Source of the DNA: a virus
Virus record (IMG/VR): IMGVR_UViG_3300006802_000452
Location: 1-26,824 of that record
Strand: one strand, 5' to 3'
Length of the DNA stretch: 26,824 nucleotides
Shown here: in pieces, positions 1 to 26,824 of the stretch
Numbering within the stretch: the stretch's first letter is position 1
How the letters are laid out: the number at the start of each line of letters is the position of its first letter
Position numbers and translations under genes: made by a program
Notes under the pieces: model-generated
The model's database searches: none
Seen by the model: only the letters and a program-made list of their open reading frames with translations
What the model was told of the DNA's origin: nothing

Positions 1-440
1 GACAAATACCATTTCCAATATTCCGGCTCTTCGGCTTGAAATTGCTCATCTGTAATTTTGCCGTCGTTTAATTCAATCAATTTAATCCTACATTCTTCGA
101 ACTTGTCCATCATCCCTGTTTTGTTTCTTAGGCTTAAATCAAGTAAATCTATTTCATTTTCTCTCCGCATAATCTCAATGTCATAATTTTCTTTTTTTTC
201 TTTGTTTAATTTTTCAATTTCTCTCAATTTTTCTTCTTTATCAAGATACATTCTTTTAGCTTCATACATTGCTAACGAGTATTGCCTCATTAAAAAATGA
301 TAATTGTGAGCGATAAAATTGCCCTCCTTTTTAACGGTAAACTTTTCAATATCAAAGTCACTTTTCAACCTTCCCATTTCAATAAACTCTGACTTAAGTT
401 CTTGGAATTTTGCGTTAATTTCGTTGTATTTTGTTAGCAT
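1..440 (-). CDS. Partial coiled-coil protein, cut by the window edge
   Basis: The reading frame is open from an ATG at 440 down to the window edge (146 codons, no stop reached), so the C-terminus is missing. The protein begins MLTKYNEINAKFQELKSEF and is very rich in Lys, Glu, Asn and Ile. It has a long predicted coiled coil around residues 65-115 (KEEKLREIEKLNKEKKEN region) and ends in an acidic stretch with EEPEYWKWYL. It follows the repeat fibre gene with an 8-base gap. AGGAGGTG, a perfect Shine-Dalgarno match, lies about 13 bases before the ATG. It also encodes the last residues of the fibre (GGV), so its role is unclear. TTAACA lies 6 bases before the ATG, as at many other starts here. 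By position it could be a tail-tip or fibre accessory protein or chaperone. I do not recognise the family. Confidence 0.75.
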   Translation of the reverse strand, partial: MLTKYNEINAKFQELKSEFIEMGRLKSDFDIEKFTVKKEGNFIAHNYHFLMRQYSLAMYEAKRMYLDKEEKLREIEKLNKEKKENYDIEIMRRENEIDLLDLSLRNKTGMMDKFEECRIKLIELNDGKITDEQFQAEEPEYWKWYL

Positions 441-448
441 AAAATTTG

Positions 449-1294
449 TTAAACACCTCCTAAAAAGCCCCTAGTGACAGTTAGATCACCCTTATCTGTA
501 GCATTTCCTGTGGTAGTGGTTGAGTCTATGTAATCAATTATATTTTTACCACTACCCCCACCAAAAAAGCCATAAGTAGCACCACTAACACCAGCCAACG
601 CCCACCTAGCAACGGTAAGATCGCCCTTGTCTGTGGCATTGCCCGACGTTGTTGTTATATTAATATAGTCTATTGTATTTAAAATACCTGTATCTACCCC
701 CCCACCAAAAAAGCCATAAGTAGCACCACTAACACCAGATAAAGAATACCTAGCAACGGTAAGGTCGCCTTTGTCTGTGGCATTGCCCGACGTTGTTGTT
801 ATATTAATATAGTCTATTACATTAGATTGAGTCCCTGTATCACCTCCTCCGTAATAACCATAAGTACTTCCCGAAGAATTGCCGGTAGATGACCTAGCAA
901 CGGTAAGGTCGCCTTTGTCTGTGGCATTGCCCGACGTTGTTGTTATATTAATATAGTCTATTACATTAGAGTAACTCCCAGCATACCCCCCACCAAAAAA
1001 GCCATAAGTAGCACCATTAGTCCCAGTCACGCCTTCTCTAGCAACGGTTAAATCTCCTTTGTCCGTAGCGTTGCCGGTACCGGTGGCTAAAGTTATATAA
1101 TCAATAATATTTTGGTTAGCCCCTGAAACAGTACCGCCTGCAAAGAAGCCATAAGTAGCCCCCCGTGTTCCACCGACAGCATTGCGCCCAACAGTTAGAT
1201 CGCCCTTGTCGGTCGCATTTCCTGTAGTAGTGGTCAAGTTTGTGTAATCAATAACATTTGAATCGGAAGACCCACCACCAAAGAAGCCATAAGG
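449..1294 (-). repeat. Tandem repeat array inside the fibre gene (about 144 bp units)
   Basis: Six in-frame units of roughly 140-147 bp encode the kelch-like blades. Two units are identical over 79 bases (748-826 and 892-970, offset 144). The unit around 604-675 differs from them at only a few positions over the same stretch. DNA-level identity, beyond what the protein requires, points to recent duplication or gene conversion and gives substrate for unit gain or loss. Confidence 0.85.
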
Positions 1295-1711
1295 GCCAGC
1301 AACAAATATACCCCATCCACTACCGCATTCACAACCTACCCAATACTCATTGTCAACACCAACTAATTCTATTTTGTCGGCAATAGTAGAGCTTTCTATT
1401 GAACCGGCTGCATCAGTTTCGCCCAATGAAGTTAATATTTTATCACCTGCACTAGCGGTTATTTTCACATTAAAAGGATCAAAGACAAAAAAAGTATGCC
1501 TTAATCCATCTTCACAAGTAGGCAAAGAAAATTCCACTTCTGCTACCGCCCCTTGATTAGTTAGCATCTTATTATAATCGGTCGTAGCAACAACTGTATA
1601 GGCTGTAGTTTTTGCGGACGTTGTCAATAGTGCGTCGTCTCTTAATGTATTGTAGTCGGACGCAAGTGCTGTATTGCCAGCCGATACATTTGTAGAAGTT
1701 CCAACCGTCAT
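449..1711 (-). CDS. Tail fibre or tail-tip protein with six kelch-like repeats
   Basis: This 420-residue protein has two parts. Residues 1-139 form a phage-type beta domain (LPTCEDGLRHTFFVFDPF followed by GDKILTSLG) of the kind often found at the base of fibre proteins. Residues 140-420 are six repeats of about 47 residues, each with a YGFFGGG core, then (N)VIDYI, then GNATDKGDLTVAR. The glycine triplet and regular spacing resemble kelch-type beta-propeller blades; six blades could close one propeller. Such NATDxGDLTVAR repeats are familiar from environmental phage structural proteins, and receptor or glycan binding is an inference from that. Only the few residues after GGG and after TVAR vary between units, the pattern expected of exposed loops. 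The start at 1711 has TTAATA 7 bases upstream. It lies last but one in the visible tail operon. Confidence 0.8.
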   Translation of the reverse strand: MTVGTSTNVSAGNTALASDYNTLRDDALLTTSAKTTAYTVVATTDYNKMLTNQGAVAEVEFSLPTCEDGLRHTFFVFDPFNVKITASAGDKILTSLGETDAAGSIESSTIADKIELVGVDNEYWVGCECGSGWGIFVAGPYGFFGGGSSDSNVIDYTNLTTTTGNATDKGDLTVGRNAVGGTRGATYGFFAGGTVSGANQNIIDYITLATGTGNATDKGDLTVAREGVTGTNGATYGFFGGGYAGSYSNVIDYINITTTSGNATDKGDLTVARSSTGNSSGSTYGYYGGGDTGTQSNVIDYINITTTSGNATDKGDLTVARYSLSGVSGATYGFFGGGVDTGILNTIDYINITTTSGNATDKGDLTVARWALAGVSGATYGFFGGGSGKNIIDYIDSTTTTGNATDKGDLTVTRGFLGGV

Positions 1712-1740
1712 ATAATTATATTAAGTAGTACTATTATAAA

Positions 1741-2229
1741 CTAACTAAAGGTAAAAGTATAGAAAACGCTTAGTGTTTTAGATACTGTTTTAGTTATATT
1801 TACAAGCACACGGCTAAACATTATACCGCTGTCAATTGTACCGCTAGCCGTTAATGCTGCCCCATCTCCAAAAACTGCCGCCTCTTTCCACGTTCCGTTG
1901 ACTTCTCCTGTATTAAAAAAAGTAGTCAATGTAGTTACAGACCCACTAGCTGAACGAGTTTGAATAAGTTTACGAGTAGAATTAGTTTCACTCTGTAAAG
2001 TAGTATCAGAAAGGCTAGGGGTATTGTTACCAGTACCAAAAGCAAAATAAGTGACTTCCACCTCTGCCGAATTTGATCCAGCCATTTGTTGAGCAAGGGC
2101 ATTTAAAGCAACGCTAGGGACAAGGTTATCATACTCAAATATTTCCTCTTGTCCAGTATTTACATCCGTTAAAACAAATTTATAATGTCCATGACATTTC
2201 ATCGGTCTTTCTTTGATTCCTTTTTTCAT
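1741..2229 (-). CDS. Small tail-tip structural protein
   Basis: The protein is 162 residues. After a basic start (MKKGIKERPMKCHGHYKF) comes a beta-rich domain with YFAFGTGN near residue 62, followed by an LQSETNSTRKLIQT strand and paired strands to the end (KTLSVFYTFTFS). The 'GTG ... L..E..R' arrangement is common in small phage proteins encoded between the hub and the fibres, so a baseplate or fibre-attachment role is likely, but the exact function is unknown. It is closely spaced with the hub gene upstream. The hub stop TAA lies inside the TTAATA motif that precedes this ATG by 7 bases, so reinitiation after the hub is plausible. Confidence 0.65.
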   Translation of the reverse strand: MKKGIKERPMKCHGHYKFVLTDVNTGQEEIFEYDNLVPSVALNALAQQMAGSNSAEVEVTYFAFGTGNNTPSLSDTTLQSETNSTRKLIQTRSASGSVTTLTTFFNTGEVNGTWKEAAVFGDGAALTASGTIDSGIMFSRVLVNITKTVSKTLSVFYTFTFS

Positions 2230-2238
2230 ATAATTTTA

Positions 2239-4572
2239 TTAAGACCATTGAAATTGTGACCATATACCTTGGTCGGGATCAGACCCCCATTTTGCGGCTG
2301 CGTTGCCTAGAGAATAACTAAAGCCTTCTGTAATATAAATATTTTCGTCTGCGTTTTCTAATTGTATAACTACCTCGTCAAAATTATCATTTTCGTTTCT
2401 ATCAAGTAGCTTTTGAAACAGTTCTATTATTCCGAACAACGTACTTGCACAATTTACAGTATAAACAGAATAATCACCGTTTCTAATAGTCTTTGTAAGG
2501 CTTTGAATTAAAAAAGTATCGTTTAAGCCTCTTTCTGTGTCTATTATACTAATCAACTGGCCCGCATGCAATCCGTGCCAATCTGTCGTAAATTTAGCAT
2601 TTACAATAGGATTGGAATATTTCCGAAGTTGAGCATCTGCCAAATCCGCCGCCTCTGATTGTGTGAGGATTGATTGATTTGTGATTGGCTCACCGTCAAA
2701 AATACCAGTCCCACCAATTAAAGTCTGCATTCTTGTAATTGAAGCGTTGTCTTTTCTTTGAATAGATATTTTATATTTTTCGTTATATTTAAACTTAATA
2801 ATACCATCAGTTGTTAAAGTTGTTTCGCTGTCAGTTGCTCTTACTGATCTATTATTAAAATCAGAAACATAGTCAACGGTTGTCTCATCGGCTATATTTT
2901 CAAGCCCTACAGATTTACTAGAAAAAATAGAAAAAGTGTCGCCGTTAGTTTGACCTGTTACCGCTGCGACAGTAAAAGAATCAGGATCGGGAACGGTTAG
3001 AACTTCTCTAACCTCACTTCCTGCCGTCCTATTTGTAATATAGTCGCCAACTGTCAAGCCATGGCCTGTAGCGTTTATTGTTGTTGTTGTTGTGCCAGCT
3101 TCTGCTAGGTCTGTAACTGTGTTGTTATCTACGAAAACTTCTAAATTAACAAACTGACTTTTTAATATCCATTCTCGCATCTGCCCATCTCCGAAAGTGT
3201 TTTGTTCATAAGTTGCCGCCGAGGTCGCCAGCCCCCCATGTACTACCTGCTGATTTACTAACTGATCAGAGTCAACGGTAATTGTTAGCTTGTCAAAGTT
3301 ATCAGAATTATTACTCAAGCCAAAAGGAGCTGGATTAGTGGCTTGTTCGTAAAAATGTATGTCTTTGTCATAGTCTATATACCAAAAGAACCCCTTAACA
3401 TCAGCCATTAATTGCATTACTTTACTAGGTCTTTGTCTTCGCATATTGAAATTGTCAAACGTGCTTGACTCATTCACATTGTCAAATGTAAAGGAACCAG
3501 TTTCATTAATACGGACACCGTCAATATAAATTGAACTGTCAGCCGTTTCCGTAATGATAAATTCTAAATGCGTTATATCTGTCCAATCAGGCGTACCGAC
3601 TACTGTCATGTCAACTAAATCAATTCTTTTATAATGAAAGTCGTTATCTGCCTCGGGTGTAAATGTTTGCTTGACATAATTAGAACTATCTGAACCAATA
3701 CGAACCTCAATAGAAGTAACCGCCGTATTGTCTACTTGCTTATACCAAAAAGCCAAAATACCCTCTAAAGGTGTTCCACTTGCCGCACCTGTTAAATACT
3801 CAATATTAATATTTGAGGGTGTACCTGTAAAAGTCGCCATTCCTCCCGAATAAGTCCAAGGAAATTCAGCCGACGTATTACCTTCTCTTATTTCTATAGT
3901 TTCAAGTAGGGGATTGTCACCGTCTCCAGTCTCTACCCATTCAGCCCTTAAAGCCGTAACATTAGTATATTCCATGTCTTCAATAAGCTCATTTAAATTA
4001 ATGAAATTATTTACTGCGTCAACGGTAATATATAACGACGTTCTGTCTTCGTAACTCTCATTTATTAAAGCTTTATCAAATAACTTTGTGTAATCTGTGC
4101 ATTGTACGTTATAAATTAAATTAGTCAACTGTACTAAATTTTGATCTGATACAGTAGTCACAACACCGCCAAATATTTTAATGCCGACTAGTTCGTCTTC
4201 GTTAAAAGTCCCTACAACATTATCAACAAGCGTGATTGTATTAGTTGATTGATTAATATCTGAAATAACCATCTTTTCATTATCTCCGCCAATGTCAGCA
4301 TATAAAGTATTACCAACCCTAAATAGATTAGTTGACCATATGGAATCACCTGAAATAGTTTTATCTTTTATTACTAGGGTATTACTAGACAAAGAAGAAA
4401 TTAAAACATGTTCGTAAATAACAACCTCTTGATATTCCGAAGGCTTATTTTTCAGCATTGAAAAACTACAAGACGTTGCTCGCCGTTGGAAGTTCTCGCT
4501 GATTGAGAGTGAATCTAATTCAACACTTGCGTCAGTTGATCTATTAACCCCATTGATAAAAATAGAAATCAT
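2239..4572 (-). CDS. Tail hub / baseplate protein with three inserted beta modules
   Basis: At 777 residues this is the largest tail-tip protein and directly follows the tape measure, the usual place for distal tail or hub proteins. The N-terminus (MISIFINGVNRS..., then SLSISENFQRRATSCSF) and the central section (MQLMADVKGFFWYIDYDKDI, residues 386-405) look like the strand-rich hub core of gp27/gp44-type proteins. Three stretches look like insertions. Residues about 57-137 are a small barrel with NTITLVDNVVGTFNEDE. Residues about 218-360 are a jelly-roll or carbohydrate-binding-like domain ending SSIYIDGVRINETGSF. Residues about 488-552 are a module with ATGHGLTVGDYI and PDPDSFTVA. The tape-measure stop and this start overlap as ATGA, so translation is probably coupled. 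Hub identity is an inference from position and general pattern. Confidence 0.7.
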   Translation of the reverse strand: MISIFINGVNRSTDASVELDSLSISENFQRRATSCSFSMLKNKPSEYQEVVIYEHVLISSLSSNTLVIKDKTISGDSIWSTNLFRVGNTLYADIGGDNEKMVISDINQSTNTITLVDNVVGTFNEDELVGIKIFGGVVTTVSDQNLVQLTNLIYNVQCTDYTKLFDKALINESYEDRTSLYITVDAVNNFINLNELIEDMEYTNVTALRAEWVETGDGDNPLLETIEIREGNTSAEFPWTYSGGMATFTGTPSNINIEYLTGAASGTPLEGILAFWYKQVDNTAVTSIEVRIGSDSSNYVKQTFTPEADNDFHYKRIDLVDMTVVGTPDWTDITHLEFIITETADSSIYIDGVRINETGSFTFDNVNESSTFDNFNMRRQRPSKVMQLMADVKGFFWYIDYDKDIHFYEQATNPAPFGLSNNSDNFDKLTITVDSDQLVNQQVVHGGLATSAATYEQNTFGDGQMREWILKSQFVNLEVFVDNNTVTDLAEAGTTTTTINATGHGLTVGDYITNRTAGSEVREVLTVPDPDSFTVAAVTGQTNGDTFSIFSSKSVGLENIADETTVDYVSDFNNRSVRATDSETTLTTDGIIKFKYNEKYKISIQRKDNASITRMQTLIGGTGIFDGEPITNQSILTQSEAADLADAQLRKYSNPIVNAKFTTDWHGLHAGQLISIIDTERGLNDTFLIQSLTKTIRNGDYSVYTVNCASTLFGIIELFQKLLDRNENDNFDEVVIQLENADENIYITEGFSYSLGNAAAKWGSDPDQGIWSQFQWS

Positions 4573-6638
4573 ACTATAGCAGTTGATAAGCCAAGCTGTT
4601 TGGCGATAATATTGCCGAACCTTATAGCCTCGTCTTCATTGCCGACAAAATTACCAGAAATATTAATAGTAACGCCTCCCATATTGCTTGAAAGATTTTT
4701 TTGTTGTGCTTTATTTAAAATCAGTTCTCCCGGTGTAAGCATTGCCGGCACTGTGTCAGTTCCTCTGGCTACACCACCAGAGGCAAAATAACTAGGTATA
4801 ATTCCACCGCCAGCCCAACCACCGGAAGCCCCTCTACTAGGCAATGTAGGGCCTACAAATGGATCGGAAGTTTCTTTTTTTGCTCCTCGAAATTTATCAA
4901 GAACCCAATTAATAGCATTTTTAATTTTTTCAACAGCTCCGGTTATAGTGCCGACAATAGAGTCCCAAATGCCCATTATAGTTGACTTTATAAACTCAAA
5001 AGGATTTAAAATAGCATTTTTTACCGCTTCAATGCCAGCACTTACCTTTTCTTTTATCCCTTCCCATACACCAGCAAAAAACTCTTTTATAGAGTTCCAA
5101 ATAGCTAAAGTTTTTTCCTTAATCCAATCCCAATTTTTGACCACTAAAACGATAGCACCAACTAAAGCGGTTAGCCCTAAAATTATCCAACCAACCGGCC
5201 CCATCGCTATTTTTAAAGCAATACCAAAGGCATTTGTAGCAGTAGTGGCTAGCCAAGTCGCAGCGGTAACCGTTCCAGTCCAAACATTGTGAGCAATCAA
5301 AGCAACCTTAGACAACCCCAGTTGTATTAAATTACTACTAAACGCAGCAGTTAATAAGTTTTTAGCTAAAATATAGGCGTATGTTGCTGTATTGGCTAAC
5401 CAAACAACACCAGTAAAAAGCTTAGTTGCCATATTTGCGGCCACAATCGCAATTTTAACTGTAACTAGTGCCGCCCCCAACCCTAATAAAACAGGGATAA
5501 AGAGCTTCACAAATGTTTCATTCTCGGCTAGCTTTCCAATAAATTCGGTTACTTTGGCTATAACAGCACTAACAGGAGTTGCAAAGCTATCATATAAGGC
5601 ATTTTTTAAAGAAAAAATAGAATTACTCATAGCTTGTATTTTTGACTCTGTAGTTTCAAATCTTTTGTCTGCCTCTATTTGTAATGCTGTATTATCTTTA
5701 AAGGCATTATTGGCCAAATCAATAGAATTTCCTAACAAATCACCGGCATTAGCTAACGATAAAAAGGCTCTTTGTAGTCTAACATCTTCACCAACTAAAT
5801 TCCCCAAAGTCATTGAGGCATTATCTCCTTGTTTTTGCAACCCTTCAACAAATAATTGAAATCCTTTGGCGGCATCTGTTTGCCACAATTTCTTAAACTC
5901 TGTTGCTGAAAGACCGGCAACATCTGCAAAATCAGCCATTTCTTGACCACCTGCCGCAACTGCATTATTCATTTGTAAAATTGTCTTTTGGACAGCTGAC
6001 CCCCCAGCTTCGGCCTGTATTCCGACCGAACTAAAAGCCGTGGCAATACCCAAAACATCGGACACACTCATTTCTGCTATATGGCCAGCCCCCGCAATTC
6101 TGTTAGCAAATTCCGTTATTTCGGCTTCTGTAGTTGCTGAGTTATTACCCAAATCAACTAACGCCGAACCCATTTCGTCAAATTGATCTTGTGTCAATTG
6201 CATTATATTAGCAATACGAGCAAAAGAACTAGCCGCAGATTCTTCTGTTAAATTAGTTGTTATTGCTATTTTTGAAATAGTATCAGTAAAATCAATTACA
6301 TTTTCTTTAGCAACGCCTAATTGCCCCCCCAACTCTGCTATTTTAGCCAATTGATTAGGATCAATGGGATTAGTTTTACTTAAATTTAAAATCCCTTTTT
6401 CCAATGCTTTATATTGTTCTTCCGTTGCGTCGATTGTCTTCCTTACACCAGCAAAGCTACTTTCCCACTCTATAGCCGTCTTTGCTACAGACTTCATCAT
6501 TAAGCCAGTAGCGCTTAAAATTGCCGCTCCAGCTAAAGCGGACTTATTTGCTATCCCGCCAATGCTATCCCCTATTTTGGCAGCAGCAGCAGACGCCTTG
6601 TCTACAACACTTACAACTATATCTAAATTGTCAGCCAT
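4569..6638 (-). CDS. Tape measure protein
   Basis: This 689-residue protein sets tail length and is ejected with the DNA. The N-terminal half has the phage minor tail / TP901-1 type signature (roughly residues 90-300), including GNNSATTEAEITEFANRIAG, MSVSDVLGIATAFSSVGI and GGSAVQKTI. Hydrophobic segments near residues 375-405 and 475-500 (GPVGWIILGLTALVGAIVLV) could cross a membrane during ejection. The C-terminal region has repeated Trp-rich amphipathic helices (WNSIKEFFAGVWEGIKEKV) and a Gly-rich end (GASGGWAGGGIIPSYFASGG), usual for this family. At 0.15 nm per residue the tail would be about 100 nm. It begins 17 bases after the frameshifted chaperone ends, and TTAATA lies 8 bases before the ATG. 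Confidence 0.92.
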   Translation of the reverse strand: MADNLDIVVSVVDKASAAAAKIGDSIGGIANKSALAGAAILSATGLMMKSVAKTAIEWESSFAGVRKTIDATEEQYKALEKGILNLSKTNPIDPNQLAKIAELGGQLGVAKENVIDFTDTISKIAITTNLTEESAASSFARIANIMQLTQDQFDEMGSALVDLGNNSATTEAEITEFANRIAGAGHIAEMSVSDVLGIATAFSSVGIQAEAGGSAVQKTILQMNNAVAAGGQEMADFADVAGLSATEFKKLWQTDAAKGFQLFVEGLQKQGDNASMTLGNLVGEDVRLQRAFLSLANAGDLLGNSIDLANNAFKDNTALQIEADKRFETTESKIQAMSNSIFSLKNALYDSFATPVSAVIAKVTEFIGKLAENETFVKLFIPVLLGLGAALVTVKIAIVAANMATKLFTGVVWLANTATYAYILAKNLLTAAFSSNLIQLGLSKVALIAHNVWTGTVTAATWLATTATNAFGIALKIAMGPVGWIILGLTALVGAIVLVVKNWDWIKEKTLAIWNSIKEFFAGVWEGIKEKVSAGIEAVKNAILNPFEFIKSTIMGIWDSIVGTITGAVEKIKNAINWVLDKFRGAKKETSDPFVGPTLPSRGASGGWAGGGIIPSYFASGGVARGTDTVPAMLTPGELILNKAQQKNLSSNMGGVTINISGNFVGNEDEAIRFGNIIAKQLGLSTAIV

Positions 6639-6642
6639 AAAG

Positions 6643-6658
6643 TAATTATTAATAATTA
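6643..6658 (-). other. 16-base perfect palindrome before the tape measure start
   Basis: TAATTATTAATAATTA is its own reverse complement. It overlaps the stop codon of the frameshifted chaperone and ends 4 bases before the tape-measure ATG. It could be a weak hairpin or protein site, or a by-product of the TTAATA start motif. Confidence 0.45.
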
Positions 6659-7128
6659 GCTCTCTTGGCTATTTTCAGTCAATTCAGTTTTTAAAATTTC
6701 CATGAATAGAATCATTTTTTTGCATTCTCTTTGTTTCCAGTCAATGCCAAATTTTTCCGACATCTTATAATCTAAATATGCACTTAAGTCAGCTCTTTTA
6801 CCTTTGGCTGCTCTAATTCCATTTTTAATTTTTTTTTATCTTCCTCACTCAAATTAAGACTTTCGGCGTAACAATTCATTATATCAGAAATTTGTCGCAT
6901 GCTTAATTTTTTTAATATTTCTTTTGTAATCATTACTTCTTCTCCATCACTAATTAATTTATGAATTAAAATTAATAATATTTCTAATTCGTTTTCTTTA
7001 TTATTAGCTAAATCTTTTGAAAGATTGATAATTTTTTCATTATCTTCCCAAGACAGACTAGTAAAAACTAATATTTTATCATTTTCTCCATAAGTTAGCT
7101 CTTTTGTATCTTGATTAAATAAGGCCAT
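6656..7128 (-). CDS. Tail assembly chaperone, -1 frameshift (GT-like) form
   Basis: At 6837-6829 (minus strand) the codons AAA AAA AAA follow GAT and precede TTA. A -1 slip there leaves the zero frame, which would stop at 6784, and continues ATT AAA AAT GGA through 57 more codons to a TAA at 6658-6656. The new C-terminus begins IKNGIRAAKGKRADLSAYL and includes DYKMSEKFGIDWKQRECKK, giving a 157-residue product. The extension ends 17 bases before the tape measure. This matches the G/GT organisation conserved in long-tailed phages, where the extended form recruits tail tube subunits to the tape measure. The frame and run of A's are seen directly; that slipping occurs is inference. No strong downstream stem-loop is obvious, only a 4-bp CAGC/GCTG pairing. 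Confidence 0.82.
6784..7128 (-). CDS. Tail assembly chaperone, short (G-like) form
   Basis: The 114-residue product lies between tail tube and tape measure, the standard place for the lambda gpG-type chaperone that coats the tape measure during tail assembly. It is a small alpha-helical acidic protein (LSWEDNEKIINLSKDL; KEILKKLSMRQISDIMN). TTAATA lies 7 bases before the ATG. The last codons include GAT followed by nine A's, a slippery run; see the frameshift entry. The call rests on position, size and the frameshift rather than on sequence similarity. In other phages tail chaperones diverge quickly, so weak similarity is expected. Confidence 0.8.
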   Translation of the reverse strand: MALFNQDTKELTYGENDKILVFTSLSWEDNEKIINLSKDLANNKENELEILLILIHKLISDGEEVMITKEILKKLSMRQISDIMNCYAESLNLSEEDKKKLKMELEQPKVKELT

Positions 7129-7189
7129 AAATTATTATTAAGAAATACTATAAATATATTACCATCTATTTTACTTGACGCCAAAAAGA

Positions 7190-7219
7190 TTGACAAGCTA
7201 TAGTTAAATTTGCTATAAT
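7190..7219 (+). promoter_or_regulatory. Strong sigma-70-like promoter of the lipoprotein moron
   Basis: TTGACA (7190-7195), an 18-base spacer, then TATAAT (7214-7219), with the extended -10 element TGC directly before it (7211-7213). Both hexamers are perfect consensus. It points to the plus strand, against all neighbouring structural genes. The predicted start of transcription is near 7226, within a dyad. Confidence 0.85.
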
Positions 7220-7222
7220 AGC

Positions 7223-7239
7223 ATGATCTGGCCGATCAT
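7223..7239. promoter_or_regulatory. Operator-like dyad at the moron transcription start
   Basis: ATGATC and GATCAT form a perfect 6-base inverted repeat around TGGCC, just after the -10 box and over the predicted +1. This is a normal place for a repressor site. It could also form a short hairpin at the 5' end of the mRNA. A related dyad (ATGAT half-sites) sits at the portal promoter. Confidence 0.5.
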
Positions 7240-7260
7240 TTATAATTTAACCATTTTATT

Positions 7261-7581
7261 ATGAATAAAATTTTATTAATTCTGTCTACAACGCTATTAA
7301 TAATATTTGCTTTTACTGCCTGCGGCTCTAAGCAAGAGATTGTAAAAGAACCCATTAAACAGCCCGCAATATTACAGGGAGGGGAAGAGGAAAAGGCTGA
7401 ATCGCTAGCGAAAGATTATTTATTACAAAAAAATCCCGAAATATCTCTAAATGAAAGAGCTGACAGGATTATGTACGATGGATATAGTTATAACGTAGAA
7501 ATTAAAGACAAAAAGGGAAATGGCTACTTTTGTATAGTAGACACCTCCCTTAGAGAAGAAATTTTATGTACTAATAACTAA
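7261..7581 (+). CDS. Putative lipoprotein moron, opposite strand to the tail genes
   Basis: The 106-residue product has a typical lipoprotein signal: MNK, a hydrophobic run from residue 4 to 18, then FTAC-GS with the lipid-modified Cys at 21. The mature part is small and charged (EEEKAESLAKDYLLQKNPEI, then beta-strand-like YSYNVEIKDKKGNGYFCIVD) with two further Cys in the last 20 residues that could form a disulfide. It sits between tail tube and chaperone, has its own consensus promoter, and overlaps the tail tube gene tail-to-tail by 11 bases. That is the pattern of a moron expressed from a prophage. Phage-encoded lipoproteins often block superinfection at the cell surface, which is a guess here. 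TTAACC lies 8 bases before the ATG and there is no Shine-Dalgarno. I see no terminator after it. Confidence 0.8.
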   Translation: MNKILLILSTTLLIIFAFTACGSKQEIVKEPIKQPAILQGGEEEKAESLAKDYLLQKNPEISLNERADRIMYDGYSYNVEIKDKKGNGYFCIVDTSLREEILCTNN

Positions 7582-9118
7582 CAACCCCATTTCTTAGAAC
7601 CACTATAACAGTTTCAGCGTCATCCTCATCATATTCAGCTTCAAACTTTATATCTTGATTAATCACATCTTCGGCGGTCAGATTCGTTCCAAAAACGTCA
7701 TATTTGGTCTTAGGGAAGCTTACTCGTAAGCTTTCCTTTGCGTTGGCGTCAATTCCATGTACTGTGTCGCCTAGATTAGCTTTAGCAACGGCAGCAATAG
7801 CGAATTCAGTTGCACCAGTACCACTTGCGGCAGCACTAACACCAGATAGAGCGTCAACGGCAGCAGCGACTAGAGTGGCTGTATTTTTATTTGTTGTTGT
7901 ACTTGCTAGCTCAATTAAAATATTTTTACTTCCTGTTGGATTGAATGAAGCAGCCAGATCATCGGTATCATTGATTACTATTGTTACGTTATAATCTTCA
8001 CCAGCACGACCAGCGGTGTCGGCAGTAACAGTCACAACCCCATTAGCACCACCCGGCCCAAAATCTAACGTTGCAGCTTGAGCGGAAGCAGTTGAAAGGG
8101 TAGCACCGCAATGATGTACTCTTGTGCCTATTTCTTGATTATTAACCAAATCGTCAAATTGTGAAACATTGGCAAAGTAATTAGTGAAAGAACCCCTAGC
8201 CCTAAAATCTTTTAAATTAATAGTGCTTGCGAATCTGTTTGCAAAATTGCAACCAGTAGCGGCGAATCTAGGATCAAGCACGTTTTCAAACTCGAACGTG
8301 TAATCTTCGGCGTTTACTGTGACAGCGTTATCAACTGGATTAGGATAGGTCGCACCGACTGTGTAATTTGAACCGCCAATCCAAATTAAATTTTCTCCTA
8401 GATCATAGGTCGGTGTTCCTTTTTTAATAACTACTATATCGTCAATATCAAGAGTATCTGAAATTGTAGATACTTCCATTTCAGTTTCGCTAGTTATTGA
8501 GCTAATTGTATATTCAGCTATTTCAGTTTCGTGGTCGTCTTTATCTAAAACAATAATAGTGTCGCTAGTAGTTAATCCAGTTGTTTGTTTTAAGTTCATT
8601 GTAGTACCAGAACTAGCGGCGACAGTCAACCTAGTAGTTGTAAATGATTTTTGCGGTACAACTTCAATAGCCGCCATTATTTTATTATCTGTTTGACTAA
8701 ATGTTACCTTAGCCACTCTAACACCTACATATCTATAAACATAATTAAAGCCAGCAAGTTTTACGTCCATTGTGAAAGTTGTCAAAGTATTTGACGGAGT
8801 AAATACATGTTGATAAACAACCCCAGATTCTACAGTTGTTGTTGTTGGATTGCCAAGCCCTGCTTGTAGTAAATAGCCAATTGTTTTGGCGTCAACGCAT
8901 ACGTTAATAGTACCGCCAATCTCAATTTTATCTTTAACGCTTCTGAGTCTAGCGTCACGTTTTCCGGCTATAGGCTCGACAGCTTGAATTGTATATTTTG
9001 TTTGTACGTTTTCGTCAATAAGTTCTAAATAAGTATCAGGCTGCACGGCCACCCCTGCGGTAGTTTCTTTTTTTAAAGCTAGATAACCAAGACGTGAAAA
9101 GGACGTAGAATTAGACAT
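7571..9118 (-). CDS. Major tail tube protein with inserted domains
   Basis: The 515-residue protein starts MSNSTSFSRLGYLALKKETT and AGVAVQPDTYLELIDENVQT, the usual opening of siphophage tail tube proteins (gene order: completion protein, tube, chaperone, tape measure). Tube-type strands are seen at residues 66-150 (IEIGGTINVCVDAKTIGYLL; FTMDVKLAGFNYVYRYVGVR). It is much longer than a minimal tube subunit because of probable surface insertions. One at about 162-232 is a small barrel with TTGLTTSDTIIVLD. One at about 350-452 is an Ala/Thr-rich domain with GRAGEDYNVTIVIND and TATLVAAAVDAL. The core resumes with KESLRVSFPKTKYDVFGTNL. Its ATG overlaps the stop of the 43-residue gene before it (TAATG), so it is probably translated by coupling. 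No tail sheath gene follows. Confidence 0.8.
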   Translation of the reverse strand: MSNSTSFSRLGYLALKKETTAGVAVQPDTYLELIDENVQTKYTIQAVEPIAGKRDARLRSVKDKIEIGGTINVCVDAKTIGYLLQAGLGNPTTTTVESGVVYQHVFTPSNTLTTFTMDVKLAGFNYVYRYVGVRVAKVTFSQTDNKIMAAIEVVPQKSFTTTRLTVAASSGTTMNLKQTTGLTTSDTIIVLDKDDHETEIAEYTISSITSETEMEVSTISDTLDIDDIVVIKKGTPTYDLGENLIWIGGSNYTVGATYPNPVDNAVTVNAEDYTFEFENVLDPRFAATGCNFANRFASTINLKDFRARGSFTNYFANVSQFDDLVNNQEIGTRVHHCGATLSTASAQAATLDFGPGGANGVVTVTADTAGRAGEDYNVTIVINDTDDLAASFNPTGSKNILIELASTTTNKNTATLVAAAVDALSGVSAAASGTGATEFAIAAVAKANLGDTVHGIDANAKESLRVSFPKTKYDVFGTNLTAEDVINQDIKFEAEYDEDDAETVIVVLRNGVVSY

Positions 9119-9249
9119 TATAAGTCGTTAGATGATAGTTTTGACTTCTTTTTAGGAAGTTTAGGAGCTTCTTTAGGCTCTTTGTAGACAATTTCAGCTT
9201 TCACAACGTTTCCATTATCATCAAGAGTTTTTTTAATTTCGTAATCCAT
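9118..9249 (-). CDS. 43-residue leader gene coupled to the tail tube gene
   Basis: An open frame of 43 codons, MDYEIKKTLDDNGNVVKAEI to a Lys/Pro-rich end (EAPKLPKKKSKLSSNDL). TTAATA precedes its ATG by exactly 7 bases and its stop overlaps the tail tube start as TAATG, both strong signs of real translation. It lies directly after an intrinsic terminator-like hairpin. I do not recognise it. It could be a small virion component, or a translated leader that sets expression of the abundant tube protein. Confidence 0.65.
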   Translation of the reverse strand: MDYEIKKTLDDNGNVVKAEIVYKEPKEAPKLPKKKSKLSSNDL

Positions 9250-9260
9250 AATAATTTATT

Positions 9261-9294
9261 AAAAAAAGAGCCACGTAATAAAACGCAGCTCTTT
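9261..9294 (-). terminator. Intrinsic terminator-like hairpin before the tail tube genes
   Basis: On the minus strand AAAGAGC (9294-9288), a TG mismatch, CGT, a TTTATT loop, ACG, TG, then GCTCTTT (9271-9265) and four more T's. The paired arms plus a run of seven T's look like a rho-independent terminator. It lies 12 bases before the 43-residue gene, so late transcription must read through it or restart after it. Confidence 0.6.
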
Positions 9295-9330
9295 GGCTAT
9301 GATGTAATTATAATAACAATATCTTTAAAT

Positions 9331-9350
9331 AAACACAAATTTAAGTGTTT
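9331..9350 (-). other. Stem-loop at the end of the putative tail terminator gene
   Basis: AAACAC and GTGTTT form a 6-bp stem with an 8-base AT-rich loop that contains the stop codon of the 9341-9826 gene. There is no long T run after it, so it is a weak terminator or an mRNA end-stabilising structure. A second, better hairpin follows at 9261-9294. Confidence 0.4.
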
Positions 9351-9826
9351 CTTATTCCTCGTCTTTTATATACCAATACAATATCAACTTTTTTTAGTAA
9401 AGTTTTATTATCAGGCGAAATATTTTGATCTTCATAATTTATATTTATTGTATCATTGTATAATGTATAGCCAGAAACATCTATATTTTTTCTAACAACA
9501 CCTATAATGGAAGTGTCAATAATTTCTTTATTGACGTTAGTATCCTCGACCCATTTAACTAGTTGTTGTTGATTGTGCTGAATGTCGTTGGTGTCATCCA
9601 TTTCTAAATATGTCTTGTGGTTGAGTACTAATTTAACGCCGACAGTGTGAGTTGTTTCATCTCTAACCGTTCCCGATTTTTCTATAGTGGTACTAATAGG
9701 GTACACAAACAACGCCGGTAACTCCGTTCTATCATATACAAAAGTGTCACCATAGTTATAATCTTTAAATGTAGTTGTAAATTGTGCTTCAAACAACGAC
9801 AACAATTCAGCTATTAAATCATCCAT
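9341..9826 (-). CDS. Putative tail terminator / completion protein
   Basis: The 161-residue protein is encoded after the gpG-like gene and before the tail tube, where siphophages keep the protein that caps the tail and joins it to the head. It has an N-terminal helix (MDDLIAELLSLFEAQF), a PALFVYPISTTIEKSGTVRDE segment and then alternating strands (HTVGVKLVLNHKTYLEM; KVDIVLVYKRRG). A helix followed by a four-strand sheet is the usual shape of tail terminators (gpU, gp17 types). Function is by position and fold pattern only. Its ATG is 1 base from the stop of the upstream gene. A stem-loop covers its stop codon. Confidence 0.55.
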   Translation of the reverse strand: MDDLIAELLSLFEAQFTTTFKDYNYGDTFVYDRTELPALFVYPISTTIEKSGTVRDETTHTVGVKLVLNHKTYLEMDDTNDIQHNQQQLVKWVEDTNVNKEIIDTSIIGVVRKNIDVSGYTLYNDTININYEDQNISPDNKTLLKKVDIVLVYKRRGIRNT

Positions 9827-9827
9827 A

Positions 9828-10265
9828 TTATATAAAGTCAGTTACTAAATATTTTCTTAAAATTGCTTTAATATCTTTTATCATTGGATTGGTAACGCCT
9901 AGCATTTTTCTTTGATCAACACCCTCACCGAGTTGGTGTTTTCTGTAATAAGATACTTGGTTACCAATTTTGACAGAAAAATTATTCAATTGTAATATCT
10001 TAAATCCTTTTTTTAATTTTCCAGTTCTTTCTAGTATTGGATGATAAGCACCAAAGCCAAGCCTAGCACGTTGAGAGGCGGTAAAAGGTGATAGTGGCTT
10101 CCAGTTTTGCCCAAAATATCCTTCTGATTGAAAATTCTTTAGTACGTTTTTAACTACATATTCGCCGGATTCTTGCAAAGGCTTTTTTGCGTTCTTAACT
10201 CTCATTGTAAAGGCTGCAATTTTAGCTTTAATCAATTTGTCGCCTATAACTTCAACATTAGACAT
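9828..10265 (-). CDS. Mu gpG-like virion morphogenesis protein
   Basis: The 145-residue product matches the phage virion morphogenesis (Mu gpG-like) pattern. It has a basic helix, FQSEGYFGQNWKPLSPFTAS (residues 45-64), the ILERTGKLKKGF strip (about 78-89), the VKIGNQVSYYRKHQLGEG section, and an end with a KxMLGVTNP motif in place of the usual PaRxFLG. In Mu-like and many siphophage operons this protein is a tail completion or head-tail joining factor. The start overlaps the upstream gp36-like gene's stop as TAATG. Confidence 0.8.
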   Translation of the reverse strand: MSNVEVIGDKLIKAKIAAFTMRVKNAKKPLQESGEYVVKNVLKNFQSEGYFGQNWKPLSPFTASQRARLGFGAYHPILERTGKLKKGFKILQLNNFSVKIGNQVSYYRKHQLGEGVDQRKMLGVTNPMIKDIKAILRKYLVTDFI

Positions 10266-11020
10266 TAAAATTGCTCGTTAACTTTAAAATTGTTTGTTGT
10301 GTCGTCTTCGTCTCCGTCTCCTGTAGAACTAGAATTGTTCGGATAGAAATTTAAACGACCACCGTTCGAGGTGTTAAACTCTGAACCGTTACCGTCCATT
10401 AATTTAATTTCTTTAGTTTGAATTTTCCTTAATTCTTCCATTGCAACTTCCATCATTCTATAACCGTCTTTATCCGTACCCTCGGCCTCCTTACCGTAAG
10501 CAATTTGCATTAATTGAGCGGCTGCCATCAATTGAGATATTTCTCTAAGAATAGGGTGAGCTGTAGGCATAGGAGTCCCACCAGTTGCGGTGATTCCTTG
10601 GACTGTTTGCGGATCGGTGGAAGTTATCACGACATCTGTTTTGTCGTTAGTTACCTTCGAAACAATTCTAACTGTTTCATCATCCAAAGTTGGCTCACTA
10701 TAAATATTTCCATTTACAGACAAAATGGATTCTCTTAATAAGTCAGCAGCACGATCGGCAGTCATCGCATTTTCAATGTCAACAGTATAATCTTGTCCGT
10801 CAATTGTAATTGTCATTGTACCTGAACCAGAACCAGTGCCAGAAAACACAATTGTGTTTTCCCAGAAAACAGGTAAAGGCAATTGATAAACATCTGAGAT
10901 CATGCCGTCAATTACTTGTTGAGCATAAAATAATTTGTTATGAACTAGAGCATCAGTAATATTACTGTTGTTGTGAAGTCCTGCCGTTAATAGTGTTCTG
11001 TCAATAGAGCCGTATAACAT
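10265..11020 (-). CDS. Head-tail connector (Mu gp36 / DUF1320-like) with an inserted domain
   Basis: Residues 20-56 (NITDALVHNKLFYAQQVIDG, then VYQLPLPVFW) and 152-205 (TAHPILREISQLMAAAQLMQ, then a long helix) together fit a DUF1320 / gp36-like connector: a helical protein with a conserved Y.LPLP turn and a second helix pair that starts after 'HPIL'. The two halves are separated by about 95 residues (57-150) that look like a separate beta-alpha module (GTMTITIDGQDYTVDIENAM, then an ADRAADLLRESIL helix). The tail after residue 215 is low-complexity and acidic (SSSTGDGDEDDTTNN). The family call is by eye; the insertion is inferred from where the pattern breaks. Confidence 0.6.
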   Translation of the reverse strand: MLYGSIDRTLLTAGLHNNSNITDALVHNKLFYAQQVIDGMISDVYQLPLPVFWENTIVFSGTGSGSGTMTITIDGQDYTVDIENAMTADRAADLLRESILSVNGNIYSEPTLDDETVRIVSKVTNDKTDVVITSTDPQTVQGITATGGTPMPTAHPILREISQLMAAAQLMQIAYGKEAEGTDKDGYRMMEVAMEELRKIQTKEIKLMDGNGSEFNTSNGGRLNFYPNNSSSTGDGDEDDTTNNFKVNEQF

Positions 11021-11053
11021 AAATTAGATTATTTACAGCTCTTTGGCTCTTTG

Positions 11054-11080
11054 ATTATATAATACACTAAAAAAAATCAA
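11054..11080 (-). promoter_or_regulatory. Possible weak promoter before the connector gene
   Basis: TTGATT (11080-11075) and TATAAT (11059-11054) are present but only 15 bases apart, shorter than ideal. It sits in the 56-base gap between the 11077 gene and the connector gene, one of the few gaps in this block. Could equally be chance in AT-rich DNA. Confidence 0.25.
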
Positions 11081-11508
11081 ACATCTACAGCCTGCGTCAA
11101 ATCAATTCCAGCAAAGTCGTCTAGTGTTTTTAGGTATGTGTAAAGGTGTGCTATAGCCTCATTCATAATATCGTTAAAATTATTAGGTGAAAAGTTTCCA
11201 AATACATTGCTCCAATTAAGCATAACAATACAATCTGTATCGCTCATTTGATTAAATTCATAATCAAGATTATTGTCAGCTATGTGAACAGTTATAACTT
11301 TCAAAGGACTAGCCGGATTATTGCCATCCCTAGCGGCTATATTTTTCCACACGATACATTCAAGTTGAGCAATTTTATTAACAGGATCAAACATTTGTAA
11401 TTTTTCGGGCAGTTCAACGTTTTGTCGTCCTATTCTGAAATAAGCATCAGCCAAAACATTATTATTTGGATCAGCGAAGCGGTCAATAAAGGGAATTGTT
11501 AAAGCCAT
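11077..11508 (-). CDS. Uncharacterised protein of the connector block
   Basis: The 143-residue protein (MALTIPFIDRFADPNNNVLA, ending FAGIDLTQAVDV) has mixed alpha/beta character. A strand-rich middle section (IAQLECIVWKNIAAR; LKVITVHIADNNLDYEF) is followed by a helix (FNDIMNEAIAHLYTYLKTL). It lies between the fibre-like 706-residue gene and the gp36-like connector, so a neck, adaptor or capsid-linked role is possible. I do not recognise the family. It stops with TGA. TTAATA occurs 14 bases before the ATG, farther than at most other starts. Confidence 0.6.
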   Translation of the reverse strand: MALTIPFIDRFADPNNNVLADAYFRIGRQNVELPEKLQMFDPVNKIAQLECIVWKNIAARDGNNPASPLKVITVHIADNNLDYEFNQMSDTDCIVMLNWSNVFGNFSPNNFNDIMNEAIAHLYTYLKTLDDFAGIDLTQAVDV

Positions 11509-11524
11509 TTTTTTTGGTTAATTA

Positions 11525-13645
11525 TTAAGTAAGAGTAACTGACTTCCAAGAGCCATTATAAATATAAAGTTTATTATTAGAAGTATCATATTGCATAGCC
11601 ACCTTTCCTGTAAATGAGGTGGGGGTACCTGTTGGCACGCCTGCACTAGTAGGAATATAAACAAATCCATCAGTAGCCGTTGTTACTAAAGCGGCTTGCT
11701 CGCCTAAAACAATATTTCCCCTTCCTGTAGCTGATAAAATTGTAGTGAGACTATTTAGGCTAGAACCACTAACGCCAGCCTTTGAAATTTTCAAATTAAC
11801 AGAACCACCAATTCCAGTGCCGGTACTCTTCCCTCCGCCGATATTTAAATCATAACCGGCAGCATTACCACCACTAATTCCAGTATTTTGAATTGTGACC
11901 GCGGCATTGGTTAAGCTAGTAACACCTCGTCCCAAATAAAAATCAGTTATACCGTTGCTATTGCCAATCACACATTGATTAGCTGCTGTAGCATTAACGC
12001 TATACCCTAAAACTATAACGTTACTATAACTACCAGTAGTTTGACAGCCAGCACCGACTACAGTTGAATAATTATCAGTATTGAACCCACTACCTGCGTT
12101 GTAGCCTATAGAAGTTAGACCAATGCCAGAAGTGGCATTACCATTAGATTCATAGCCAATACTTACTCTTTGCCCTCCTGTTGTTGTTAGTTTAGAGGAT
12201 TGATAGCCTATAGAAACATTATAAGAAGAAGTGGCATTTCCTCCAAGAGAAGAAGAATGAGCATAATATCCAATTGCAACTACACCATCACCAGCAGTCT
12301 GATTATAAGCAGCCCGCCCCCCGAAAAAAGTATTATAACTAGAGCTCGTTATTTTCCATCCGCAAGTAATACCACCAAAAGCAGTATTGAAATCACCTGT
12401 AGTTTGAGCAAGCAAAGCCGCATTACCAAAGCCCATTGGTGACTCACTTGAAGTGGTATTCTTACAAACTTGATCCCCAATCATTACGCCATTACGAGCA
12501 GAGGTTATTGAGCTTCCTGTACCGCTGGACCCAGCGATAAAATTCCTAAATCCTGTCATTGTTAAATTACCAACGTCTTGACCTATACACACGCTGTCTT
12601 CTGTTGGCGTGAATATGTCTATTATACCAGCAGAAGCGTTATTATTGGATATTGTTAATTTATTATTAGTTTTATCCCATACAAAATTATTGTCACCACC
12701 CAAAGAGCCAGAATCATTGAATTGTATTTGAGTCGTTGAGCCTGCAGGGAAAAAACTTATAGATGTAACAGGATAAGAATTTGAAACATTAATATTATTC
12801 CCACCAACAAAATACAATGTATCAGTTGGCGAAGTTGCGGCCATAGAGGTGACGCCATCGCTTATGTTTAGCCATAAGTTTTGGCTTGTATCATTATCAT
12901 TTTGCCAAGTAAGAGAACCGGCACCGTCAGTTTTTAAAACTTGCCCATTAGAACCATCTATAAGAGGAAATTTATAAGTATTATTTATTTCAACTTCTCC
13001 GCTTGCTGTAAGTGCAAATCTTTGAGACCCTCCAGCTAACAAATGAAATTCATCGGTAGCGGTAGACCTTAAAATATGATGAGTAGAACCGTTTAAATTT
13101 AAATCATTATTAGAAAGACCGCCGTTGTCGATAGTAATGTTGTTTGTCGTGGTCGCTCCTAAATCTGTAACATTTTGCAATGTTTGCGTTTCTGTGTATC
13201 CGGTAATATATCCAGCATCATTGACTAATTCAGAGACATTGTCGCCACTAGATAAAAATTGTGATGTAGCATTGTTGTAAAGCGATAAATCTGTATCAAT
13301 GCTCAAAGTGTCCCCAGTTAAACTTAGAGGCGAAGTTGCTGCTAAATTTGTATCGTCCGAAATATCAATAGTATTACCACCGGTAACAACTCCGCCAGCA
13401 GTATTTTTTAAAAATCCGGCCGTAGTCATCTCGTCAAAAATATAATCCCCCTTAGTTACATCGCTTGTTGTTCTAAAAGTAATGCTGTCAGAAGGATCAA
13501 CACCACCGTAAAGAACCTGCCCGCCAGTACGCCCAAGCAATAAATGATATTGCGAGTGATCATCGTCACTAAGCCCGGTTAAAGCTCCATGATCTGTTAC
13601 ACCTCCACCAGCCCCCGCAATGTTCGGATATTGATGAATTGACAT
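11525..13645 (-). CDS. Large fibre protein with YadA-like repeats, probably head-associated
   Basis: The 706-residue protein opens with a phage fibre signature (HGALTGLSDDDHSQYHLLLG, residues about 19-38). It continues with Thr/Ser/Asn-rich repeats, a FPLIDGSNGQVLKTDGAGSL segment, and from about 400 to 560 a left-handed-roll pattern like YadA or 'GNNTAxG' fibre stalks (VAIGYYAHSSSLGGNATSSY; three SIGY repeats). The end, VAMQYDTSNNKLYIYNGSWK, is a common terminal strip of trimeric fibres. It probably forms a trimer that binds a surface ligand. The notable point is position: between the capsid and connector genes, not at the tail tip, so it may be a head or neck fibre. There is no sign of an S74 self-cleaving chaperone domain at the end. 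Confidence 0.75.
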   Translation of the reverse strand: MSIHQYPNIAGAGGGVTDHGALTGLSDDDHSQYHLLLGRTGGQVLYGGVDPSDSITFRTTSDVTKGDYIFDEMTTAGFLKNTAGGVVTGGNTIDISDDTNLAATSPLSLTGDTLSIDTDLSLYNNATSQFLSSGDNVSELVNDAGYITGYTETQTLQNVTDLGATTTNNITIDNGGLSNNDLNLNGSTHHILRSTATDEFHLLAGGSQRFALTASGEVEINNTYKFPLIDGSNGQVLKTDGAGSLTWQNDNDTSQNLWLNISDGVTSMAATSPTDTLYFVGGNNINVSNSYPVTSISFFPAGSTTQIQFNDSGSLGGDNNFVWDKTNNKLTISNNNASAGIIDIFTPTEDSVCIGQDVGNLTMTGFRNFIAGSSGTGSSITSARNGVMIGDQVCKNTTSSESPMGFGNAALLAQTTGDFNTAFGGITCGWKITSSSYNTFFGGRAAYNQTAGDGVVAIGYYAHSSSLGGNATSSYNVSIGYQSSKLTTTGGQRVSIGYESNGNATSGIGLTSIGYNAGSGFNTDNYSTVVGAGCQTTGSYSNVIVLGYSVNATAANQCVIGNSNGITDFYLGRGVTSLTNAAVTIQNTGISGGNAAGYDLNIGGGKSTGTGIGGSVNLKISKAGVSGSSLNSLTTILSATGRGNIVLGEQAALVTTATDGFVYIPTSAGVPTGTPTSFTGKVAMQYDTSNNKLYIYNGSWKSVTLT

Positions 13646-13648
13646 TGT

Positions 13649-14080
13649 TTATGGTGTTATTTCTACGCCGAAGACCGTAAAAGTCAAAGCGTCATTTGTT
13701 TCAGTCCTAACGGCTAGATTTCCGTTATCATCGTTCATTGTCCAATAGATGGAAAATTCTACCGTAGTGTTGGCGGCTATGTCAGGATCATAAATTAACG
13801 CTGTGCTTTGGTCGTAAGTTGTGCCGTCATCGTCAATAAACACTCTTGCTTTTACAGATGATCCTGTAGTATTACAAATCACTAAGCTCGTTATAATTGT
13901 GGTTGTCGAAGCCGGTGGGCTATAAATACTAGTTGCTGTCGTGTTAGGTGGTCTCAATTGCCCTAATTGTTTTCGTGTAAATGTTCCTCCACTAACAACT
14001 GGTAGCGGATTTAAATTATTAATAGGATCGCCATCGCTATCCAACAAGCCGACATTTTGGTTAGAGGCTCCACCCGACAT
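13649..14080 (-). CDS. Small beta-rich structural protein
   Basis: The 143-residue product starts MSGGASNQNVGLLDSDGDPI and is followed by a beta-sandwich-like region (TTTIITSLVICNTTGSSVKA, then RVFIDDDGTTYDQSTALIY and FSIYWTMNDDNGNLAVRT). This is a frequent type of small phage virion protein with unknown role. It is three bases from the large fibre gene that follows and is part of the six-gene block after the capsid gene. It may be an attachment base for the fibre or a decoration protein. Confidence 0.6.
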   Translation of the reverse strand: MSGGASNQNVGLLDSDGDPINNLNPLPVVSGGTFTRKQLGQLRPPNTTATSIYSPPASTTTIITSLVICNTTGSSVKARVFIDDDGTTYDQSTALIYDPDIAANTTVEFSIYWTMNDDNGNLAVRTETNDALTFTVFGVEITP

Positions 14081-14093
14081 ATTAATTTTTTAA

Positions 14094-14867
14094 TTATTTA
14101 AACTTAGCCGCTCTAACTTTTAATTCTCTAGCTTGCAAATCTTGCTCTTTAAAATCTAAGCCGGCTTTTTTATCATCTAAACTTTTTCGTTCATCTCTCT
14201 GTCTCAACGCTCTTTCATCTGCGTTCTTTCTTTCTTTTTCTAATTCTAACTTCTCAGCTTTTAATTGTTTTTCTAGTTTAGACAGCTCTTTTGCTTTTAA
14301 TTCATTTTCGGCGTCTAACTCTTTATTATAAATCTCGACAATCTTCTCTTTATATTCAATTCTAGGAGTAAGGTCAATGTTTGCTTTCTTTTCTTTTAAT
14401 TCAATCAATTGCTTCAATTCATCTGTAACTTGTTTTTTAACATTCTTGAGCTTACTAAGCCACTCATTTTTTTCTTGCTCTAATTCTTCTTTTTGTAAAG
14501 TTAAACTTTTCTCATCTTCTTTTAATTTAGCTTCAAGAGCATCGCATTTTATTTCTCTCTCTTTAACTTTCTTATCGTCAACAGATACCTCAACAGGTAC
14601 CTCAATAATCTTCTCTTTATATTCAATCTTGTTAACAGTCTTAACTACAGGATTAAGGTCAATGCTTGCTTTTTTTTCTTCAAGCTCTTCAATCTCTTTT
14701 TTTAAACTTTCTATATTTTTTAAAAAAGACTTTTCGAGTTTTTCGTTTTCAGCCTTTAACTCTTTGGCTCGCTTTTCTTCGGCTTTAGCAAAATTCTGAA
14801 AATCAATCATTTGTGATCGAGCGACTCTAAGTTTTTCCGTTGCTTTGTCAAGTTCGTTGTTTTCCAT
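14094..14867 (-). CDS. Long coiled-coil protein with an internal duplication
   Basis: The 257 residues are almost entirely Lys/Glu/Leu coiled coil, from MENNELDKATEKLRVARSQM to RELKVRAAKFK. Two stretches repeat: residues about 64-91 (KKASIDLNPVVKTVNKIEYK, then EKIIEV) and about 158-178 (KKANIDLTPRIEYKEKIVEI). They are separated by about 94 residues of heptads, so the gene looks like a tandem duplication of a stalk segment. Placement between two possible adhesion proteins suggests a stalk or trimerisation rod, or an assembly chaperone. Its ATG follows the previous gene's stop after two bases. Confidence 0.65.
   Translation of the reverse strand: MENNELDKATEKLRVARSQMIDFQNFAKAEEKRAKELKAENEKLEKSFLKNIESLKKEIEELEEKKASIDLNPVVKTVNKIEYKEKIIEVPVEVSVDDKKVKEREIKCDALEAKLKEDEKSLTLQKEELEQEKNEWLSKLKNVKKQVTDELKQLIELKEKKANIDLTPRIEYKEKIVEIYNKELDAENELKAKELSKLEKQLKAEKLELEKERKNADERALRQRDERKSLDDKKAGLDFKEQDLQARELKVRAAKFK
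14339..14696 (-). repeat. Diverged tandem duplication in the coiled-coil gene
   Basis: A segment of about 70 bases at 14339-14410 resembles a longer one at 14606-14696. They share CTTCTCTTTATATTCAAT and AAGGTCAATG runs in the same order on the plus strand, while the second copy has extra codons between them. The offset is roughly 265 bases. Confidence 0.55.
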
Positions 14868-14869
14868 AA

Positions 14870-15694
14870 TTATTTTTTAGTTGAGAATGTATTAAAAACA
14901 GTGACCCCAGCCGTGCCAGTAATATATAAATTACTAATAAGCATACCGTAATCACTCCAAGTGATTTTGTAAGGAGATTGAGCAGCTGTTATTGTGATAG
15001 GGTCAGCAGTAACTAAATTAATTCTAACCGTAATAGTTGCGTCTGTTGTAATTTCGACGAAAGTGCTAACAGGAAGATTTGTAAAGCCTCCATGAGTTGC
15101 CTTAAAGTCTACATTAGTCCCACTATGCGAAGCAGAATTAGAGTCATATTTGTTATAGTTGACAGTATTGAAATCCGACAAATCACTATACATCGATAAA
15201 TTGTCAAATAACATTGCTGCCTCGGTGTCAGAAGTGCTGTCAAAAGTTACGGTAATAGCCAAATAATCTACATCAGCCCAATTGCAACCAGTACCGTTGA
15301 CAGTTGTAGGATCGTCAAGCTTAGCGATACAATCATACCAGCCAGCTACAGGATCAAAACTATATTCGTTATTATTAGAAGCGTCAGCACCCAAAATGAT
15401 TTTAACACTCGCTATATTTGTAATTGATGTTATATTCATAGTTAACGTCAGCCACGCCCTAGCAAAAGAGCTATAATTGCGATTTCCTAAAGTTTTTGAA
15501 ACAGTCCCACTAGTTGTAGTAGTACCGTCTTTGTCAAAACTTAAAGAGTATTTACCTTCGAGGTGAGTCGTTGAAACTTGAATATTAGACACATCAGTTG
15601 AGCCAGTCCATTCGAGTGACGGCGTTTCACTATTAAAGTTTTCAATGTCTCGCTTTTTACTAATGTCGACAATGTTTCGGTGTGGAGCAGTCAT
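14870..15694 (-). CDS. Jelly-roll (carbohydrate-binding-like) structural protein
   Basis: The 274 residues appear as a beta jelly roll at about 20-175 and a smaller beta domain at 176-274. The first begins near LEWTGSTDVSNIQVSTTHLE and GKYSLSFDKDG and ends DTEAAMLFDNLSMYSD, the order seen in CBM- or galactose-binding-like folds ('G..SL.F' early, 'lffDnl.l' late). The second carries VPVSTFVEITTDATITVRI-type strands. A related jelly-roll pattern is inserted in the hub protein (2239-4572). Glycan binding is inferred from fold pattern only; no catalytic residues are visible. It sits in the block between capsid and connector genes. Confidence 0.55.
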   Translation of the reverse strand: MTAPHRNIVDISKKRDIENFNSETPSLEWTGSTDVSNIQVSTTHLEGKYSLSFDKDGTTTTSGTVSKTLGNRNYSSFARAWLTLTMNITSITNIASVKIILGADASNNNEYSFDPVAGWYDCIAKLDDPTTVNGTGCNWADVDYLAITVTFDSTSDTEAAMLFDNLSMYSDLSDFNTVNYNKYDSNSASHSGTNVDFKATHGGFTNLPVSTFVEITTDATITVRINLVTADPITITAAQSPYKITWSDYGMLISNLYITGTAGVTVFNTFSTKK

Positions 15695-15702
15695 GATATT
15701 TA

Positions 15703-15921
15703 TTAGTTAGAAAATGCTTGTAGAACTCTAAAAAATTTATGGTCAGCTTTAAACTTGAACCCTTTATTAAAGTTTACATTGTCATGATTTAAATTCCTTT
15801 GTAATGTATATTCGTAATCGTCAGCTTTACGCCCCGGCTTTTTTACAATTTTATCAGAAACGTTTTTAGCTTCGGCCACTCTTTTAGTTGTGGGCTTTGT
15901 TTTATTGCTTGAGATTTTCAT
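15703..15921 (-). CDS. Small basic protein, unknown
   Basis: The 72-residue product (MKISSNKTKPTTKRVAEAKN, ending FFRVLQAFSN) is strongly basic and its N-terminal half is probably disordered. TTAATC lies 7 bases before the ATG, supporting expression. It starts downstream of a GC-rich hairpin. No family recognised; small basic proteins like this can be head-assembly or DNA-binding factors. Confidence 0.55.
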   Translation of the reverse strand: MKISSNKTKPTTKRVAEAKNVSDKIVKKPGRKADDYEYTLQRNLNHDNVNFNKGFKFKADHKFFRVLQAFSN

Positions 15922-15947
15922 AATAATTGATTAATAAATATTCTCAT

Positions 15948-15972
15948 CGCTACCCCTGTCAAAGGGGCAACG
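15948..15972 (-). other. GC-rich stem-loop in an intergenic gap
   Basis: On the minus strand CGTTGCCCC, a 7-base TTTGACA loop, then GGGGTAGCG: nine base pairs counting two G-U pairs. It is conspicuous in AT-rich DNA. No T run follows, so it is not a clear terminator. It may pause polymerase or stabilise the capsid-proximal mRNA. Confidence 0.55.
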
Positions 15973-15980
15973 GGAAAATA

Positions 15981-16742
15981 CTAAGCAGATAGATTGTCAA
16001 CTTTCCAAGAAGTGATTAACACGTTTCCGGCTAAATCAGTATCATTGAGAAAGTAAAAGAAAGGAACAACAACTTCAGCAGAATCAAAAGAAAAAGCAGC
16101 TGTAGTAGTAGGAGCAACACCGTCAATTTGATAAGTGACCGCACCATTACCGTCTACCAAAACTTTTAAAGTATGACTAGCAGCGTCAGCCCAAGTGTCC
16201 GTAGTGTCAGTAGTAGTAGTAGCCCCATTATTGAGAATAGTCTCAATATTGATAGCTCCACTAATAACATTTAAACAAGCCATTTCGTCGTAATCGTCTA
16301 AGTTAGCTTGGTATGCTTCGGCCTTACGGAATCCGATAGCACAATCATCTGTACCAGATACATCGGCAATACTAAATGTAACCTCAAGATAGAAAGGCCC
16401 ATCAGTACCAACAGTAAAAGCAGCTTTTGACCGGCTAGTAATACCATTTGTTAACTCAACACCGTCATCAGCTGTTTGATCCATTCCAACATCTAGGCCA
16501 GTAGAAGCCCAAGTAGGAGCAGTAATTGTTTGAGTACCCAAGATATGATATTCAAATGCGTTCTTTGTAGTCAACATCATGTTTTCATCTCCTGTAGTAC
16601 CTCCGGGAACTGCACCGCCTTGTTTTTGAAAAACAGGGTAGTGATCAAATGTTTCTACTATGCTTTTTTCGAAAACTGGATCTGTAGTATTCACGCCCGG
16701 AACTGTGATTTTTCCTCTAGCATATCCTCTATGGAAATTCAT
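15981..16742 (-). CDS. Lectin-fold-like (LamG/ConA-like) structural protein next to the capsid gene
   Basis: The 253-residue protein has an N-terminal linker (MNFHRGYARGKITVPGVNTT, then a GGTTGDENMM region) and, from about 70 to 253, a concanavalin/LamG-like beta sandwich pattern. The pattern includes PFYLEVTFSIADVSGTDDCA, GFRKAEAY, HTLKVLVDGNGAVTYQIDGV and a terminal VLITSWKVDNLS. 'HTLKVLVDGNGAVTYQIDG' is a typical ligand-binding-fold segment. Directly after the major capsid gene, it is a candidate capsid-surface protein. TTAACC lies 8 bases before the start. Confidence 0.6.
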   Translation of the reverse strand: MNFHRGYARGKITVPGVNTTDPVFEKSIVETFDHYPVFQKQGGAVPGGTTGDENMMLTTKNAFEYHILGTQTITAPTWASTGLDVGMDQTADDGVELTNGITSRSKAAFTVGTDGPFYLEVTFSIADVSGTDDCAIGFRKAEAYQANLDDYDEMACLNVISGAINIETILNNGATTTTDTTDTWADAASHTLKVLVDGNGAVTYQIDGVAPTTTAAFSFDSAEVVVPFFYFLNDTDLAGNVLITSWKVDNLSA

Positions 16743-16769
16743 GTTTGTTTGGTTAAGGGTGAATAAAAA

Positions 16770-17720
16770 TTAAGCGATAGCAAATTTAATCAAATAAGCA
16801 CATTTCTCGTCTACTAGTACTTGATCATATTTATCAGAAACTTGGATATAGTGAGATTTTCTTTGCAAAGTTTCTAGACTTTTCCCGATTCCTAATTCTT
16901 CAACTGTTCTAGGAGCTTTCTTTTGATAAGTAAAAGCAAGACTACGAGACATTAGTGTCGGAGTTGGCTCGATATAAGCAATCAACATGTCTTTAGTCCA
17001 AATATCGGCTAAATTGTTATTACCTCCATCATTAGAGTTGTTATATTGAGCCTGACCAACAAACATTTGTTTTAGTCCAAAAATTTGAGCTACTGCACTC
17101 TCTAGCATTTCGTCGGTAATTCTTGGAGCTCCGGGGAAGAAGTCAACAATGTGAGGATGGTATTTAAGTTTCTGTAAAACATCCCAAGCGACAATCATTG
17201 AGTTTGGCATTTTACCAGAACCAGACCTAACAGTTGCAACTGCTGTACTAATGACAGCTATAGGATCAGAATTAGAGTAATCGTTAAATTGACTAGTCCC
17301 CGATAAAGTAATATTTTGTGTAATATTAGACGTATTAGTCAAAGTATCGGCTAGGGATTTTTCTTTGTCAAGATATAATTTATCAGTTAAAGCTTCAACA
17401 ACATTAATTCTAGCTTGAATAGGAGCTTCCTGATTGTCTATTATTTCATCAGGAACAAATTCACCAATTACGTGATCTTCTAAGAAATAATGATCAGCTG
17501 AACTTAAAGTTGTTTCAACAATGTTAGGCTTACCACCGACAGCTCGATAAGTGTTAACAATTCTTAAACTGTCCATTCCATAAGAGTAAATCTTACCGCT
17601 ATCTTTTGCCACTTGTACGGTTGGGGCAACTTGTTCGCAAATAAAATTACCGGGATTATATTTTAACGATATTTGTGTCAACGGCACACTGGTGTATACG
17701 TTTCCTTTTTGTGAAATCAT
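16770..17720 (-). CDS. Major capsid protein
   Basis: At 316 residues and following the protease/scaffold and decoration genes, this is the capsid subunit. It starts MISQKGNVYTSVPLTQISLK and YNPGNFICEQVAPTVQVAKD, a strip seen in a family of phage capsid proteins that begin 'Y..p...i.d.vaP.vpV'. The middle includes ALTDKLYLDKEKSLADTLTN, then GTSQFNDYSNSDPIAVISTA and a long central helix. Towards the end LAFTYQKKAPRTVEELGIGK and QVLVDEKCAYLIKFAIA complete the core. A HK97-type fold is expected from the family. No N-terminal prodomain is evident, so the protease may act mainly on the scaffold. Confidence 0.88.
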   Translation of the reverse strand: MISQKGNVYTSVPLTQISLKYNPGNFICEQVAPTVQVAKDSGKIYSYGMDSLRIVNTYRAVGGKPNIVETTLSSADHYFLEDHVIGEFVPDEIIDNQEAPIQARINVVEALTDKLYLDKEKSLADTLTNTSNITQNITLSGTSQFNDYSNSDPIAVISTAVATVRSGSGKMPNSMIVAWDVLQKLKYHPHIVDFFPGAPRITDEMLESAVAQIFGLKQMFVGQAQYNNSNDGGNNNLADIWTKDMLIAYIEPTPTLMSRSLAFTYQKKAPRTVEELGIGKSLETLQRKSHYIQVSDKYDQVLVDEKCAYLIKFAIA

Positions 17721-17744
17721 GTTATAAAAAGTTAATTATTAAAT

Positions 17745-18143
17745 TTATGCTCCATTAAGTACAGAATACTCAACTGGATTAATAAGGCGAACTTCCCCAC
17801 GTTCTCCAGCAGCGACAGCATCCTCAGCAACGGCACAAACAAGATTAGTGGCGGTGGTAGTAGCGATAAGAGCACCACCTGTGGCAGGTGTTAAAAAGTC
17901 CCCTCTACTCCAACCACCAGCACCAGCGACAGCTAGACTATATCCATCAGTCATTACTGTAACTGGCTCGTTGGCTTGAGTTGTTAAAGATTGAGCGATA
18001 CCGATAACATAGTCAGTTACTGCGGAAGCAATAACAATTTTATTTGTGGCGGTATCTTTTTTGACCGCACGGTAGGCACTTGTAATCGCAGAAGTAGCGA
18101 CAAAAGAAGCCTCAGGGTAAGCGTGAACAGAACCAGAACTCAT
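17745..18143 (-). CDS. Capsid decoration protein (DUF2190-like)
   Basis: The 132-residue protein matches the DUF2190 pattern: an early basic-hydrophobic segment (AYRAVKKDTATNKIVIASAV), a GIAQSLTTQANEPVTVMTDG strand, then GGWSRGDFLTPATGGALI and AVAEDAVAAGERGEVRLI at the end. This family forms trimers on the outside of phage capsids. Sitting between protease/scaffold and capsid genes matches that role. TTAACT lies 8 bases before the ATG. Confidence 0.82.
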   Translation of the reverse strand: MSSGSVHAYPEASFVATSAITSAYRAVKKDTATNKIVIASAVTDYVIGIAQSLTTQANEPVTVMTDGYSLAVAGAGGWSRGDFLTPATGGALIATTTATNLVCAVAEDAVAAGERGEVRLINPVEYSVLNGA

Positions 18144-18165
18144 AATAGTTTAGTTAATAAATAAG

Positions 18166-18807
18166 TTATTTTTTCTTTGATTCAAGATGATTGTTAACGT
18201 ATTCCATTTCAGCTTTTTCAGCTTCAGAAAGTGCGTCAACCTCTTCAAGTTTTCCAGCAAAGCCGTACTCATTGAAATCAACAGTTTTGATTTTTGAAAG
18301 TAAATCAAGAAAATCTTGTGCTTTTTTCTCTGACAATCCGAGCATGAAGTTGACGACCTCATCTGAATCGTTAGAAGTAAATCCAACACTTCGCCCATTT
18401 TTTGCGTTCTCTGATAAAGTCAACTTAGCAACTTTTTCCGAAAACTCGTGACGTCGTGCTTGATTTTTAAATTTATCTAGTTCGCTTTGCATCTCTGCAA
18501 ACTTTTTAGAGTATTCTTTTTCAGCCAAAGCCTCACCGTCTCCAGTGCCTTTTGGCTTTTCCTCTTCTTTCTCTTCTTCTTCCTCCTTTTCTGTTTCAGG
18601 AGTTTCAACAACTTCATCAGTTGTCTCTTCTTCTTTGGTAGTTTCTTCAACTACTTCCTCTACCTTTGCTTCAAGCTCTTCAACTTGAGTAGTGACCTCT
18701 GTTTGCTCGTCATCTGACAACTCAGCAAAAAGATTTTTTAAAAGACTAATGTCTTCCTTCGTAACTTTTGAGCGACTTTGTAAATCCGCCAAAACAACTT
18801 TAAACAT
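18166..18807 (-). CDS. Internal-start scaffold protein (Mu Z-like), nested in frame
   Basis: Within the protease/scaffold gene, Met172 begins MFKVVLADLQSRSKVTKEDI exactly where the protease domain ends. The bases before its ATG, CTAACAACAATAAC, strongly resemble those before the portal start (TTAACAACAATC). In Mu, gene Z scaffold is translated from an internal start of gene I, and lambda Nu3 from C, so a free 213-residue scaffold is expected here. Expression of the nested form is inferred, not shown. Confidence 0.55.
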   Translation of the reverse strand: MFKVVLADLQSRSKVTKEDISLLKNLFAELSDDEQTEVTTQVEELEAKVEEVVEETTKEEETTDEVVETPETEKEEEEEKEEEKPKGTGDGEALAEKEYSKKFAEMQSELDKFKNQARRHEFSEKVAKLTLSENAKNGRSVGFTSNDSDEVVNFMLGLSEKKAQDFLDLLSKIKTVDFNEYGFAGKLEEVDALSEAEKAEMEYVNNHLESKKK

Positions 18808-19320
18808 GTTATTGTTGTTAGTAATAAAATTGTCCTCATTAAAAAAAGTGGGGGCGATGGCTTTATCGACAGGACGATTCGTTAAAGCAACCCCACGCAA
18901 AACATTTTTAAATGTTTTTTTAACACCATTTATTACTTGATCAAATAGGGTGTTAAATTCAACTGAAAAATATTTAAATTTCTTGTTCTTGATTAAGTCT
19001 TCGCCTTCTTCTGTAAAATCTTTAAACTTCATCATTAAACTATCGCCTTCAACCTTTACGTCATCTATCCATGCAAACGCTACATGTTCAGGATCATGAT
19101 TAACATCTAAAGCCAATTGAGTCCCAACAATATTATTTTTAAAATGTTCCTCAAAATCAGATAACATTTGATTTGTTATCTCTAGCACCTCACCTTGATA
19201 TACTTTTTTGCCAACTCTTAAAACTTCAAAATATCTATTAGTTATATCTTCATTATCTGAAAAGTTGATTTCAGTTAAACTATAGAACTCTTTAAATGTT
19301 TTGTTTTTCTTGATCGACAT
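18166..19320 (-). CDS. Prohead protease (Mu gpI-like) fused to scaffold
   Basis: The 384 residues form two parts. Residues 1-160 resemble the Mu gpI protease: GTQLALDVNHDPEHVAFAW (67-84), GDSLMMKFKDFTEEGEDLIK, YFSVEF (117-122) and LRGVALTNRPVDKAI (141-155). His75 and Ser119 are the likely catalytic residues by analogy with 'H..' and 'YiSPeF' in the family, an inference. Residues 165-384 are acidic and helical (EELEAKVEEVVEETTKEEET, then many Glu/Lys heptads), typical of scaffold. An ATG at 18807 offers a separate scaffold start. TTAATA is 10 bases before the ATG, inside a hairpin that ends next to the start. Confidence 0.85.
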   Translation of the reverse strand: MSIKKNKTFKEFYSLTEINFSDNEDITNRYFEVLRVGKKVYQGEVLEITNQMLSDFEEHFKNNIVGTQLALDVNHDPEHVAFAWIDDVKVEGDSLMMKFKDFTEEGEDLIKNKKFKYFSVEFNTLFDQVINGVKKTFKNVLRGVALTNRPVDKAIAPTFFNEDNFITNNNNMFKVVLADLQSRSKVTKEDISLLKNLFAELSDDEQTEVTTQVEELEAKVEEVVEETTKEEETTDEVVETPETEKEEEEEKEEEKPKGTGDGEALAEKEYSKKFAEMQSELDKFKNQARRHEFSEKVAKLTLSENAKNGRSVGFTSNDSDEVVNFMLGLSEKKAQDFLDLLSKIKTVDFNEYGFAGKLEEVDALSEAEKAEMEYVNNHLESKKK

Positions 19321-19347
19321 AGAGGCTGATTATTAATAATCAGCTCT
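19321..19347 (-). other. Hairpin touching the protease start codon
   Basis: CTGATTATTAATAATCAG (19326-19343) is an 18-base perfect palindrome. AGAG and CTCT extend it with one bulged base, so the stem runs up to the ATG at 19320. It also contains TTAATA. It could reduce initiation of the protease relative to the nested scaffold start. Confidence 0.55.
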
Positions 19348-19523
19348 TAGGCTTTCGGGTAACTTGTTTGAGAAATAACACCGCCACTTATAACAATAAC
19401 ATTTTTATAATGGCAATACCTACAAACTACTTCAATTATAGCATTCTCAGTGTTATAGTCAAATAATCTTTTTGTACAAGGAAAATCAATAGATACTTGC
19501 CCTTTACATCTAACTATATTCAT
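19347..19523 (-). CDS. Com-like small zinc-finger protein
   Basis: This 58-residue gene fills the gap between portal and protease. The protein begins MNIVRCKGQVSIDFPCTKRL and continues IIEVVCRYCHYKNVIVISGG. Cys6, Cys16, Cys34 and Cys37 form a zinc ribbon in the order 'RC...PC..rL......IE..C..C' seen in Mu Com and many Com-like phage proteins. In Mu, Com activates translation of the adjacent mom gene. Here the gene is in the head operon near a Mu-like portal and protease, so it may be a virion or assembly factor or a translational regulator. Its stop is within a short AGCCTAAGAGCTG box shared with other gene junctions. Confidence 0.75.
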   Translation of the reverse strand: MNIVRCKGQVSIDFPCTKRLFDYNTENAIIEVVCRYCHYKNVIVISGGVISQTSYPKA

Positions 19524-19539
19524 ATTTTAAAAGTTATAA

Positions 19540-21774
19540 TTATTCCATATTGTCAAACTCGTCCTCTAATTCTCTTCGTTGTTGTTCAGCAATTGCCATT
19601 TGCATTTCTAGCTCTTCTTGGCGTATTGGCAAATAATATTCTTGTGAGCCATGATGAAGACCAAGCCCACCGACTACGTTAACGTTGTCCTTTGTGCCAT
19701 TCTGTTTATTCCAATCGTGGAACGTTTTAATTGAATAAAGCATTAAAGCTGTTTGGCCGTATTGTGTTAATTGTTTTTTAGTATCATCAGCAACTAAAAG
19801 TTTATAATGCTGTGTCCCCATTTTTTCAGCCTGAATATTTACAGTTCTTCTGAATAGTCCTCTAGGGTGAGATAGCGCAGAAAGTTTGTAAATGTTTCTA
19901 TTAAATTTTATTTCGCTCACTTGATCAGTTGCGAGCAAGTAGGGGGCGGACTGTGTAAAATTATCATTTATTTTCTCGGCAATCCTACGGCCCTCATTAA
20001 ATACAACGCCTTGTAGATTTGATTTATAGCCAAATATAAAACTTTTAAAATCTGACTCTTCTACTATTATTTCAGTAGCAAACATTACGTTTTTATCAAT
20101 CTCTTTTATAGCACTAATAGCATTCTTCATACTAGTTTTATGAAGACCGTTCATTACTTTATTACTAAAAAGCCTATCTTCAAACTTTGACATTAAATCT
20201 TTAACGCCCTTTGTTGTTTCGTTTTTTAAACTCAAATTGCCGGTCTTTTTTATTACTTCAATCCCTCCCACTACTTCTGTTTTTATTTTTTGATATTGTG
20301 ATCGCAAGTAAGTTTTTATTTTTTCTTCTGTTTCCTCTATTAAAGGAATAAAAGTTTTTTTAAATTCTGTTTGTAAAAACTTCTCTTGTTCATTAATTAC
20401 CTTTTGAAAAATCTTTTCTTTTTTTGACTTCTCGGCTAACGAGATTTTTTTTTTAGATTTATTAGAAAAAGTTTGATCGTCTTTTTTGTCATCCTTTTTA
20501 TCTTCTATTTTAGTTTCTTTTTGTGGTAATATTTCTGACTCATCTTTTTGCGGAATATCTAAAGTATCTCGAACAAAGTCATTTACATTCTTTTCGTTAG
20601 GATCAACCAAGCCAGTTTGAACCATTACGTTCATTGTGTTTGCAAACTTCTCTATATCAACCTTACTGATATCAGTAAATGAATGATAAGGGTAATCCTT
20701 AGGATCAACATTCGAGAAATTAATATCAATTAAATTTTTAATTTCTTTGTTTAACTCATCACTAAAAACACTACCTATATGCTTGATAGTATTAGAGAAA
20801 AAATCCATTTCGCTTTGACTTTTAGCCATACTACCAACGCTATTGTCGCCACTTACTAAAAACATCGCCATAAATGCCCGGGCAATGTCACGATTTAAAA
20901 CGTTTAAATAGTCAATCATTTCTTTGACTAGATCAGCCCCAGAATTACCGCCGAACATTTCGAGAGTATCCTCAATATTAGGCTTAACAATATAAGATTT
21001 TTCATTAGCTCTTAATTGTTGGAGCATTTGAGTTATTAATGTGATGTCGGCTGCATTTGCTTGCTTGATTCCATAAACAGGAACACCAACACCGTATCTT
21101 TCACAAGCAACCGCTATGATCTTCATCATCTTTTGCTTGTAAAGCCAAGCTTGACGAACAGGCCGAAGAATAGATCGACCGTCGTAATTATCTCCCTCTT
21201 TCTGAAAAACAAAATATAATAATTTTTCAAATGGTATCGATGGATTGCTTCCGCCCTCTCCTAATTCATCTCCTGATAATTGTTGTTCAACAAAAGGGCG
21301 GTCTTTAGTATGCCATTTATAATGAGCCGATGGAATCCTAGGGGCGAACTTATCCCAAACTATTTTCCCGTTATCAAGCTCTTTGTAAATCTTCTCAAAA
21401 TAATAAAATCCAAAAATAGGGAAGTTAAAAGCTTCCTCTTTAAATGAATTCCAGTTTTGATCTAATTGAGTAAATAGAGCGTCTTCTATAAATTCGTTAT
21501 ATTCTTCGTTCTCTCCGCTTATTGTATCTTTAGCAGCAAGTAAAGTTAACTTGAAGGCGTTAATGCCCGACATTATCATAGCATCACTACAACGCATTTT
21601 ATTATAGACTGTAATCCCATTTTGACCCTGCAAGTCTCCTAGATATTCTTCTGAAGATATGCCGCTCCAAATGGAAGTACCGCTAGCCCCTATCTCTCTC
21701 ATCATGTCTTTTCTGTTTTCTGCGTTCTTGTCACCAAACGAAAACGCATTTTTAATATTGTCTAATAATGCCAT
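19540..21774 (-). CDS. Portal protein (DUF935 / Mu gp29-like) with C-terminal extension
   Basis: The 744-residue protein has a Mu-type portal domain at about 30-410: NGITVYNKMRCSDAMIMSGI, NFPIFGFYYFEKIYKELDNG, the YDGRSILRPVRQAWLYKQKM strip, then LNVLNRDIARAFMAMFLVSG, which match DUF935 portals. Residues about 430-744 are an extra alpha-helical section (KTFIPLIEETEEKIKTYLRS onward, ending in ELEMQMAIAEQQRRELEDEF). This region sits where other Mu-like phages encode the separate gpF/MuF minor head protein, so a portal-MuF fusion is possible, but I do not see a convincing MuF motif. The start at 21774 falls inside an inverted repeat. A promoter-like pair lies in the gap upstream. Confidence 0.8.
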   Translation of the reverse strand: MALLDNIKNAFSFGDKNAENRKDMMREIGASGTSIWSGISSEEYLGDLQGQNGITVYNKMRCSDAMIMSGINAFKLTLLAAKDTISGENEEYNEFIEDALFTQLDQNWNSFKEEAFNFPIFGFYYFEKIYKELDNGKIVWDKFAPRIPSAHYKWHTKDRPFVEQQLSGDELGEGGSNPSIPFEKLLYFVFQKEGDNYDGRSILRPVRQAWLYKQKMMKIIAVACERYGVGVPVYGIKQANAADITLITQMLQQLRANEKSYIVKPNIEDTLEMFGGNSGADLVKEMIDYLNVLNRDIARAFMAMFLVSGDNSVGSMAKSQSEMDFFSNTIKHIGSVFSDELNKEIKNLIDINFSNVDPKDYPYHSFTDISKVDIEKFANTMNVMVQTGLVDPNEKNVNDFVRDTLDIPQKDESEILPQKETKIEDKKDDKKDDQTFSNKSKKKISLAEKSKKEKIFQKVINEQEKFLQTEFKKTFIPLIEETEEKIKTYLRSQYQKIKTEVVGGIEVIKKTGNLSLKNETTKGVKDLMSKFEDRLFSNKVMNGLHKTSMKNAISAIKEIDKNVMFATEIIVEESDFKSFIFGYKSNLQGVVFNEGRRIAEKINDNFTQSAPYLLATDQVSEIKFNRNIYKLSALSHPRGLFRRTVNIQAEKMGTQHYKLLVADDTKKQLTQYGQTALMLYSIKTFHDWNKQNGTKDNVNVVGGLGLHHGSQEYYLPIRQEELEMQMAIAEQQRRELEDEFDNME

Positions 21775-21791
21775 GATTGTTGTTAATCATG
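21772..21791. promoter_or_regulatory. Inverted repeat over the portal start codon
   Basis: CATGATT and AATCATG form a perfect 7-base inverted repeat around 6 bases (21772-21778 and 21785-21791). On the minus strand the second arm contains the portal ATG and the first covers the predicted +1. It may be an operator or an mRNA hairpin hiding the start. Its half-site ATGAT matches the moron dyad. Confidence 0.45.
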
Positions 21792-21794
21792 TTT

Positions 21795-21823
21795 AGTATA
21801 AATTAAACTTACACCAAAGACAA
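21795..21823 (-). promoter_or_regulatory. Possible promoter for the portal / head genes
   Basis: TTGTCT (21823-21818), a 17-base spacer and TATACT (21800-21795) on the minus strand. Spacing is ideal; the hexamers match 4 and 5 of 6 consensus bases. Transcription would begin near 21788, inside the inverted repeat. Confidence 0.45.
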
Positions 21824-21824
21824 A

Positions 21825-22109
21825 CTATTTACAGTCAATCAATTCAAATGAACGACCGACAATTAAAACAGCGTGATGATTTTGAATAGCTTTTTTAACT
21901 TCTACAATTTCTTCTACTGTCAAATTAACCTCTTTACTGCTTTTTATTTTTTTAGCCAACGTATACCATAAGTTTTTTTTATCAGAGTCGTCAGGTGTCG
22001 ACATCATTAAGGCAGAAACACAAACATCAGCTAATGTGATCTCTTTGTCTCCTTCCTTGATTACTTTATCATCTAAACTTGTAATCTTTTGTAAGAAATC
22101 AATTTTCAT
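21825..22109 (-). CDS. Small phage protein of unknown function
   Basis: The 94 residues (MKIDFLQKITSLDDKVIKEG to RSFELIDCK) have the layout 'MKIDF...i.dLdgk.i...di.LadVcv.AL', then a helix and a VKKAIQNHHAVLIVGRSFEL end. Proteins of this type are common between terminase and portal or next to portal genes, often of unknown role. TTAACT is 8 bases before the ATG, fitting other starts here. It could be a small head-assembly factor. I do not assign a function. Confidence 0.65.
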   Translation of the reverse strand: MKIDFLQKITSLDDKVIKEGDKEITLADVCVSALMMSTPDDSDKKNLWYTLAKKIKSSKEVNLTVEEIVEVKKAIQNHHAVLIVGRSFELIDCK

Positions 22110-22119
22110 AATAATGAAG

Positions 22120-22281
22120 TTAAGAATTTTTAGGAATAACTACAGGTGAAGGCTCATTAACTGTACCGCAATAATTGCCTCTTAAAATATTTGTACCCCT
22201 AAGCCTCTCTTTTAACTTACTTTCAGCGTCTTTTAAATCTTTAGCTTCAATAGTAAGATCAATCAAAAATAAATGTTTCAT
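22120..22281 (-). CDS. 53-residue protein coupled to the ribbon-helix-helix gene
   Basis: An open frame of 53 codons, MKHLFLIDLTIEAKDLKDAE through ESKLKERLRGTNILRGNY and ending VVIPKNS. The start overlaps the preceding gene's stop as TAATG, the same junction used at 9118 and 10265. TTAACA precedes it by 8 bases. The pattern of a strand, a helix (EAKDLKDAESKLKERL) and a strand suggests a small compact fold. No family recognised. Confidence 0.65.
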   Translation of the reverse strand: MKHLFLIDLTIEAKDLKDAESKLKERLRGTNILRGNYCGTVNEPSPVVIPKNS

Positions 22282-22472
22282 TATAAATTTGTTAAATATT
22301 CCTTAACCTCTTTAGCTTTTTTGTAATCCATAAACTGCTCATATTCATAAGCGAAATAGATCGCCTGTTTTATTGTAGCACTTAACGACTTACAAGAATA
22401 GATAGCTTGTAACTCTTCTATTACCTTTCTTTCTCTCTCTGATATGTAAATAGGTAGTGAATTTGTTATTAT
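22281..22472 (-). CDS. Ribbon-helix-helix DNA-binding-like protein, non-ATG start
   Basis: The frame encodes NSLPIYISERERKVIEELQA and IYSCKSLSATIKQAIYFAYE, then EYEQFMDYKKAKEVKEYLTNL. A short strand (LPIYIS), a helix, a turn with S-L-S and a second helix match the Arc/MetJ-type ribbon-helix-helix family of small DNA-binding regulators. The stop overlaps the next ATG (TAATG). The only ATG in frame would leave 16 residues. No ATG, GTG or TTG lies before the domain. An ATA at 22472 has TTAATA exactly 8 bases upstream, so I chose it. The alternatives are a mutated start (pseudogene), a sequence error, or an ATT/other rare start slightly upstream. Confidence 0.55.
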   Translation of the reverse strand: MITNSLPIYISERERKVIEELQAIYSCKSLSATIKQAIYFAYEYEQFMDYKKAKEVKEYLTNL

Positions 22473-22491
22473 AGCTATTATATTAACGACT

Positions 22492-22503
22492 ATTATAATA
22501 GCA
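22492..22503 (-). promoter_or_regulatory. Possible extended -10 promoter before the ribbon-helix-helix gene
   Basis: TGCTATTATAAT resembles the extended -10 of the moron promoter (TGCTATAAT). No good -35 lies at the right distance. TTGACA occurs further up, right after the terminase stop. Several TATAAT-like words lie in the same 60 bases, so the exact promoter, if any, is unclear. Confidence 0.25.
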
Positions 22504-22542
22504 CCTTATCATTTATTGATATTGATTGCAAGAATATGTCAA

Positions 22543-24075
22543 TTAAAAATCTTCATAATCTACAATCCCCATGCTTGACTCTTGAGATGTATTAATTTGC
22601 ATTGCTTTACAAGAACCAGAAGCATACTTGGCCGTGTAGTAAGCAATCATTAAAGCCTCGGCATGATCGGGTGAAGGTATGCCTTTCTTTTTCATTTTCT
22701 CTTTACTTACAATTATAAGCTTTCCTTGTCTTGTGATTTCGTACTTGATATTTAAAAGGTCAGCTTTGATATTATCTAGGTCGCTGGTCTCGATAGTGGA
22801 TTCGGATAAATCAATATTACCTTCTTTAAATTCACGAGCCAAAGCGAAGTGCATTTCAGCCTTAATATTATCAAAGTCTTGAGAATTAAAAGCAGAATTA
22901 GCAGCATTGAACGCAGCGCAAGGGTAATTGTCATGACGTAGATTATCAGTAACACCGCCACCGACACCAGTATCATCTACCCCGATAGTAGTACAATCGA
23001 AATCATTAAATAATTTTTTTGCTATGTTGGCCACTTGAACCGTGTCTTTTCCTTGTACCCATTCCATATGAATGAGCTTGTTGTTTTGGTAAACACAAAA
23101 TACCGATTTATCATCTCCGAATCTCGCAACGTCAATACCAAGAACACGACCAATATTATTATTAGGTAGTTCGTTGATCGTCAATTGTGCATTCTCTACA
23201 TCAGTAGCATTATAAACGGAGTCCTCAGCCTTCTCCGGGAACCTTCCAAGAACACGAGATTGAAATAATGGATTGTCATAACCCCAATGATAGAACCTGT
23301 CAACAATCCACTTTACTGTGGTAAGGCGAGGAAATGGGATTTCTTTGTTAGGGTCTTTCTCATAAGCTTCAACTAATTTAGTCACTCCTTCTTTAGTCGG
23401 TGGAAATTCGCCATACACTTTAACATTAGGGAGGTCCAGCGAGTTAATGCTCATTACTTTCCAACCCTTCGGCTTGTTTTTACAAACACGATAAAACTCC
23501 GTACCTACATGAGTAGGATTCCCAATCGCTAGTAGTTTACAGTTCTTAGATGTTAACACCCCATAGATAGAGTCCCAAATAGCTTGTTCAACTCCGCCGG
23601 CTTCGTCAATAACAACTAATAAATCTTCGGCGTGAAATCCTTGAATTGAAGTAGCTACTTCCGTGCCTGTATCTTTACGAGGTGAAAGCCCGATAGCTTT
23701 CCATTGACTATCTAGTTTTAGTTCAGTTTGCAAACAAGCACTTGGATAAATAGTGTCTAAATATAACCTTGATTTAGAATGCTTCGCGTTAATTTCAGCC
23801 CATAAAATATTACGGACTTGTTGGGCGGTGGTAGCCGTGGTTATAACGTAAGAGTTGCGATGAGTAAATAAAAACTCTAGCACTACATCAGCGGCTAGAT
23901 AAGTTTTCCCTACTCCATGACTAGACTGAACAGCTACATAATCAAAATCCCTTAGTGCTTGTTTTATTTCTAACTGTTTTCCCCAGCATTCAGATTCTAA
24001 AACAGTATCGCCAAAATAGTTAGCTTTAGTATGGCAATCATTAAAGAATTTTTTAGCTAGGTCAGTTTGATCCAT
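22543..24075 (-). CDS. terL: Terminase large subunit
   Basis: The 510-residue protein has the ATPase and nuclease halves of the packaging motor. Walker A is SSHGVGKT (51-58), Walker B LLVVIDEAGG (152-161, Asp157/Glu158), and the coupling motif is IGNPT (184-188). The RNase H-like nuclease has the first acidic motif GIDVARFGDD (Asp315), GVDDTG (Asp367/Asp368) and a final acidic residue in SPDHAEALMIAYY (Asp470). All expected catalytic positions are present and the length is normal. The gene overlaps the small subunit by 14 bases. Confidence 0.95.
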   Translation of the reverse strand: MDQTDLAKKFFNDCHTKANYFGDTVLESECWGKQLEIKQALRDFDYVAVQSSHGVGKTYLAADVVLEFLFTHRNSYVITTATTAQQVRNILWAEINAKHSKSRLYLDTIYPSACLQTELKLDSQWKAIGLSPRKDTGTEVATSIQGFHAEDLLVVIDEAGGVEQAIWDSIYGVLTSKNCKLLAIGNPTHVGTEFYRVCKNKPKGWKVMSINSLDLPNVKVYGEFPPTKEGVTKLVEAYEKDPNKEIPFPRLTTVKWIVDRFYHWGYDNPLFQSRVLGRFPEKAEDSVYNATDVENAQLTINELPNNNIGRVLGIDVARFGDDKSVFCVYQNNKLIHMEWVQGKDTVQVANIAKKLFNDFDCTTIGVDDTGVGGGVTDNLRHDNYPCAAFNAANSAFNSQDFDNIKAEMHFALAREFKEGNIDLSESTIETSDLDNIKADLLNIKYEITRQGKLIIVSKEKMKKKGIPSPDHAEALMIAYYTAKYASGSCKAMQINTSQESSMGIVDYEDF

Positions 24076-24469
24076 CGGTTATTTTATTATCTAGCTTGTC
24101 CCATAGAGTCACATTAATATCACCTGTATGATTAATGTTTTGTAAAGGACTAAAGTCGCCTCTTTCGCCAGGGTGTCTTTCTAGCCATTCTTTAGCTGCC
24201 TTATAATCCCCGTCCTGTATATGTTTGATCCATACTTCACGAGCTTTCTCATTGACTTGACTCCTCCAATTATCTACTTTTAGACGAAGCTCGGGATCGT
24301 TCTCAAGCCACGTTTTAAATGTGGAGGCTGCTATGCCTGCTTTCATACAAGCCTTATTAACATTATTCCCTCTTAAAAAATAAGGCTTTAAAACTTCGAC
24401 AACCTTATCTTTGTCCCAAGCTTTACCCTGCTGTCTTTTAGGCTGTATTGGCTTTTCTCCTTGTGCCAT
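24062..24469 (-). CDS. terS: Terminase small subunit
   Basis: The 135-residue protein is placed just before terL and overlaps it. The N-terminal part has a helix-turn-helix (VNKACMKAGIAASTFKTWLE, residues about 37-56) and the middle a helical stretch (EVWIKHIQDGDYKAAKEWLE). The end, HTGDINVTLWDKLDNKITD, resembles the beta-forming tail of phage small terminases. It recognises viral DNA and loads it onto TerL. Its start overlaps the methyltransferase stop and TTAATA is 7 bases before the ATG. Confidence 0.85.
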   Translation of the reverse strand: MAQGEKPIQPKRQQGKAWDKDKVVEVLKPYFLRGNNVNKACMKAGIAASTFKTWLENDPELRLKVDNWRSQVNEKAREVWIKHIQDGDYKAAKEWLERHPGERGDFSPLQNINHTGDINVTLWDKLDNKITDGSN

Positions 24470-26019
24470 TAGTCATTATTAAGAAATATGTTATAGTCAA
24501 TTATTTCACCGTTACGTTTTAAAGTAATTTCTTTGTCTTCTTTTAACATGTAATTAATCCATCTTTTGATTATTATATCGCAATACTTTTCGTCTAACTC
24601 TTGACCATAGCATATACGATTAGTTTGTTCACATGCCATTAGAGTAGAACCAGAACCAAGAAAAGCGTCTAACACAATTCCACCTTTGGGGCAACTGCTC
24701 TTGATTGCTCTTGCACATAAAACTAATGGCTTAGGGGTGGCGTGTCCTCCTGCACTCAACCTTTCACTATTATTAGTTCTTTCAAAATGCCACACATTAT
24801 TCATATTGTCGTGAACATTATCAAAATATGCTCTAGTAGCATAAAATTCTTTTTTTAATTCTTCGTATTCTTTTTTTAATTCTTCGTATTCTTTTTGAAA
24901 GCTACCGTATTCTTTTTGAAAGCTACCGTATTCTTTTTGAAGCTTCGTATAATGCTCCTCGGTAATAAATGCCCACTGGGATTTTGTGAACCAGTGTGAG
25001 TACATATCAACCCCACATATTCTTTTAACATCTTTCGCTTTTAATCCTACGTCATCAGCCATCTTTTTTAACGCAAGCCGAATAGATTCCCACCCCTCAT
25101 AATAGTTATCAGAATTATTATTAAATCCCTGAACTCCACACATTACAAACAGGCACTTTTCATCAGCAAAAGGGTAACTTCTCATACTAACATCATTTTG
25201 ACCTTGACCACACCCCTTATCCCAAGTTATTAAATTTCTAAAGGATACTTTTTGGGCCTCAATCATTGGTCTCAAAATATCGCTAAAAATTTCCATTAGA
25301 GGAACGTCCCCCCCCCAACAATAGAAACTAGCGTTGTCTTTTAAGACGGTAAATTGCAGGGGTACCCAATCTTTGTTAAACTCCAGTATATTACTAAAAT
25401 TTAGATTGTCATTTAGAACCTTTTCGCCAGAAGCACTTTTATATGATACCCCATAAGGCGGATCGTTAAGCCCAAGATCAGCTTTTTCCCCATCCATTAA
25501 CTTCTCTACTGCCTTCACGTCTGTACTATCAGCACAATGTACACGGTGTCCGTTTAACTCGTATAAATCACCTAATATTGTAATAGCTTGAGTTGGTATT
25601 GCTGGGGCTTCGTCCTCTTCAACGTCTGGCTCTATTTCCTCAATATGTATCTCCAACTCGTCTAGTCTTAAATCTAAATAATCTTCTTCGTCTTTTAGCT
25701 CAATTAATATATCATTTAGCTTTACGCCTTCATATTTTCCGCTTATAGCCTGCGAGTTCATTATCACATTGAGTTTTTTCTCTTGCTTTTTGTTTAAATC
25801 TACTATATCACAATAAGCTTCTTCTATTCCTAAATCTTTCATAGCCTTTAATCTCTGATGTCCACTAATTAAAGTCATATCTTTATTTACTATTAAATTT
25901 TCACGTTGCCCAAATATCCTTAAACTTGCCTTTAATCCTTCAAGCTCTTCCTCCTCTATAATTCTAGGATTATAGTCGGCTTCTTTAATTTCTGATAATT
26001 TAATTTTTTTTAAATTCAC
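24469..26019 (-). CDS. ParB-domain DNA methyltransferase (beta class)
   Basis: The 516-residue product starts at GTG, supported by TTAATA 7 bases upstream and no suitable ATG. Residues 1-95 are a ParB/Srx-like domain with the key SGHQR motif (52-56). The methyltransferase follows with motif IV DPPYG (186-190), then the region between motifs that recognises DNA, and motif I DAFLGSGSTL (451-460). Motif IV before motif I with DPPY is the beta class that makes N6-methyladenine or N4-methylcytosine. Residues about 361-392 are a heptad coiled coil coded by tandem 21-bp repeats. Genes like this next to terminases protect phage DNA from host restriction or tag it. No restriction enzyme is visible, so it is an orphan. 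Confidence 0.88.
   Translation of the reverse strand: MNLKKIKLSEIKEADYNPRIIEEEELEGLKASLRIFGQRENLIVNKDMTLISGHQRLKAMKDLGIEEAYCDIVDLNKKQEKKLNVIMNSQAISGKYEGVKLNDILIELKDEEDYLDLRLDELEIHIEEIEPDVEEDEAPAIPTQAITILGDLYELNGHRVHCADSTDVKAVEKLMDGEKADLGLNDPPYGVSYKSASGEKVLNDNLNFSNILEFNKDWVPLQFTVLKDNASFYCWGGDVPLMEIFSDILRPMIEAQKVSFRNLITWDKGCGQGQNDVSMRSYPFADEKCLFVMCGVQGFNNNSDNYYEGWESIRLALKKMADDVGLKAKDVKRICGVDMYSHWFTKSQWAFITEEHYTKLQKEYGSFQKEYGSFQKEYEELKKEYEELKKEFYATRAYFDNVHDNMNNVWHFERTNNSERLSAGGHATPKPLVLCARAIKSSCPKGGIVLDAFLGSGSTLMACEQTNRICYGQELDEKYCDIIIKRWINYMLKEDKEITLKRNGEIIDYNIFLNND
24847..24949 (-). repeat. Five 21-bp tandem units in the methyltransferase gene
   Basis: Two copies of one 21-base unit (24847-24867, 24868-24888) are followed by two copies of a related one (24889-24909, 24910-24930) and a shortened fifth (24931-24949). 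Each unit encodes seven residues: QKEYGSF or KKEYEEL heptads. Unit number can change without breaking the frame. Units also contain runs of five or seven T's. Confidence 0.85.
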
Positions 26020-26021
26020 AA

Positions 26022-26186
26022 TTACATATTAATATTATATAAAGGCTTATCTCCCAATATATTTTCATCTACTATTTTTAATTCAATCTCAATAGTATGT
26101 AAAGCTCTCGAGTATTCAGCTTTCTTTTTTTCTAAAATATTTTTTCTATATTTCCAATATCTCTTAGGACTCATCGCCTTATCCAT
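26022..26186 (-). CDS. 54-residue basic helical protein
   Basis: The frame from ATG 26186 encodes MDKAMSPKRYWKYRKNILEK, a helix (KKKAEYSRALHTIEIELKIV) and an end VDENILGDKPLYNINM. The stop is 2 bases before the GTG of the methyltransferase. The Lys/Arg/Tyr-rich start may bind nucleic acid or partner protein. ATAACT lies 7 bases before the ATG, a near match to the start motif. Not recognised. Confidence 0.55.
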   Translation of the reverse strand: MDKAMSPKRYWKYRKNILEKKKAEYSRALHTIEIELKIVDENILGDKPLYNINM

Positions 26187-26227
26187 TGAATCAAGTTATT
26201 TGTTCAATATGATTATAGCAATAAATA

Positions 26228-26458
26228 TTAATGCTTGGCAAATTTAAGTTTTTGTTTGTCTATGAATTTTTTATATAATTTTTCCCACAACCATTCACCA
26301 TCAAAGCCGGCATGTTCTACCCATGGAGACTCAAATAGAAAAGTTTTTAAATCAAATATAGTATATTTTGTGCTTCCCTTAAAAGCGTCCGCTATGGCTT
26401 TTTCTACAACCGCACAGGCTAACTTTTTATAACCACTATTATAGTAAATATTACCCAT
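26228..26458 (-). CDS. Small conserved phage protein
   Basis: The 76-residue protein (MGNIYYNSGYKKLACAVVEK, then AIADAFKGSTKYTIFDLKTF, LFESPWVEHAGFDGEWLWEK) resembles small phage proteins of the type 'AV..AI.DA....aidFL.s.W...lg.d.e.l'. They are often near terminase genes and have no known activity. This is the first gene after the promoter at 26477-26504, the likely origin of the late operon. The partial TTAACA-like word (GTAACA) is 6 bases before the start. Confidence 0.65.
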   Translation of the reverse strand: MGNIYYNSGYKKLACAVVEKAIADAFKGSTKYTIFDLKTFLFESPWVEHAGFDGEWLWEKLYKKFIDKQKLKFAKH

Positions 26459-26476
26459 TCAATTTGTTACATTTTT

Positions 26477-26504
26477 ATTTTATCATAAAGTAGTATAGAA
26501 TCAA
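26477..26504 (-). promoter_or_regulatory. Likely promoter for the packaging/structural operon
   Basis: On the minus strand TTGATT (26504-26499), a 16-base spacer and TAAAAT (26482-26477), with TGA directly before it (extended -10). It precedes the 26458 start by about 20 bases. The hexamers match 4 and 5 of 6 consensus bases. Confidence 0.5.
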
Positions 26505-26522
26505 ATTGTTAATATATACAAT

Positions 26523-26669
26523 ATGCGAAAAAGTTTTAAAGTATGGTATATTTATAAAAATTTCAAACACATAGAAATAATCCCCGGGGATTCTATGAAA
26601 GAGATAGGCGAGTGGATTAAGGAGGCTTACGAAGGGGCTTTTATTCAAAAAATAGAGGAGTATAAATAA
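26523..26669 (+). CDS. 48-residue plus-strand protein
   Basis: ATG at 26523 opens MRKSFKVWYIYKNFKHIEII, then PGDSMKEIGEWIKEAYEGAF and IQKIEEYK. TTAATA lies 8 bases before the start. It diverges from the 26458 gene and converges on the zinc-ribbon gene, with three bases between stops. A strand-helix pattern is visible. Two antiparallel strands and a helix could be a small regulator. A perfect palindrome sits in the middle of the gene. No family recognised. Confidence 0.55.
   Translation: MRKSFKVWYIYKNFKHIEIIPGDSMKEIGEWIKEAYEGAFIQKIEEYK
26579..26592. other. GC-rich palindrome inside the plus-strand gene
   Basis: AATCCCCGGGGATT is a 14-base perfect palindrome, unusual for its CCCCGGGG core in AT-rich DNA. 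It codes for part of EIIPGDS in the plus-strand gene. It could be a protein site or a very short hairpin, or just reflect the codons. Confidence 0.35.
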
Positions 26670-26672
26670 TCT

Positions 26673-26792
26673 TTATAGTTTAATCCCTATTATGTCAAAA
26701 ATATTATTTACCTCATTATCTAGTGGCGTTTCACACTTAGGACAAAACTTTTGAGGGTTGGTTATGTTTTCTTTGCAATTAGGGCAGATCAT
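26673..26792 (-). CDS. 39-residue zinc-ribbon protein
   Basis: The frame encodes MICPNCKENITNPQKFCPKC and ETPLDNEVNNIFDIIGIKL. Cys3, Cys6, Cys17 and Cys20 are an ideal CxxC...CxxC zinc ribbon, as in bacterial zinc-ribbon domains. The ATG at 26792 has TTAACA 8 bases upstream. An ATG at 26816 is also in frame and would add eight residues (MVVINKLK). I prefer the shorter form. Small zinc ribbons in phages may bind DNA, RNA or a host polymerase part; none is shown here. Confidence 0.6.
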   Translation of the reverse strand: MICPNCKENITNPQKFCPKCETPLDNEVNNIFDIIGIKL

Positions 26793-26824
26793 TTTTAGTT
26801 TGTTAATTACCACCATCTATTGAC

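Follow-up and report, generated by a model that had tools for sequence, protein, structure and literature searches.

A small gene in the packaging cluster of a virus without Shine-Dalgarno signals probably starts at AUA behind a TTAAY motif

The window analyzed here (the whole stretch of 26,824 nt, positions 1 to 26,824 of the viral record IMGVR_UViG_3300006802_000452) probably contains a real small gene of the packaging-gene cluster whose translation most likely starts, weakly, at the codon AUA (22472–22470, minus strand). The gene (IITNSLPIYISERERKVIEELQAIYSCKSLSATIKQAIYFAYEYEQFMDYKKAKEVKEYLTNL; 22472–22284, minus strand, 63 codons from ATA; stop codon TAA at 22283–22281) is indicated by its open frame, its codon usage, and a similarity to a CopG-family protein of Nostoc, and encodes a putative ribbon-helix-helix (RHH) regulator. 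It lies downstream of the gene encoding the terminase large subunit (TerL; 22543–24075, minus strand; PHROG 2, E = 1.3e-36) and upstream of that encoding the portal protein (19540–21774, minus strand; Pfam Portal_Mu, 1.5e-35; PHROG 113). On balance, we favor the reading that AUA is used via TTAATA (22486–22481, minus strand), a recruitment motif of the non-Shine-Dalgarno type TTAAY, and that weak initiation keeps a probable RHH protein scarce.

The frame is stop-free across the codons from 22505 to 22284 (74 codons), is preceded immediately 5' of 22505 by the in-frame stops TGA and TAA, and has codon 48 of 63 (the ATG of ...FMDYKK...) as its first ATG, GTG, or TTG. Its stop overlaps, as TAATG, the ATG (22281–22279) of the next gene (22120–22281, minus strand; 53 aa, function not assigned), which has its own TTAACA at −14. 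TTAATA starts 14 nt 5' of the AUA, with 8 bases between the end of the motif and the ATA. The original prediction had described the same frame, its missing common start codon, its TAATG coupling, and its spacing to TTAATA; a re-reading of the minus strand found coordinates and description to be exact.

An open frame of 74 codons in this gap occurred in 0.3% of order-1 simulations (P = 0.003), and the virus genome is otherwise densely packed. The codon log-odds of the small frame are +0.107 per codon, compared with a median of −0.081 in off-frame windows of equal length that lack a stop, among which only 0.27% score higher. The corresponding value for windows from real genes is +0.25, and 11% of them score below the small frame. 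Because the weak AUA sits exactly where the recruitment signal of this virus places a start, the gene is probably real and its product probably made at a low level.

Genes of this virus start in an unusual manner. A Shine-Dalgarno core precedes none of the 29 starts in the window, whereas a TTAA beginning between −17 and −11 precedes 18 of them, compared with 5.8% of the other ATGs on the same strand. The motif has the form TTAAY and lies about 12–16 nt before the starts, with its first T mostly at −12 to −14; in several genes, the TAA within the motif is the stop codon of the preceding gene. Genes on the opposite strand (7261 and 26523) and an unlisted small gene (9249) obey the same rule. 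TTAAY, with nearly no Shine-Dalgarno sequences, is also present in related uncultivated phage contigs (L101, L094, L096, and L098; full records L123–L131), and ATG accounts for about 90% of the called starts in these phages. By contrast, a methanogen-associated virus (L005; TerL identity 34%) shows G-rich stretches upstream of many of its starts but no TTAAY; the motif is therefore not a general trait of this terminase lineage.

The occurrence of TTAAY in the window and in kin phages suggests that the host uses a start signal other than Shine-Dalgarno. A literature search gave no paper directly on TTAA start motifs. The closest parallel is found in a genome of the Roizmanbacteria (Candidate Phyla Radiation), in which 353 of 946 ORFs were reported to have TAA as their ribosome-binding site (PMC6509639). 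As in this virus, the starts are preceded by TAA and not by a G-rich motif, but the Roizmanbacteria sites are gene-finder output from a bacterium. By this analogy, the host possibly belongs to Patescibacteria/Candidate Phyla Radiation; two scans of genome contigs with TerL and portal alignments found neither a prophage nor a host.

Several other features of the window deserve mention. A gene of 43 aa (MDYEIKKTLDDNGNVVKAEIVYKEPKEAPKLPKKKSKLSSNDL; 9249–9119, minus strand), located in a gap of the longer ORF lists, starts with ATG and has TTAATA at −13. The start of a small zinc-ribbon-like protein on the minus strand is probably the ATG at 26792 (MICPNCKENITNPQKFCPKCET...), with TTAACA at −14, and not the listed 26816. 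Among the tail genes, a lipoprotein-like gene (7261–7581, plus strand) encodes a signal peptide with LLIIFAFTACGSK and has TTAACC at −14. On the minus strand upstream of the tape measure gene, a frame of 114 aa (6784–7128) and a −1 frame (6835–6659, about 59 codons) overlap at GATAAAAAAAAATTAAAAATGG, which is a probable tail-assembly-chaperone frameshift. A tail-fibre-like protein (449–1711, minus strand) has a repetitive build, with YGFFGGG...NVIDYINITTTSGNATDKGDLTVAR as the repeating unit.

The position of the start was evaluated with a model of motif and spacing trained exclusively on other genes. ATA 22472 was the top-scoring in-frame codon, with 4.37 bits after training on 29 starts and 4.99 bits after training on 33. 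The latter score was equaled or exceeded by 39% of true starts, by none of 482 non-start ATGs, and by 0.67% of 742 ATAs, and an equal site at any in-frame ATA, ATT, ATC, or CTG was rare in simulated leaders of the same composition (P = 0.025). Seven related phage genomes were also scanned for near-cognate codons that follow a start-grade motif and open a free frame of 45 or more codons; ATA 22472 was the sole candidate. Motif score, simulation, and seven-genome scan together support the start position well; use of AUA by the ribosome is inferred. The N-terminus read from AUA is MITNSLPIYIS, with the predicted strand beginning five residues in; predicted folding of the mRNA near the AUA is unremarkable (RNA fold z = −0.44).

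In Escherichia coli, infC starts at AUU, which is part of a feedback through IF3. Another E. coli gene that starts at AUU is pcnB, as cited in PMC13009471. These genes resemble the small gene in having a near-cognate start with a third-position mismatch that limits the amount of protein; they differ in using AUU instead of AUA and in belonging to a Shine-Dalgarno host, and the small viral gene does not encode IF3. Closer parallels are infC, ccpN, and citZ of Staphylococcus aureus, which begin at AUA at sites found by ribosome profiling (PMC13009471). In that study, reporters for ccpN, citZ, and cvfC1 (which starts at AUU) gave approximately 10% of the AUG output from the non-canonical starts, and in rich medium ccpN reached up to 30%; extended Shine-Dalgarno motifs were reported for infC and ccpN (PMC13009471). 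The likeness consists in an AUA behind a strong recruitment signal, in the nature of ccpN as a transcriptional repressor, and in the low yield, which is presumed for the viral gene. However, infC and ccpN are chromosomal genes of conserved function that have been profiled, whereas the small gene is viral, is preceded by TTAAY, and is known from sequence alone.

The small gene is probably a further example of a known but rare type of weak start, here in the absence of Shine-Dalgarno signals; no measurement of an AUA start under these conditions was found in the literature. The original prediction left two options, a rare AUA start that limits the expression of a regulator or a mutated start. 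The start-site part of the first option is supported, as a strong recruitment signal stands at the preferred spacing before the near-cognate codon, in the form of TTAAY and not of Shine-Dalgarno; a limiting effect on expression would fit the AUA starts measured in S. aureus (PMC13009471).

The identity of the protein is less certain. The original prediction of a clear domain pattern was overstated: searches of Pfam and NCBIfam profiles gave no match at E values up to 10, a sequence search of the PDB gave none, and PHROG 9850, which matches the protein with E = 0.024, has no assigned function. What stands is an alignment with a plasmid-encoded CopG-family protein of Nostoc (WP_179075796.1), the best match among plasmids (47% identity over 34 aa, database E = 4), which spans the strand, the helix, and the S-L-S turn (SLPVYLDEFERK...SLSTTIKRLI versus SLPIYISERERK...SLSATIKQAI) and was not equaled by any of 5000 shuffles. 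The viral protein differs from this relative by a one-residue insertion in the turn and a C-terminal extension of about 20 residues with a third predicted helix, and the Nostoc gene has an ordinary ATG start. The Nostoc protein itself gives only weak matches to RHH profiles, which are therefore insensitive in this case. An AF2 single-sequence monomer model (mean pLDDT 71) has helices at residues 12–25, 30–44, and 50–62, and residues before 12 are not called strand. The first two helices after a non-helical N-terminus would fit the order expected for an RHH fold, with the third helix in addition. Fold searches with the model returned unspecific helical matches and no RHH protein, a result that leaves the family admissible. 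An assignment to the ribbon-helix-helix (MetJ/Arc/CopG) type is plausible but unproven.

The leader of the gene contains several elements of potential regulatory significance. An inverted repeat, GCTATTATA-N11-TATAATAGC (22502–22474, minus strand; P = 0.053 versus order-1 simulations), holds the 12-bp palindrome CTATTATAATAG and ends one base before the AUA; it is a possible operator of the small protein or a weak hairpin. An upstream ORF of nine codons in another frame (ATGATAAGGTGCTATTATAATAGTCGTTAA; 22512–22483, minus strand) has its TAA within the TTAA motif, and ribosomes that terminate there could re-initiate at the AUA; the motif before its ATG is weak (1.58 bits). Three TATAAT hexamers occur within 90 nt (P = 0.019), but they lack a good −35 partner, and the number of sites in a promoter scan was no higher than in shuffles. 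A frameshift from the upstream ORF into the small frame was also considered and was dropped because the sequence contains no slippery heptamer.

According to the favored reading, host ribosomes, which would not use Shine-Dalgarno pairing on the genes of this virus, would be recruited by TTAATA at −14. The initiator tRNA would pair imperfectly with AUA, and initiation would therefore be weak. The output would plausibly be about one-tenth of that of AUG, so that the small protein stays scarce. The product would probably be a CopG-like RHH dimer that binds DNA, and the palindrome just upstream of the start may be its own operator, which would allow autoregulation. Against this reading count a codon usage in the lower 11% of real-gene windows, the lack of a family-model or fold match for the domain, the absence of the extended Shine-Dalgarno motif that stands behind known AUA genes, and the lack of a second AUA user among the seven TTAAY phages. 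A more specific version is tentative: AUA may keep a regulator deliberately scarce in a TTAAY host, with possible binding to the palindrome and re-initiation via the nine-codon leader.

Relatives of the small protein are almost absent from the material that was searched. Among viral contigs, searches with the sequence and with its Nostoc CopG alignment recovered only the gene of the near-identical contig IMGVR_UViG_3300025889_002240, and no divergent homolog was found among phages, plasmids, and eight records of TTAAY phages and their kin. Likewise, the 53-aa gene has no relatives beyond the near-identical contig. This contig, a separate assembly possibly from a related sample and hence not assuredly independent, is 99.95% identical to the window over 11.7 kb, with six SNPs, four of which are synonymous. 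None of the SNPs falls into the small-gene region, which has the same ATA and an intact frame. Five of the six SNPs are located within 93 bp (25861–25953 of the window, in the comparison with L003/L004) in a ParB/methyltransferase-like gene; this cluster may mark a recombination tract. The nearest virus by TerL (59%; L007/L089) has different small genes between TerL and portal and is therefore uninformative regarding the start codon, and relatives of the portal protein lack a comparable gene at that position. In L007, a consensus-like sigma-70 promoter (TTGACA-17-TATAAT) is present at about 2370–2430, right after TerL, and leads to TTAACAA ATG and an ORF of 26 codons.

The main rival is a recent loss of an ATG at 22472 by a G-to-A mutation, which would leave a poorly expressed or dead gene whose frame has not yet decayed. 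It fits the sequence, although we consider it rather unlikely. With ATG, this position would be unremarkable as a start, given its perfect TTAAY signal. About 90% of the starts called in these phages are ATG, and no other AUA start was found among them. A late-gene operon would stand the loss of an accessory gene; in the nearest relative, different small genes occupy this place. However, both known haplotypes, six SNPs apart, carry ATA and an intact frame. Moreover, initiation at AUA is still measurable in S. aureus (PMC13009471), so a change from ATG to AUA would not amount to a complete loss.

It is less likely still that the frame is entered by another route, be it re-initiation after the nine-codon ORF (22512–22483), initiation at ATA 22469 or a different near-cognate codon, or frameshifting. 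The stop of the upstream ORF within TTAA resembles the arrangement of several genes of this virus, and ATA 22469 (2.1 bits) and CTA 22457 (3.8 bits) score above background. Nevertheless, the poor motif of the upstream ATG and the missing slippery heptamer speak against it, and CTA differs from AUG by two mismatches. Even less probable is an AT-rich regulatory stretch that is open by chance, for which the TATAAT hexamers, the inverted repeat, and the lack of a Pfam or NCBIfam match might be adduced. The open frame and its coding-like codon usage argue against such a stretch, as do the TATAAT hexamers without a good −35 partner and a CopG-like sequence in register with the frame; moreover, a gap of 190 nt would remain, which is unusually long for this virus. 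A base-calling or assembly error at 22472–22470 is very improbable because, although both sources are metagenome assemblies, the second contig shows the same bases.

Since ATG, GTG, and TTG are usually the only start codons that gene finders allow, genes of the AUA type remain unannotated. If the favored reading is true, AUA would function as a start without Shine-Dalgarno pairing, and the choice of the start codon would tune viral genes even in such a setting. This would bear on the question of how the ribosomes of poorly known bacteria find their starts.

Follow-up and report, generated by a model that had tools for sequence, protein, structure and literature searches.

A 21-bp in-frame tandem repeat that probably builds a helix between the recognition cassette and the catalytic core of a predicted phage beta-class DNA methyltransferase

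The methyltransferase gene and its repeat arrays

The window analysed here is a virus record (IMG/VR) taken at its whole length of 26,824 nt, which encodes phage packaging and head genes. The gene that carries the repeats (Table 1) is located immediately upstream of the genes for the small and large terminase subunits. It belongs to phrog_498 (E 1.7e-97) and its neighbours to phrog_4102 and phrog_2, and the same order of methyltransferase and terminase is also annotated in Streptococcus phage vb_Spy_7 and kept in Staphylococcus phage TPWB-09, where a single short hypothetical gene intervenes. The encoded protein matches PF01555 well above the cut-off (120.2 bits against 26.7, E 1.6e-34), while its match to PF02195 stays below (21.2 bits against 26.3, E 3e-4). 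The ParB_N fold is present in the AlphaFold model of the protein (mean pLDDT 84.5), as structure comparison pairs it with 7bnr_A over 92 residues (Z 14.4, rmsd 1.7), and the methyltransferase part of the model resembles M.BceJIV (Z 24.0), CcrM (22.0) and M.RsrI (20.4).

In beta-class enzymes, the motifs follow the order IV, recognition region, I. The window protein conforms to this order, with DPPY at residue 186, the array at approximately 359-392 and DAFLGSG at 451, and is a predicted beta-class N6/N4 DNA methyltransferase; the repeat was thus correctly placed between motifs IV and I in the preliminary description. The motif I residues D451, F453, G455, S456 and G457 are invariant in an alignment of 29 sequences. 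From the sequence and the alignment we infer a role in recognition for the segment SHWFTKSQW. A conserved segment RAYFDNxHDNMNNVWHF comes after the array, and RAYFDNTHDNMNNVW is a conserved segment of these genes, distinct from the array.

Table 1 Features of the methyltransferase gene in the window
Feature	Position	Strand	Residues	Remarks
ParB_N-like and N6_N4 beta-class DNA methyltransferase gene	24469..26019	(-)		516 aa, GTG start
ParB N-terminal-like domain	25756..26016	(-)	2-88	Pfam match below cut-off, fold match
Motif IV, DPPY	25453..25464	(-)	186-189	invariant in 29-sequence alignment
SHWFTKSQW segment	24973..24999	(-)		presumed recognition region, just upstream of array
Array A, GSFQKEY units	24885..24941	(-)		2.7 copies, 100% matching; two full units and partial LQKEY; mostly coil predicted
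Array B, EELKKEY units	24846..24896	(-)		2.4 copies, 100% matching; second of two units ends in F
Motif I, DAFLGSG	24649..24669	(-)	451-457	five residues invariant in 29-sequence alignment

Tandem Repeats Finder reports two overlapping arrays of period 21 on the minus strand, which together span 24846-24941 and are in frame. The longest exact run at lag 21 in the gene is 36 nt, whereas 2,000 codon shuffles gave no run above 15 at any lag from 6 to 60, and chance repetition is accordingly rejected. The open frame reads KLQ-KEYGSFQ-KEYGSFQ-KEYEELK-KEYEELK-KEF. The in-frame 21-bp tandem repeat of the preliminary description is therefore real, and its count of five units of two types holds when the units are framed as [L/F]xKEYxx; if counted as whole identical units, they amount to two of GSFQKEY and two of EELKKEY/F. 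The further proposal that each unit is a coiled-coil heptad is only partly right. While a helix predicted at residues 378-394 covers the EELKKEY units, residues 366-377, which hold the GSFQ part, are modelled as coil (block pLDDT 71 for 361-370 and 79 for 371-380), and five uniform coiled-coil heptads are thus unsupported in the window protein. The turn that precedes the helix seems to have been duplicated to give the GSFQKEY units.

Elsewhere in the window, a tandem array of period 144 bp lies at 555-1075 (-), with 3.6 copies and 76% matches, in the frame 449-1711. It encodes repeats around YGFFGGG and NVIDYINITTTSGNATDKGDLTVAR; the product is presumably a tail or fibre protein, with no Pfam match.

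Unit number and segment exchange among related genes

Relatives were collected in five scans of viral contigs, one of genome contigs and five phage-record stretches. These gave 369 loci besides the window's own copy (L001), including cases in which one contig had been fetched again with different flanks; 113 were set aside because no open frame in them held a RAYF-type anchor, and the remaining 256 were reduced to 113 distinct genes, or 110 after removal of three cultured-phage genes. Because identical copies were merged, stable arrays are hidden and variation is favoured in the counts below, all of which come from metagenome assemblies. One locus, L037:35-1525, has an in-frame stop at match residue 347, so that its frame closes within the recognition segment, immediately ahead of the array; a broken gene and a faulty assembly are both possible.

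Among 14 gene pairs of at least 95% identity, which are not independent of one another, four differ in the array zone by a multiple of 21 nt. By a division made on reading the printed arrays, these are four of the nine pairs with repetitive arrays and none of the five without. The clearest case is that of L100 and L104, which are separated by a single 42-nt gap and are identical in the other 1,575 aligned nucleotides of the gene, L100 having three DELKKEY units and L104 one. Their contigs agree at 99.6% over 9,040 bp and at 100% over 1,348 bp (10.4 kb). L035/L045, L007/L016 and L021/L030 each differ by 21 nt in the array zone, and their contigs are only 88.8-94.4% identical over the shared stretches. 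Four of the 14 pairs also have gaps beyond the array zone, some of them in the untranslated part that opens a stop-to-stop frame. Frameshift phase variation is rejected, as the unit is 21 bp and all four changes amount to 21 or 42 nt; in phase-variable mod genes the frame is switched by repeats whose length is not a multiple of three, whereas L100 and L104 stay in frame.

In the window's own phage no variation in unit number was seen in the two contigs available, the window and L002, which carry the same array; L002 is the sole near-identical contig found (3,853 bp with five mismatches and no gaps). The preliminary description had expected unit number to change without loss of frame, and the whole 21- or 42-nt differences among relatives bear this out. 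It had also set beforehand a fixed number in all related phages and reads as the outcome that would speak against it; the number differs among them, and the expectation stands unrefuted.

The units also carry traces of copying. Same-residue codons seven positions apart in the arrays are identical in 868 of 911 pairs, compared with 912 of 1,242 when the lag is anything but a multiple of seven and with 4,555 of 10,070 random same-residue pairs taken from the genes outside the arrays. Since the arrays are uniform at the other lags too, part of this uniformity does not stem from unit copying. A synonymous marker tells the same position apart between L035 and L045, with CAG in all three units of the former and CAA in both units of the latter. 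Of the 70 genes that have two or more EELKKEY-type units, 39 have units identical over 20 nt; overall, 123 of 2,340 compared positions differ between units within a gene. In pairwise comparisons of genes, the sites fixed between genes and varying within a gene number 1 and 2 of 160 at identities of at least 95% (n = 8), 2 and 8 of 200 at 85-95% (n = 10), and 52 and 35 of 320 at 80-85% (n = 16), so that the concerted pattern rests mainly on the codon comparison, which indicates that the units are homogenised within genes.

The segment upstream of the array shows another kind of change, which was followed as pairwise identity in 60-column bins up to the anchor. In L019/L066 the identity is 90-96%, then falls to 68, 33, 63, 60 and 86%, and is 86-100% past the anchor. 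L161/L364 pass from 93-100% (six bins) through 56, 50, 51, 45 and 71% to 93-100% (four bins), and L107/L185 from 90-98% through 61, 45, 70, 51 and 91% to 90-100% (four bins); the latter two pairs diverge again farther out. In such mosaic cassettes some 240-300 nt diverge (more in L007/L076), while the sequence on either side is about 90-100% identical, a pattern which implies that the recognition segment has been exchanged between genes, with the array at its downstream edge. As judged from the aligned genes, then, units have been gained and lost as whole heptads among the relatives, and the neighbouring cassette has been exchanged.

The reading that we favour, and consider probable, is that of an in-frame minisatellite which builds a helix between an exchangeable recognition cassette and the catalytic core. 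A somewhat unlikely but still possible alternative is that of a neutral linker, in which a slippage-prone amphipathic helix can have almost any length and methylation is unaffected. Such a linker would account for the variability, which equally supports the favoured reading, as 89 of the 110 related genes carry anything from one to five heptads and the spacer, measured from the AF residues to RAYF, differs in its length in heptads within 15 of the 20 recognition-segment clusters that hold at least two genes (clusters built with a loose shared 3-mer rule), including three, those of L076, L070 and L034, in which it varies without intact repeats. The loss of two units in L104 relative to L100 with no compensating change elsewhere likewise agrees with it. 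The heptad residues, however, look constrained: of the 263 units identified in these 89 genes, 240 have Tyr at position a, 255 have Leu, Phe or Ile at d, 225 have Lys at e and 258 have Glu or Asp at g, a profile that is partly selected, since the pattern used to find the units itself requires hydrophobic residues at a and d and polar residues at e and g. The spacers argue in the same direction. They could be measured in 105 of the 110 genes (the other five include L002, the twin of the window) and are 16, 23, 30 or 37 residues long in 96; of the nine exceptions three (L075, L205 and L344) had an early AF taken as the anchor. For intact arrays, spacing in heptad steps follows from the mutation mechanism. 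In 34 genes no repeat is detectable, and there 12 have one-unit spacers and 18 of the other 22 have spacers of 23 or 30 residues, which seems to fit a constraint on the phase of the helix, and would equally be expected from common descent.

It is improbable that the repeat is primarily a recombination joint, where the shared heptads offer homology for cassette swaps and length changes are a by-product of crossovers. The drop in identity before the anchor and its recovery thereafter in L019/L066, L107/L185 and L161/L364 would be in line with this, but unit counts change without a swap in L100/L104 and L035/L045, and a joint alone leaves the heptad profile unexplained; as an additional property it is compatible with a helix-building minisatellite. 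An assembly artefact, by which repeats were collapsed or expanded, is very improbable even though all the compared variants are metagenome-assembled contigs, as the repeated stretch in L100 measures about 75 nt (lag-21 run 54) and fits within one usual short read, and the synonymous change in every unit of L035 versus L045 is unlike the collapse of one template.

A second methyltransferase family and cultured phages

A comparable array, (EYEDLRR)n, is found at the equivalent place in a second family, which was fetched with a degenerate pattern derived from the motif EYExLRREYExLRRPF. The pattern matched 70 viral contigs, each in an open frame with two to five heptads; it requires two units, and the counts vary with the pattern used. 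Among the 70 frames, 61 have a D/N/SPP(Y/F/W/V) motif and 53 have FxGxG. Six proteins were checked for domains, three of these frames and those of the phage record vir515 and of N15 and VHML, and PF01555 was found in all of them and PF02195 in none. An alignment of one frame with the window protein extends through both cassette and array at 30% identity (E 2e-34), and vir515, a member of the second family, has a short array, LRREYEDLRREYEDLRRPF. Two-type layouts like that of the window occur in L390, in which two GHLRREY units stand before the EDLRREY units, and in L415, which has one such unit.

Codon identity is again high at lag seven (1,017 of 1,096 pairs, compared with 3,058 of 6,860 elsewhere). 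Unit number differs in 9 of the 33 pairs with flank identity of at least 85%, for instance with five units in L426 and two in L450 at 87.5%, or four in L431 and three in L416 at 89%. Where the 240-nt flanks are identical (15 pairs), the counts never differ, so that turnover is not extreme.

For cultured phages, a search with the recognition-plus-array segment of L100 gave 8 matches in 50,697 phage records and none among plasmid records; no array appears in the four of the eight that were inspected, L082-L085. In N15 gp52, VHML ORF17, SfV orf48 and phiO18P met a heptad-like segment lies, like the array, between the SQWxLP and TDVW segments; unlike the array of the window, its heptads are decayed and by eye non-repeated. 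N15 gp52 has a weak match to the leucine zipper model HALZ (E 2.3e-5, below the cut-off). The 27 N15-like entries among the 30 plasmid records listed, of which N15 itself was the one read, share a single matched length of 1,035 nt, and the length thus looks fixed where the repeat has decayed. As N15 and VHML carry such decayed forms, the segment can be studied in phages in hand.

Proposed mechanism and comparison with known systems

In the AlphaFold model of the L100 protein, the three units form one helix, 386-408 (block pLDDT 93, 91 and 77), preceded by a separate helix, 360-377, and a turn. Each 21-bp unit would correspond to one heptad, mostly with Tyr at a, Leu, Phe or Ile at d, Lys at e and Glu at g, and the resulting amphipathic helix would link the recognition cassette to the catalytic core. 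Units may be gained and lost by slippage or unequal recombination. A heptad of alpha-helix rises approximately 10 Angstrom; one added unit would thus lengthen the helix by two turns, or about 3 bp of B-DNA, and leave the phase of the hydrophobic stripe unchanged. For L100 and L104, a partner within the same chain that tracks the length of the array is rejected, since the gene of L104 has two units fewer and no other difference from that of L100. With the rest of the gene unchanged, the stripe in all likelihood either packs against the corresponding helix of another protomer or stands free. By the rules of coiled coils, Lys at e and Glu at g suit a parallel pair, which makes pairing with a second protomer the simplest reading, a free strut being possible as well.

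The number of units could then set the reach or the pairing of the recognition cassettes, as the TAEL repeats do in type IC enzymes, and a role in dimerisation or target spacing, as put forward in the preliminary description, is plausible. In its most far-reaching form, which is speculative and on balance unlikely, the array would be an adjustable ruler: each heptad gained or lost by slippage would shift the paired cassettes by roughly 1 nm (some 3 bp), one gene would step through a series of methylation targets, swaps would change the half-sites, and both families would be built in this way. Orphan methyltransferases of phages are usually regarded as fixed in specificity; a frame-keeping change of length together with cassette swapping would let phages alter their methylation pattern fast.

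The solved beta-class enzymes M.BceJIV (8urk/9c3s/9c3u), CcrM (6pbd) and M.RsrI (1nw8) have the same catalytic fold as the window protein. Sequence searches, each covering the best stretch of 12 distinct sequences, found no solved structure with the insert. In the enzymes named, the best stretch begins after the cassette, at residue 396 or later, with the exception of M.RsrI, in which it extends over 378-471 and begins within the EELKKEY units. In the titles and abstract openings of the open-licence literature searched, with four unit peptides among the queries, the heptad array is not described.

The closest known system is that of the TAEL repeats in the HsdS subunits of EcoR124I and EcoR124II (type IC). 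One extra four-residue TAEL repeat there widens the gap in the target from 6 to 7 bp, and the repeat number changes by unequal crossing-over with the frame kept (PMC3874165). Both are short in-frame repeats of helical residues that lie beside a DNA-recognition domain and vary in number. The TAEL unit is 12 bp long and present in two or three copies (PMC3874165), whereas the array described here has a 21-bp heptad in one to five copies. The array thus has the helical variable-repeat trait of type IC HsdS, with the number varying among relatives and the helix predicted for all three units in L100 and for half of the array in the window. It differs in its setting, as the TAEL repeats belong to a distinct specificity subunit that has two recognition domains (PMC3874165), whereas here a single chain, matched by PF01555 and, below the cut-off, by PF02195, holds its own DPPY and FxGxG motifs, catalytic motifs of a kind that HsdS lacks. 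Variation in the length of a helical repeat beside a recognition domain, a kind of change known from TAEL, is here found in stand-alone phage beta-class methyltransferases.
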